From Geodermatophilus sp. TF02-6 (lineage in GTDB: Bacteria > Actinomycetota > Actinomycetes > Mycobacteriales > Geodermatophilaceae), in assembly GCF_003319115.1 (NCBI RefSeq), contig NZ_QOHF01000005.1, positions 124,001-188,000 of the forward strand: 64,000 nucleotides of DNA. Reading direction: 5' to 3'. Made by a program: the position numbers and the translations under genes. The notes under the pieces are model-generated. The model had not been told where the DNA came from. It searched no databases and saw only the letters and a list, made by a program, of their open reading frames with translations. Position 1 is the stretch's first letter. Every line of letters starts with the position of its first letter. Positions 1-64,000 of the stretch are shown in pieces.

Positions 1-3000
1 GTCCCGTTGGAGTTCCGCGAGCAGGCCGTCGCGGACATCCTCGCGCCGCAGTCGGCGGATTCGCTCGCCGAGAACTTCCAGTTGCACCAGATCATGGTCG
101 GCGGCTTCCGCGGCCTCACCTACACCGACGCCGACGGCGTCGAGCAGAACCCCACCATCCGGGTCATCAGCCACCGAATCGAGGAGAACGAGTACCTCGC
201 CGCCGGGCAGGTGACCATCCGCGATCACGACGTCGAGCGGCGCTTCGACGTCGTCCTGTACCTCAACGGCATCCCCGTGCTCATCGTGGAGCTCAAGCGG
301 GCCGGCGCTGAGCACGCCGATCTCTCCTCTGCCCACGCTCAGCTGGTCACCTACCTGCGCGAGTTCCCGCTGGCCTTCCGCGGCTGCGTGCTCACCGTCA
401 TCACTGATGGCATCGCCGCCAGGTACGGCACCCCGTTCACCCCGCTCAACCACTACGCCCCCTGGAACGTCGACGACGACGGCATCGTCGTCGCCACCGG
501 GGACGACCCCACCGACCAGGACGCTCAGGTCGCTCTCGACGTGCTCATCGACGGCCTCGCCAACCAGGAACGCTTCGGCCAGCTGCTGCGCAACTTCGTC
601 GCCTTCGACGAAGTCGGCGACGGCTGGCTCAAGCGAGTCGCCAAGCCGCACCAGTACTTCGCCGTCACCAAGGCCGTTGGCAGCACCGTGGACGCCGTTC
701 GCAGCGACGGTCGGGCCGGCGTCGTCTGGCACACCCAGGGCTCCGGCAAGTCGATGGAGATGGAGCTCTACGCTCACGCGGTCGCCGAGCATCCGCAACT
801 GGGCAATCCCACCCTCATCGTCGTCACCGACCGCACCGAGCTCGACGATCAGCTCTACACCGGTTTCACCGTGTCGCGGCTGTTGCGTGAGAGCCCGGTG
901 CAGGTCGGCACCCGCGAGGAGCTACGCAGCGCACTGGCTGACCGCAACACCGGCGGCATCTACTTCACCACCCTGCAGAAGTTCGGTCGCACCGACGCCG
1001 AACGCCAAACCGGCCAGGCCCATCCGCTGCTGTCCGACCGGCGGAACGTCATCGTGATCGTCGACGAAGCACACCGCAGCCACTACGACGACCTGGACGG
1101 GTTCGCTCGGCACATCCGCGACGCCCTGCCGCACGCGACCTTCATCGCCTTCACGGGCACCCCCATCGCGCAGGCCGATCGCAACACCGCCGAGGTGTTC
1201 GGCCCGGTCATCGACACCTACGACCTCACCCGTGCCGTTACCGACGGCGCCACCGTCCCGGTCGTGTTCGAGCCCCGGCTCATCACCGTCGAACGCACCG
1301 CGGACGTCACCGCCGAGGACCTCGACGCCGCAGCCGACGAGGCGACCACGGGTCTGGACGATGTCGAACGCGCCCGGGTCGAAGCCGCCGTCACCGCCCT
1401 CAACGCCGTCTACGGGGCCCCGGCGCGGCTGAAGACCCTGGCGGCCGACATCGTCAAGCACTGGGAGCGTCGCCGCGCCGCCGTCCGGCCGTTCCTCGGC
1501 CGGTCGGGCCGGGCGATGATCGTGGGCGCCACCCGAGAGATCTGCGCTCGGCTCTACGACGAGATCGTCGCGCTACGCCCCGACTGGCACTCCGATGCCC
1601 TTGATAGCGGCGTGATCAAAGTCGTCTACTCCGGAAATGCGACGGACCAGCCGCCGGTCTCCGCGCACGTGCGCCGCGGGTCGCAGAACAAGGTCATCCA
1701 GGCGCGGCTCAAGGAAGAAGCCGGCGAAGACCCGCTGGAGCTCGTGATCGTGCAGAACATGATGCTCACCGGGTTCGACGCGCCCCCTTTGCACACGCTC
1801 TACCTCGACCGCCCGCTGCGGGGAGCGCTGCTCATGCAGACGCTGGCCCGGGTCAACCGCACGTTCCGGGCCAAGGACGCCGGACTACTGGTCGCCTACG
1901 CACCGATCACCGAGAACCTCGCCGCGGCGCTCGCCGAGTACACCGTGCGGGACCATACCGACCGACCGGTGGGGCGCGACGTCGAGGAGTCCGTCGAACT
2001 CACCCGGCGGCTGGTCGGTGAACTCGACGCGCTGTCTGCCGGCTATCCGTGGCGGTCCAAGCTGACCGGCGATAAGCGCAGCTACCGCGATGCCCTGCTC
2101 GGGCTGACGAACTACGTCCGCTCGCCGGCCACACCGGGCAACCAGGTCGGCGAGGACCAGAAGCCACTGGTCGACCGCTTCCGGGAACTGGCCAACTCGC
2201 TGTCCCGCGCCTGGGCGCTGGCTGCCGGCGGCACCACCCTCCCCGAGCTGCGCGCCGCCGCGCAGTTCTACGAGGAGGTGCGCGTGTGGATGGGCAAGTT
2301 CGACGCCGCGGCCCGCATGGCCGAGGGACGCCCGGTGCCCGCCGAGATCGAGCTGATGCTCGCCGGCCTGGTGGCCTCGTCGACCGCCACCGGGGAGATC
2401 CTCGACATCTACGAGGCCGCAGGCATGGAGCGGCCGAAACTGACCGACCTGACCCCCGAGTACACCGCCTCGGTCCAGGAGGCCGCCAACCCCCACCTGG
2501 CGATCGAAGCGCTGCGAGACCTGCTGGTCTCCGAGTCCGACGCCGCGACGCAGCACAACCTGGTGCGCCAACGAGCGTTCTCACAGCGGCTGCAGGAGCT
2601 GATGAACAAGTACACCAACCAGCAGCTGACCTCGGCCGAGATCATCGCCGCAATGATCGAGATGGCGCACGACGTCGCCGCCGAGGCGGACCGGGGGGCT
2701 TCGTTCGACCCCCCGCTCTCGGTGGACGAGCTGGCGTTCTACGACGCGGTGAGCAGCAACGAGTCAGCTGTGGACCTGCAGGGCTCCGACGTCCTCGCGA
2801 ACATCGCCCGCGACCTGGTCGCCGTCATGCGACGCGACGTCAAGACCGACTGGACCGTACGCGACGACGTCCGGGCCAAGCTGCGCTCGTCCATCAAGCG
2901 GCTCCTGGTAAGCCACAACTACCCCCCGGATCAGCAGCCCGAAGCGATTCGCTTGGTCATCGAGCAGATGGAGGCGATGGCACCCCGCTTCGCCGCATGA
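1..3000 (+). CDS. hsdR: Type I restriction endonuclease subunit R (5' end off window)
   Basis: Motor and nuclease subunit of a type I restriction enzyme; it translocates DNA with ATP and cuts unmodified DNA in complex with HsdM and HsdS. The frame is open to the left edge, so the start lies outside; 997 codons follow the TTG at 7. Counting from there: a PD-(D/E)xK nuclease core (D81, E95-L-K97), Walker A GSGKS at 245-249, DEAH box at 353-356, a helicase motif FTGTP near 384, and motif VI QTLARVNRTF near 610. The C-terminal third is helical, as in HsdR assembly domains. No hsdM or hsdS is in the window; they may lie to the left. The reading frame is intact and ends 29 bp before the next gene. 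Confidence 0.95.
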   Translation, partial: VPLEFREQAVADILAPQSADSLAENFQLHQIMVGGFRGLTYTDADGVEQNPTIRVISHRIEENEYLAAGQVTIRDHDVERRFDVVLYLNGIPVLIVELKRAGAEHADLSSAHAQLVTYLREFPLAFRGCVLTVITDGIAARYGTPFTPLNHYAPWNVDDDGIVVATGDDPTDQDAQVALDVLIDGLANQERFGQLLRNFVAFDEVGDGWLKRVAKPHQYFAVTKAVGSTVDAVRSDGRAGVVWHTQGSGKSMEMELYAHAVAEHPQLGNPTLIVVTDRTELDDQLYTGFTVSRLLRESPVQVGTREELRSALADRNTGGIYFTTLQKFGRTDAERQTGQAHPLLSDRRNVIVIVDEAHRSHYDDLDGFARHIRDALPHATFIAFTGTPIAQADRNTAEVFGPVIDTYDLTRAVTDGATVPVVFEPRLITVERTADVTAEDLDAAADEATTGLDDVERARVEAAVTALNAVYGAPARLKTLAADIVKHWERRRAAVRPFLGRSGRAMIVGATREICARLYDEIVALRPDWHSDALDSGVIKVVYSGNATDQPPVSAHVRRGSQNKVIQARLKEEAGEDPLELVIVQNMMLTGFDAPPLHTLYLDRPLRGALLMQTLARVNRTFRAKDAGLLVAYAPITENLAAALAEYTVRDHTDRPVGRDVEESVELTRRLVGELDALSAGYPWRSKLTGDKRSYRDALLGLTNYVRSPATPGNQVGEDQKPLVDRFRELANSLSRAWALAAGGTTLPELRAAAQFYEEVRVWMGKFDAAARMAEGRPVPAEIELMLAGLVASSTATGEILDIYEAAGMERPKLTDLTPEYTASVQEAANPHLAIEALRDLLVSESDAATQHNLVRQRAFSQRLQELMNKYTNQQLTSAEIIAAMIEMAHDVAAEADRGASFDPPLSVDELAFYDAVSSNESAVDLQGSDVLANIARDLVAVMRRDVKTDWTVRDDVRAKLRSSIKRLLVSHNYPPDQQPEAIRLVIEQMEAMAPRFAA

Positions 3001-3028
3001 CGACGCCGTGGTCCGCCAGAATCGCTGA

Positions 3029-4422
3029 GTGCCAGCGATGCCGAAACCAGCATCTGACGACGGCAGACGGCTGGTTCAGGGCGTCTGGGACTTGTTCGAG
3101 AAGCTGGGCAACTGGCCGACGGTGGGACAGGTCGCCGATCGGCTGGATCGTCTTCATGACCTCGCCTTTGAGGATGCCTTGCCCGACGTGCCAGCTCCGC
3201 TGCTCTACGGCGTTCATCCGGGGCGGGTGACCTCCGATGAGGAGACCGTCGGCTTGACCCTCGCCGGGGCTGCGGCGGCAGAGGGCTCCGCGGAGGACCT
3301 GCGACTGGTTGTTATCGCGGTTGCCTTGGCCGCCCGAGTGCGGCGAGCCTGGGAGCCACCGGCGGACGATCGAGACGCCGAACTCCTCTTCACCGCGTCC
3401 GACCTAGCCCGACAGGTGCAGCTGCCCGTCGCGGATCGTGCGTTGCTGCTGGCCCGGGTAGGCGCTTTGCTTCGGATGGAGAACTGGGGTTGGAAGGCCG
3501 CCAGCCACGGTGTGGCGCCGGATGCATGGTCGTTCAGTATCGATCGCCGTGTCCGCCGCTTCCGCGGAGCGGCCGACGTGGAAGATTTCTGGACCCGGGC
3601 CCATCCCCCGTCCCAGACGCTCGGCGGCGCGGATGCGCCGCCGCTCTCCGTCGTGGCCGCGCGCGCCACAGGACAGCCCGACTCGAGGAGCAGCGTGAGC
3701 AACCGAATCATCTTCCTGGTGCACGGCCGTGACCATGAGGCTCGCGACGCGCTCATCCAGCTGCTGCGCGCCTTCGACCTGCGAGTGGTCACGTGGCGGG
3801 AAGCGGCCAGCCAGGCCGGTGGGGGTGGAACGCCCTACACCGGGGACATTGTGAGGGCCGGCATGAGCATGGCCGATGCCGTGGTCGTTCTGCTGACCGT
3901 GGCCTCAGCGACACCGCAGGGATCCACACGATCCGGTTGCGGGACGACGTGGAGTCCCGGAGGGACTTCGCCGCCCGGCTCCGTGATGCCGGACTGACCG
4001 TGGACACCGAGCACGAGCAGTGGCGGACCGTGGGCACCTTTGATCGGCCGACCCTCACTGCCAGCGACTTGGCGGTAGAGCCAGCCCTCCCTCGCGACCG
4101 TGCAGGTCAGGCGGCAGATCCGACCGAGCAGCAACTCGAGACGATCCGTCTCACGGGCACTCTCGTGGCCTCGAGGCTCCGTCGTCTGGACACGCCCTTC
4201 AGTACGGACGTGGTGGGAGAGCTGACCAACGAGTCCAGCATCGCGCTGAACCTTGTTCTCCTGGGCGCCACCTTCCTCGACGGGGCCGGGCGCATTGTTG
4301 GCACAGCGGACGGTGCCGTGAACGGATTGCCAGGTGGCGCGACGAAGTCCTTCCGCCTCACAAGCGTGGGCATGGTCCAGGACGCGACAAGCTTCAAGGT
4401 CCAGTCGAACGGGCAGATGTGA
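3029..4422 (+). pseudogene. TIR-like (PF10137-type) nucleotide-binding effector with FxLYD tail, disrupted by internal deletion and frameshift
   Basis: The first frame starts GTG 3029 (ATG 3038 possible) and gives about 225 residues I do not recognise, perhaps winged-helix, then a TIR-like domain starting at IIFLVHGRDHEARDAL (about 3707-3900) and reaching MADAVVVLLT. In relatives about 60 more residues follow, with an NVLFEAGM-type motif holding the presumed catalytic Glu, before a D-x-AGRHxIRL segment. Here the sequence jumps directly to DTAGIHTIRLRDD, in a different frame (frame 2 to frame 1 near 3900-3910). The rest, with a terminal VVGELTNESS..GATFLDGAGRIV FxLYD-like domain, is preserved to the stop at 4420-4422. 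I read this as one gene killed by an internal deletion. Family assignment is from memory of the motifs. Such TIR proteins are often anti-phage NADases, which fits its place next to hsdR. Confidence 0.75.
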
Positions 4423-4533
4423 GCCTGCAGCGAGTTAGGCTCCAGGTCGCGGTATCCGGCGCCTGCTGCAGTTCGAGAGCCGTTCGCAATTTGCTGCACG
4501 ATCCTCTCTCGTAGGCGGCGAGGCTGGATGTCG

Positions 4534-7176
4534 TCATGGAATGCAATTCGCCGGCGGCTGCGGCGCCTTAAGGCCGAGCTGCTCAAGGGCGGTTCGGGCC
4601 TCTGGAATGGGATCGATGAGCGGCACGTTTCGCAGCTCCGTCGCGCCGTCAAGGCTTCGCTCATGGGCGAGGCTGAGCGGGGTAGCCAGTCCGGTGAGGC
4701 GGTAGTGCCGCCACAGCGGCCGGTCCTCGCCGCCCTCGACCGTGTACAGGTCGGGCCGCCGCCAGAGGCACAGCATCCACCGGCCGCGGGTCGAGCTCGC
4801 CCACGCGCCAACCAGTCCAGCGTCTTGGGCGTGCCCGACTGCCTCAAGGGCTCTCCACAGCGGGTTGCCGGACGACCCGACGACGTGCAGCAGCCGTTGC
4901 CCGTGTCGGTGCGCGTCGCGGTTCAGCTCGACGAGTGCCCATAGCGCGTCGTCAACGGGATCGTTCTGCACGACGTCAGAGGCGAGCGTCTCGATCGACT
5001 CAGGTGCGACGGCGGCGCCGAAGGCCGACCCCAGCACCCGGGCGTACTCCTCGACGTAGTCAGGCTCGGCGGCCGGGAGCAGATGCGCCACGGCTTGGGC
5101 CGCCTTGTCGAAGGCAATCGTTTCCTCGGTGTGCGCGCGGCGCGGGGCTTCGGCCCTCAGCACGCTTAACCCGACGGCGGCGAGGCTGGCCACCTGCGGC
5201 TCGGCCTGCGCTGGGAGATTGGCGCCGCCGAGCGACTGCAGTGCCGAGGAGAGCAGCCGCACCCACGCGTGATCCTCGCGGTCCCATGCGCCGGCGGCGA
5301 CGGTCCACAGCAGGAGGCGGGTGACGAGCATCCGGCCGGGCGCGCCAAGCTGGGGGGCGAGCTCGGTGAGTCGCTGCGCCCAGCGGCGGTACCGGCGGTG
5401 GACCGTTGCAGCGGCGCCGGTGAGGTCCGGGACGAGCGGCGGCAGAGCGGTCTGGTCGAGCTCCTGCTCGGCGGCGACCTCGTCGATGTTCTCGTCGGCC
5501 AGCCCCGCCTCGGCGTCGGAAACGGTCTCGTCGGCCCACGAGACCCGCAGCATTGGCTCGAACGCGGCGTCCGCGCCGCCGGGCAGCACGGGAAGCCCGA
5601 GCGCGAACCGCAGCAGCGGGTGCCCGATCCGCCCTGCGCACTTGTCCAGATAGGCCTCCCAGCCGTCGGCGCTGTCTGCCCGTGTGGTGACGCGTCCATC
5701 GTCGGCGGCCGTGGCGGCCGGGACCCGTAGCGGTGCGGGTGGGAGTTCTTCAGCGAGGGCGGCGAGGTCGGCCAGGACGCGTTCGGCGAGCCGAGGGTTG
5801 TTGGCGAACAAGTCATCGGCTCGGGTGTCGGGGGGACGCGCCGTGTTCGCGCCTGCCCGCTGGAGAACCCGGATCGGGTCGACAACGAACACGATGTTGC
5901 TGTGGCTGACCATCCCCTCGCCGGCCACGGTGACCAGCCGAATTCGGCTTCCGCCGTCCGCGGGGACGGTCAGGGTGATCTCAAGAACGCCGGCGGGCAC
6001 ATCACCAGCGCGTTCCCATGACTCCGGGGGGCTAGCGGCGTGCGACAACTCAAGGTGAGCGCCGCGAGGCAGCGGGCGGGCGAACAGCACATGCAGGCCC
6101 TGCTCGACCCGCGTTGCGCCTAGCAGCAGCGGCGGCCCGCCGCCTCGGCTGCGGATGACGAAACGCTGCTCGTGCACCGTTGCGAGCGGCACCCTGCCGC
6201 CGGCGGGCAGCAATGTTTCGGCGATGGGTGTGATGACGCCAAGCTCGCAGTTGCCGCCCGTGCTGAGGCCGCGCAGCAGTGCCGCGCCGGATAGGTTGGG
6301 GCTACCGGTCAGCGCCCATCGGGTCCCTTCCGTAGCCCACTCGATGAGCTTGCCGTGCCGGTATCGCTGCTCGGCGTCGATTCGGAGCTCGATGTCGATG
6401 TTGGCGGCGAGGGCCGCGATGGCCGGGCCGTCGAGTTGGGTGAGCTCGGGCTGGTAGCAGATTCGGACGGTGCCGGGCCGCAGGCGTTCGATCAGCGCGC
6501 GCAGCGCCACGGCACCCGGGTCGTGGAACGGCGCGCACAGGCACAGTTCTTCTACCGGGCCACTGGGCAGCTGGTCGAAGATGGCTCCAGGGCTGGTGGA
6601 CACCAGTCTGATGCCGTCATCGCTGACGGCAGCTGTGCCGGCGACCAGCGCCTCGAGGTGCGCCGCGGCGCGAGCGAGCGCCTCCGGCACACCGCGAGAG
6701 CAGCGCACGAAGTCCGGGAGCCGCCGCAGCCACGTCGCAAGGTCGGCCAGCGCGGAGGGGCAGGACGTCTCGTCGCCGCGCAGCACCGTCCACAGCTCCG
6801 CGTTGGCCTGCCAGCCGGCGATCGTGGTGTTGCCGGAGCCGATGGCCCCGGTGACCCGCCTGGGCCCGGCGATCAGGACGAGCTTTGGGTGGAAGGCCCC
6901 GTCGCAGATCACCTGACCGGGCAGGTAGGTGCGCCCGGCTCGGCGAGCCGCACGCGGGTCGGGTGCGCTCATCCGCGCGTCGCTGACGATGCTGACGCGG
7001 GCGCCGCAGGCCTGCGCCGCCCCAAGGCCGAACGCCTCGAAGAACCCCAGGTCGCTGGTGTAGGTCAGCAGCAGGACTTCTTCGGCCTGCCGGTCGCCGC
7101 GCCCCTCTTCTTCCAGCAGGAGGCTGAGCGGTGATGCGAGCAGCGGTTGGGCGTGGGCGGGAATGGATTCAGCCAA
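4534..7176 (-). CDS. Phospholipase D-fold protein with two HxK motifs, candidate defence nuclease
   Basis: 880 residues from a TTG at 7176, preceded by a good GGGGAGG ribosome site; it overlaps the stop of the upstream gene by 8 bp, so the two are probably translationally coupled. Two half-sites of a PLD superfamily active site are visible: H96-P-K98 with G113-S-G-N116, and H274-G-K276 with S292-P-N. The Asp of the classical HKD motif is absent from both, as in some nuclease-type PLD proteins. Residues after about 330 include a beta-rich stretch and then a long helical region (about 450-880) that I cannot assign; no helicase motifs are visible. PLD proteins occur in restriction and defence loci (for example DISARM DrmC), and the position between restriction/TIR genes and a tRNA supports that. 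Nuclease activity is inferred. Confidence 0.7.
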   Translation of the reverse strand: MAESIPAHAQPLLASPLSLLLEEEGRGDRQAEEVLLLTYTSDLGFFEAFGLGAAQACGARVSIVSDARMSAPDPRAARRAGRTYLPGQVICDGAFHPKLVLIAGPRRVTGAIGSGNTTIAGWQANAELWTVLRGDETSCPSALADLATWLRRLPDFVRCSRGVPEALARAAAHLEALVAGTAAVSDDGIRLVSTSPGAIFDQLPSGPVEELCLCAPFHDPGAVALRALIERLRPGTVRICYQPELTQLDGPAIAALAANIDIELRIDAEQRYRHGKLIEWATEGTRWALTGSPNLSGAALLRGLSTGGNCELGVITPIAETLLPAGGRVPLATVHEQRFVIRSRGGGPPLLLGATRVEQGLHVLFARPLPRGAHLELSHAASPPESWERAGDVPAGVLEITLTVPADGGSRIRLVTVAGEGMVSHSNIVFVVDPIRVLQRAGANTARPPDTRADDLFANNPRLAERVLADLAALAEELPPAPLRVPAATAADDGRVTTRADSADGWEAYLDKCAGRIGHPLLRFALGLPVLPGGADAAFEPMLRVSWADETVSDAEAGLADENIDEVAAEQELDQTALPPLVPDLTGAAATVHRRYRRWAQRLTELAPQLGAPGRMLVTRLLLWTVAAGAWDREDHAWVRLLSSALQSLGGANLPAQAEPQVASLAAVGLSVLRAEAPRRAHTEETIAFDKAAQAVAHLLPAAEPDYVEEYARVLGSAFGAAVAPESIETLASDVVQNDPVDDALWALVELNRDAHRHGQRLLHVVGSSGNPLWRALEAVGHAQDAGLVGAWASSTRGRWMLCLWRRPDLYTVEGGEDRPLWRHYRLTGLATPLSLAHERSLDGATELRNVPLIDPIPEARTALEQLGLKAPQPPANCIP

Positions 7177-8686
7177 GGAGTGCCTCCCCGGCGGCGGTCA
7201 CCTTCCACTGGTCGTCGACGCGGGTGAGGACCCCGGCGCCGGCGAGGACGGTGGTGAGCTGGTCCAGCCGCAGACCGACATCGCCGCGGCCCTCGTCGCT
7301 GGTCTTGTACAGCAGCTCACCGCGTTCGTGCAGCCGGGTCGGCAGCCACAGGCTTCCGTCGGGTCGTCGCCGGGCCTTGCCCAGAGCGACGCGCTGCGCG
7401 CGGGCAAGCAGGTCGACTGTTAGCCGGCGGGCGAAGTCCCGCAGTGACCCGGAGGCTGCGTCGGCGAGGCGGCGGGCGGTCCATTCGGGCGCGAGGTCGA
7501 CGCCGCGGCGGTCTCCGAGGAAGGCGTCGAGCACATGGCCGTCGAGTTCGTGCGCGCGGTGGGAGTTCACGGCGAGCACGGACAGCTCCCGCAGCGGGAG
7601 CGGCAGGTCGCTGTGCCGCAGTTGGAGTTCGGCTGGCGCCAGGGCGCCGGGTGCCGCCTGGGTCGGGGGGAGGCCGTCGAGGAACGCCTGCACGGTGGTG
7701 TCGGGCAGGGCGTCGGCGAAAAGGTCGGCGACCGTGGCTGCGGGAGTGAGCCCGGTGACCTGCCCGACTAGCCACGACCACAGCCGCCGCCAGGCGCCGA
7801 CGCTGTAATTGCGCAGGACCACCCCACGCCAGGCCGCCGTGACGGCCAGGCTGCCCGCGATCTCGTCGGCGGTGATGAAGTCGCCGAAGGCGACGACCGG
7901 TCCGACGTCGGCGGTGGGATTGCTGATCGGGTGGGTCTGCATGACCCGGGTGATCAGCCGGATCGTTTCCCGCCGGGCTCCGCCCGGCGAGCGGGGGTCG
8001 GCGTCGGCGGTGCCGCAGAACAGTCGGGCGAGCCACCGGCCGTCGGCGGCGCCGCCGCCGGCGCAGACGCACAAGTGCGCGTACGACTGCAGGTCGTCGA
8101 CGATCAGCTCCGCGCGGCCGGCCAGCTCCAGCAGATCGCCCAGCCCGTCCCGGACAGCCGCGCCGTCGCAGGCCTCGCCCGGCGTCGGCATCCCCTTGGC
8201 GTCGAGGATGCCGAGGGCGACCTCGGAGGCGAAGTAGGGGAACCAGAAGCCCCAGGAGTTGCGGACGTAGCCGTCCTTACCCGGTTGGGCGGCCGTCGCG
8301 ACGTCTACACCTCCGCTCCGCAGCCGGGAGGACAGCGCATCGACCCCGTGGGCCCGTGGCAGGCCGACGTCACCGTGGTCGTGTGCCCATGACACCGCAG
8401 CCAGGGCCACCTCGGCGCGGCGCAGCAGCTGGCGGGTCTGGTCCTCCTCAAGTTCGTGACTCGCCGCCTCGTCCGCGATGAGCGTGTGGAGCGCGTAGTA
8501 CCGCGCGTGCGGGGTCACGGTGGTCACCCCGGGGACGAGTAGGTCGGCCATGCGCATCACATGCCGCTCAACCGCGAGGGGGTATCGGCCGGCGGCGATG
8601 TCGAGCCCTTGGACGCTCCAGGCCGGCCCCTGCAACGTGGTCACCGTGACGTGCCCCCGCTTCCCGTGGTCTTCGTCGATTGTCAT
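7169..8686 (-). CDS. Uncharacterised protein, partner of the PLD protein; faint DUF6361-like N-terminus
   Basis: About 505 residues from ATG 8686; an in-frame TTG at 8701 and a GTG further in with a GCGGGGG upstream are alternatives. No clear domain, signal peptide or membrane segment. The N-terminal part reads MADLLVPGVTTVTPHARYYA, which recalls the PGTS-T-x-TRARYFLF-type motif I associate with DUF6361, a family found beside PLD/helicase proteins; this is a resemblance from memory, not a search. The remainder is mostly helical, with a possible winged-helix tail (residues about 435-505: leucine-rich helices ending VTAAGEALLG). It is the first gene of a two-gene minus-strand operon; the promoter must lie between 8687 and the tRNA. 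Most likely the sensor or specificity partner of the PLD protein. Confidence 0.6.
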   Translation of the reverse strand: MTIDEDHGKRGHVTVTTLQGPAWSVQGLDIAAGRYPLAVERHVMRMADLLVPGVTTVTPHARYYALHTLIADEAASHELEEDQTRQLLRRAEVALAAVSWAHDHGDVGLPRAHGVDALSSRLRSGGVDVATAAQPGKDGYVRNSWGFWFPYFASEVALGILDAKGMPTPGEACDGAAVRDGLGDLLELAGRAELIVDDLQSYAHLCVCAGGGAADGRWLARLFCGTADADPRSPGGARRETIRLITRVMQTHPISNPTADVGPVVAFGDFITADEIAGSLAVTAAWRGVVLRNYSVGAWRRLWSWLVGQVTGLTPAATVADLFADALPDTTVQAFLDGLPPTQAAPGALAPAELQLRHSDLPLPLRELSVLAVNSHRAHELDGHVLDAFLGDRRGVDLAPEWTARRLADAASGSLRDFARRLTVDLLARAQRVALGKARRRPDGSLWLPTRLHERGELLYKTSDEGRGDVGLRLDQLTTVLAGAGVLTRVDDQWKVTAAGEALLG

Positions 8687-9293
8687 CGTGCCGGAGCTCA
8701 ACGACTTCGGCGTGTTCGACTCGGAGCCTTCATGCAGGGCTGGGACGGAGACATGGCGCTCATCCCGGGCTTGGCGGGGCGGCGGCGATCATCACTGCTC
8801 TTGCATGCCGCAGGGCCTCGTCGGCGCTCTCGCCGGCGCGCCCCTCTCCCCGCTCCGTGGTTGCAGTTGTGGTCGCAGTTGGGCCCGTTCGCGGTCGTGC
8901 GTCAAGATCCGCCGTCGTCCGAAACGGCAGCTCAAGCCGCTTATGGAACCGCAGCGAACCGCTACGAACGAGATCAAGTCGGCCTGGCAGTGTGGAGCCG
9001 CCCTCTGCACAACCCTCGGCGACGCCGCCGAGGTCATCGATGGCATCTCGAGCCTCCGCCTGCCAGCCCGTCTGACCCAGTCTTGCGAGGCGTGGGCTTC
9101 CAGAGTGGTCGGTGCGGGGTCACGTCTCCCCGGATGCGGGTCGTGACCTGCGCGGACGCATCGTCCGGCGTGACCTATCCATGACCTACGGGACGGAAAA
9201 CAGGGGGTCACAGGGGTCATGAACGGCGTGTCGAGGGGCTTCTCCGGAGCTCCGTCCGACCTCCGAATAGCAGACCTGACCTGCGGTTTTGCC
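8687..9293. other. 607-bp gap without a convincing gene, at the island/tRNA boundary
   Basis: Frames here have no recognisable domains and look like composition artefacts. Base composition is patchier than in the core genes. No integrase, transposase or second copy of the tRNA 3' end was found by eye. It may hold the promoter of the minus-strand pair and decayed island-end sequence. Confidence 0.4.
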
Positions 9294-9367
9294 TGGAGCG
9301 GGTGAGGGGAATCGAACCCCCACTGTCAGCTTGGGAAGCTGATGTTCTGCCATTGAACTACACCCGC
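9294..9367 (-). tRNA. tRNA-Gly (anticodon CCC), CCA encoded
   Basis: Read on the minus strand the cloverleaf is clear: acceptor GCGGGTG pairs with CACCCGC, the D arm is GTTCAATGGCAGAAC, the anticodon stem TCAGC/GCTGA encloses the loop TTCCCAA (anticodon CCC), and the T arm is GGGGGTTCGATTCCCCT. The discriminator is T and CCA is encoded (plus-strand TGG at 9294-9296). The 3' end faces the restriction/PLD block, the end where site-specific integrases usually insert. Confidence 0.95.
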
Positions 9368-9582
9368 AGTGGTGCTCCGACCTGCAAGGGCGGCGACCAC
9401 CCCCGCGGACCGAGCATCTCCGGAGAGCGTACACGGGACGTACGTCGGGGCGGCGTCCGGGAGGCCCTGTGTCGGGCCGCTCGGACAGATCCCGGTGGAG
9501 GCCCGACGGCATGGCCGCCGCCGACCCCGCGGCGACCGGGAACGGTCGGTGAACTCCGGCGCGCCGTGGCACGATCTCGCAG

Positions 9583-10032
9583 ATGACCAGCGGATCCGCC
9601 GAGGGACAGCACCTGCGCGACCTCGCGCGGCTGCGTCGCGTCCGCGACCGGATCGACCGGGAGTACGCCCAGCCGCTGGACGTCGAGGCGCTCGCCCGCG
9701 GCGCGCACGTGTCGGCCGGGCACCTGAGCCGGGAGTTCCGACGCGCCTACGGCGAGTCGCCGTACTCCTACCTGATGACGCGCCGCATCGAGCGCGCCAT
9801 GGCGCTGCTGCGTCGGGGCGACCTCAGCGTCACCGAGGTCTGCTTCGCGGTCGGCTGCTCGTCGCTGGGCACCTTCAGCACCCGCTTCACCGAGCTGGTC
9901 GGCATGCCGCCCAGCACCTACCGGCGCCTCGCCGCGCAGGCGACGGGAGGCATCCCGTCGTGCGTGGCGAAACGGGTCACCCGACCGGTCAGGAATCGAG
10001 AAGCGCCGGTCACCGCGCCGTCCCTAGCGTGA
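9583..10032 (+). CDS. AraC-family transcriptional regulator (short, DNA-binding domain only)
   Basis: 149 residues that are essentially a two-helix-turn-helix AraC/XylS domain: the first HTH around DVEALARGAHVSAGHLSREF (residues about 27-46) and the second around LSVTEVCFAVGCSSLGTFST (about 83-102), followed by the typical F-x-E-x-x-G-M-P-P-S-x-Y-R end. There is no N-terminal effector domain, so any signal must act otherwise. The last 35 residues look unstructured. The stop is 5 bp from the next start, so it is co-transcribed with the VOC gene. AraC-VOC-UvrA clusters recur in actinobacteria. Confidence 0.85.
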   Translation: MTSGSAEGQHLRDLARLRRVRDRIDREYAQPLDVEALARGAHVSAGHLSREFRRAYGESPYSYLMTRRIERAMALLRRGDLSVTEVCFAVGCSSLGTFSTRFTELVGMPPSTYRRLAAQATGGIPSCVAKRVTRPVRNREAPVTAPSLA

Positions 10033-10037
10033 CCGCC

Positions 10038-10448
<411 letters not shown>

Positions 10449-10781
10449 GCCGCCCGGTCGTTCCGGACGGCACCGGCACGGACGGCGGCTGGTCGGTCCG
10501 ACACCCCGGCTGGACGCGCCGCGGAGCCGGGGCACAGAGGCCGCACGGGCCGCACGCGGCGCGTACTCCCGGGTCCTCGCACCGAGCGCGTCCCGGGCCG
10601 GCGTCAGCCGGACGGGCGTCGCACACCCCGGTGACACCGCCGATCCGGTAGACAGCCGACGGTTGCCGCGGCCGCGCCGACCGGGGGAGAACCGGACGCA
10701 CCACTCGCCGCTGGTCAGGTCGACACAGGCGACGCCGACGACGGACCGCGTCGGCGACCCCGCCCGACAGAGGGAGATCCG
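10449..10781. other. 333-bp intergenic region before the UvrA-like gene
   Basis: No gene-like frame. The right end supplies a GAGGGAG ribosome site for the ATG at 10782, so the UvrA-like gene may have its own promoter here. No strong palindrome or sigma-factor motif was recognised. Confidence 0.4.
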
Positions 10782-13172
<2,391 letters not shown>

Positions 13173-13364
13173 CCGAGGCCCTCGCAGACACCGGGATCAG
13201 ACACCGGGAGAGGAGTTCTCCGCCCGGGTGTCCGGACGACCTCGTGCCGGTCGCACCGGCACGCCGACCTGCGTGTCCAGCCGGATCGGTCCTGTTCGAT
13301 CGTGCGGCGCCCGGGCCGACGTGCCCGGGTCGGCCGGGACGGGCGTCTCCCTAGACTCCGGCGC

Positions 13365-15005
13365 ATGCTGCTGTCCGACCGTGACATCACGGTTGCCATC
13401 GCCCAGGGGCGGCTCGGCATCGAGCCCTACGACGAGGCGCTCCTGCAGCCGTCGAGCATCGACGTCCGGTTGGACCGCTTCTTCCGGGTCTTCAACAACG
13501 CCCGGTACACGCACATCGACCCGGCGCAGCAGCAGGACGACCTGACCACCCTGGTCGAGCCGGACGGTGACGAGCCGTTCGTCCTGCACCCCGGCGAGTT
13601 CGTGCTCGGCTCCACCCTCGAGGTCGTCACCGTCCCCGACGACCTGGCCGCGAGGCTGGAGGGCAAGGCCCTGGCGCTGCAGACCCCGGTCCCCACCCCG
13701 GCCGGGTGGACGACGATGGGCGAGCTCGCCGTGGGCGACGAGGTCTTCGACGACACCGGTGTCCCGTGCCGGGTGGTCGCCGCCACGGGGGTGATGCTCG
13801 GCCGGCCCTGCCGCGAGGTCGAGCTCAGCGACGGCTCGCTGTTCACCGCCGACGCCTCGCACCTGTGGGTGACCACGAGCGAGCAGGAGCGTCGGCCCGG
13901 CCGTCCGCGGACGGCGTCGGCCAAGACGACCGACGAGATCGCCGCCACCCTGCGGTACGGCGAGGAGTCCAACCACCAGATCGCGCTGGCCGGGGCCGCC
14001 CGGTACCCCGCGGCCCACCTGCCCGTCGACCCCTACGTGCTGGGCTACTGGCTCGGCGGCGGCGCCAGCACCACCGGCGAGATCACCGTCGGTCGGGGGG
14101 ACGAGGAGGTCCTGGCGCACGTCGCGGCCGCCGGCTACCAGGTCCGGCCGGCGACCAGCCCGTCGACGTACCGGCTGGGTGCAGCGGCGGGCGACGACCG
14201 CCACGGACACCGGCGGACAGCGGGTGGACGCTCCGGCGGGAGCGGGTCGCTGTCCAGTCACCTGCGAGCGCTCGGCCTGCTCGGCGACGAACGCGTGCCG
14301 GCCGCCTACCTGACCGCCGACGTCGACCAGCGCCTGGCCCTCCTCCAGGGGCTGATGGACGCCGGCGGCCACGTCGACGAGCACGGCCGCTGCGAGTTCC
14401 TCGATCCGCGGGAGGCCGTCTCCCGGGCGGTGCACGAGGTGGCGGCCAGCCTCGGGCTGCGTCCCACGCGGCGCAAGGAGCCGGCGGTGCGCGACGGCAT
14501 CGAGCGCGGACCGGTCTTCCAGGTGCAGTTCACGCCGCGGGTCCCGGTGTTCCGGCTGGCCCGCAAGCTGGCGCGGCTCCGGACCGACGACCGCGGCCAC
14601 GAGTTCCGCGCCGTCCGCGCCGTCCGCCCGGTGCCGACCGTGCCGGTCCGCTGCATCCAGGTCTCCTCGCCCAGCGGGGTGTTCCTCATCGGGGAGGGCT
14701 ACGTGCCCACCCACAACTCGTCCCTGGGGCGGCTGGGCCTGCTCACCCACTCCACCGCGGGCTTCGTCGACCCGGGGTTCTCCGGGCACATCACGCTCGA
14801 GCTGTCGAACGTGGCCAACCTGCCGATCACGCTGTGGCCGGGCATGAAGATCGGCCAGCTGTGCCTGTTCCGGCTGACCAGCCCGGCCGAGCACCCGTAC
14901 GGGTCGGCGGTGTACGGCTCCCGCTACCAGGACCAGCGCGGCCCCACGCCGTCCCGCTCGTTCCGCAACTTCACCCGCGCCGAGACACGGCGTCCGGCTC
15001 CCTGA
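13365..15005 (+). CDS. dcd: dCTP deaminase, interrupted by an in-frame intein
   Basis: Deaminates dCTP to dUTP (some actinobacterial forms go on to dUMP) for thymidylate synthesis. The host protein is 101 + 95 = 196 residues once the intein is removed, the normal Dcd length: residues 1-101 run from [20 protein letters not shown] to LAARLEGK, and the C-extein starts [15 protein letters not shown]. The intein lies between K and S of the G-K-S-S-L-G-R motif, which contains the nucleotide-binding and catalytic Ser and Arg, so the enzyme cannot work until splicing is complete. ATG 13365 is chosen because MLLSDRDI is the family start. The 3' end overlaps the convergent MFS gene by 35 bp. Confidence 0.95.
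13668..14717 (+). other. Class 3 intein (350 aa) in dCTP deaminase, endonuclease motifs degenerate
   Basis: Begins with Ala ([20 protein letters not shown]) and ends VPTHN before Ser+1. It has the class 3 W-C-T triplet: Trp in block B ([10 protein letters not shown]), Cys in block F (PVRCIQVSS) and Thr in block G (PTHN). LAGLIDADG blocks are recognisable at [10 protein letters not shown] and [12 protein letters not shown], but the catalytic acidic residue of each (usually LGxWLGDG and LMDxDG) is Gly. Splicing residues look complete, so the element should splice while its homing nuclease should be dead. Assignment rests on motif recognition. Confidence 0.9.
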
Positions 15006-16239
15006 CCGCGGGGACCGCCCAGCCGGGTACCTCGTCGTCGACGTAGCGCTGGCGGGTCACCGACCAGCCGGTGGCCATGAGCAGCACGACCCCGGTGAGG
15101 ACGACGACGAACATGCCGGCGTAGCTGCCGGTGCTGCCGCGCAGCACGCCGACCAGCAGCGGCCCGGCGCCGGCGCACAGGTACCCCCAGCCCTGGACGG
15201 CGGTGGACAGCGCGGCGGTCGTCTCCGGCGTGCGGGCGCGCAACCCGATGAGGGTGAGGACCATCGCGAAGGTCCCCATGCCCAGGGCGAGCAGGCTCAT
15301 CCACAGCCACGGGACGCTGCGCGGTGCCAGGAGCAGGCCCAGCCAGCCGCCGGTGTAGCAGACGCCGAAGGCCGCCAGCAGCGGCCGCTGCAGGTGCGGG
15401 CGGACCGAGAGCACCGGGACGACGGCGTTGAGCGGGATCACCACGACGGTGTTGACCCCCAGCAGCAGGCCGGCGGTCGCCGCGGACAGGCCCGCGTCGC
15501 GCAGGTACTGCGGCGTCCAGCCGACGATGACGTAGGCCTCCATCGACTGGAGGCCGAAGAAGGCCGCCAGCGCGAGCGCCATCGGACTGCGCACGAGCGG
15601 CCGCATCCGCACGTGGACGTGCGTCTCGGGTGAGGCGCCGGGCCGGGCCGGGACCGCGAGCCACGGCAGCGCGGCGGCCACCGCGAACACCGCCCACACC
15701 CCGAGCGACCACCGCCAGCCCTCGGCGCCGGCGGCGGCGGCCAGCGGCGCGGCCGAGATGGAGGCGACCGCGCCCCCGACGGCCATGGCCGTGCCGTAGG
15801 CGCCGACCAACAGCCCCGTGCGCTCGGGGAAGTAGCGCTTGACCAGGCTCGGCAGCAGGACGTTGCCCAGGGCGCCGCCGACCATCGCCAGCACGGTGCC
15901 GACGAGGAAGAGCCAGAACGCCCCGGCCACGGCGCGCACGACCAGGCCGGCCGCCATGGTCAGCATCGCGCCGGCGAGCACGTGCCCGTCGCGGTAGCGG
16001 GCGGCCAGCGGTGGGCCGGCGAACCCGATCAGGGCGAAGCAGAGCAGCGGCATGCTGGTGACCAGCCCGGCCAGGCCGCTGGAGATGCCCAGGCCGTGCT
16101 CGATCTCCTCCAGCACCGGGCCGACGCTGTTGACCGCCGTCCGCAGGTTCAGGCCGGTGAGGACGATGGCCGTCCCGATGAGCACCAGGCCGCGGCGGGT
16201 GGAGGTGCGCAGGGCGGGGTTGGCGGCGGTGCGGGTCAC
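14971..16239 (-). CDS. MFS transporter, CynX/NimT-like
   Basis: 422 residues and about 12 membrane helices. The N-terminus [20 protein letters not shown] with the following VGPVLEEI is characteristic of the CynX/NimT (cyanate/2-nitroimidazole) branch of the major facilitator superfamily. GTG 16239 is preferred over GTG 16290 because a GGAGGA lies about 10 bases upstream and the first helix follows closely. Substrate unknown; relatives are proton-linked exporters of small organic compounds. It converges on dcd with a 35-bp overlap of coding ends, so there is no room for a conventional terminator between them. Confidence 0.85.
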
Positions 16240-16424
16240 CGGACGATGGTCCTCCGACCGGTCGGGTCGCTCGCGCCCGGGGGCGACCACCGCCTCGCTC
16301 AGGCCGCCGCGAGGATGCCCCGGTCTCCGACCGCTCGGCCGCGGAGGGCGCGCCGTCGGGTGCGGGAGGTTCGGCCCGCTCCCGGTGCCCGGCCCCGTCC
16401 CGAGGCCCCCTCCCGGGTACCGGC

Positions 16425-16484
16425 GGCCCCTCTGCAGGGTCCCGCTGCGAGCCTGCGAGCAGTGGGGGGGCAGAGGAGCCCTTC
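16425..16484. repeat. GC-rich hairpin repeat, copy 1
   Basis: Stem GGCCCCTCTGC / GCAGAGGAGCC around a CGAGCCTGCGAG core. It abuts the stop of the Fe-S reductase gene on its 3' side. Same family as the copies at 27081, 36351, 40187, 41901, 46609, 48703, 50914 and 53060. Confidence 0.75.
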
Positions 16485-16489
16485 TACTC

Positions 16490-18778
16490 CTACGGCGCGC
16501 CGTGCTCCGTGGCCGCCGAGCCGGTGCCGGCCACGTCGTCGGCCTGCGTGCCGACGTCCGGGCCGGACTCGGTGCCCGGCGCGCCGACCGGGGCCAGCGA
16601 GCGCAGCAGGATCTGGCTGACGTCGAGCACCTCGACGTGCTCGCCGGCCTCGCCGTTCTGCTTCTTGGCGGTCAGCGCGTCGGACAGCATCGTGATGCAG
16701 AACGGGCACGCGGTGGAGATGACGTCGGGATCGAGGTCGAGCGCCTCCTCGGTGCGCTCCACGTTGATCCGCTTGCCGATCTTCTCCTCCATCCACATGC
16801 GCGCCCCACCGGCGCCGCAGCAGAAGCCGCGCTCCTTGCAGCGGTGCATCTCCTGGGTGGACAGGCCCGCGACGGAGTCGAGGATCTCCCGCGGCGGCGT
16901 GTAGACCTTGTTGTGCCGGCCGAGGAAGCACGGGTCGTGGTAGGTGACCTTGCGGTCGACCGGGGTGACCGGTGCCAGCCGGCCGTCGGCCACGAGCTGA
17001 CCGAGCAACTGCGTGTGGTGCACGACCTCGTAGTGCCCGCCGACCTGCGGGTACTCCCGGCCCAGCGAGTTGAAGCAGTGCGGGCAGGTGGTGACGATCT
17101 TGCGCATCCCCGGCACCCGGCCCTCGAACACGCCGTTGAGCGTCTCGACGTTCTCCTGGGCCAGCATCTGGAAGACGAACTCGTTGCCCATGCGCCGGGC
17201 CGGGTCGCCGGAGCAGGTCTCCCCCGAGCCCAGGACGGCGAACTCCACCCCGGCGGTGTGCAGCAGCTCCGCGACGGCCTTGGTGACCTTCTTGGCGCGG
17301 TCGTCGATGGCGCCGGCGCAGCCGACCCAGAACAGGTACTCGACCTCGTGGGGGAGCGGGCCGTCGGCCTGCCGGACCTCGAAGTCGAGCTCCTTCATCC
17401 AGTCCTCACGGGTGCTGGCCTGGACGCCCCACGGGTTGCCGCGGTTCTCCAGGTTGCGCAGCATCACGCCGGCCTCGGAGGGGAAGCTGGACTCGATGAG
17501 CACCTGGTAGCGGCGCATGTCCTCGATGTGGTCGACGTGCTCGATGTCGACCGGGCACTGCTCGACGCAGGCGCCGCAGTTGGTGCAGCTCCACAGCACG
17601 TCGGGGTCGATGACCCCGCCGTCGGCGAGGGTGCCGACCAGCGGCCGGTGGGCCTGCGCGTCGTTGGTGCCCTCGATGCGGGCGTAGCCCGAGGCCCACA
17701 CCTGCTCGTCGCTGGGCTCGAGGACGTCGTAGTCCGGCGCGGTCTCGCTGGCGGTCTTCGCACCCAGCAGGTACGGGGCCTTGGCGTACAGGTGGTCCCG
17801 CAGGTCCATCACGACCATCTTGGGGGAGAGCGGCTTGCCCGTGTTCCACGCCGGGCACTGGCTCTGGCACCGCCCGCACTCGGTGCAGGTGGTGAAGTCC
17901 AGCATGCCCTTCCAGGTGAAGTCCTCGATCTTGCCGCGGCCGAAGGTCGCGTCCTCGTCGGGGTCCTCGAAGTCGATGGGCTTGCCGCCGGAGGTCATCG
18001 GCTGCAGCGGGCCGAGCGCGACGCTGCCGTCGTCCTCACGCTTGAAGTAGATGTTGAAGAAGGCGCTGAACCGGTGCCAGGCGACGCCCATGTTGAGCAG
18101 CCGGCTGATGACGACCAGCCAGGTCAGCGAGACGACGATCTTCACGAACGCGACGACCGAGAGCAGGTCCGGGCTGTCCGGCAGCACGGTGGCCAGCAGG
18201 CCGGAGACCGGGTGCGACCAGGCCGGGGCGTCGGTCAGGCCCGAGGAGATCTTCAGCGCCCGGATCAGCAGGATGCACACGCCGATGACCAGGACGACGG
18301 CCTCGACGAAGTAGCCGCGGCCCTCGTTCGAGCCGGCGAAGCGGCTGCTGCGGCCCTGCCGGCGCGGGTGGTCCTTCTGGCGCCGGTAGATCAGGTACAG
18401 GATGCCGAGGATCGTGCCGGTGCCGATGACGTCGGCGAAGAGGTTCCACAGGCTCCACTCGCCGATCAGCGGCAGGTGGAAGGCCGGGTTCCACACCTCC
18501 CCGAAGGCCTCGACCAGGGTGAGGAACAGGCCGTAGAAGCCGACGAAGACGAACCAGTGGGCGACGCCGATCGTCGACCACTTCAGCATCCGCGTGTGCC
18601 CGAGCGACTCGGCGACCAGCGTCTTCAGCCGCGGGCCCACCGGGCCGCTGCGGGTGCCGTCCGGCTGGCCCGTCCGGATGATCCGGACCATGGCGCGGAC
18701 CGCCCGGTAGGCGAACACCACGGCCACGACGAGGAAGAGCACGCTGATCGTCCCGAGGACGATCTGCAAGGGGCCCAT
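16490..18778 (-). CDS. Membrane-bound Fe-S reductase with CCG domains (Rv0338c/EtfD-like)
   Basis: 762 residues. About six transmembrane helices fill residues 1-250 (a NarI/cytochrome b-like region), followed by two [4Fe-4S] motifs, CTECGRCQSQCP near 297 and CTNCGACVEQCP near 397, and two cysteine-rich CCG domains (CSGDPARR..TCPHCFNSL; DPCFLGRH..CCGAGG..ACPFCITML). This order matches M. tuberculosis Rv0338c (EtfD), proposed to pass electrons from the electron-transfer flavoprotein to menaquinone during beta-oxidation. ATG 18778 has a strong GGGAGGGA site; longer frames upstream lack one. Two in-frame TAG codons lie in tandem at the end (16490-16492 and 16484-16486). Confidence 0.85.
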   Translation of the reverse strand: MGPLQIVLGTISVLFLVVAVVFAYRAVRAMVRIIRTGQPDGTRSGPVGPRLKTLVAESLGHTRMLKWSTIGVAHWFVFVGFYGLFLTLVEAFGEVWNPAFHLPLIGEWSLWNLFADVIGTGTILGILYLIYRRQKDHPRRQGRSSRFAGSNEGRGYFVEAVVLVIGVCILLIRALKISSGLTDAPAWSHPVSGLLATVLPDSPDLLSVVAFVKIVVSLTWLVVISRLLNMGVAWHRFSAFFNIYFKREDDGSVALGPLQPMTSGGKPIDFEDPDEDATFGRGKIEDFTWKGMLDFTTCTECGRCQSQCPAWNTGKPLSPKMVVMDLRDHLYAKAPYLLGAKTASETAPDYDVLEPSDEQVWASGYARIEGTNDAQAHRPLVGTLADGGVIDPDVLWSCTNCGACVEQCPVDIEHVDHIEDMRRYQVLIESSFPSEAGVMLRNLENRGNPWGVQASTREDWMKELDFEVRQADGPLPHEVEYLFWVGCAGAIDDRAKKVTKAVAELLHTAGVEFAVLGSGETCSGDPARRMGNEFVFQMLAQENVETLNGVFEGRVPGMRKIVTTCPHCFNSLGREYPQVGGHYEVVHHTQLLGQLVADGRLAPVTPVDRKVTYHDPCFLGRHNKVYTPPREILDSVAGLSTQEMHRCKERGFCCGAGGARMWMEEKIGKRINVERTEEALDLDPDVISTACPFCITMLSDALTAKKQNGEAGEHVEVLDVSQILLRSLAPVGAPGTESGPDVGTQADDVAGTGSAATEHGAP

Positions 18779-19018
18779 CGAATTCCCTCCCGGACGCCTG
18801 CGAGGCGTCGGTCGATCCCCCGCCCGCGGGGACGGCGCGAGGAGGCTCGCCGCCGTCGAGCGGACCGTGCGCGGGCACCGGCGCCCGTGCGTGTCGGACG
18901 ATAGCTGTCCGATGTGCAGGCTACTCGCCGGTAACCCCTGGTGGGGCGGGCCGTGGCGGCGCCCTCCGCCTGCCCACCCCTGCGAATCGGAGCCGCGGTG
19001 TGGTCCTCCTCCGCCGCG
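18779..19018. other. Upstream region of the Fe-S reductase gene
   Basis: 240 bp with no gene-like frame, expected to hold the promoter of the minus-strand reductase. The stretch CGGACGATAGCTGTCCGATG around 18895-18915 contains the inverted repeat CGGA..TCCG and is the only operator-like site I see. Confidence 0.35.
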
Positions 19019-19082
19019 AGAGCCGCCCCGCATCCGCCGGAGCCGCTGTGCAGGGTGGCTCCGGCGGATGCAGGGCGGCTCT
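19019..19082. repeat. 26-bp near-perfect palindrome directly after the endonuclease-domain gene
   Basis: Left arm 19019-19044, 12-base loop, right arm 19057-19082; 25 of 26 pairs match. It starts 3 bp past the stop at 19085-19087, so it may terminate that transcript. A second, degenerate copy in the same orientation lies at 20150-20218, on the other side of the gene. Confidence 0.8.
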
Positions 19083-19084
19083 GG

Positions 19085-20083
19085 TCAGCCGGCCTGCCGC
19101 CGCCCTCGCTCGCGTGGCGCTGCGACGAACCGTCGCCGCGCCGGACCGGCCGTGGCGAGCAGCTCCCGCAGTCGTGCCTCCGTGCGGGGCCAGGGGTCAC
19201 CGAGATCTGCGTCGGCGATCCGCACGACCCCGATGTCGAGCGCGCGCAGCTCGTCCTCGCGCCGCTTCTCCTCCCACAGCACCCGCGCGGGGGTCCACCC
19301 GCGCCACGGGTTGCTGTACTTCACCTGCCCGTCGAACTCCACCGCGACGGCGGCCTCGTCGAACCAGGCGTCGACGACGGCCACGAGCCGCGAACCGGTG
19401 CGGATCTCCACCTGGAGCTCGGGCGTCGGCAGGCCGGCGCCGACGATGCGCAACCGGCCGCGGGTCTCCAGCGGCGACTCGGCGCGGCCGTCGGCGAAGG
19501 ATGCAGCGCGCACCACGCGGGAGGCGCCGGGCCAGTGGTGGACCGCCACCGCTGCGGCGCGCAGGTCCTCGCGTGTGGTGCGCTCAGCCAGCAGTGCCGC
19601 GTCCATGGCGATGACGGCGTCCTCCAGTGACCACTCCCGAGCACAGTCGACCAGCGTGCGCACCGCGGAGGTGACGTGGACCGGACCGGCTCGCCATCTC
19701 TCGACCGGCTGGATCGGGGCCCGGGTCATCGAGAACCCCTCACCGCGGCGCCACCGGTCCGGGTCCGTCAGGCGCACGAGGTCGTCGCCGTCCGGTGGGC
19801 GCGGTAGCTCCCAGAGCCGCGCCGCCGACGTGTGGCTGACGAGCGCGCCTGGTCGACCCAGCGCGAGCAGCACCGACAGGCAGTCCACCCGGTATCCGCG
19901 CCCCTGCCCCCGAGCGCGCTCGAGGTCGGCAGTCGCGATGAGGACGCCGCGCCGCAGCCTGGTCCAGCGGCCGGAGGCGACCAGGTCCCTGATCTCCGAG
20001 TGCGTGTAGCCAGTGGCCACCGCCTCCGCCGTGGTGAAGACGCCGTACCGACGCTCGGCTCGGGCGCGCAGGCTGGGATGCAC
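19085..20083 (-). CDS. Hypothetical protein, AbiEi-like N-terminus plus DUF559/Vsr-like endonuclease domain
   Basis: 332 residues from GTG 20083. The N-terminus, YGVFTTAEAVATGYTHSEIR with LVASGRWTRLRRGV, is the winged-helix segment common to AbiEi-type antitoxins and many actinobacterial orphan proteins. The C-terminal third, AVVDAWFDEAAVAVEFDGQV followed by KRREDELRALDIGVVRI, fits the PD-(D/E)xK DUF559/Vsr fold (acidic residues in VDAWF and VEFDG). Function is unknown; such proteins are numerous in Geodermatophilaceae-like genomes and have been guessed to be nucleases or toxin-antitoxin relatives. No partner gene is adjacent. It is bracketed by related palindromic repeats at 19019 and 20150. 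Confidence 0.7.
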   Translation of the reverse strand: MHPSLRARAERRYGVFTTAEAVATGYTHSEIRDLVASGRWTRLRRGVLIATADLERARGQGRGYRVDCLSVLLALGRPGALVSHTSAARLWELPRPPDGDDLVRLTDPDRWRRGEGFSMTRAPIQPVERWRAGPVHVTSAVRTLVDCAREWSLEDAVIAMDAALLAERTTREDLRAAAVAVHHWPGASRVVRAASFADGRAESPLETRGRLRIVGAGLPTPELQVEIRTGSRLVAVVDAWFDEAAVAVEFDGQVKYSNPWRGWTPARVLWEEKRREDELRALDIGVVRIADADLGDPWPRTEARLRELLATAGPARRRFVAAPRERGRRQAG

Positions 20084-20149
20084 CCGCGCAGTCTCGCCGG
20101 GTCGTGGGCGTCGACGTGGACTCGGCCGACGGCGCTGTGGACGGCGCCC

Positions 20150-20218
20150 GCGAGAGCCGCCCCGCATCCGCGAGAGCCGTGCTGCAGGGTGGCTCCGGCG
20201 GTGGTGCGACGGCTCCGG
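20150..20218. repeat. Second copy of the palindromic repeat, upstream of the endonuclease-domain gene
   Basis: Begins GCGAGAGCCGCCCCGCATCC like the copy at 19016 and keeps the GCAGGGTGGCTCCGGCGG loop and right-arm core, but the outer arms no longer pair well. Same orientation as the first copy, so the gene is flanked by direct copies about 1.1 kb apart. Confidence 0.7.
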
Positions 20219-20325
20219 CGACGAGCGAGGCGACGACGGCGGGGGTGTGACGTGACGACGACCACACGGAGATCGCCGACCTCGGGAACACCCCGGCGCG
20301 ACGTGCCGTTAGGGTGGGCAGGAAA

Positions 20326-20346
20326 GTTGAGTGGACTCCACGCAAG
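20326..20346 (+). promoter_or_regulatory. HAIR operator (HspR-binding) of the dnaK operon
   Basis: GTTGAGT, seven bases, ACGCAAG: one mismatch per arm to the published HAIR consensus CTTGAGT-N7-ACTCAAG. It lies 62 bp before dnaK. HspR encoded at 24231 with DnaK as co-repressor would bind here and release the operon on heat shock. Confidence 0.85.
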
Positions 20347-20407
20347 GCGGGTCCCCGACTCCTGAGACGGAACCACCCCGGTACACACGGAAAGTGAGGC
20401 CAGCTCC

Positions 20408-22276
20408 ATGGCTCGTGCGGTCGGTATCGACCTCGGCACCACCAACTCCGTCGTCACCGTCCTCGAGGGCGGCGAGCCGACGGTCATCGCCAACTCCGAG
20501 GGCTCCCGCACCACCCCGTCGGTCGTCGCGTTCGCGAAGAACGGCGAGGTCCTCGTCGGCCAGTCGGCCAAGAACCAGGCGGTCACCAACGTCGACCGCA
20601 CCATCCGCAGCGTCAAGCGGCACATGGGCACCGACTGGAAGACCCCGGAGATCGACGGCAAGCGCTACACCCCCCAGGAGATCAGCGCCCGCATCCTGCA
20701 GAAGCTCAAGCGGGACGCCGAGACCTACCTGGGCGAGCCGGTGACCGACGCGGTCATCACCGTCCCCGCCTACTTCGAGGACGCCCAGCGGCAGGCCACC
20801 AAGGAGGCCGGGGAGATCGCGGGCCTCAACGTCCTGCGCATCGTCAACGAGCCGACGGCGGCCGCGCTCGCCTACGGCCTGGACAAGGGCGAGACCGAGC
20901 AGACGATCCTCGTCTTCGACCTCGGTGGTGGCACCTTCGACGTCTCCCTCCTGGAGATCGGCGAGGGCGTCATCGAGGTGAAGGCCACCGCCGGTGACAA
21001 CCACCTCGGCGGTGACGACTGGGACCAGCGGATCGTCGACCACCTGGTCAAGACCTTCAACGTCGCCAACGGCATCGACCTGTCCAAGGACAAGCTGGCC
21101 ATGCAGCGGCTCCGCGAAGCGGCGGAAAAGGCCAAGATCGAGCTGTCCGGCGCGCAGTCGACCAACGTCAACCTGCCCTACATCACCGCCGGCGCCGAGG
21201 GCCCGCTGCACCTGGACGTCACGATCAGCCGTGCCGAGTTCCAGCGCATGACCCAGGACCTGCTCGACCGCACCCGCGCGCCGTTCAACCAGGTGATCCG
21301 GGACGCCGGCGTCTCCCTCGGCCAGATCCACCACGTCGTCCTGGTCGGTGGCTCGACCCGCATGCCGGCCGTGACCGACCTGGTCCGCGAGCTGACCGGC
21401 GGCAAGGAGCCCAACAAGGGCGTCAACCCCGACGAGGTCGTCGCCGTCGGCGCCGCCCTGCAGGCCGGCGTCCTCAAGGGCGAGGTCAAGGACGTCCTGC
21501 TGCTCGACGTCACCCCGCTGTCCCTGGGCATCGAGACCAAGGGCGGGATCATGACCAAGCTCATCGAGCGCAACACCACGATCCCGACCAAGCGCAGCGA
21601 GATCTTCACGACGGCCGACGACAACCAGCCGTCCGTGCAGATCCAGGTCTTCCAGGGCGAGCGCGAGATGGCGGCCTACAACAAGAAGCTCGGCATGTTC
21701 GAGCTGACCGGTCTGCCGCCGGCGCCGCGCGGCGTCCCGCAGATCGACGTGGGCTTCGACATCGACGCCAACGGCATCGTGCACGTCACCGCCAAGGACC
21801 TCGGCACGGGCAAGGAGCAGTCGATGACCATCACCGGCGGCTCGGCCCTCCCCAAGGAGGACATCGAGCGGATGATGCGCGACGCCGAGGCCCACGCCGA
21901 GGAGGACAAGCGCCGCCGCGAGGAGGCCGAGACCCGCAACCTGGCCGAGTCGCTGCAGTACCAGACCGAGAAGTTCCTCGCGGAGAACGGCGAGAAGATC
22001 CCGGCCGACAAGAAGGAGGAGCTCGGCGAGGCCCTCACCGAGCTGCGCTCGGCGCTGGGTGGCTCGGACATCGCCGCGATCAAGGCCGCGCAGGAGAAGG
22101 TCGCCCGGGTGTCCCAGGAGGTCGGCGGGGCGCTGTACGCCCAGCAGGCCGAGGCCCAGGGCACGGGCGGTGCGGGCGCCCCGGGTGACACCGGTGCCTC
22201 CAGCACCACGACGTCGTCCGACGACGACGTGGTCGACGCCGAGATCGTCGACGAGGACAGCGACAAGCGGGCATGA
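20408..22276 (+). CDS. dnaK: Chaperone DnaK (Hsp70)
   Basis: 622 residues, full length. ATP-dependent chaperone that binds exposed hydrophobic peptides, driven by DnaJ and GrpE. Visible marks: phosphate loop GIDLGTTNS at the N-terminus, [17 protein letters not shown] (adenosine/phosphate 2), [13 protein letters not shown], the linker [13 protein letters not shown], then the substrate domain and an acidic, disordered tail ending [13 protein letters not shown] 20408 gives the standard start [10 protein letters not shown]. First gene of dnaK-grpE-dnaJ-hspR-marR, controlled by the HAIR site at 20326. Confidence 0.98.
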
Positions 22277-22289
22277 GGACGGGAGTCGA

Positions 22290-22348
22290 GGTGACCTCCG
22301 CCGATCCCGTGACCGGAGCTGGCGGAGGTCACCCTGGCGGAGGTCACC
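22290..22348 (+). promoter_or_regulatory. Alternative hairpins in the dnaK-grpE spacer covering the grpE ribosome site
   Basis: GGTGACCTCCGCC (22290-22302) can pair perfectly with either of two tandem copies of GGCGGAGGTCACC (22321-22333 and 22336-22348). The second copy contains the grpE Shine-Dalgarno GGAGGT just before the ATG at 22350. The pairings are mutually exclusive, so one form hides the site and the other exposes it. Confidence 0.65.
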
Positions 22349-22349
22349 G

Positions 22350-23024
22350 ATGACACAGCCCAGGGAAGAGGAGCCGCGGGTCGTCATCCGCGACAAGCGG
22401 CGCATCGACCCGACCAGCGGCACCGTGCGGGTGCCGGCCGGTGAGCAGCCGGCCGGCGCCCGCCCGGGCGCGGACGCAGCAGGGGAGCAGATGAGCGAGC
22501 AGGGAACCGCCGTCGGGCAGACGACGACGGTGGACGACGACACGGCCCGTCAACTGGCCGAGCGGACCGAGGACCTCCAGCGGGTCACCGCCGAGTACGC
22601 CAACTACCGCCGCCGGGTGGACCGGGACCGTCAGCTGGTCGCCGACCAGGCGGCCGAGCGGTTCGCCGTGCAGCTGTTCCCGATCGTCGACGACATCGAG
22701 CGGGCCCGCGACCACGGCGACCTGACCGGCGCCTTCAAGGTGGTCGCCGACCGCGTCCTCGGCCTGCTCGACGGGCTGGACGTGACGGCGTTCGGCACGG
22801 CCGGCGACCCGTTCGACCCGGCGCTGCACGAGGCGGTCATGCACGAGACCTCGACCCAGGTCGCCGTCCCGACCGCCACGACCGTGCTGCGGCAGGGCTT
22901 CCGCCGCGGCGACCGGGTGCTGCGGACGGCGATGGTCGCGGTCACCGACCCGCAGACCCCCGCCGCCGCGTCCGAGGACACGGTGGCCGAGGGCGACCCG
23001 GCGACCGGCCCGGCGTCCGACTGA
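22350..23024 (+). CDS. grpE: Nucleotide exchange factor GrpE
   Basis: 224 residues. Releases ADP from DnaK. A disordered, charged N-terminus (about 65 residues) precedes the long coiled helix [20 protein letters not shown] and the beta-rich head with the family signature near the end ([31 protein letters not shown]). ATG 22350 has GGAGGT 5-6 bases upstream. It lies 73 bp after dnaK and 19 bp before dnaJ in the heat-shock operon. Confidence 0.96.
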
Positions 23025-23043
23025 GCGGGAGAGGGGGCGCCCG

Positions 23044-24234
23044 ATGAGCACCCGGGACTTCATCGAGAAGGACTACTACGCCGCACTGGGTGTCTCCCAG
23101 GACGCCGACGCGGCGACGATCAAGAAGGCCTACCGCCAGCTGGCCCGTGATCTGCACCCGGACAAGAACCCGGGCAACACGGAGGCCGAGGCGCGGTTCA
23201 AGGAGGTCTCCGAGGCCTACGACGTCCTCTCCGACAGCAAGCGGCGGGCCGAGTACGACGAGGCCCGCCGCCTGTTCGGGGCGGGCGGCGCCGGCGCGCG
23301 GGCCGGGTTCCCCGGTGGGTTCCCCGGCGGCAGCGGCGACCAGTCGTTCGACCTCGGCGACCTCTTCGGCACCGCGGGCGGCGGTCGCTCCGGCACCGGC
23401 GGGCTCGGCGACCTGTTCGGCGGCCTGTTCGGCGGGGGCGGCTCGGCCCGGGCCCGCAGCCAGGCGGCGTCCGGCCCGGCCCGCGGCCAGGACGTGGAGA
23501 CCGAGGCGACCCTCTCCTTCGAGGAGGCCGTCCTCGGGGTGACGGTGCCGCTGCGCATGCAGAGCCCGGGCACCTGCCCGACCTGCGCCGGCAGCGGCGC
23601 GAAGCCGGGCACGAGCCCGCACACCTGCCCGGTGTGCCAGGGCGCCGGCGTGACCAGCCGCAGCCAGGGCGCGTTCGCCTTCTCCGAGCCGTGCCGCAAC
23701 TGCCGCGGCACCGGCCAGGTGGTCGACGACCCCTGCCCGACCTGCGGCGGCAACGGCGTCACCAACCAGACCCGCACCATCACCGTGCGGATCCCGGCCG
23801 GGGTCAAGGACGGCCAGCGCATCCGGCTGGCGGGCAAGGGCGCGCCCGGGCGGCGCGGCGGGCCGGCCGGCGACCTGTTCGTCGTCGTCCACGTCTCCGA
23901 GCACCCGCTGTTCGGCCGCCGGGGCAGCGACCTCACGCTCACCGTGCCGGTCACCTTCCCCGAGGCCACCCTCGGCACCACGCTGACCGTGCCCGCCCTC
24001 GACGGCAACGTCACGCTCAAGGTCCCGGCGGGGACGGCCAGCGGCCAGACGCTGCGGGTCCGCGGACGCGGGGTCCCGGGCAAGGGCCGGGCCGGTGACC
24101 TGCTGGTCACCGTGGAGGTCGCGGTGCCCAAGCGGCTCTCGCCGGCCGCCGAGGAAGCGGTCAAGGTGCTCGACGCCGAGCTCGGTGACCCGCGGCCGCA
24201 GATCACCGCCGCGGTGCAGGGAGGTGCGCGGTGA
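23044..24234 (+). CDS. dnaJ: Chaperone DnaJ (Hsp40)
   Basis: 396 residues with the full type I layout: J domain with H38-P-D at residues about 9-75, a Gly/Phe-rich linker (about 80-150), four zinc-binding CxxCxGxG repeats (first CPTCAGSG near 178, then [24 protein letters not shown]) and two C-terminal substrate domains ending [15 protein letters not shown]. Stimulates DnaK ATPase and delivers clients. Its stop overlaps the hspR GTG by 4 bp. By operon position it matches dnaJ1 of mycobacteria. Confidence 0.97.
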
Positions 24235-24689
24235 CGGCCCCCGCCGCCGGCGGCCGCACCCGGGAGGACGCCGGCCGCGGCGTCGCCGACGACGCGCCGG
24301 TCTTCGTCATCTCCGTCGCCGCCGAACTGGCCGGCATGCACGCCCAGACGCTGCGCCAGTACGACCGGCTGGGGCTGGTCAGCCCGGGCCGCACCCCCGG
24401 CGGTGGCCGGCGGTACAGCCCGCGCGACGTCGCGCTGCTGCGCGAGGTGCAGCGGCTGTCCCAGGAGGACGGCGTCAACCTGGCCGGGATCAAGCGGATC
24501 ATCGACCTGGAGTCGCAGGTCGAGGCGCTGCGGCAGCGGGTGCAGGAGCTGCTCGCCGAGCTGGAGGTCGCCGAGGGCCGGCGGATCGCCGCGGAGTCGG
24601 CGCTGCGGGCCGGCTACGGAGGCGACCTGGCGCCGATGCGGCCCGCGACCTCCGCGCTGGTGGTCTGGCGTCCCCGGGACGACCGGTGA
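24231..24689 (+). CDS. hspR: Heat-shock repressor HspR (MerR family)
   Basis: 152 residues. The MerR-type helix-turn-helix is at residues about 26-95: [20 protein letters not shown], then YDRLGLVSP and [21 protein letters not shown] leucine-rich coiled coil ([20 protein letters not shown]) follows. In actinobacteria HspR binds HAIR motifs with DnaK as co-repressor; candidate sites are before dnaK (20326) and clpB (37503). GTG start overlaps the dnaJ stop (GTGA), giving coupling of repressor and chaperone synthesis. Confidence 0.95.
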
Positions 24690-25249
24690 TCGAGCGGGCG
24701 AGCTCACCGGTGGCCGCGGCACCGCCCGGTCGCGGTGGCGACGAGCGCCGGCGAGCAGGTGCCCTGGCCGACCCGCGCGCCGCGTTCGTCCGGGTGGAGC
24801 GCGAGATCGGCCTGCTGCTGCGGCGCTCCCGGGCGATCTCGGCCCGGCTCTCCCGGGAGCTGCACCCCGACCTCGACGGCGCGGCCTACGGGCTGCTCGC
24901 CCTGCTGGAGGACGCCGGCCCGCTGCGGGCCAGCGACCTGGTGGCCCGGCTCGGGCTGGACAAGAGCACGGTGAGCCGCCAGGTCGCCTCGCTGGTCGAC
25001 CTGGGCCTGGTCACCCGGGAGGCCGACCCGGCCGACGGGCGCGCGCAGGTGCTGCGCACCTCCGCGGACGGAGCGGCGCGGCTCGCCCGCATCCGGGAGG
25101 CCCGCCGAGCCCGCTGGGAGACCGACCTGGCCGACTGGCCCGCCGAGGACGTCGCCACGCTCGGCCAGCTGCTGGGCCGGCTCAACCGGCTGGGCGAGGC
25201 CCGCGAGGCCGAGGCCGCCGACCGCCGCGAGGCCGCCGGCGGCCGCTGA
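24686..25249 (+). CDS. MarR-family regulator in the dnaK operon
   Basis: 187 residues. Winged helix-turn-helix LRASDLVARLGLDKSTVSRQ with wing VTREADPADGRAQVLR (residues about 90-135), typical of MarR proteins, flanked by helices for dimerisation. GTG 24686 overlaps the hspR stop (GTGA), so it is co-translated with the heat-shock operon. A MarR protein as last gene here is not part of the textbook operon; its target is unknown. The first about 30 residues are disordered, and a later start cannot be excluded. Confidence 0.85.
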   Translation: MIERASSPVAAAPPGRGGDERRRAGALADPRAAFVRVEREIGLLLRRSRAISARLSRELHPDLDGAAYGLLALLEDAGPLRASDLVARLGLDKSTVSRQVASLVDLGLVTREADPADGRAQVLRTSADGAARLARIREARRARWETDLADWPAEDVATLGQLLGRLNRLGEAREAEAADRREAAGGR

Positions 25250-25270
25250 AGCCCCCGGGACGGCGGGGCC

Positions 25271-27052
25271 TCAGGGGCCGGGGACCATCCAGCCCAGCAC
25301 CGGCGTGGCCTGCAGCACCACGATCAGGCACATGGCCAGCAGGAGCAGCATGCTCCAGCCGAACACCTTGCGGAACAGCTCCCCCTCCCGGCCGGCCATG
25401 CCGACGGCGGAGGCCGCGATGGCCAGGTTCTGCGGGCTGACCATCTTGCCCATGACCCCGCCGGAGGAGTTGGCCGCAGCCAGCAGCACCGGGTCGAGGC
25501 CGGCGCCGACCGCGGTCTGCACCTGCAGCGCGCCGAACAGCGCGTTGGCCGAGGTGTCCGACCCGGTCACCGCCACCCCGATCCAGCCGAGGATCGGTGA
25601 GAGGAACGCGAAGAAGGCGCCGGTCCCGGCCAGCGCCCGGCCGAGGTGGCCGGTCATCCCCGACTGGTTGAGCACGTAGGCCAGCGCCAGCACCGCCATG
25701 ACGGTGACGATGGCCCACTTCAGCTCCCGGTAGGTGTCGACGTAGGCCCGCAGCGCCCGCCCGGGGGAGATCCGCAGCACCAGCATGGTGAGGATGCCGG
25801 CGAGGATCATCAGGGTGCCGGCCGCGGGCAGCCAGTTGACGGTGAAGGTCGTCGACGCCAGCTCGGTGTTCGACCCGGCCGCGAACACGTCCAGCCCCGG
25901 CCACGGGAAGGTGAACGTCCACGGCTGCTCGGCCAGCGCCGCCTTGACCGGGCCCAGGTTGGCCAGCGCGAAGATCACGATGACGATCCCGTACGGGGCG
26001 TAGGCCTTGACCACCTCGTCCCGGCTGTCGGGCACCGCCGGGGTGGCGTCGGCGCCGGTGCGCGGGGCGTGCGGGTCGCGCGGGCCCTGCCGCCCCGGGG
26101 CGTCGCCGAGCTCCTCGCCGGCGGTGACCCCGGCTCCGCCGGCCGCCGTCCGGGTCGTGGCACCGTGCCCGCCGGACCCCGCCGCGGCGGTCCCGGCGGT
26201 CGCGGTCACCGGCTGGTACGCGGCCGGGCGCACCCGGACGACGGCGACGACCGCAGCCGCGGCCACCAGCGAGGCGATGATGTCGGTCAGCGGCACCGAG
26301 ATGTAGTTGGCGGCGACGAACTGGGCGAGGCCGAAGGAGACGCCGGCCACGACCGCCTCCAGCCACGTGTCCTTGAGCCCGCGCCGGCCGTCGACGACCA
26401 GCACCAGCACCAGCGGCACGAACGCGGCGACGATCGGCGTCTGCCGCCCGGCCATGGCGCCCAGGGTGTCGACGGTGAGCCGCGCGTCGTCGCTCACACC
26501 GGAGGTCACCGTGGCCAGCGTGACGATCGGCGTGGCCAGCGCCCCGAACGCGACCGGCGCCGTGTTCGCGATCAGCGCCACCGCCGCGGCCTTGATCGGT
26601 GCGAAGCCCAGCGCCATCAGCATGACGACGCTGATCGCGACCGGCGTCCCGAAGCCGGCCAGCGCCTCGAGCAGGGCGCCGAAGCAGAAGGCGATGATGA
26701 TCGCCTGGATCCGCTGGTCGGGGCTGACCTTCTCGAACGAGCGCCGCAGGACGTCGAAGTGGCCGGTGGCGACCGTGAGGTTGTAGACCCAGATCGCGTT
26801 GATGACGATCCACAGGATCGGGAAGAACCCGAAGGCCGCCCCCTCCGACGCCGAGAGCAGGGCCTGGCCCACCGGCATCCGGAACGCCGCGACGGCGAGG
26901 ACCAGCGCGACGGCGAGGGAGATCAACCCGGCCAGCCAGGCCTTGACCCTCAGCGCGCCGAGCAGCAGGAACAGCGCGAGCAGCGGGATCGCCGCCACCA
27001 GCGCGCTCAGTGCGAGTGACCCGCCGACCGGGTCGACGACCTGCTCGAACAC
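25271..27052 (-). CDS. LctP-family permease (L-lactate/glycolate:H+ symporter)
   Basis: 593 residues with about 13 membrane helices. Family motifs include ALLEALAGFGTPVAISVVML, FGALATPIVTLATVTSG and the C-terminal GSDTSANALFGALQV and ANSSGGVMGKMVSPQNLAIA. A hydrophilic insert of about 65 residues (about 275-340, Gly/Ala-rich) interrupts the centre. LctP proteins carry L-lactate, and the related GlcA carries glycolate. Here it is downstream of glcDEF and malate synthase on the same strand, so glycolate is the likelier substrate (inference from context). A hairpin repeat separates it from glcF. Confidence 0.9.
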   Translation of the reverse strand: MFEQVVDPVGGSLALSALVAAIPLLALFLLLGALRVKAWLAGLISLAVALVLAVAAFRMPVGQALLSASEGAAFGFFPILWIVINAIWVYNLTVATGHFDVLRRSFEKVSPDQRIQAIIIAFCFGALLEALAGFGTPVAISVVMLMALGFAPIKAAAVALIANTAPVAFGALATPIVTLATVTSGVSDDARLTVDTLGAMAGRQTPIVAAFVPLVLVLVVDGRRGLKDTWLEAVVAGVSFGLAQFVAANYISVPLTDIIASLVAAAAVVAVVRVRPAAYQPVTATAGTAAAGSGGHGATTRTAAGGAGVTAGEELGDAPGRQGPRDPHAPRTGADATPAVPDSRDEVVKAYAPYGIVIVIFALANLGPVKAALAEQPWTFTFPWPGLDVFAAGSNTELASTTFTVNWLPAAGTLMILAGILTMLVLRISPGRALRAYVDTYRELKWAIVTVMAVLALAYVLNQSGMTGHLGRALAGTGAFFAFLSPILGWIGVAVTGSDTSANALFGALQVQTAVGAGLDPVLLAAANSSGGVMGKMVSPQNLAIAASAVGMAGREGELFRKVFGWSMLLLLAMCLIVVLQATPVLGWMVPGP

Positions 27053-27080
27053 GGTGCTCCTCCTGGTGACGAGCTGGAAC

Positions 27081-27196
27081 GGCCCCCGTGCAGGGAGAAG
27101 GACCCCCTCCTCCCCACCCCTCGCTCCGCTCGGAGGGGGACCCGGGAGGGGGCCTGGCTGCCGAGCCTGCGAGCAGTGGGGGCAGGAGGGTCCTTC
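27081..27196. repeat. GC-rich hairpin repeat, copy 2 (composite)
   Basis: A full copy in reverse orientation (27097-27154: GAAGGACCCCCTCC to GGAGGGGGCC) joined to the right half of another (27155-27196: GAGCCTGCGAGCAGTGGGGG to TCCTTC). It fills the gap between glcF and the permease and may attenuate transcription between them. Confidence 0.7.
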
Positions 27197-27200
27197 CTCC

Positions 27201-28541
27201 TCAGGGAACGCCGAGCGCCGAGGGCGGCAGCCCCCGGATGGAGGCGTCGAGGACCTCGACGGTGTGCGCCATCCCGATGCGGGCGCCCCGGCGCTGCAGG
27301 GACGCGGCGACCTGCATGAGGCAGCCGGGGTTCGCCGTCACCAGCAGGGACGCCCCGGTGGCCGCGATGTTGGCCGCTTTGCGGTCGCCCAGCTCGCGGG
27401 CCGGCTCGGGGTTGAGCACGTTCCAGATGCCGGCCGAGCCGCAGCAGATGGCCGACTCGGCGATCTCCCGCAGCTCGAGGCCGGGGATCTCCCGCAGCAG
27501 CGCCCGGGGCTGGGCGCGCACGCCCTGGGCGTGGGCCAGGTGGCAGGCGTCGTGGTAGGCCACGCTCACCTCGAGCGGGTGACGGGGGGCGACCGAGCCG
27601 AGCTCGGCGAGGATCTCGGAGACGTCGCGCACCCGCGCCGCGAACGCCTCGACGCGCTGGGCGTAGGCGGGGTCGTCGGCCAGCAGCAGCGCGTACTCCT
27701 TCATGCTCGACCCGCAGCCGGCGGCGTTGACCACCACGGCGTCCACGCCGGCGGCCTCGAAGGCGTCGACGGTCCGCCGGGCGAACCGCTTCGCCTCCTC
27801 GTCCCGGCCGTTGTGCACCGACAGCGCGCCGCAGCAGCCCTGGGCCTGCGGCACGATGACGTCGCAGCCCTCGGCCGCCAGCACGCGCACGGTGGCGGCG
27901 TTGACACCGGGGAAGAACTCGCCCTGCACGCAGCCGGTGAGCAGCCCGACGACGGCCCGCCGCCGGCCGACCGCGGGGGTGCGGGCCGGGATGGGTTCGC
28001 GCTTGTCCGGCGGCGGCGGCGCCAGGCTCGCCATCATGGCCAGCTTGGGCGCGAACCGCTCGAGCAGGCCGGTGCGGCGCACCAGCGCCGGCATGCCGGT
28101 GCGCTGGTAGGCCCGCAGCGCCCGCAGCCGCCGCTTGTGCGGGAACAGCGCGAAGATCGCCGTCCGCAGCGCCCGGTCCTTGGGCGTGCGGGTGTGGTTG
28201 CGCTCGACCTGTGCCCGGGTGGCCTCGATCAGCTTGTCGTACTGCACCCCCGACGGGCAGGCGGTCACGCAGGCCATGCAGCCCAGGCACGCGTCGAAGT
28301 GCTGCACCATCGAATCGGTCATCGGCTCGCCCTCGAGCCCGGACTTCATGAGGTAGATCCGGCCGCGGGGGGAGTCCATCTCCTCGCCCCACAGGGTGTA
28401 GGTGGGGCAGGTGGTCAGGCAGAAGCCGCAGTGCACGCAGTCGCTGACCAGCTCGGCCGAGGGCGGGTGGTGCGCGTCGAAGGCGCCGGGCGCGGGCACG
28501 CCCAGCGGCACGGGTCCGCTGCGCTCGGGCGTCGTCGTCAT
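27201..28541 (-). CDS. glcF: Glycolate oxidase iron-sulfur subunit GlcF
   Basis: 446 residues. Carries electrons from the flavin subunits to the membrane quinone pool. Two ferredoxin-type clusters are seen, CVHCGFCLTTCP near residue 35 and CLGCMACVTACP near 86, followed by two CCG domains (GCVQGEFFPG..CCGALSVHNG; ACHLAHAQGV..CCGSAGIWNV) with the family C-terminus ANPGCLMQVAA. Third structural gene of the minus-strand operon after glcD and glcE. The arrangement matches E. coli glcDEF. An L-lactate LldEFG-type origin is less likely because GlcD and GlcE are both present. Confidence 0.92.
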   Translation of the reverse strand: MTTTPERSGPVPLGVPAPGAFDAHHPPSAELVSDCVHCGFCLTTCPTYTLWGEEMDSPRGRIYLMKSGLEGEPMTDSMVQHFDACLGCMACVTACPSGVQYDKLIEATRAQVERNHTRTPKDRALRTAIFALFPHKRRLRALRAYQRTGMPALVRRTGLLERFAPKLAMMASLAPPPPDKREPIPARTPAVGRRRAVVGLLTGCVQGEFFPGVNAATVRVLAAEGCDVIVPQAQGCCGALSVHNGRDEEAKRFARRTVDAFEAAGVDAVVVNAAGCGSSMKEYALLLADDPAYAQRVEAFAARVRDVSEILAELGSVAPRHPLEVSVAYHDACHLAHAQGVRAQPRALLREIPGLELREIAESAICCGSAGIWNVLNPEPARELGDRKAANIAATGASLLVTANPGCLMQVAASLQRRGARIGMAHTVEVLDASIRGLPPSALGVP

Positions 28542-28566
28542 CAGATCCCTCCTCCGAACCGGCTGT

Positions 28567-29838
28567 TCACAGCCCGCCCACGAACCGCCCGGGCGCGAGC
28601 CGGCGCTCCGGGTCGAACCGCTCCTTCACCCGGCGCATCAGGTCCAGCGCGGGGACCGGCCCCCAGGTGTCCACCGCCGCCTCCACCTGCGGTGGGGCGT
28701 CGAGGACGACCAGCGCCCCGCCGGCCCGGGTGCACACCGCGCGCAGCCGCTCGACCACCGCGGCGACGGCGGCGGCGTCGGCGTCCGCGGGGAGCGCGCC
28801 GTACAGCACGCCGGCGCCACCGGACCCGCGCAGGTCGATCGCCGTCCCGGCGTCGGCCGCCGCCGACCGGGCGGTGGCGAGCACCCGGGCCAGGCCGGAG
28901 AGGGCGAACGTGGCCTTGAGCGCGGTCGGGCGCCCCGGTCCGTCGGCCCACGGGTACCGGGCCCAGCCGGCCGGCGGGTCGGGGCTCGCGGCGGCGTCGG
29001 GGCCGAGCAGCTGCCGGGTCGTCGCCGTCCGCCCCTCGACGCCGGCCTCGATCCCCTCCAGCAGCACCGACACCGAGCCGGGGCCGCCGGCGGGCCAGTC
29101 GACCTCGACCGCGGACGGGACGACCTGCGCCTGCACCACCTGCTGGACCAGCCGCTGGGCCTCCTCCGGCCGGTCGAACGGCGCGGTGACGACCCGGCGG
29201 GCCGCCGGCAGCGGGTGCAGCCGGAACACCGCCTCGGTGACGACGGCGAGCGTGCCGAACGAGCCGATGACCAGCTTGCCCAGGTCGTAGCCGGCCACGT
29301 TCTTCACCACCCGGCCGCCGGCCCTGGCCACGACGCCGTCGGCGCGGACGACGGTGACGCCGATGAGCAGGTCGCGGGCGGTGCCGACACCGACCCGCGA
29401 CGGGCCGCTGGCGTTGGTGGCCAGCGTGCCGCCCACGGTGGCGCCCTCGACGGTCCCGTCGAGGGCGAGGCGCTGCCCGGCTGCGGCGACCGTGCGCTGC
29501 ACGTCGGCCAGCGGCGTCCCGGCCTGGGCCTCGACGATCAGGTCGCCGGCGGCGTGGTCGAGGACGGCGGCCAGCCGGGACAGGTCGACGACCAGGTCGG
29601 CCCGCTCCGGCGGCCGGCCCCAGGTGAGCTTGGTGCCCCGACCGCGGGGGACGACGGCCAGGCCGTGCGCGGCCGCGGCCCGCAGCACCTCGGCGACCTC
29701 GGGCGTGGACGCCGGCCGGGCGACGAGGGCGGGCTGCACGCCGTCGACGGCGTCGGCCTCGGTGGCGTCGGCGACGTCCCCGCAGGCCGAGGTCAGCGCG
29801 CTGCGGGCGGCTCCCAGGTCGGTGCCGAGGGCGGTCAT
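28567..29838 (-). CDS. glcE: Glycolate oxidase FAD-binding subunit GlcE
   Basis: 423 residues. FAD_binding_4 (PCMH-type) domain: ALVARPASTPEVAEVLRAAA, VVPRGRGTKLTWG, VEAQAGTPLADVQ and TLATNASGPSRVG in residues about 40-155, then the ARDLLIGVTVVRADG and GYDLGKLVIGSFGTLAVVTE segments. It lacks most of the large C-terminal domain of GlcD, as GlcE does. The ATG at 29838 overlaps the glcD stop (ATGA). Works with GlcD and GlcF to oxidise glycolate to glyoxylate. Confidence 0.92.
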   Translation of the reverse strand: MTALGTDLGAARSALTSACGDVADATEADAVDGVQPALVARPASTPEVAEVLRAAAAHGLAVVPRGRGTKLTWGRPPERADLVVDLSRLAAVLDHAAGDLIVEAQAGTPLADVQRTVAAAGQRLALDGTVEGATVGGTLATNASGPSRVGVGTARDLLIGVTVVRADGVVARAGGRVVKNVAGYDLGKLVIGSFGTLAVVTEAVFRLHPLPAARRVVTAPFDRPEEAQRLVQQVVQAQVVPSAVEVDWPAGGPGSVSVLLEGIEAGVEGRTATTRQLLGPDAAASPDPPAGWARYPWADGPGRPTALKATFALSGLARVLATARSAAADAGTAIDLRGSGGAGVLYGALPADADAAAVAAVVERLRAVCTRAGGALVVLDAPPQVEAAVDTWGPVPALDLMRRVKERFDPERRLAPGRFVGGL

Positions 29839-31397
29839 CAGAACGCCTCCGCCTTGCCGGCCGCGACCAGCGGGTGCGGCGCGCCCCTCTTCTTGCCGGG
29901 TACCTCCCCGCACAGCCGCGGGGTGGGGAAGACCTTGCCGGGGTTGGCGATTCCGTCGGGGTCGAAGGCGCAGCGGACCAGCTGCATGGTGTCCAGGTCC
30001 TCGTCGCTGAACATCTTGGGCATGTAGGCGGCCTTGTCGATGCCGACGCCGTGCTCGCCGGTGATCGACCCGCCGGAGCCGATGCACAGGTCGAGGATGG
30101 CGCCGCTGACCTCCTCGGCGGCCTTGCCCGCGCCCTCGACCGCGTCGTCGAAGAGGACCAGCGGGTGCAGGTTGCCGTCGCCGGCGTGGAACACGTTGGC
30201 CACGCGGACGCCGGAGGAGGCCGACAGCTCGGCGATCGCGCGCAGCACCCCGGGCAGCGCGGTCCGCGGGATGACGCCGTCCTGGACGATGTAGTCCGGG
30301 CTGATCCGGCCCACCGCGGCGAAGGCGGACTTGCGGCCCTTCCAGATCAGCGCCCGCTCGGTGGCGTCGGTGGCCACCCGCAGGGCGAAGGCGCCGTGCT
30401 CGCGGCAGGTCCGCTCCACCTGGGCGAACTCGTGCTCGACCTCGACCGCGGGGCCGTCGAGCTCGACGACGAGCACCGCCCCGGCGCCGGCCGGGTAGTC
30501 GCAGTGGGTGGCGGCCTCGGCGGCCTCGATGGCGAGGGCGTCCATCATCTCGATCGCCGCCGGCACGATCCCGGCGCCGATGATCGCCGAGGTGGCCGCG
30601 CCGGCGTCGTCGGTGGAGGCGAAGCCGGCCAGCAGCGTGCGCACCTCCTGGGGGAGGCGGGTCAGCTTCACGACCGCCCGCGTCGCGATGCCCAGGGTGC
30701 CCTCCGAGCCGACGACCGCGCCGAGCAGGTCGTAGCCGGGGGCGTCCGGGGCGAGCCCGCCGAGCTGCACCACTTCCCCCTGGGGTGTCACGAACTCGGC
30801 GCCGAGGACGTGGTTGGTGGTGAAGCCGTACTTCAGGCAGTGCGCGCCGCCGGAGTTCTCGGCCAGGTTGCCGCCGATCGAGCAGATCTGCTGGCTGCTC
30901 GGGTCCGGTGCGTAGTAGTAGCCCGTCGGGGTGGCCGCGTGCGTGACGTCGAGGTTGAGGACGCCGGGGTCGACGACGGCGCGCTGGTCGGCCGGGCGGA
31001 TCTCGTGGATGGTGCGCATCCGCGAGGTCACCACCAGGACGCCGTCGGCCCGGGGGAGGGCGCCGCCGGACAGGCCGGTGCCCGACCCCCGGGCGACGAA
31101 CGGCACGCCGTGCTCGGCGCAGGCGCGGACGACGGCCGCCAGCTGTTCGGTGGTCTGCGGCAGCACCACAAGGGCGGGGGTGACGCGGTAGTGGGCCAGC
31201 CCGTCGCACTCGTAGGTGCGCAGCTCGATCCGGTCGCTGACGACCGCGTTCGCGGGCAGCACCGCCCGGACCGCCCGGGTCACCGCGGCCATCGCCTCGG
31301 GGTTGCCGCCCGCCTCGCCGGTGGCGCCGGTCTCCTCCGGGGACACGGGACCGAGCACCGGCCCCGCCGTCGTCTCCGTTCCGTGCGTGCCGCCCAT
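29838..31397 (-). CDS. glcD: Glycolate oxidase subunit GlcD (FAD-linked)
   Basis: 519 residues, the catalytic flavoprotein. PCMH FAD domain: ALVVLPQTTEQLAAVVRACA, PFVARGSGTGLSGGALPRAD, QICSIGGNLAENSGGAHCLK and LLGAVVGSEGTLGIATRAVV; C-terminal substrate domain with VFHAGDGNLHPLVLFD and ITGEHGVGIDKAAYMPKMF. Oxidises glycolate (or D-lactate in paralogues) to the keto acid. The 40 extra N-terminal residues (Gly/Thr/Glu-rich) look disordered. It lies 70 bp after malate synthase and overlaps glcE by 4 bp. The malate synthase neighbour favours glycolate over D-lactate as substrate. Confidence 0.92.
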   Translation of the reverse strand: MGGTHGTETTAGPVLGPVSPEETGATGEAGGNPEAMAAVTRAVRAVLPANAVVSDRIELRTYECDGLAHYRVTPALVVLPQTTEQLAAVVRACAEHGVPFVARGSGTGLSGGALPRADGVLVVTSRMRTIHEIRPADQRAVVDPGVLNLDVTHAATPTGYYYAPDPSSQQICSIGGNLAENSGGAHCLKYGFTTNHVLGAEFVTPQGEVVQLGGLAPDAPGYDLLGAVVGSEGTLGIATRAVVKLTRLPQEVRTLLAGFASTDDAGAATSAIIGAGIVPAAIEMMDALAIEAAEAATHCDYPAGAGAVLVVELDGPAVEVEHEFAQVERTCREHGAFALRVATDATERALIWKGRKSAFAAVGRISPDYIVQDGVIPRTALPGVLRAIAELSASSGVRVANVFHAGDGNLHPLVLFDDAVEGAGKAAEEVSGAILDLCIGSGGSITGEHGVGIDKAAYMPKMFSDEDLDTMQLVRCAFDPDGIANPGKVFPTPRLCGEVPGKKRGAPHPLVAAGKAEAF

Positions 31398-31432
31398 GGC
31401 TCAGGCCTCCGGTCAGCCGACGCCGTCGTCGG

Positions 31433-31502
31433 TCAGGGCATCCGCTCGCAGGCGGACAGGTTCGGGATCAGGGCATCCGCTCGTAGGCGGGCAGGGTCAG
31501 GA
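31433..31502. repeat. 35-bp tandem duplication at the 3' end of malate synthase
   Basis: 31468-31502 (the last codons and stop of aceB) is repeated at 31433-31467 with about four differences; both begin TCAGGGCATCCGCTCG. The second copy still ends in an in-frame-looking ERMP-stop but lies after the real stop. Confidence 0.85.
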
Positions 31503-33078
31503 AGTCCGGGTACTCGTCGGCCAGCGCCATCTCCAGGAACAGCGCGCGGGCGTCGTCCCAGCGGCCGGAGGAGAACGCGTCGCCCAGGGCGTCGGCGATC
31601 GCCTCCACCTCCTCGTCGACGATCCGCTCCACCAGCTCCCGGGTGACCGTCTCGCCGTCGGCGAGCCGGACGCCGTTGTGCAGCCACTGCCACACCTGGC
31701 TGCGGGAGATCTCCGCGGTGGCGGCGTCCTCCATGAGGTTGTTGATGCCGACCGCGCCCGACCCGCGCAGCCACGACTCCAGGTACTGGATGCCGACGCT
31801 GACGTTGCTGCGCAGCCCCGCCTCGGTGACCTCGCCGGGGGTGGAGCTCACGTCGAGCAGCTGCGCAGGCGTCACGTGCACGTCCTCGCGCTTCTTGTCG
31901 ATCTGGTTCGGCCGGTCGCCGAGGACGGCGGTGAACGCCTCCTTGCACACCTCCACCATGCCCGGGTGGGCCACCCAGGAGCCGTCGAAGCCGTCGGCCG
32001 CCTCCCGCTCCTTGTCGGCGCGGACGCGGGCGAAGGCCTGCTCGTTGACCTCGGGGTCCTTCGACGGGATGAACGCCGCCATGCCGCCGATGGCGTGCGC
32101 GCCGCGCTTGTGGCAGGTGCGCACCAGCAGCTCGGTGTAGGCGCGCATGAACGGCACGGTCATCGTCACCGAGTTGCGGTCGGGCAGGAGGAACTCCTCG
32201 CCGCGGGTCCGGAAGCTCTTGATGACGCTGAACATGTAGTCCCAGCGGCCGGCGTTGAGGCCCGAGGAGTGCTCGCGCAGCTCGTGGAGGATCTCCTCCA
32301 TCTCGAACGCCGCGGGGTAGGTCTCGATGAGCACCGTCGCGCGGATGGTGCCGCGGGGGATGCCCAGGTGGTCCTGTGCCAGGTTGAACGCGTCGTTCCA
32401 GAGCCGCGCCTCGAGGTGGCTCTCCATCTTGGGCAGGTAGAAGTAGGGGCCGCGGCCCTTGTCGATCTGCTTCTGCCCGCAGTTGGCCAGGTAGAGGGCG
32501 AAGTCGACCAGGCTGCCGGAGGTCTGCTCGCCGTCGACGGTGACGTGCTTCTCCGGCAGGTGCCAGCCCCGCGGGCGGACGACGATCGTCGGCAGCTCCT
32601 CGTCGGGGGCGAGGGTGTAGCTCTTGCCCTCCGGGGAGGTGAAGTCGATGGTGCGGTCGAGGGCGTCCTTGAGGTTGAGCTGGCCGCCGATGACGTTGTC
32701 CCACAGCGGGGTGTTGGCGTCCTCGTGGTCGGCCAGCCACACCTTGGCGCCGGAGTTGAGGGCGTTGATCGTCATCTTGCGGTCGGTCGGGCCGGTGATC
32801 TCCACGCGGCGGTCGACCAGGCCGGGGGCGGGGTCGGCGACCTGCCAGGAGTCGTCGTCCCGGATGCCCGCCGTCTCGGGGAGGAAGCCGAGGGTGCCGC
32901 CGTCGGCGAGCGCGCGCACCCGCTCCCGGCGGGCGGCGAGCAGCTCCAGCCGGCGCCCGTTCAGCTCGCGGTGGAGGAGGGCGACGAGCTCGAGCGCCTG
33001 CGGTGTGAGGACCTCGTCGTACCGGTCTCCCCTCGGGCCGGTGACCTCGAGGCCGTCCACGCCCGCGCTGCTGCTCAT
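31468..33078 (-). CDS. aceB: Malate synthase A
   Basis: 536 residues, the length of the short A-type enzyme. Condenses glyoxylate with acetyl-CoA to malate. Conserved blocks: [105 protein letters not shown] and [18 protein letters not shown]. First gene of the minus-strand operon, so it takes up glyoxylate made by GlcDEF. Divergent from the IclR regulator, with an operator-like palindrome in the spacer. No isocitrate lyase is in the window. Confidence 0.97.
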
Positions 33079-33129
33079 GGTTCTCCCTGGAGGTCATCGC
33101 GCCGGACGCCGGCCGGCGCGGTAGGGTCG

Positions 33130-33144
33130 TTCCACTTCGTGGAA
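33130..33144. promoter_or_regulatory. Palindromic operator in the aceB / iclR spacer
   Basis: TTCCACTTCGTGGAA is a perfect 6-3-6 palindrome, 52 bp upstream of aceB and 123 bp upstream of the iclR start. A weaker half-palindrome TTCTCGGAA follows at about 33157. The shape fits IclR-family operators (TTCCxN..xGGAA), so the IclR protein at 33267 may control both genes. Confidence 0.65.
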
Positions 33145-33266
33145 AACCGGGTCTGCTTCTCGGAAAACAGCCGTTCTGGACGTTAGTGGCCCGGATCACC
33201 CGGGGTCAAGGAGGGTGGCGGGCGGGGAGGACGCGGCACGTCGGGCGTCCGGGTGTGGAGGCGGCG

Positions 33267-34043
33267 ATGGCAGCAGAGCGCTCGTCGGACGGTGTGCAGT
33301 CGCTGGAGCGGGCCTTCCTGCTGCTCGAGCTCATGGCCGACGCCGGGGGGGAGGTCGCGATCAGTCGGCTCGCCGCCGACAGCGGTCTGCCGGTCTCCAC
33401 GATCCACCGGCTGCTGCGCACGCTCGGAACCCGCGGTTACGTGCGCCAGCTGCCGTCGCGCCGCTACGTCCTGGGTCCGCGGCTGGTCCACCTGGGCGAG
33501 TGCTCGTCGCGGTCGCTGGCCACCTGGGCCCAGCCGCACCTGTCCTGGCTGGTCGACGCGATCGGGGAGACGGCGAACCTGGCCATGCTCGACGGCGACC
33601 GGGTCGTCTACGTCGCCCAGGTGCCCTCCCGGCACTCGATGCGGATGTTCACCGAGGTGGGACGGCGGGTGCACCTGCACTGCACCGGCGTGGGCAAGGT
33701 GCTGCTCGCCCAGCTGGCCGCCGCCGGTGCCCGCACGCTGCTCGCGCGGGCGGGCATGCCGGTGCGCACGGAACGCACGGTGACCGACCCCGACGAGCTG
33801 CTCGCGCAGCTGCCGGGGATCGTCGAGCAGGGCTACGCGGTCGACGACGGCGAGCAGGAGGCCGGCGTCCGCTGCGTCGCCGTCCCGGTGCCCGGCGGCT
33901 CCTCGGCCGGCGCCATCTCGGTGTCGGGCCCGGCCGGCCGGCTGGGCATGGACGCGGTGCCCCGGGTGGTACCGCTGCTGCAGTCGGCGGCCGCCGCGCT
34001 GGCCGCGGAGCTGCGCGAGGGCGGCGTGCGGTCGTCCGGATGA
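33267..34043 (+). CDS. IclR-family transcriptional regulator
   Basis: 258 residues. N-terminal winged HTH at about 10-70 (VQSLERAFLLLELMADAGG, ISRLAADSGLPVSTIHRLLR, LGTRGYVRQ) and the C-terminal effector domain at about 85-250 (GETANLAMLDGDRVVYVAQV, LHCTGVGKVLLAQL, QGYAVDDGEQEAGVRCVAVP). ATG 33267 follows GTGGAGG. Divergent from aceB-glcDEF-permease, so it is probably their regulator, with glyoxylate or a related acid as effector; AllR and GclR in other bacteria sense glyoxylate or allantoin-pathway products. Repressor or activator cannot be told. Confidence 0.9.
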   Translation: MAAERSSDGVQSLERAFLLLELMADAGGEVAISRLAADSGLPVSTIHRLLRTLGTRGYVRQLPSRRYVLGPRLVHLGECSSRSLATWAQPHLSWLVDAIGETANLAMLDGDRVVYVAQVPSRHSMRMFTEVGRRVHLHCTGVGKVLLAQLAAAGARTLLARAGMPVRTERTVTDPDELLAQLPGIVEQGYAVDDGEQEAGVRCVAVPVPGGSSAGAISVSGPAGRLGMDAVPRVVPLLQSAAAALAAELREGGVRSSG

Positions 34044-34073
34044 CCCGACCCCCCAGCGGTGAGTTGCCTTCTG

Positions 34074-34095
34074 CAACCAAATAGATGTATGGTTG
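34074..34095. promoter_or_regulatory. MarR-type operator upstream of the MarR/exporter pair
   Basis: CAACCA, ten AT-rich bases, TGGTTG: an inverted repeat in a locally AT-rich patch that also resembles a promoter, 38 bp before the MarR GTG at 34133. The flanks extend it (TTCTG..CAACC / GGTTG..TGCAA). Likely autoregulatory site of the MarR repressor. Confidence 0.6.
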
Positions 34096-34132
34096 GTGTC
34101 TGCAAGCAACCCCCTGCGTCGAGGACGACGTC

Positions 34133-34630
34133 GTGCCCATCACCCCCACCACCATCGACCGGCTCGGCTCCGGTGTGGCCGCCCTGCTGCGCACCGGCCG
34201 CCACCTGGGCTCCCGCGTGGCGACCGAGCTCTACGGTGACCTGCCCTCCTCGGGCTGGGCGCTGCTCGTGTCGCTGGAGCGCGACGGCGAGCAGCGGTGC
34301 AGCGCACTGGCCGTGCAGGCGGGGGTGGACGTCTCCGTCGTCAGCCGGCAGGTCGCGACGCTGGAGAGGGGCGGCTACGTCGAGCGGCGGCCCGATCCCG
34401 AGGACGGCCGGGCCAGCCTGATCGGGCTGAGCCCGGCCGGGGTGAAGGCCATGGCCGCGACCCGGGCCGTCCGCGCCAGCTGGGCCGCCTCGGCGCTGGC
34501 CGGCTGGGACGACGAGGACGGCCGGCGGCTGTCCGAGCTGCTCGAGCGGCTGATCGCCGACCTCGAGGCGGCCGGGCGGCCCGCCGCCGCGCCCCCACCC
34601 CGCCGCCCCGCGGACGCCGCGCCGCGCTGA
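34133..34630 (+). CDS. MarR-family repressor
   Basis: 165 residues from GTG 34133 (GAGGA about 9 bases upstream; an ATG at 34085 lies inside the operator and is less likely). Winged HTH: CSALAVQAGVDVSVVSRQVA, TLERGGYVERRPDPEDGRAS, then the LSPAGVKAM helix. Ends in a Pro/Ala-rich tail. The stop is 38 bp before a DHA2 exporter, so this is a typical MarR-exporter pair in which a drug or metabolite lifts repression. Confidence 0.88.
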   Translation: MPITPTTIDRLGSGVAALLRTGRHLGSRVATELYGDLPSSGWALLVSLERDGEQRCSALAVQAGVDVSVVSRQVATLERGGYVERRPDPEDGRASLIGLSPAGVKAMAATRAVRASWAASALAGWDDEDGRRLSELLERLIADLEAAGRPAAAPPPRRPADAAPR

Positions 34631-34668
34631 GGCCCCTCGACCCGACTCCCTCGAGATCAGGAGAACCC

Positions 34669-36279
34669 GTGAGCAGCAGTACCCTCGGTCGGCCCGCCGG
34701 GCCGGCGGCCGCCCCCGCCGGGGAGACCGGGCCACCGGCCGAGCAGCAGGGCCGGATGACCCACCGGCAGGTCCTCGAGGCGCTGTCGGGGATGTTGCTG
34801 GCGATGTTCGTGGCGTTCCTGTCCTCGACGGTCGTCTCCAACGCCCTGCCCACGATCATCACCGAGCTGCGCGGCACCCAGGGCCAGTACACCTGGGTGG
34901 TCACCGCGACGCTGCTGGCCTCGACCGCCTCCACGCCGATCTGGGGCAAGCTCGCCGACCTGTTCAGCAAGAAGCTGCTCCTGCAGATCTCGATCGTCGT
35001 CTTCATCGCGGGCTCGATGCTGGCCGGCCTGGCGCAGTCGGTGGACACGCTCATCGCCTGGCGGGCGCTGCAGGGCCTCGGCCTCGGTGGCGTCCAGGCC
35101 CTGGTGCAGATCGCCATGGCCGCGATGATCAGCCCCCGCGAGCGCGGCCGGTACTCCGGCCTCATCGGTGCGGTGATCGCGGTGGCCACCGTCGGCGGCC
35201 CGCTCATCGGCGGGCTCCTGGTCGACACCAGCTGGCTGGGCTGGCGATCGGTGTTCTACGTCGGTGTCCCCTTCGCCGCCGTGGCGCTGGTCCTGCTGCA
35301 GCGCACCCTGCACCTGCCGGTCACCCGGCGCGACGTCCGCATCGACTACCTGGGCGCGGCCTTCCTCACCGCCGGCGTCTCGGCGCTGCTCATCTGGGTC
35401 ACCCTGGCCGGCGGCACCTTCCCGTGGTGGTCGGTGGAGACGGCGCTGTTCCTCGCCGGCGGGCTGCTGGCCATCGCCGCCTTCGTGGTCACCGAGCTGC
35501 GCGCCGCCGAGCCGATCGTGCCGCTGCGGCTGTTCCGCGACCGGACGACGACGCTGGCCATCATGGCCAGCGTGGCCATCGGCGTGGCGATGTTCGGCTC
35601 GTCGGTGTTCCTCGGGCAGTACCTGCAGATCTCCCGCGGCTACTCGCCCACGGCGGCCGGTCTGCTCACCGTCCCGATGGTCGGCGGACTGCTGCTGTCC
35701 TCGACCGTCTCCGGCATCCTCATCACCCGCACCGGCAGGTGGAAGCGCTACCTGGTCGCCGGGTCGCTGCTCGTGGTCGTCGGCTTCGGCCTGCTGGCCA
35801 CCATCGACCACGAGACCGACATGGTCGTGCTCGGGGTGTTCCTGTTCGTGCTCGGTGTCGGCATCGGCATGACCATGCAGAACCTGGTGCTGGCCGTGCA
35901 GAACACCGTCGCCGCCCGGGACCTCGGCGCGGCCAGCTCGGCGGTCGCCTTCTTCCGCAGCCTGGGCGGCACGATCGGCGTCTCGGTCCTCGGCGCGGTG
36001 CTCTCCACCCGCGTCGGTGACCTGATCGCGCAGGGCCTGGCCAGCACGCCCGGCGCCGCGGCGGCCGCCCAGGGCTCCGGCTCGGTGGGACTGGCCGACC
36101 TGGCCGACGCCCCGCCGGCGGTCCGGACGCTGATCCAGGTCTCCTACGGCGACGCGACCGGCCGGATCTTCCTCGTCTCCGCCATCGTGGCGGTGGTCGC
36201 GGTGGCCGCCATCGGGTTCATCCGTGAGGTGGCGCTGCGGACCGAGAGCGGCGACGAGCGGCTGCGCGCCGGTCGCTGA
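34669..36279 (+). CDS. MFS multidrug exporter, DHA2 (EmrB/QacA) family
   Basis: 536 residues and 14 predicted membrane helices. Family marks: FVAFLSSTVVSNALPTI (helix 1 motif), WGKLADLFSKKLLLQISIVV (motif A), RALQGLGLGGVQALVQIAMA, and SPRERGRYSGLIGAVIAVAT with VGGPLIGGLL (motif C). A long extracellular loop holds the Ala/Gly-rich stretch near residues 455-480. Starts at GTG 34669 after AGGAG. Co-transcribed with the MarR repressor at 34133. Substrate unknown; QacA-like proteins use proton exchange to expel lipophilic cations. Confidence 0.92.
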   Translation: MSSSTLGRPAGPAAAPAGETGPPAEQQGRMTHRQVLEALSGMLLAMFVAFLSSTVVSNALPTIITELRGTQGQYTWVVTATLLASTASTPIWGKLADLFSKKLLLQISIVVFIAGSMLAGLAQSVDTLIAWRALQGLGLGGVQALVQIAMAAMISPRERGRYSGLIGAVIAVATVGGPLIGGLLVDTSWLGWRSVFYVGVPFAAVALVLLQRTLHLPVTRRDVRIDYLGAAFLTAGVSALLIWVTLAGGTFPWWSVETALFLAGGLLAIAAFVVTELRAAEPIVPLRLFRDRTTTLAIMASVAIGVAMFGSSVFLGQYLQISRGYSPTAAGLLTVPMVGGLLLSSTVSGILITRTGRWKRYLVAGSLLVVVGFGLLATIDHETDMVVLGVFLFVLGVGIGMTMQNLVLAVQNTVAARDLGAASSAVAFFRSLGGTIGVSVLGAVLSTRVGDLIAQGLASTPGAAAAAQGSGSVGLADLADAPPAVRTLIQVSYGDATGRIFLVSAIVAVVAVAAIGFIREVALRTESGDERLRAGR

Positions 36280-36350
36280 GCCCGCAGACGCCCACGGCGG
36301 CCCATCCCGACGGGGACGGGCCGCCGTTGTCAGGCCTCCTCAGGCCCTGG

Positions 36351-36444
36351 CGGCCCCCTCGAGAATCCCGCCGCGAGCCTCGATCGGCCCTCCTGCAGGA
36401 GCCCGCCGCGAGCTTGCGAGTGGCGGGGGGCAGGAGGGTCCTTC
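36351..36444. repeat. GC-rich hairpin repeat, copy 3 (partial plus full)
   Basis: A left-half fragment (36351-36385) followed by a full copy (36386-36444): GGCCCTCCTGCAGGAGCCCG to GGGGGGCAGGAGGGTCCTTC with the CGAGCTTGCGAG core. It abuts the OsmC stop, separated only by a TACTTC microrepeat that encodes tandem stops on the minus strand. Confidence 0.75.
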
Positions 36445-36455
36445 TACTTCTACTT

Positions 36456-36896
36456 CTACTTCTCCAGGGCGGCGTCCAGACTGATGTCGTCGACGCCGGC
36501 CAGCGCCCGGCTGACCGGGCAGCCGACCTTGGCCGCCTGGGCGGCCTTCTCGAACCCCGCGGCGTCGAGGCCGTCGACCTCACCGCGGACGGTGAGCTCG
36601 ATCTTCGTGATCGTCGGCGCGCCGTCCTTCTGGCCGAGCGTGACGTCGGCCGAGATCTCCAGCGCCTGGGGGGTGCCTCCGGCCTTGGCGATCTCGTTGG
36701 ACAGGGCCATCGCGAAGCACGACGAGTGGGCGGCCGCGATGAGCTCCTCCGGGCTGGTCGTCCCGTTGGCCTCCTCGGCCGTGCGCTTGGGGAACGAGAC
36801 CTCGTAGGTGCCGACCTTCGAGCTGGACAGCTCGACCTGGCCGGACCCCTCCTGCAAGGTGCCGTTCCAGGCGGTGCGGGCGGTACGGGTGGGCAT
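36456..36896 (-). CDS. osmC: OsmC-family peroxiredoxin
   Basis: 146 residues. Thiol peroxidase for organic hydroperoxides. The two redox cysteines sit in AAAHSSCFAMALSNE and VGCPVSRALAG; the N-terminal RTAWNGTLQEGSGQVELSSS and the TSPEELIAAAH signature fit OsmC rather than classical Ohr, though the adjacent OhrR-type regulator leaves room for an Ohr-like role. The stop TAG at 36456 is followed by two more in-frame TAG codons, each one codon apart. It lies 66 bp after the OhrR-type gene on the same strand. Confidence 0.93.
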   Translation of the reverse strand: MPTRTARTAWNGTLQEGSGQVELSSSKVGTYEVSFPKRTAEEANGTTSPEELIAAAHSSCFAMALSNEIAKAGGTPQALEISADVTLGQKDGAPTITKIELTVRGEVDGLDAAGFEKAAQAAKVGCPVSRALAGVDDISLDAALEK

Positions 36897-36962
36897 GGGT
36901 CCTCCTCCTCGGACGGGGCGTCGCTCTCGGCTACCCCGATCGGTCGTGCACGACCATCCTGA

Positions 36963-37406
36963 TCAACGGCGGCTGACCCGCTCGGCGACCAGGTTGAGCT
37001 TGGCCTTGAGGTCGGCGAACTCCTCGCGGTCCAGGTCGAGGGCGCAGATGATCTCCGCGGAGATCGCGTCGGCCCTGTCCTGCAGCGCCCGCCCGGCGTC
37101 GGTCAGGGCGATGGAGACAGAGCGCTCGTCCTCCACCCGGCGGTGCCGGGTGACCAGGCCGGCGGTGGTGAGCCGCTTGAGCAACGGGGAGAGCGTGCCA
37201 CTGTCGAGCGCGAGGCGGGCGCCGAGCTGGCCGACGGTCTGGTTGTCGGCCTCCCACAGCAGCATCATCACCAGGTACTGCGGATAGGTGAGGCCGATCG
37301 CGTCGAGCAGGGGGCGGTAGCGCGCCGTCAGCGCCCGTGAGGCGGCGTAGAGCGCGAAGCACAGCTGGTCCTCGAGGACCGCGCTCGGTGCGGGCAGACC
37401 GGTCAT
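36963..37406 (-). CDS. OhrR-type MarR regulator (organic-peroxide sensor)
   Basis: 147 residues. The N-terminus [20 protein letters not shown] carries the peroxide-sensing Cys of Ohr[14 protein letters not shown] and the [23 protein letters not shown] with wing [15 protein letters not shown] complete the match. It should release DNA when the Cys is oxidised, inducing the OsmC gene 66 bp downstream. ATG 37406 follows a GGAAG. The upstream gap to the clpB HAIR site is short (96 bp), so the two divergent promoters are close. Confidence 0.9.
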
Positions 37407-37502
37407 CTTCCGAAGTCTAGGGGGCCGGTCCAGCCGGACCGGATCCTTCCGTCCGGGGGTCTCCCGGTGCAGGACGGGTCCTGCACCAGGTGAACGCGCG
37501 AG

Positions 37503-37523
37503 GTTGAGCGGAACAGACTCAAC
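37503..37523 (+). promoter_or_regulatory. HAIR operator of clpB
   Basis: GTTGAGC, seven bases (GGAACAG), ACTCAAC: close to the HAIR consensus CTTGAGT-N7-ACTCAAG, 76 bp before clpB. Together with the site at 20326 it puts dnaK and clpB under the same HspR control, as in Streptomyces and mycobacteria. Confidence 0.85.
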
Positions 37524-37599
37524 CCTGACCGCGTTGGACCCCTCGACAACCCCGGCCGGGTCTCCCGGCCCCTCCCGGAGAGGACTCCCCGCAGAGACC

Positions 37600-40185
<2,586 letters not shown>

Positions 40186-40186
40186 C

Positions 40187-40244
40187 GAAGGACCTCCCTG
40201 CCCCCCACCGCTCGCAGGCTCGCGGCGGGCCCCTGCAGGGAGGC
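40187..40244. repeat. GC-rich hairpin repeat, copy 4
   Basis: Starts GAAGGACCTCCCTG one base after the clpB stop and ends CCCTGCAGGGAGGCC, with a CTCGCAGGCTCGCGGCGG core. Relative to the preceding gene it has the same orientation as the copies next to minus-strand genes. Terminator role is plausible. Confidence 0.75.
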
Positions 40245-40516
40245 CGCCCGTCCTCTCCAACCCTTCCCAGGCTCAGGGCGGGGCCCGGGACGGGGCCGCG
40301 GCGGCACTCTGTAGGGGGGCCCGCCGCCGGGCCCGCCGTCCCACCCGGGGCGGCGGGCCCTCGCCGTGTCCCGCCGCGGGTGGTCGCAGTGGGCCCGGAG
40401 GGTCCCTGGAGGCCGATGTTGTGACTTGGTCTCGATCGACCTGCGACCCTGGCCCGGGGCCGGGACGGTGGGTGATCATCGCCGCAGACACCATGGGACC
40501 GACCAGGGAGCACGCG
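40245..40516. other. Intergenic region before the Pro/Gln-rich membrane protein gene
   Basis: 272 bp with no gene-like frame. A stretch CCCTTCCCAGGCTCAGG near 40260 resembles part of the repeat fragment at 41911. CGGCGGGCCC..GGGCCCGCCG-type inverted arms around 40318-40350 could form a strong hairpin. The last 20 bp hold the ribosome site CAGGGAG. Confidence 0.4.
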
Positions 40517-41149
40517 ATGACATCAGGGCAGGGCGGCCACGACCCGCAGCAGGGGTGGCAGCAGCCACCGCTCCCACAGCAGCAGGGCTGGCAGGCGCCG
40601 CCCGCGCAGGAGGGCTGGCAGGCGCCGCCCGCGCAGCCGCCCTACGGCTACGGCTACGGGCCGGCTCCGTCGGCGCCCGGGTACGCGCCGCCCGCGCCGC
40701 CGCGGCCGGACGCGGTCCGCTTCGGCGTCGGCGCGTTCGTGGCCAACCTGGTCCTCGGCCTGGTGGGGTCGGTGGTCACGTTCAGCAGCATCGACGGCCT
40801 CATCGACGCCGAGCTCGCCCAGTCCGGGGTCACCGTGTCGCAGGACGCGATCCGGGCGGTGCTCATCGTCAGCGCGGTCATCGGGCTGTTCTTCGTCGCC
40901 CTGGAGGCGCTGTTCATCTGGTTCGCCTGGAACGGCCGCAACTGGGCACGGATCGTCCTGTTCGTGCTCGGCGCCTTCACCATCCTCGGCGGGCTGTCCG
41001 CGCTGACGCAGCCGAGCACCGGCTTCATGACCGCCCTCTCGGTGTGCCAGATGCTGCTGGTGATCGTCGGCATCGTGCTGCTGACCCGGCCGCCGTCGAA
41101 CGAGTGGTACCGGATCATGGGACAGCGGCGGGCGGCCGGGCTGCGCTGA
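40517..41149 (+). CDS. Hypothetical membrane protein with Pro/Gln-rich N-terminus
   Basis: 210 residues from ATG 40517 (CAGGGAG upstream; starts at 40421 or 40493 are weaker). Residues about 1-70 are low-complexity with repeated QQGWQAPPAQ and EGWQAPPAQ units and a YGYGYG stretch; about 75-205 hold four membrane helices (VGAFVANLVLGLVGSVV, AVLIVSAVIGLFFVALEALF, WARIVLFVLGAFTILGGLSA, LLVIVGIVLLT). This layout is common in actinobacterial DUF-type proteins with cytoplasmic proline-rich tails. Function unknown. Confidence 0.75.
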   Translation: MTSGQGGHDPQQGWQQPPLPQQQGWQAPPAQEGWQAPPAQPPYGYGYGPAPSAPGYAPPAPPRPDAVRFGVGAFVANLVLGLVGSVVTFSSIDGLIDAELAQSGVTVSQDAIRAVLIVSAVIGLFFVALEALFIWFAWNGRNWARIVLFVLGAFTILGGLSALTQPSTGFMTALSVCQMLLVIVGIVLLTRPPSNEWYRIMGQRRAAGLR

Positions 41150-41287
41150 CGGCCGACCCGGCTCCCGCGGGCCGTCGTCCTCCCGGACGGCGGCCCGCGG
41201 CGTCGTCCGGGCGTGGCGCCCACCCCGGCCGGGCCGGGGTGGGGATGATGGCGCCCGCCCAGGACGGACGGAGGAGCCCCACCCCTC

Positions 41288-41974
41288 GTGACGCGCCGCC
41301 GCACCACTCTGGCCGTCGCCGTCGCCCTGGTGCTCCCGCTGGGCGCCTGCGGCTCTGCCGGGCCCTCCCCGGAGGCCGCCGCCGCGCTCAGCACCTCGGC
41401 CGCCCCGGCCGGGCCGTTCGGCGCCGGCTGCTCCGCGCTGCCGCTCGCCGGGACGGACGGCCGGCTCGGGGCGCCCGACACCCCGCTGGTCACCGCGGCC
41501 GCCGGCATCCCGGTCCTGTCCCGGTTCACGGCTGCCGTGCGCGCGGCCACGCTCGTCGACTCGCTCAACGTCACCGAGGACGTCACCGTGCTCGTCCCGG
41601 CCGACCCGGCGTTCGAGGCGGTGCCCGCCGACACGCTCGACCCGGTGCTGGCCGACATGCCCCGGCTGACCGCCCTGCTCACCCACCACGTGATCCCCGG
41701 CCGGCTGACCCCCGCCGAGCTGGCCGGGACGCATCCCACGCTGAACGGGGACCAGGTCACCGTGGACGGCTCGGACGAGGGCTCCACCATCACCGCCGAC
41801 CAGACCCTCGTCGGGACGACCGACGCGGCGGTGGCCTGCGGCGGCCTGCGGACGGCGAACGCGACCGTCTACGTCCTCGACCAGGTGCTCGCCCCGCCGT
41901 CCCCCTCGAGCCCTTCGCAGGCTCAGCGGACGCCGAGGAGGGGGGCGCCGGCGTCAGTAGGGTCGGCGTCATGA
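41288..41974 (+). CDS. Fasciclin-domain lipoprotein
   Basis: 228 residues from GTG 41288. Signal peptide TRRRTTLAVAVALVLPLGAC with a lipobox LGAC, so a secreted, lipid-anchored protein. One FAS1 domain (about 70-195): FTAAVRAATLVDSLNVTEDV, TVLVPADPAFEAVP, LLTHHVIPGRLTPAELAG, and a terminal NATVYVLDQVLAPP. FAS1 domains mediate adhesion or small-ligand binding. The last about 25 residues (PSPSSPSQAQRTPRRG and on) are encoded by a fragment of the hairpin repeat family, and the stop overlaps the pyrE ATG. Confidence 0.85.
   Translation: MTRRRTTLAVAVALVLPLGACGSAGPSPEAAAALSTSAAPAGPFGAGCSALPLAGTDGRLGAPDTPLVTAAAGIPVLSRFTAAVRAATLVDSLNVTEDVTVLVPADPAFEAVPADTLDPVLADMPRLTALLTHHVIPGRLTPAELAGTHPTLNGDQVTVDGSDEGSTITADQTLVGTTDAAVACGGLRTANATVYVLDQVLAPPSPSSPSQAQRTPRRGAPASVGSAS
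41901..41946. repeat. GC-rich hairpin repeat, copy 5 (fragment inside coding sequence)
   Basis: CCCCCTCGAGCCC, a TTCGCAGGCTCAGCGG core, then GAGGAGGGGGC: a shortened copy whose CCCCCTC/GAGGGGG stem remains. It lies within the 3' end of the fasciclin gene and is translated. Confidence 0.55.
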
Positions 41975-42525
41975 CGGCTCCCGCCATCCTGCCCGACCGC
42001 GACCGGCTGCTGGAGCTCGTTCTCGACCTGGCCGTCGTCCAGGGCCGGGTCACGCTCTCCTCGGGGCGGGAGGCCGACTGGTACATCGACCTGCGCCGGC
42101 TGACCCTGCACCACGAGGGCGCTCCGCTGGTCGGCCGGGTGATGCGGCAGCTGACCGGCGACCTGCGCTACGACGTCGTCGGCGGGCTCACCCTCGGCGC
42201 CGACCCGGTGGCGACGGCGATGCTGCACGCGGCGGCCGCCGGGGAGGGGTTCCTCGACGCCTGCGTCGTCCGCAAGGCCGGCAAGGCACACGGCCTGCAG
42301 CGGCGGATCGAGGGGCCGGACGTCGCCGGGCGCAGCGTGCTCGTGGTGGAGGACGTCTCCACCACCGGCTCCAGCCCGCTGACCGCCGTCGAGGCGCTGC
42401 GGGAGGCCGGTGCCGAGCCGATCGCCGTGGCCGTGGTCGTCGACCGCGGCGGGCGGGCCGCGGTCGAGGAGGCGGGGCTGGAGTACCGCGCCGCCTTCAC
42501 CCTCGCCGACCTCGGCCTGGAGTGA
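41971..42525 (+). CDS. pyrE: Orotate phosphoribosyltransferase
   Basis: 184 residues. Adds PRPP to orotate to make OMP in pyrimidine synthesis. The PRPP loop SVLVVEDVSTTGSSPLTAVE is at about 125-144; TLSSGREADWYIDLRRLTLH and GGLTLGADPVATAMLHAAA are family blocks. The ATG overlaps the stop of the fasciclin gene (ATGA), an odd partnership that may simply be read-through. In mycobacteria pyrE also lies near clpB. Confidence 0.95.
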   Translation: MTAPAILPDRDRLLELVLDLAVVQGRVTLSSGREADWYIDLRRLTLHHEGAPLVGRVMRQLTGDLRYDVVGGLTLGADPVATAMLHAAAAGEGFLDACVVRKAGKAHGLQRRIEGPDVAGRSVLVVEDVSTTGSSPLTAVEALREAGAEPIAVAVVVDRGGRAAVEEAGLEYRAAFTLADLGLE

Positions 42526-42613
42526 CCCCGCGCTCCCGGGCGGTGAGCGCACGCACCCGTCGCGGGCGTGCTGGATCAGCGTGCCGCCGGGCCCGAGGTG
42601 ACACGCTGACCCC

Positions 42614-43966
42614 ATGAGCGCAGAGCGGTTGGTCGTCGTCGGCGGCGACGCCGCGGGCATGTCCGCGGCGGCCCAGGCCCGCCGGCTGCGCGGTGCCTCC
42701 GACCTGGCGATCACCGTCCTCGAGCAGGGCCCCGAGGTCTCCTACTCGGCCTGCGGCATCCCCTACTGGGTCGGGGACGTCGTGGGCGACCGCGACCGGC
42801 TCATCGCCCGCACCCCGCGCGAGTTCGCCGCCCAGGACGTCGACGTCCGCACCGCCACGCGCGCCGAGGAGGTCGACCTCGACGCCGGCACCGTGCGGAC
42901 CAGCACCGGTGAGACGTTCGGCTACGACCGGCTGGTGATCGCCACCGGCGGCCGGCCGATGCGCCCGCCGGTGCCCGGGCTCGACGCGCAGGGCGTGCAC
43001 GGGGTGCACCGGCTGGCCGACGGCGCCGACATCCGCGCCGCGGTCGCCGCCGGCGCCCGGAGGGCGGTCGTCCTGGGTGGCGGGTACATCGGCCTGGAGA
43101 TGGCCGACGTCCTGCACGCCCGCGGACTGGCCGTGACGATCGTGCTCGCCGACCCGCTGCCGATGACCCAGCTCGACGCCGACATGGGTGAGCGGATCTG
43201 CAAGGCGATCGGCGACCTGGGCATCGACGTCCAGCCCGACCAGCCGGTCCGGGAGGTCGAGGCCGACGCCGACGGGGTGGTGCGGGCCGTCCGCACCGAC
43301 GCCGGCAGCTACGAGTGCGACCTCGTCGTCCTCGGGCTGGGGATGGGCCCGGAGGTCGCGCTCGCCCGCGCCGCCGGGCTGCGGATCGGCGAGACCGGCG
43401 CCGTCGAGGTCGACCGCACCCAGCGCAGCCGCTCGCACCCGGAGGTGTACGCCGCCGGCGACTGCTCGCAGACGTACCACCGGCTCACCGGCGAGGCGGT
43501 GCACGTCGCCCTCGGCACGCACGCCACCAAGCAGGGCCGGGTCGCCGGCTCGGTCATCGGCGGGCGGGCGGCCCGCTTCGCCGGGGTGCTGGGCACCGCG
43601 CTGACCAAGGTCGGCGGCCTGGAGATCGGCCGGACCGGCCTGTGCGCGAGCCAGGCCGCGGCGGCCGGCCACGACGTCCGCACCGAGACGATCGAGGGGA
43701 CGACGCGCGCCGGCTACTACCCGGGCGCCGAGCCGATGACGGTCAAGCTGGTCAGCGACCGGGGCTCCGGCCAGCTGCTGGGCGGCCAGATCGTCGGTGG
43801 ACCCGGCGCCGGCAAGCGGATCGACGTCCTGGCCACCGCCATCTGGGCCGGGCTGACCGCCGAGGAGTTCGCCGGCTCCGACCTCTCCTACGCGCCGCCG
43901 TTCTCCCCGGTCCACGACCCCGTGGCCGTCGCCGCCCGCGTCGCCAGCCGGGTCGAGCAGGGCTGA
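42614..43966 (+). CDS. FAD-dependent pyridine nucleotide-disulfide oxidoreductase (CoA-disulfide reductase / Nox type)
   Basis: 450 residues. N-terminal FAD fold LVVVGGDAAGMSAAAQARRL; a single redox Cys in SYSACGIPYWVGD, the place of the active Cys in CoA-disulfide reductases and NADH oxidases; NAD fold AVVLGGGYIGLEMADVLHAR at about 152-171; FAD motif VYAAGDCSQTYH; and the dimerisation domain to the end. It may reduce a low-molecular-weight disulfide or oxygen; the exact substrate cannot be read. Single gene between pyrE and fba with no obvious regulator. Confidence 0.88.
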   Translation: MSAERLVVVGGDAAGMSAAAQARRLRGASDLAITVLEQGPEVSYSACGIPYWVGDVVGDRDRLIARTPREFAAQDVDVRTATRAEEVDLDAGTVRTSTGETFGYDRLVIATGGRPMRPPVPGLDAQGVHGVHRLADGADIRAAVAAGARRAVVLGGGYIGLEMADVLHARGLAVTIVLADPLPMTQLDADMGERICKAIGDLGIDVQPDQPVREVEADADGVVRAVRTDAGSYECDLVVLGLGMGPEVALARAAGLRIGETGAVEVDRTQRSRSHPEVYAAGDCSQTYHRLTGEAVHVALGTHATKQGRVAGSVIGGRAARFAGVLGTALTKVGGLEIGRTGLCASQAAAAGHDVRTETIEGTTRAGYYPGAEPMTVKLVSDRGSGQLLGGQIVGGPGAGKRIDVLATAIWAGLTAEEFAGSDLSYAPPFSPVHDPVAVAARVASRVEQG

Positions 43967-44049
43967 GCGCCGACCGGTCCGATCGGCCGGTGGGTGTCGC
44001 GGCACACGGCCTCGGCGGGATACTGGCCGCCGAGCAAGCGCCGTCCCCG

Positions 44050-44135
44050 ACGCAGTGTCCGTGCAGCGACGCAGTGTCCGTACAAGCAAGACGCAGTGTC
44101 CGTACAAGCAAGACGCAGTGTCCGTGCCAGCAAGG
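44050..44135 (+). repeat. Four tandem repeats (19-22 bp) immediately upstream of fba
   Basis: The unit ACGCAGTGTCCGT plus a variable tail starts at 44050, 44069, 44091 and 44113; the two middle units are identical over 22 bp. The array ends in the fba ribosome site AAGGAG. Each unit could bind a protein or carry promoter elements. Confidence 0.85.
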
Positions 44136-44145
44136 AGCGCCCCGC

Positions 44146-45179
<1,034 letters not shown>

Positions 45180-45180
<1 letters not shown>

Positions 45181-45602
45181 TGGGGCATCCGCACGCCAAC
45201 CTCCTGGGTGAGCCGCCGTCGACGCTGCTGCCGCCCACCCCGGAGGCCGACGCGGAGCTCGCGCAGGGCATCCCGGCGGCCGAGGTCGCGGCACGCCACC
45301 CGACGGTGAGCGCGGCGTGGGCGGAGCTGGCCGAGCAGGCGCTCGACCGGCCGGACCGTGGGCTGACCGACACCATCGCGGCCTACGCCTACGCCCGCAC
45401 CGGTTACCACCGCGGCCTGGACGCGCTGCGACGCAACGGCTGGAAGGGCCACGGCCCGGTGCCGTGGTCGCACGCGCCCAACCGCGGGTTCCTGCGCTGC
45501 GTGACGGCCCTGGCCCGGGCCGCCGAGGCCATCGGCGAGACCGACGAGCAGGAGCGCTGCACCCAGCTCCTGCGTGACTGCGACCCCTCGCTGGCCGCCT
45601 GA
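45180..45602 (+). CDS. DUF3151-family protein
   Basis: 140 residues. Small soluble helical protein that in many actinobacteria sits next to fba; the reading NLLGEPPSTLLPPTPEADAE, RHPTVSAAWAELAEQAL, AYAYARTGYHRGLDALRRNG and GPVPWSHAPNRGFLRC fits DUF3151. ATG 45180 overlaps the fba stop, so it is translationally coupled. No enzymatic motif is seen; function unknown. Confidence 0.85.
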
Positions 45603-45694
45603 CGCGCAGCACCGAGCGGGGATGGGAGTGTGGGGCTCAGCGCAGGTCGGGGGACGGCACGTGGCCGCGGTGTCGTCCGGTAGGACGACGATGA

Positions 45695-48688
<2,994 letters not shown>

Positions 48689-48702
48689 GGAGCGGGTTCG
48701 TC

Positions 48703-48759
48703 GGCCCCCTCCCGGGCACCGCCCCGAGCGTGCGAGGGGTGGGGAGGAGGGGGTCCTTC
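48703..48759. repeat. GC-rich hairpin repeat, copy 7
   Basis: GGCCCCCTCCCGGG..GGAGGAGGGGGTCCTTC with a CCCCGAGCGTGCGAGGGG core; overlaps the stop of the phosphodiesterase gene. It differs from copy 8 (50914) at only about two of 57 positions. Confidence 0.8.
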
Positions 48760-49780
48760 AGGCGGCGACGAGCTGCCCCCGCGCGCGGACGGCGACCTCG
48801 GGGGCGTCGGTGATGACACCGTCGACGCCGAGGGCCAGCAGCAGCCGGACCTCGGTCCGCAGGTCACCGGTGCCGCCCGCGTCCCCGCCGCGGCGCAGGT
48901 GCCGGGGGAGGAAGGCGTTCTCCGGGCGCAGCGTCCACGGGACGACCAGCAGCCCGGCGCGGTGGGCCCGGCCGATGAGGTCGGAGACGCCGGTCAGTGC
49001 CTGCTCGCCGTCGCGCAGCAGGATGCGGTGCCGGCTGGGCGTGATGCCCTGGGCGTAGGTGCTGATCCCGCGCAACCCCGCCGGGGTGACCATCGGGTCG
49101 TGGACGGCGGCGTGGTCGACCAGCTGCAGGATCGTCGGCCCGTCCTCCCCGAGGGCGGCGCGCAGCCGCCGCAGCGCCGGCGCGTCGAAGGACTGCACCA
49201 CCACCGTCCCGTCGGGACCGGTCGCCCCCAGGCGGCGCAGCTCGGCGGCCACCAGCTCCACCACGGGCAGGTCTGCACGCTCGCCGGCCCTGGTCGGCGC
49301 CTTGAGCTCGGCCAGCACGCGGACCTCCCGCCCGGCGGTCGAGCGGCGGCGGGCGATCGCCACCACCTCGGCCAGCGTGAGGATGCCGAACCGGCCGTCG
49401 TAGGTGGTGTTCAGCGGGCGCAGCGCCGGCATCCGCTCAACGGCCCGCAGGGTGCGCAGCTCGGCGAGGGTGAAGTCCTCGGTGAACCAGCCGGCCTGCT
49501 CGCGGCCGCCGACGACCCGGGTGGTCCGCCGGCCGGCGAACTCCGGCCGGGTGGCGACGTCGGTGGTGCGGGAGAGCTCGTCCTCGTGCCGGACGACGAG
49601 CGCGCCGTCGCGACTGACCACGACGTCGGGCTCGACGAGGTCGGCGCCGAGGTCGATGGCGAGCTCGAAGGCGGCCGCGGTGTGCTCCGGCCGGTACGCC
49701 GAGGCGCCGCGGTGGCCGACGACCACCTGACGGGGCAGCCCGGTCGCCGGACCCCTTGCCAGCGACTCGATCGCGTGCAT
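48758..49780 (-). CDS. Glycerophosphodiester phosphodiesterase
   Basis: 340 residues. GDPD TIM-barrel: GHRGASAYRPEHTAAAFELA (catalytic His, metal site) near the start, DLVEPDVVVSRDGALVVRHE (second His), VRVLAELKAP, VVVQSFDAPALRRLR and VDGVITDAPEVAVR at the end. Hydrolyses glycerophosphodiesters to glycerol-3-phosphate and an alcohol. No signal peptide, so cytoplasmic. ATG 49780; converges with purA, with a hairpin repeat between them. Confidence 0.92.
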   Translation of the reverse strand: MHAIESLARGPATGLPRQVVVGHRGASAYRPEHTAAAFELAIDLGADLVEPDVVVSRDGALVVRHEDELSRTTDVATRPEFAGRRTTRVVGGREQAGWFTEDFTLAELRTLRAVERMPALRPLNTTYDGRFGILTLAEVVAIARRRSTAGREVRVLAELKAPTRAGERADLPVVELVAAELRRLGATGPDGTVVVQSFDAPALRRLRAALGEDGPTILQLVDHAAVHDPMVTPAGLRGISTYAQGITPSRHRILLRDGEQALTGVSDLIGRAHRAGLLVVPWTLRPENAFLPRHLRRGGDAGGTGDLRTEVRLLLALGVDGVITDAPEVAVRARGQLVAA

Positions 49781-49883
49781 GCCCCCACCTCACCCCACGA
49801 CGGTGTCGGGTTGCTGAACGCACGCCGTCCGATCCCGGACAATTCGGACGACACCGCGCCGACCTGCGCGCCACCATGCCGGG

Positions 49884-50903
49884 GTGGGCGACATCACATC
49901 ACTGGGCTGGACGCCGGAGCGGGACGCCGAGCTCCCGGCCGGCTGCCGGCCCGGCCGCGTCGCACGGGTCGACCGCGGCCGGCTGACGGTGCTGACTGCC
50001 GACGGTGAACGGCACGCCTCCCCGGGGCCGCTGCGCGGGGACACCGGCCCGGCGGTGGGCGACTGGGTGGCCCTGCGGGGCGAGCTCGCCGTCGCGGTCC
50101 TGCCCCGCCGGACGGCGTTCACCCGGGGAGCGGCCGGCCGGACGTCGGCCGAGCAGGTGGTCGCGGCCAACCTGGACCTCGTGCTGGTGGTCGACGCGCT
50201 GTCCACGGCGCCGCGGCTGCGTCGGGTCGAGCGCTACCTGGCCGTCGCGTGGGGCAGCGGGGCGACGCCGGTCGTCGTCCTCAGCAAGGCCGACCTGTGC
50301 GCCGACGTCCCCGCCGCGGTGCGGGCGGTGGCGGAGCACGCGCTCGGCGTCGACGTCCTGCCGGGGAGCTCGGTGACCGGCGCCGGCCTCGACGCGGTGC
50401 GGGCGCTGCTCGGGCCGGGGCGGACGGCGGCGATGGTCGGCCCGTCCGGCGTCGGCAAGTCCAGCCTGGCCAACGCGCTCGCCGGGACGACGGTGGCGGC
50501 CACCCGGGAGGTCCGGGACGGCGACGGCCGCGGCCGGCACACCACGACCGCCCGCGAGCTGCACCTGCTCCCCGGCGGTGGGCTGCTCGTCGACACCCCC
50601 GGGATGCGTGAGCTGGGGCTGGTCGACGACGACGGCCTCGACACCGCCTACGCCGACGTCGCCGAGCTGGCCGCCGGGTGCCGGTTCCGCGACTGCGCCC
50701 ACCGCACCGAACCGGGCTGTGCCGTCGCCGCCGCGATCGACGACGGCCGGCTGGATCCGGCCCGCTACACCGCGTGGCGCAAGCTGCAGGCCGAGGCGCG
50801 CCGGCAGGCGCTGCGCTCCGACGCCCGCGCGCGGGCTGCGGAACACGCGCGGGTGCGGGCGGTCCAGCGCGCCCACCGGACGCAGCCGAACCGGGTGCGG
50901 TGA
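49884..50903 (+). CDS. rsgA: Ribosome small-subunit GTPase RsgA (YjeQ)
   Basis: 339 residues. Circularly permuted GTPase that helps 30S maturation: OB-fold (about 20-80), then G4 VVLSKADLC, G1 VGPSGVGKSSLANALAG near 187-203 and G3 LVDTPGMRELGL, in that order, followed by the zinc motif CRFRDCAHRTEPGC (about 268-281). A basic tail may bind rRNA. GTG 49884 is taken as start; it encodes MGDITSLGW, typical of the family. Confidence 0.95.
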   Translation: MGDITSLGWTPERDAELPAGCRPGRVARVDRGRLTVLTADGERHASPGPLRGDTGPAVGDWVALRGELAVAVLPRRTAFTRGAAGRTSAEQVVAANLDLVLVVDALSTAPRLRRVERYLAVAWGSGATPVVVLSKADLCADVPAAVRAVAEHALGVDVLPGSSVTGAGLDAVRALLGPGRTAAMVGPSGVGKSSLANALAGTTVAATREVRDGDGRGRHTTTARELHLLPGGGLLVDTPGMRELGLVDDDGLDTAYADVAELAAGCRFRDCAHRTEPGCAVAAAIDDGRLDPARYTAWRKLQAEARRQALRSDARARAAEHARVRAVQRAHRTQPNRVR

Positions 50904-50913
50904 GGGCGCCGGC

Positions 50914-50970
50914 GGCCCCCTCCAGGGCACCGCCCCGAGCGTGCGAGGGGTGGGGAGGAGGGGGTCCTTT
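50914..50970. repeat. GC-rich hairpin repeat, copy 8
   Basis: Almost identical to copy 7 (48703). It lies in the 68-bp space between the rsgA stop and the convergent stop at 50972. Confidence 0.8.
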
Positions 50971-50971
50971 C

Positions 50972-51661
50972 TCAGGCTGCGGAGACGTCCGGGACCCGAC
51001 CGTCCTCCTCGCTCACCGGGTCCTCGCTCCCCTCGCTCCTGTGCCAGCTGAGAGGAGTGCCCTCGCCGCGCTTGAGGTGTCGACCCCGCCGGTCGGGCGT
51101 GGACAGCCACAGGACCTTGACGCAGTCGTCGAGCGCGCTGCGGTAGCTCTCGAGGAGCAGGCCGGGATCGTCGAGCTGCTCCTCGGACAGGCCCGAGTGA
51201 TCCGGTCCCGCGGCCTGCCGGCGTATCCACCGGCGGAAGCCGGCATCCGCCTCCAACAGCAGGAAGTACCGGACCATGAGGAGGTCCGTGACGGCGTGCC
51301 AGGCCTGTGCCGGGCGCTTGTCGGCGTAGTGGATCTGCAGCCTCCGCTCGAGCACCTGGCTCCTGGTGCGCGTGCTGAAGTACGTGTGGTCGAGGTCGCC
51401 GCGCTGCTCCGCGATCGCCTCGGAGGCCTTCCTCTTCTCCAGGGGGACGTGTCTCGCCGTCCTCTCGAACACCTGAAGTGCCAGGAACAGCGAGTTGGCC
51501 ACCTCGGTCAACTCACCTGCCAGCGCCTCGCGGAGCTCGCTCTCGTCCTTGCGCCGCTGGATCCGTGCCGCCACGAGGTTGACGACCAGGAGCGCGAGCA
51601 GGGCTGTGACCGTGGGACCCGTCGCAGCCACCATCATGCGTTGCCACAGCGGATCGCCCAT
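50972..51661 (-). CDS. Hypothetical membrane-anchored protein
   Basis: 229 residues. One N-terminal membrane helix (TVTALLALLVVNLVAARI) then a charged, helical cytoplasmic part (RRKDESELREALAGELTEVA and on) without known motifs. Codon use and base composition are slightly less extreme than in the neighbouring purine genes, which hints at more recent acquisition. ATG 51661. It diverges from purD with 132 bp between starts. Confidence 0.65.
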   Translation of the reverse strand: MGDPLWQRMMVAATGPTVTALLALLVVNLVAARIQRRKDESELREALAGELTEVANSLFLALQVFERTARHVPLEKRKASEAIAEQRGDLDHTYFSTRTRSQVLERRLQIHYADKRPAQAWHAVTDLLMVRYFLLLEADAGFRRWIRRQAAGPDHSGLSEEQLDDPGLLLESYRSALDDCVKVLWLSTPDRRGRHLKRGEGTPLSWHRSEGSEDPVSEEDGRVPDVSAA

Positions 51662-51793
51662 GGCCGTCTCCCGGACTCGGCGCACGTTCCTCGCAGACCT
51701 CGGAAGGTACTGGGTGCGACGTCCGCAGACGACCGTCCTCCCGCCCCGCATCGGCGGACCCGAGCCCGAGCCCGGTCGGTAGGGTCGCGCTCC

Positions 51794-53143
51794 GTGCGCG
51801 TGCTCGTGATCGGCTCCGGCGCCCGGGAGCACGCCCTGTGCGTGGCCCTGCGCGACGACCCCGCGGTGACCGCGCTGGCCTGCGCGCCGGGCAACGCCGG
51901 CACCCGCGCGATCGCCGAGGCGGCCGACGTCGACGTCGCCGACCCGGTGGCGGTCGCCGCTCTGGCCGCCGGGTGGGGTGCGGACCTGGTCGTCGTCGGC
52001 CCCGAGGTGCCGCTGGTGGCCGGTGCCGCCGACGCCGTCCGCGACGCCGGCATCGCCTGCTTCGGCCCCTCGGCCCAGGCCGCGCAGCTGGAGGCCAGCA
52101 AGTCCTCCGCCAAGCACGTCATGGCCGCCGCCGGTGTGCCGACCGCGCGGTCGTGGCCGGTCGGCGGCCCGGCGGAGCTGGAGACGGCGCTGGACGAGGC
52201 GGGCGGGGTGGGCGGGGGACCATACGTGGTCAAGGACGACGGGCTGGCCGCCGGCAAGGGCGTCGTCGTCACCCCCGACCGGGACGCCGCGGTCGCGCAC
52301 GGACGCCGCGTGCTCGACGCCGGCGGGGCGGTGCTGGTCGAGGAGTACCTCGACGGACCCGAGGTGTCGCTGTTCGCCGTCACCGACGGGACGACGGTGC
52401 TGCCGCTGGTGCCGGCCCAGGACGCCAAGCGCCGCGACGACGGCGACGCCGGGCCCAACACCGGCGGGATGGGCGCCTACGCGCCGCTGCCGTGGGCGCC
52501 GCCGGGGCTGGTCGAGGAGGTGCTGGCCACGGTGCTGCAGCCGACCGTCGACGAGATGCGCCGCCGCGGCGAGCCGTTCTCCGGGCTGCTCTACGCCGGC
52601 CTGGCGCTGACCTCCCGCGGCGTCCGGGTGGTGGAGTTCAACGCCCGCTTCGGCGACCCGGAGACCCAGGTGGTGCTGCCGCTGCTGGCGACCCCGCTGG
52701 CCGGGCTGCTGCACGCCGCGGCCACCGGCACGCTCGCCGACCACCCGCCGCTGCGCTGGCGGCCCGGCGCCGCCGTCACCGTCGTCGTCGCCGCCTCCGG
52801 CTACCCGGAGCGGCCGCGCACCGGCGACCCGGTCACCGGCGCCGACGGTCCGGGCGTGCTGCACGCGGGCACGGCGCTGACCGCCGGCGGCACCGTCGTC
52901 TCCGCCGGCGGGCGGGTGCTCGCGGTGACCGCCGTCGGGGACGACCTGGCCGCGGCCCGGCAGCGGGCCTACGAGCGGGTCGCCGGCGTCCGGCTGGCCG
53001 ACGCGCACTGGCGCACCGACATCGCGCTGGCGGCGGTCGAGGGCCGGATCACCGGCCCCGGCCCCCTGCAGGGTCCCGCCGCGAGCGGGCGAGCCGTGGG
53101 GGCAGGGGGCCGGGCAGGGGGTCCTTCGACTAGCCCGCGGTGA
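51794..53143 (+). CDS. purD: Phosphoribosylamine-glycine ligase (GAR synthetase)
   Basis: 449 residues. ATP-grasp enzyme, second step of purine synthesis. MRVLVIGSGAREHALCVAL at the start, VVKDDGLAAGKGVVV (ATP loop), GPEVSLFAVTDG, DAGPNTGGMGAYAPLPW and VEFNARFGDPETQVVLPLL. The normal C-terminus would end around HWRTDIALAAVEGRI; the last about 27 residues are Gly/Pro/Ala-rich and are encoded by a hairpin repeat (53060-53127) that reads through to a new stop at 53141, overlapping the convergent gene by 14 bp. GTG 51794. Confidence 0.96.
   Translation: MRVLVIGSGAREHALCVALRDDPAVTALACAPGNAGTRAIAEAADVDVADPVAVAALAAGWGADLVVVGPEVPLVAGAADAVRDAGIACFGPSAQAAQLEASKSSAKHVMAAAGVPTARSWPVGGPAELETALDEAGGVGGGPYVVKDDGLAAGKGVVVTPDRDAAVAHGRRVLDAGGAVLVEEYLDGPEVSLFAVTDGTTVLPLVPAQDAKRRDDGDAGPNTGGMGAYAPLPWAPPGLVEEVLATVLQPTVDEMRRRGEPFSGLLYAGLALTSRGVRVVEFNARFGDPETQVVLPLLATPLAGLLHAAATGTLADHPPLRWRPGAAVTVVVAASGYPERPRTGDPVTGADGPGVLHAGTALTAGGTVVSAGGRVLAVTAVGDDLAAARQRAYERVAGVRLADAHWRTDIALAAVEGRITGPGPLQGPAASGRAVGAGGRAGGPSTSPR
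53060..53127. repeat. GC-rich hairpin repeat, copy 9, inside the 3' end of purD
   Basis: GGCCCCCTGCAGGG..CGCGAGCGGGCGAG..GGGGGTCCTTC with a duplicated GGGGGCCGGGCAGGGGG. It provides the last purD codons and lies just past the stop of the convergent transporter gene. Confidence 0.75.
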
Positions 53144-54524
53144 CCGCCGGGCGGGCGCGCTCCGGGTGCGGCTCGGGCGGCCGCGGGCCGTCGTGGCGGT
53201 GCACCAGGTAGGTGCCGCCCACGTTGAGGCAGGCGATGATCGGCACGGCGATCAGGGCGCCGAAGATGCCGCCGATGATCACCCCGGTGGCCAGGCCGAG
53301 CACGACCGCCAGCGGGTGGATCCGCACCGCCCGCCCGAGCAGCAGCGGCGAGAAGACGTGCCCCTCCAGCTGCATGACCAGCACGACCGCGCCCAGGGTG
53401 AGCAGCGCGGTGACCAACCCGTTGGAGACCAGGGCCACCAGGACGGCGACCGTGCCGGCGAGGAACGACCCGACGATCGGGATGAACGCGCCGATGAAGA
53501 CCAGCGCGGCCAGCGGGAGGGCCAGCGGCACCCCGAGGACGAGCAGCGCGGCGCCGATGCCGACGGCGTCCATGAGGGCGACGGCCACCGTGGCTCGCAC
53601 CAGGGCGACCAGGGTCCGCCACGAGCGCCGGGCGGCCTCGTCGACGTAGGCCCGTGCCTCGTGGGGCATGAGGCCGACGACCCACAGCCAGATGGACCGG
53701 CCGTCCTTGAGGAAGAAGAACAGGGTGAGCAGGGTCAGCAGCAGGCCGGCGAAGACCGAGGTCACCGTGCCGGCGGTGCTGATCGCCCCGGAGGTGATCG
53801 CGCTCTGGTTGGCCCCGATCGCGTTCTGCACCTGCCCGACCAGCTGGTTGAGCTGGTGCTGCGTGATCGGGAACGTCCGGGTGATCGTGTCCTGGATCTG
53901 GGTGAGGCCCTGGCTGACCTGACCGGTCAGGGAGCTCCAGTCGGTGACCACCTGCTCGACGACGAGGGTGATGATCCCGGCGACCACCAGGACCCCGACC
54001 AGCAGCATGACCAGCGCGGCCAGCGAGCGCGGCCACCGGCGCCGGATCAGCGCCGCGGCGCCCGGCTGCAGCAGGGCCGCGAGCAGCAGGGCGACCAGGA
54101 GCGGGACGAACACCTCGAACAGCAGGTCCACGACCCGTACCAGCAGGTACAGCAGTGCCCCGACGAGGATGACCCGCCACGACCAGTCGGCCGCGACGCG
54201 CAGCCCGGAGGGGACGGTGTCGCCGTCGTCCCGCCCGGCGGTGCGCCGCGTCGTGCGGGTGGTGCCGCGGCGGGCGCCCTGCGGTGGTCCGCTGACCGGC
54301 CCGGAGGCGACGTCCACGTCCGGTGCGCCCGGTGCGGGACTGCCCAGCGGGGGCCGGACGGCACCGTTGCCGTCGGGAGCGGCGTCCGGCGTCTCCGGCT
54401 CGTCGTCGTGGACGAGGATGGCCCGGGTGTCACCACGGGGAGGCCAGGCGTGCGGGTCGGGTTCGGACGCGGTCCGGATGCGCTCGCGGGCCCGCTCCAC
54501 CAGGTGGGTCGCTCGTCGCAGCAT
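53130..54524 (-). CDS. AI-2E-family transporter (PerM-like)
   Basis: 464 residues from ATG 54524 (GGAGGTGCGGG upstream). The first about 115 residues are hydrophilic and disordered; then 7-8 membrane helices with the family pattern VILVGALLYLLVRVVDLLFE, LAALVMLLVGVLVVAGIITL, the periplasmic helical segment (SSLTGQVSQGLTQIQDTITR), LLLTLLTLFFFLKDGR, PLAALVFIGAFIPIVGSFLA and LEGHVFSPLLLGRAVRIHPL. Family members export signals or ions; the substrate is unknown. It overlaps the end of purD. Confidence 0.88.
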   Translation of the reverse strand: MLRRATHLVERARERIRTASEPDPHAWPPRGDTRAILVHDDEPETPDAAPDGNGAVRPPLGSPAPGAPDVDVASGPVSGPPQGARRGTTRTTRRTAGRDDGDTVPSGLRVAADWSWRVILVGALLYLLVRVVDLLFEVFVPLLVALLLAALLQPGAAALIRRRWPRSLAALVMLLVGVLVVAGIITLVVEQVVTDWSSLTGQVSQGLTQIQDTITRTFPITQHQLNQLVGQVQNAIGANQSAITSGAISTAGTVTSVFAGLLLTLLTLFFFLKDGRSIWLWVVGLMPHEARAYVDEAARRSWRTLVALVRATVAVALMDAVGIGAALLVLGVPLALPLAALVFIGAFIPIVGSFLAGTVAVLVALVSNGLVTALLTLGAVVLVMQLEGHVFSPLLLGRAVRIHPLAVVLGLATGVIIGGIFGALIAVPIIACLNVGGTYLVHRHDGPRPPEPHPERARPAVTAG

Positions 54525-54623
54525 CCCGCACCTCCCCGGGTCTGGGGGCTGTCCATGATCATGGTAGCCCTGCGGGAGACTGTCCGCGTCGCGACCAGCT
54601 GACCGGCCAGAGGCGGTACCCGC

Positions 54624-55927
54624 ATGATCGAGCGTTACACCCTCCCCGAGATGGGCCGGGTCTGGAGCGACCAGCACAAGTACGAGCTGTGGGCCTCCGT
54701 CGAGACCCTCGTGCTCGAGGCCCACGCGGCGGCCGGGCGGGTGCCGGCCGAGGTGGTCGAGCCGGTGCGCAACGCCCCGCCGCCGACGCCCGAGCGGGTC
54801 GCCGAGATCGAGGAGACGACGCAGCACGACGTGATCGCCTTCCTCACCGCGTGGGCGGACAACACCACGCCCCGGTCGGCAGCCGCGTACGTGCACCACG
54901 GCATGACGTCGTCGGACCTGCTGGACACCGCGCTGGCGGTGCAGCTGACCGAGGCCACCGACATCCTGCTGGCCAAGGCCGACCGGCTGGTCGCCGTCCT
55001 GCGCGACCACGCGCTGGCCCACCGGGACACGATCAAGGTCGGCCGCACGCACGGCGTGCACGCCGAGCCCGACGTGTGGGGCCACCGGGTCGCCGACCTG
55101 GCGTTCGCGATGGCCCGCTCGCGTGACCGGCTGCGTGCGGCGCGCTCCCGCGTGGGCGTGGTGGCGATCTCCGGCGCCGTCGGCACCTACTCGCTGATCG
55201 ACCCGTCGGTGGAGGTCGCCGTGGCGTCCGCGCTGGGCCTGCGGCCGGCCGACGCCTCCACCCAGGTGGTCATCCGCGACTCGATCAGCGAGTGGGTCGC
55301 GGCGCTGGCCGTCATCGCCACCGTCTGCGAGGCGATCGCGCTGGAGGTGCGGCACGGACAGCGGACCGAGGTGCGCGAGCTGTCCGAGGCGTTCGGCTCC
55401 GGCCAGAAGGGCTCGAGCGCGATGCCGCACAAGAAGAACCCGATCCGCTCCGAGCGCATCGCCGGCCTGGCCCGGGTGGTGCGCGCCGCCGTCGTCCCGG
55501 TGATGGAGGGCATCCCGCTCTGGCACGAGCGCGACATCTCGCACTCCTCGACCGAGCGGGTGTTCCTGCCCGACGCGTCGATCACCGCCGACTACCTGCT
55601 GCACCTGACCACCGGGCTGGTGGCGGACCTGGTGGTCGACACCGCCCGGATGCGGGCCAACCTGGAGTCGACCGGCGGGCTGGTCTACACGTCGTCGGTG
55701 CTGCTGGAGCTGGTGGAGGGCGGCCTCTCCCGGGAGGACGCCTACGCCCTGGTGCAGTCCGCGGCGATGGAGACGTGGAACGCCGGGACGCCGTTCCGCG
55801 AGACGCTGCGCAAGCGCGCGGCCGAGGCGGGGGTCGAGCTGGACGAGGCGCGGCTGGACGAGATCTGCCGGCCCGAGCGGTACGTGGCCGACCTCGGCCC
55901 GCTGTTCGACCGCGTGGCGGCGCTGAC

Positions 55928-55931
<4 letters not shown>
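54624..55931 (+). CDS. purB: Adenylosuccinate lyase
   Basis: 435 residues. Cleaves SAICAR and adenylosuccinate with release of fumarate. Signature [20 protein letters not shown] near 263-282; [20 protein letters not shown] (catalytic His region) and [20 protein letters not shown] (second His). ATG 54624; the stop overlaps the purC GTG by 4 bp, so purB-purC is an operon. Confidence 0.97.
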
Positions 55932-56791
<860 letters not shown>

Positions 56792-56820
56792 CCCGGCGAG
56801 CTCACGGACCCCTCCCGCAC

Positions 56821-56877
56821 CCACATCGGCGATCTGGTCGCCACCCGGCTGCCTTGGCGACCACATCGCCGATGTGG
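56821..56877. terminator. 23-bp palindrome after purC
   Basis: Left arm 56821-56843 (CCACATCGGCGATC..), loop of 11, right arm 56855-56877; 22 of 23 pairs match. No U-tract follows. It lies between purC and purS, suggesting a terminator or mRNA-end stabiliser. Confidence 0.65.
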
Positions 56878-56965
56878 CGGCGGAGGAGGGGCGGGACGGG
56901 AGCCGTGCGGAGGGCGATCCGCGGGGCCCGCGAGTGGGACACGCCACCCCGGTACCCTCGTCCGT

Positions 56966-57205
56966 GTGCCCCGGGTGGTCGTCGACGTCGTGCTGAAGCC
57001 GGAGATCTCCGACCCCCAGGGACAGGCGGTGCTGGGAGCGCTGGGCCGGCTCGGCCACGACAGCGTCCGCGGCGTGCGCCAGGGCAAGCACTTCGTCCTC
57101 GACGTGGAGGGCACCCCCGACGAGGCGGAGCTCACGCAGATCGCCGAGACGCTGCTGGCCAACCCCGTCATCGAGGACGTCGAGCTCCACCTGCCGAAGG
57201 GCTGA
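56966..57205 (+). CDS. purS: FGAM synthase subunit PurS
   Basis: 79 residues. Small structural subunit that links PurL and PurQ for ammonia transfer. [36 protein letters not shown] and [14 protein letters not shown] are the family pattern. GTG 56966 (another GTG two bases before is out of frame). Two bp before purQ. Confidence 0.95.
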
Positions 57206-57207
57206 CC

Positions 57208-57879
57208 GTGCGCATCGGTGTCACCACCTTCCCGGGCTCCCTGGACGACGTCGACGCCGTGCGGGCGGTGCGCCTGGCCGGCGGCGAGCCGGTCGCGCTC
57301 TGGCACGGCGACCACGACCTCGAGGACGTCGACGCCGTCGTCCTGCCCGGCGGCTTCTCCTACGGCGACTACCTGCGCGCCGGCGCCATCGCCGCCCGCG
57401 CGCCACTGGTGCAGGACATCGTCACGCGGGCGCGCCAAGGCCTGCCGGTGCTCGGCATCTGCAACGGCTTCCAGGTGCTCTGCGAAGCCGGCCTGCTGCC
57501 CGGTGCGCTGACCCGCAACGCGCACCTGCACTTCCGCACCCGCGACCAGGCGCTGCGCATCGAGCGCGCCGACAGCGCGTGGACGCGCGACTACGAGGCC
57601 GGCCAGCGGATCGTCGTCCCGGTGAAGAACGGCGAGGGCCGCTACGTGGCCGCGCCCGCCGACCTCGACCGGATCGAGGCGGAAGGGCGGGTCGTCGTCC
57701 GCTACGTCGAGGGCAACCCCAACGGCTCGATGCGCGACATCGCCGGGGTGACCAGTGCGGACGGCCGCGTGGTCGGGCTCATGCCGCACCCCGAGCACGC
57801 CGTCGAGGAGCTCACCGGCCCGTCCACCGACGGCCTGGGCTTCTTCACCTCCGTGTTGGAGCAGGTCGTGAGCGCATGA
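57208..57879 (+). CDS. purQ: FGAM synthase glutaminase subunit PurQ
   Basis: 223 residues. Class I glutamine amidotransferase: [20 protein letters not shown], nucleophile Cys in [20 protein letters not shown] (about 86) and catalytic His/Glu in [16 protein letters not shown]. Supplies ammonia to PurL. GTG 57208. Confidence 0.96.
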
Positions 57880-57946
57880 CGCGCGAAGACGACGCCCGAG
57901 TGAGCATCGCAGCGAGCGAGGAGCGGAGCGAGGTCGGAGTCGAGCC

Positions 57947-60247
57947 ATGAACGTCGACACCGTCGAGCGGGCGGCGAAGACACCCGACGATGAGCAGCCC
58001 CACCGCGAACTCGGGCTCGAGGACGACGAGTACGCCCGCATCCGCGACATCCTGGGCCGCCGGCCCACCACCGCCGAGCTGGCCATGTACTCGGTGATGT
58101 GGAGCGAGCACTGCTCCTACAAGTCGTCGAAGGTGCACCTGCGCCGCTTCGGCGACCTCCCGGAGAGCGCGTCGCTGCTGGTCGGCATCGGCGAGAACGC
58201 CGGCGTGGTCGACGTGGGCGACGGCTACGCGGTCACCTTCAAGGTCGAGTCGCACAACCACCCCAGCTACGTCGAGCCCTACCAGGGCGCCGCGACCGGG
58301 GTGGGTGGCATCGTCCGCGACATCCTCACCATGGGCGCGCGGCCGGTCGCCGTCATGGACTCGCTGCGCTTCGGCCCCGCCGACGCCCCCGACACCGCCC
58401 GGGTGCTGCCCGGCGTGGTTGCCGGCGTCGGTGGCTACGGCAACTGCCTGGGCCTGCCCAACATCGGCGGCGAGGTCCTCTTCGACGCCTGCTACGCGGG
58501 AAACCCCCTGGTCAACGCGCTGTGCGTCGGCGTCATGAAGCACGAGGACGTGCGGCTGGCCAAGGCCGAGGGCGTCGGCAACAAAGTGGTCCTGTTCGGT
58601 GCGCGCACCGGCGGCGACGGCATCGGCGGCGTCTCCGTGCTGGCGTCGGAGACCTTCGACAGCGCGGCGGACGGCCAGCGGGGCCCGGCCAAGCGGCCCA
58701 GCGTGCAGGTCGGCGACCCGTTCACCGAGAAGCTGCTCATCGAGGCCTGCCTGGAGATCTTCGCCCAGGGCCTGGTCACCGGCATCCAGGACCTCGGCGG
58801 CGCGGGTCTGTCCTGCGCGACGTCCGAGCTGGCCAGCGCCGGCACCGGCGGCATGCACGTCGACCTGGACGCCGTCCCGCTGCGCGACTCCACGCTCACC
58901 CCGGCCGAGATCCTGATGAGCGAGTCGCAGGAGCGCATGTGCGCGATCGTCGAGCCGGACAAGGTGGACGCCTTCCTCGCCGTCTGCCACAGGTGGGAGG
59001 TGCTGGCCACCGTCATCGGTGAGGTCACCGACGGCGACCGGCTCACCGTCGACTGGCACGGCGAGCGGATCGTCGACGTCCCGCCGCGCACCGTCGCGCA
59101 CGAGGGCCCGGTCTACGAACGGCCGACGCGGCGCCCGGCCGACCTCGACGACCTACAGGCCGACGACCCGGCCGCGCTGCCCCGCCCGCGGACGCCGGAG
59201 GAGCTGCAGGCGCACTGGCTGGCCGTCCTCGCCAGCCCGGACGGCGCGGACAAGACCTGGGTCACCGAGCAGTACGACCGCTACGTGCGCGGCAACACGG
59301 TCCTGGCCCAGCCCGAGGACGCCGGGATGGTCCGCATCGACGAGGAGTCCAACCGCGGCATCGCGCTGGCGCTGGACGGCAACGGCCGCTACACGCGCCT
59401 CGACCCGTACACCGGAGCCCAGCTGAACCTGGCCGAGGCCTACCGCAACGTGGCGGTGAGCGGCGCCCGCCCGCTCGCCGTCACCAACTGCCTGAACTTC
59501 GGCTCCCCGGAGAACCCCGAGGTCATGTGGCAGTTCGCCGAGGCCGTGCGCGGCCTGGCCGACGGCTGCCGCGCGCTGGGCCTGCCGGTCACCGGCGGCA
59601 ACGTCAGCCTCTACAACCAGACCGGCGACGTCGCGATCGACCCGACCCCGGTCATCGGCGTCCTCGGCGTGCACGAGGACGTCCGGCGGCGCGTGCCCAC
59701 CGGCTGGCGGACGGCGGGGGAGACGGTGCTGCTGCTCGGCGAGACCAAGCCCGAGTTCGGTGGGTCGGCGTGGGCGTCGGTCGTGCACGGCCACCTGGGC
59801 GGGCGGCCGCCGGCGGTCGACCTCGACGCCGAACGGGAGCTCGCCGAGCTGCTGGCGGCGCTCGGCCGGGAGGGGCTGGTCGGCTCCGCGCACGACCTGG
59901 CCGACGGCGGCCTGGCACAGGCGCTGGCCGAGTCGGCGCTGCGGTACGGCGTGGGCGCCCGGCTGAACCTGCCGGGGGAGGCGTTCACCGCCCTGTTCAG
60001 CGAGTCGACCGCCCGCGTCGTCGTCACGACGTCCGACCCCACAGCGGTGCGGACGACGGCCCAGTGGGCCGGCGTGGCCGTCACCGAGCTCGGCACGACG
60101 GGCGGGGACGCCCTCGTGGTGGAGGGTGTCGCGGAACTGCCGCTCGCTGAGCTGCGCGCGGCCTGGACCGCGACGCTGCCGGCGCTGTTCGGGACGCCGG
60201 AGGCGACGGTGGGCTCCGTCCCTGCGGGGACCGTCCCGACCTCCTGA
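57947..60247 (+). CDS. purL: FGAM synthase subunit PurL (small type)
   Basis: 766 residues, the size of the small PurL that needs PurS and PurQ. AIR-synthase-like repeats: [19 protein letters not shown] (active His), [60 protein letters not shown] in the first half; [20 protein letters not shown] and [20 protein letters not shown] in the second. Converts FGAR to FGAM with ATP. The 67-bp gap to purQ contains GAGCGAGGAGCGGAGCGAGG, a short near-repeat. Confidence 0.97.
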
Positions 60248-60264
60248 GCGGGCGGCCTGGGCGG

Positions 60265-60648
60265 GTGGCGAGGAACGAGCCCATCCCGGCCGGGGAGCTG
60301 CGGGCGGCGGTCGACCCGGTCCGCGCCTGGCTGGCCGGGCAGGTCGAGCAGCCGCCGCGGTCGGTGGTGGGTGCCGCGGTGAGGACGACGGCCCGCTGGC
60401 TGGCCCAGCAGGTGCCCGGCCGGTCGGTCGAGCTGCGGGTGCCCCCGCACGTCGCCGTCCAGCTCGTGCCCGGGCCCCGGCACACCCGCGGGACGCCGCC
60501 CAACGTGGTCGAGACCGACGCCGCCACCTGGCTGCGGCTGGCCACCGGCGCTCTGGACTGGTCCACCGCCGTGGCCGACGGGCGGGTCAGCGCCAGCGGC
60601 AACCGCGCCGACCTCTCCGCCCACCTCCCGCTGTCCCCGCTGCGGTGA
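60265..60648 (+). CDS. Sterol-carrier-like protein (Rv0807 type)
   Basis: 127 residues. Resembles the small sterol-carrier/MDMPI C-terminal-domain proteins found between purL and purF in actinobacteria (Rv0807 in M. tuberculosis): [81 protein letters not shown] 60265 lies 17 bp after purL. Its binding partner is not known; lipid or hydrophobic ligand binding is implied only by the fold. Confidence 0.82.
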
Positions 60649-60704
60649 CCATCGGCAGGTGGCTGCCCGACACGCCGGTGCGGGCAGCCACCCGCCGATG
60701 GTCA
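60646..60704. terminator. 23-bp palindrome at the end of the purL-sterol carrier transcript
   Basis: Left arm 60646-60668 (TGACCATCGGCAGGTGG..), loop of 13, right arm 60682-60704; 22 of 23 pairs match. The left arm includes the last bases of the stop codon at 60646-60648. No U-tract. Confidence 0.65.
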
Positions 60705-60797
60705 CGGCGGGACGGGGACACGACACCGCGGTCCGGCCTCCGCGACGGCCCGGAACGGCCCGGGAGCCCGGACGGCGGCCCGGCATAGGCTCCACCC

Positions 60798-61889
60798 ATG
60801 GCCTACGAGGTGAAGGGCGTCGTCGCCCGCAGCAAGGGAGCACCGGTCACCGTCGAGACGGTCGTCGTCCCCGACCCCGGTCCGGGGGAGGCGGTCGTCG
60901 ACGTGCAGGCCTGCGGGGTGTGCCACACCGACCTGCACTACCGCGAGGGCGGCATCAACGACGACTACCCGTTCCTGCTCGGCCACGAGGCCGCAGGCGT
61001 GGTCTCCGCGGTCGGCGAGGGCGTCACCAACGTCGCGGTCGGTGACTTCGTGATCCTCAACTGGCGCGCCGTGTGCGGGCAGTGCCGGGCCTGTGCCAAG
61101 GGCGAGCCCTGGTACTGCTTCGACACGCACAACGCCGCGCAGAAGATGACCCTCACCGACGGCACCGAGCTGTCCCCGGCGCTGGGCATCGGCGCGTTCG
61201 TGGCCAAGACGCTGGTGCACTCCGGCCAGTGCACCAAGGTCGACCCGGCCGCCCCGGCCACCGCCGCCGGCCTGCTCGGCTGCGGCGTGATGGCCGGCGT
61301 CGGCGCGGCGATCAACACCGGCGGGGTCCGCCGCGGCGAGTCGGTGGCGGTGTTCGGCTGCGGCGGCGTGGGGGATGCCGCGGTCGCCGGGGCGAAGCTG
61401 GCCGGGGCGACGACGATCATCGCCGTGGACATCGACGACCGGAAGCTGGAGTGGGCGAAGCGGTTCGGCGCCACCCACACGGTCAACTCCCGCGAGACCG
61501 ACGCGGTCGAGGCGATCAAGGGTCTCACCAACGGCTTCGGGGTGGACGTGGCGATCGACGCGGTCGGCTCCCCGGCGGTGTTCGAGCAGGCCTTCTACGC
61601 CCGCGACCTGGCCGGGCGGGTGGTGCTGGTCGGCGTGCCCACCCCGGACATGCAGATCACCCTGCCGCTGATCGAGGTCTTCGGCCGCGGTGGGGCGATC
61701 AAGTCCTCCTGGTACGGCGACTGCCTGCCCGCCCGGGACTTCCCGATGCTGGTCGACCTCTACCGGCAGGGCCGCTTCCCGCTGGAGGAGTTCGTCAGCG
61801 AGACGATCGGCATCGACGACGTCGAGTCGGCGTTCGAGAAGATGCACGCCGGCGACGTGCTGCGCTCGGTGGTGGTGTTCGACACGTGA
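60798..61889 (+). CDS. mscR: S-(hydroxymethyl)mycothiol dehydrogenase
   Basis: 363 residues. Zinc alcohol dehydrogenase of class III type: catalytic zinc Cys in [24 protein letters not shown], structural zinc in [15 protein letters not shown], and the NAD loop [19 protein letters not shown]. Oxidises the mycothiol-formaldehyde adduct; [16 protein letters not shown] and [20 protein letters not shown] are close to the mycobacterial and Amycolatopsis enzymes. GTGA overlap with the following metallo-hydrolase. Presence supports a mycothiol-making actinobacterium. Confidence 0.92.
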
Positions 61890-62506
61890 GCGCCCGCATC
61901 GACCAGACCGTCGTCTCCGGCGTCTTCTCCCTGGACGGGGCCGACTTCGACGTGGACAACAACGTCTGGCTGGTCGGCGACGACGCCGAGGTGCTCGTCA
62001 TCGACGCCCCGCACGACGCCGAACCCATCCTCGAGGCGATCGGGGACCGGCGCGTGGTCGGCATCGTGCTCACCCACGGGCACAACGACCACATCAGCGC
62101 TGCCGTGGCGCTGCGCGAGGCCACCGGCGCGCCGATCTGGTTGCACCCGGCCGACCGGGTGCTGTGGGACATGGTCTACGGGCAGGCCCACCCCGACGCC
62201 GTCCCCGACCGCGACCTGGGCGAGGGCACCCGCTTCTCCGTGGCCGGCACCACGCTGACCGCGTTGCACACCCCCGGCCACTCCCCGGGCAGCACCTGCC
62301 TGCACGCCCCCGAGCTGGCCACGGTGTTCACCGGGGACACGCTGTTTCGCGGCGGGCCGGGCGCGACCGGGCGCTCCTACAGCGACAAGCCGACCATCCT
62401 GAACTCCATCCGGTCGCGGCTGCTGACCCTGCACGGGGACACCGTGGTCAAGACCGGCCACGGCGAGGACACCACGATCACCGCCGAGCTGCGCAACATC
62501 AGGTGA
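61886..62506 (+). CDS. MBL-fold metallo-hydrolase, partner of the mycothiol dehydrogenase
   Basis: 206 residues. Metal motif [10 protein letters not shown] (H-x-H-x-D-H), [30 protein letters not shown] and [10 protein letters not shown] supply the ligands of a binuclear glyoxalase II-type site. Co-translated with the dehydrogenase (GTG in the stop overlap), it probably hydrolyses the S-formylmycothiol product. That substrate is inferred from pairing, not from a motif. Confidence 0.88.
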
Positions 62507-62595
62507 GCCGGTCGTCCCCTCTGGCCGGCCGTGCCCGCGTTCGCTCCTCGCTGCGACGCCGTCCTCGCCGCCGAGCAGGACCGAGGTCTCTGGGT

Positions 62596-62649
62596 ATGGG
62601 AAGCGATACGTGTGCATGGGCTCGGCACCACGCATGTATCGCTTCCCAT
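62596..62649. terminator. Bidirectional hairpin between convergent genes
   Basis: 14-bp perfect arms ATGGGAAGCGATAC / GTATCGCTTCCCAT (62596-62609 and 62636-62649), extended by further pairing in the loop. It separates the metallo-hydrolase stop at 62506 from the convergent DUF5701 stop at 62667. Confidence 0.7.
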
Positions 62650-62666
62650 GCCTGGGGAGGGAGCGG

Positions 62667-63308
62667 TCAGCCGGCGGTCCGTGCGGCGGCCGAGGCGAAG
62701 CCCAGCCAGGTGTGCCGGTTGCCGGCCCAGCACCAGCCGACCTTGGGCGCGTCACGACGCTCACGGCCGTCCCGGCCGGTGCCGTTGCTGATCCACAGCG
62801 CCGGTGTCCGGGCGTCGAGCGAGCCGTCCGGCCTGCGCACGCGCGAGCCGATCGTCATGAAGCAGTGGTTGCGGTCGAGGACCTCCGGCCGCTGCAGCAG
62901 CCAGCAGATCCCCTCGCCGAGGGTCAGCGGGGTGCGCCCGGCGGCGGTGATCGCCGGCAGGGCCTCGTCGGGGCTCCAGTTGGCCATCGCGTCCCCACGG
63001 TCGGGGTCGACGGCGAGGTAGACCGGGGCGTCGGGCAGCTCGACCCCGTCGACGGGCGCGAAGGCGTCCACGTCGGTCATGTCGGCCACCACGAAGCCGC
63101 ACCGGCCGCGGCGCTCGAGCAGCGGGGTCAGCGCCGAGGCGGCCGCGCGGTCCGGGTGCAGCACGAGCAGCGCCCCGGGCAGGTGTACCCCGGCGGCGGC
63201 GTCGCGCAGCTCCGCCGGGGTGAGCCCGGCGACCTCGTGGGCGCCGAGGGCGACGAGCCGGTCGGCCTGGGCCACGGGCGAGGGCAGGTCGAGGAGGGCA
63301 GCGGGCAC
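62667..63308 (-). CDS. DUF5701-family protein
   Basis: 213 residues from GTG 63308 with GAGGTCCTCC upstream. PAALLDLPSPVAQADRLVAL, PVYLAVDPDRGDAMANWSPD, GRTPLTLGEGICWLLQRPEV and RHTWLGFASAAARTAG follow the pattern of DUF5701, an actinobacterial family without known function. No membrane segment. Divergent from purF with 150 bp between starts. Confidence 0.75.
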   Translation of the reverse strand: MPAALLDLPSPVAQADRLVALGAHEVAGLTPAELRDAAAGVHLPGALLVLHPDRAAASALTPLLERRGRCGFVVADMTDVDAFAPVDGVELPDAPVYLAVDPDRGDAMANWSPDEALPAITAAGRTPLTLGEGICWLLQRPEVLDRNHCFMTIGSRVRRPDGSLDARTPALWISNGTGRDGRERRDAPKVGWCWAGNRHTWLGFASAAARTAG

Positions 63309-63458
63309 GGGAGGACCTCCGGCGACGTGGGGATCGGCCGCAGCTCAACGCGCCCGCCGCCGTCCCGGTTCCCCGCGGGCGACGACGGCGGCCGGCACGG
63401 TGCTCCCGCTCACCCCGCGGGGGCCGGGGACCGTCGGTGCCGCCGGTACCGTAGGGGT

Positions 63459-64000
63459 GTGCCTCGCGGTGACGGACGGCTGACGCACGACCTCGACCCC
63501 TCCTCTCCCGGACCCCAGGACGCCTGCGGCGTCTTCGGCGTCTGGGCGCCGGGGGAGGAGGTGGCCAAGCTGACCTACTTCGGTCTCTACGCCCTGCAGC
63601 ACCGGGGTCAGGAGGCCGCGGGCATCGCCGTCTCCGACGGCGCCTCGGTGGTCGTCTACAAGGACCTCGGGCTGGTCAGCCAGGTCTTCGACGAGGTCAC
63701 CCTGGGCAGCCTGCGCGGTCACCTCGCCGTCGGGCACACCCGCTACTCCACGACCGGGGCCTCCACCTGGGAGAACGCCCAACCCACCTTCCGGACGACG
63801 GGCGCCGGCACCGGCCTGGCGCTGTGCCACAACGGCAACCTGGTGAACACCGCCGAGCTGGCCGGCCGGGCCGCCGACGCCGGGGTGCCGGGCTCCACCT
63901 CGACCACCGACTCCGACCTGGTGACCGCGCTCATCGCCGCCCGGCCGGACCTGTCGGTCGAGGCCGCCGCGATGGAGGTGCTGCCGCAGCTGCGCGGCGC
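63459..64000 (+). CDS. purF: Amidophosphoribosyltransferase PurF (3' end off window)
   Basis: 180 codons before the right edge. First step of purine synthesis: glutamine-PRPP amidotransferase. GTG 63459 encodes MPRGDGRLTHDLDPSS, the usual actinobacterial propeptide, removed to expose the nucleophile Cys in DACGVFGVWAPGEE (residue 23 of the precursor). YALQHRGQEAAGIAVSDG and GHLAVGHTRYSTTGASTWEN are glutaminase blocks. With purS-purQ-purL and purD-purB-purC it makes this a purine-rich region, though the genes lie in separate transcripts. Confidence 0.95.
   Translation, partial: MPRGDGRLTHDLDPSSPGPQDACGVFGVWAPGEEVAKLTYFGLYALQHRGQEAAGIAVSDGASVVVYKDLGLVSQVFDEVTLGSLRGHLAVGHTRYSTTGASTWENAQPTFRTTGAGTGLALCHNGNLVNTAELAGRAADAGVPGSTSTTDSDLVTALIAARPDLSVEAAAMEVLPQLRG

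Follow-up and report, generated by a model that had tools for sequence, protein, structure and literature searches.

The active-site loop of a Geodermatophilus dCTP deaminase harbors a class 3 intein, very probably still splicing but no longer homing

The window analyzed here is a stretch of 64,000 nucleotides from Geodermatophilus sp. TF02-6. At positions 13365-15005 of its plus strand we found a dCTP deaminase gene (Dcd) with a 546-aa frame and a class 3 intein inside. We placed the gene start at ATG 13365, and not at GTG 13302 as in the open-reading-frame list, because the aligned Dcd begins at that codon. The TIGR02274 dCTP deaminase model gave 192.4 bits (cut-off 92.8), in two stretches covering both exteins. 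Dcd corresponds to residues 1-101 and 452-546 of the frame, 196 aa once joined, and when aligned to the solved Dcd 2qxx both halves abut with zero residues missing, at the junction E-G-K/S-S-L-G-R (the slash marks the insertion point here and below). The intein consists of 350 codons without a stop, inserted after E-G-K. Upstream of dcd and on the same strand, the translated reading frame at 10782-13172 reads as a UvrA-like ABC excinuclease paralogue. The features of the locus are as follows:

13365-13667, plus strand: Dcd N-extein, 101 aa, ending ...RLEGK (TIGR02274 match and alignment to 2qxx)
13668-14717, plus strand: class 3 intein, 350 aa (PDB sequence matches, alignment, AlphaFold model and fold matches)
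13668-13670, plus strand: Ala1, no N-terminal nucleophile (Ala in 18/18 Dcd inteins)
13809-13811, plus strand: Cys48, aligned to Cys48 of M. smegmatis DnaBi1, a redox partner there (18/18 Dcd inteins)
13860-13862, plus strand: His65, block B:10 (invariant)
13866-13868, plus strand: Trp67, W of the WCT triplet, B:12 (invariant)
14058-14060, plus strand: Gly131 at the catalytic-Asp position of the first LAGLIDADG motif (Asp in 15/18 Dcd inteins)
14289-14291, plus strand: Glu208, where Lys prevails (found in 90% or more of 40 rows and in 11/18 Dcd inteins)
14364-14366, plus strand: Gly233 at the catalytic-Asp position of the second LAGLIDADG motif (Asp in 14/18 Dcd inteins)
14652-14654, plus strand: Cys329, C of the WCT triplet, F:4, branch-point nucleophile (invariant)
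14709-14717, plus strand: Thr348 (T of the WCT triplet, G:5), His349 and Asn350 (18/18 Dcd inteins)
14718-15005, plus strand: Dcd C-extein, 95 aa (to 15002) plus stop, starting with Ser+1 as SSLGRLGLL... (frame translation and alignment to 2qxx)
14718-14723, plus strand: codons TCG TCC of Ser+1 and Ser+2, TCN-TCN (codon comparison of 6 carriers and 20 empty alleles)

Class 3 inteins are defined by a first residue other than Ser, Thr or Cys (PMC3196547). The Dcd intein starts with Ala1 and presents the WCT triplet (W67, C329 and T348), together with H65, H349-N350 and Ser+1. Residues H65, W67, C329, T348 and N350 do not vary across 40 aligned inteins, and Ala1, Cys48, His65, Trp67, Cys329, Thr348, His349 and Asn350 are each found in all 18 Dcd inteins that we gathered. 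Using phmmer against the PDB, the top matches were class 3 DnaB inteins (6rix with E 1.1e-32, then 6riy and 6bs8), and the intein ends of 6rix and 6bs8 aligned to residues 1 and 350. Class 3 inteins also headed the PDB matches limited to the splicing domain, the accompanying tree being one without a class 1 outgroup. In the AlphaFold model (pLDDT 93.7), the splicing domain matched the solved class 3 DnaB inteins, while the overall match was PI-SceI. The Pfam intein-splicing model stayed below threshold on the Dcd intein and so did the matches of the Pfam LAGLIDADG models, so that family libraries alone would miss this element; on the whole frame, NCBIfam named only Dcd and weaker relatives. 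Hence, it is the matches to solved structures and folds that settle the identity of the insert as an intein. The initial annotation had described a 350-aa Ala-initial intein at these coordinates, with a W-C-T triplet and splitting the GK/SSLGR motif, which is a conserved loop of Dcd. The open frame, the PDB matches and the empty sites in relatives agree with it, and the splicing residues are kept; its observation is confirmed, with the right location and a reading that is right for the most part.

To place the element among known systems, we compared it with the DnaB inteins DnaBi1 of M. smegmatis (6bs8) and MchDnaB-1 of M. chimaera (6rix). They share with the Dcd intein Ala1, the WCT triplet, Cys48 and the splicing fold (51-52% identity, with an rmsd of 1.2-1.7 over 125-130 residues), but they reside in DnaB and are mini-inteins of 139-146 aa. 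Among the relatives examined, DnaB inteins are inserted at GK/ST or a similar site and form a clade separate from that of the Dcd inteins. PI-SceI (1vde), which we take to be an active endonuclease with a Cys1 in the yeast VMA1, differs from the Dcd intein in these respects. The PhoVMA intein (7qst) differs by its catalytic Cys1, its VMA host protein and its archaeal source, as described in PMC8966425. The same Dcd loop is interrupted in cyanophage CL131 (MG209611 ORF069), where the intein is reported to self-excise in E. coli and to carry an HNH domain (PMC6293099). It differs from ours by its Cys start, its +1 Cys and a GKSTYAR/C site five residues downstream, and it belongs to another class; we placed its boundaries at 132-483, as against 133-483 in that paper, which also mentions Dcd intein genes in two bacteria, from Proteobacteria and Chloroflexi. 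In the open-licence literature, judged by title or the start of the abstract, we found no Dcd intein from Actinobacteria. The element is therefore of a known kind, at a Dcd site that was not found described in the literature searched. With it, a metabolic enzyme cut in its active-site loop joins the hosts of class 3 inteins.

The interrupted loop presumably binds the triphosphate, judging by the residue roles known from E. coli Dcd, and since the insertion cuts it, Dcd would form only after excision. The precursor would have no activity before splicing, in which Cys329 would attack the bond between Lys(-1) and Ala1, the chain would be passed to Ser+1, Asn350 would cyclise and a 196-aa Dcd would be released. 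In the genome search, a single place contained Dcd exteins at E <= 0.001, so a working Dcd would require splicing. The exteins are under strong purifying selection (omega of 0.02-0.16 across 15 carrier pairs), which, together with the single location, implies that the intein splices. One could argue that splicing is dead, with Dcd being a pseudogene or working as two cleaved halves, the 196-aa ligated Dcd being a predicted product. This is hardly credible, because the frame is open, all splicing residues are intact, the exteins are strongly constrained and no second place with Dcd exteins was detected at E <= 0.001. With splicing taken as retained, nucleotide metabolism might depend on it, but the same genome has a separate dUTPase gene, and dcd mutants of E. 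coli are viable.

The endonuclease domain seems to have had a different fate. Two LAGLIDADG helices are present in a PI-SceI-like fold (AlphaFold model and fold matches), and the first motif reads VLGYWLGGG, with Gly in place of Asp in the second one too. We take these two Asp residues to be catalytic. Such a role agrees with PMC8966425. The aligned columns thus confirm the replacement of both Asp by Gly (Gly131 and Gly233) that had been read from the window, and neither motif retains the catalytic acidic residue. The five other copies of the family (G003, G004, G010, G023 and G037) read LGYWLGDG and LMDSDG and keep both Asp, which places both losses in the lineage of the window copy. As a consequence, the endonuclease would be unable to cut DNA and the break needed for homing would not be made, leaving the intein vertically inherited. 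Altogether, it is very likely that the class 3 intein interrupting this Dcd loop has kept splicing, while its endonuclease has been inactivated and homing lost.

To contextualize these losses, we used as column reference ten copies selected because both of their LAGLIDADG motifs are intact. Relative to these, the window copy is changed at 0/37 invariant splicing columns and at 5/76 invariant endonuclease columns, a contrast that is not significant (p 0.17). Besides, three copies with intact motifs showed equal or higher numbers of changes in endonuclease columns (L163 and L174 with 5/81, and L175 with 8/84); what distinguishes the window copy is which residues it lost. Endonuclease codon changes seen only in the window copy had an N/S of 11/8, compared to 11/30 in the five other family copies together (p 0.04). 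Endonuclease omega ranged from 0.27 to 0.35 in the five pairs including the window copy and from 0.17 to 0.26 in the ten other pairs, and the amino-acid contrast between its endonuclease and splicing domains gave a p of 0.20. Relaxation is therefore mild and fits a recent loss.

The decay is not confined to the window copy. L165 lost both Asp and L160 the second one. In L167 the entire endonuclease is gone, leaving a 181-aa intein, and large internal deletions are found in L164, L165, L166 and L176; none of these five copies has lost a splicing residue. From these alignments, endonucleases of Dcd inteins have decayed more than once while the splicing residues stayed. The 181-aa element of L167/L172 (G152:C17) is a class 3 mini-intein of Dcd and a possible compact splicing tool.

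A domain that no longer cuts DNA could still be kept as a folding aid or as a DNA binder. In the window copy the domain is complete and confidently folded throughout except for a loop near residues 171-190, pairwise omega of the endonuclease is well below 1, and the PhoVMA intein lacks the catalytic Asp and keeps the endonuclease scaffold, according to PMC8966425. We consider this role unlikely, though, since the total loss in L167 and the large deletions in L164, L165, L166 and L176, all with intact splicing residues, argue that the domain is dispensable in the Dcd-intein clade, and a recent death of the endonuclease would yield the same omega. We retain the reading of a window copy that very probably no longer homes but still splices.

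We then analyzed the distribution of the intein. Among 26 Geodermatophilus genomes, five carry it and 20 have a Dcd that is uninterrupted exactly at the insertion point, while G021 gave only a Dcd fragment. In the family Geodermatophilaceae, the intein was found in 6/112 genomes. In a rpoB tree of 29 genomes and 3567 columns, which left out G021 (no rpoB match), the six carriers are scattered and need six changes, at least five of them forced by well-supported branches. At a cut-off of E <= 1e-64, which may miss diverged or decayed Dcd inteins, the order sample gave Dcd with an intein in 15/397 genomes (9 beyond the family) and the class sample in 4/394 (3 of them new); each sample gave one additional match, G428 and G784 respectively, that proved to be a DnaB intein. 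In total, the insertion site that the initial annotation had proposed to look for in the Dcd of relatives held 18 inteins, and it was empty in 20 alleles of the genus. The view of a ‘fixed’ intein did not hold, with 5/26 genomes of the genus and 6/112 of the family carrying it and the other family copies retaining Asp.

A quick tree built from 62 rows grouped the 18 Dcd inteins into a single clade (SH-aLRT 100) and kept 27 DnaB inteins from Actinobacteria separate (94). It included 17 viral loci out of 45 and omitted the DnaB duplicate L036 as well as regions L227 and L229-L231, where the search pattern detected no intein. The Dcd-intein clade lay nearest to phage class 3 inteins, through weak branches, in this tree that had several long phage branches and was built without a class 1 outgroup. 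Descent from the DnaB intein of the same host, whose site GK/STLGL resembles GK/SSLGRL, was unsupported given that Dcd and DnaB inteins fall in separate clades. Recent transfer among the sampled carriers was not seen either: dS of the intein, in both parts, exceeded that of the extein in 13 of 15 pairs, the exceptions being G010-G023 (intein below extein) and G023-G004 (mixed). Regarding the site, 13 of the 17 viral relatives listed (45 loci in all) are inserted after Gly-Lys, and the Lys/Thr position of P-loops is a classic one for intein insertion according to PMC5050341; the GK/SS loop of Dcd looks like a stand-in for it. The data fit an invasion-degeneration-loss cycle of a Dcd-specific class 3 intein clade, patchy in Actinobacteria and with multiple endonuclease losses. 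At one site and in related genomes, there is a natural series of intact, point-dead, partly deleted and fully deleted endonucleases and of empty alleles, a series suited to asking if some function maintains splicing after homing is lost.

One such function could be conditional splicing. The intein might be retained as a redox (or metal) switch in which oxidation would form a Cys48-Cys329 disulfide, leaving Dcd inactive and lowering the dUTP supply until the stress ends. In DnaBi1 of M. smegmatis, H2O2 induces a disulfide between Cys48 and the catalytic Cys118 that inhibits splicing (PMC6195587). The aligned Cys48 and Cys329 are present in 18/18 Dcd inteins, and the window copy lost its homing residues, yet all 37 invariant splicing columns remain untouched. 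However, the C118A mutant and every C48 mutant tried in DnaBi1 fail to splice (PMC6195587); both cysteines being required there for splicing, their conservation needs no switch. Moreover, 20/26 Geodermatophilus genomes manage without the intein. We therefore regard a switch as quite improbable, and the Cys48/Cys329 pair as a testable prediction of conditional splicing and not as evidence for regulation.

Finally, we compared the codons at the insertion site in 26 genomes, 25 of Geodermatophilus plus G037 (window positions 14718-14723, L003-L027 and L033). The Ser-Ser pair that follows the site is TCN-TCN in the six carriers, while each of the 20 empty alleles contains a single AGY (11 as AGY-TCN and nine as TCN-AGY). 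No single synonymous change connects TCN with AGY. Among ten other invariant Ser codons of Dcd, nine are of a single class in all 26 genomes, and the tenth departs from its class in just one carrier. The empty alleles also show a run of around 16 codons centred on the site with unusual A/T-ending codons (16/20). Their GC3 is 0.97-1.00 along the gene and 0.79 within eight codons of the site; 16 of the 20 show this dip (mean difference of -0.20) and the other four do not. GC3 is lower at the site in five of the six carriers too, with the window copy as the exception. Outside the genus, the difference averages -0.02 in 68 empty alleles (four Geodermatophilus rows were dropped from 72) and GC3 is lower in 37 of them (p 1e-5, which as with all codon p-values here treats species as independent, for a pattern found after looking).

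According to these results, either the flanking TCN codons could have been carried along by homing, or the AGY alleles could be those that escaped it. The carriers are slightly more alike near the site than random sets of six (p 0.03), which favors some co-conversion. Immunity of host alleles in Geodermatophilus to homing through a switch of serine codon class at the site is, on the codons compared, possible but rather doubtful. As a general law the pattern was rejected: outside the genus, TCN-TCN occurs in 4/12 other Dcd carriers and 24/68 empty alleles (72 minus four of Geodermatophilus, after collapsing duplicate loci of a gene), with no association, and there are DnaB exceptions in other genera. 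At the site of the DnaB class 3 intein, TCN was found in 18/18 carriers of the genus and AGY in 6/8 empty alleles (p 0.0001). Beyond the genus, AGY occurs in the two empty species that belong to other genera of the family and, in a comparison that omitted carriers L168, L173 and L177, in one of six carriers of other named genera; the DnaB pattern may thus stem from ancestry or co-conversion. The GC3 dip upstream of the DnaB site also appears in two species of other genera; not being confined to the genus, it leaves the Dcd dip as the only one with a control. If the serine codons do reflect true target-site immunity, they would be a readable record of the conflict between intein and host at synonymous sites.

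Outside the window, the DnaB gene of the same genome (L001/L243, at G000:C47:106801-110292) has two inteins. The first is a 303-aa class 3 intein inserted at GVGK/STLGL, with degraded motifs (LGVELSTR and LLDAGG), and the second insert is a putative Cys-initial intein in which we read by eye GDG and TDG motifs. Overall, the DnaB class 3 intein is present in 18 of the 26 Geodermatophilus genomes (L212-L228, L232-L243 and L028), and several of these copies have decayed motifs (LLDAGG and LGVWLGGG).
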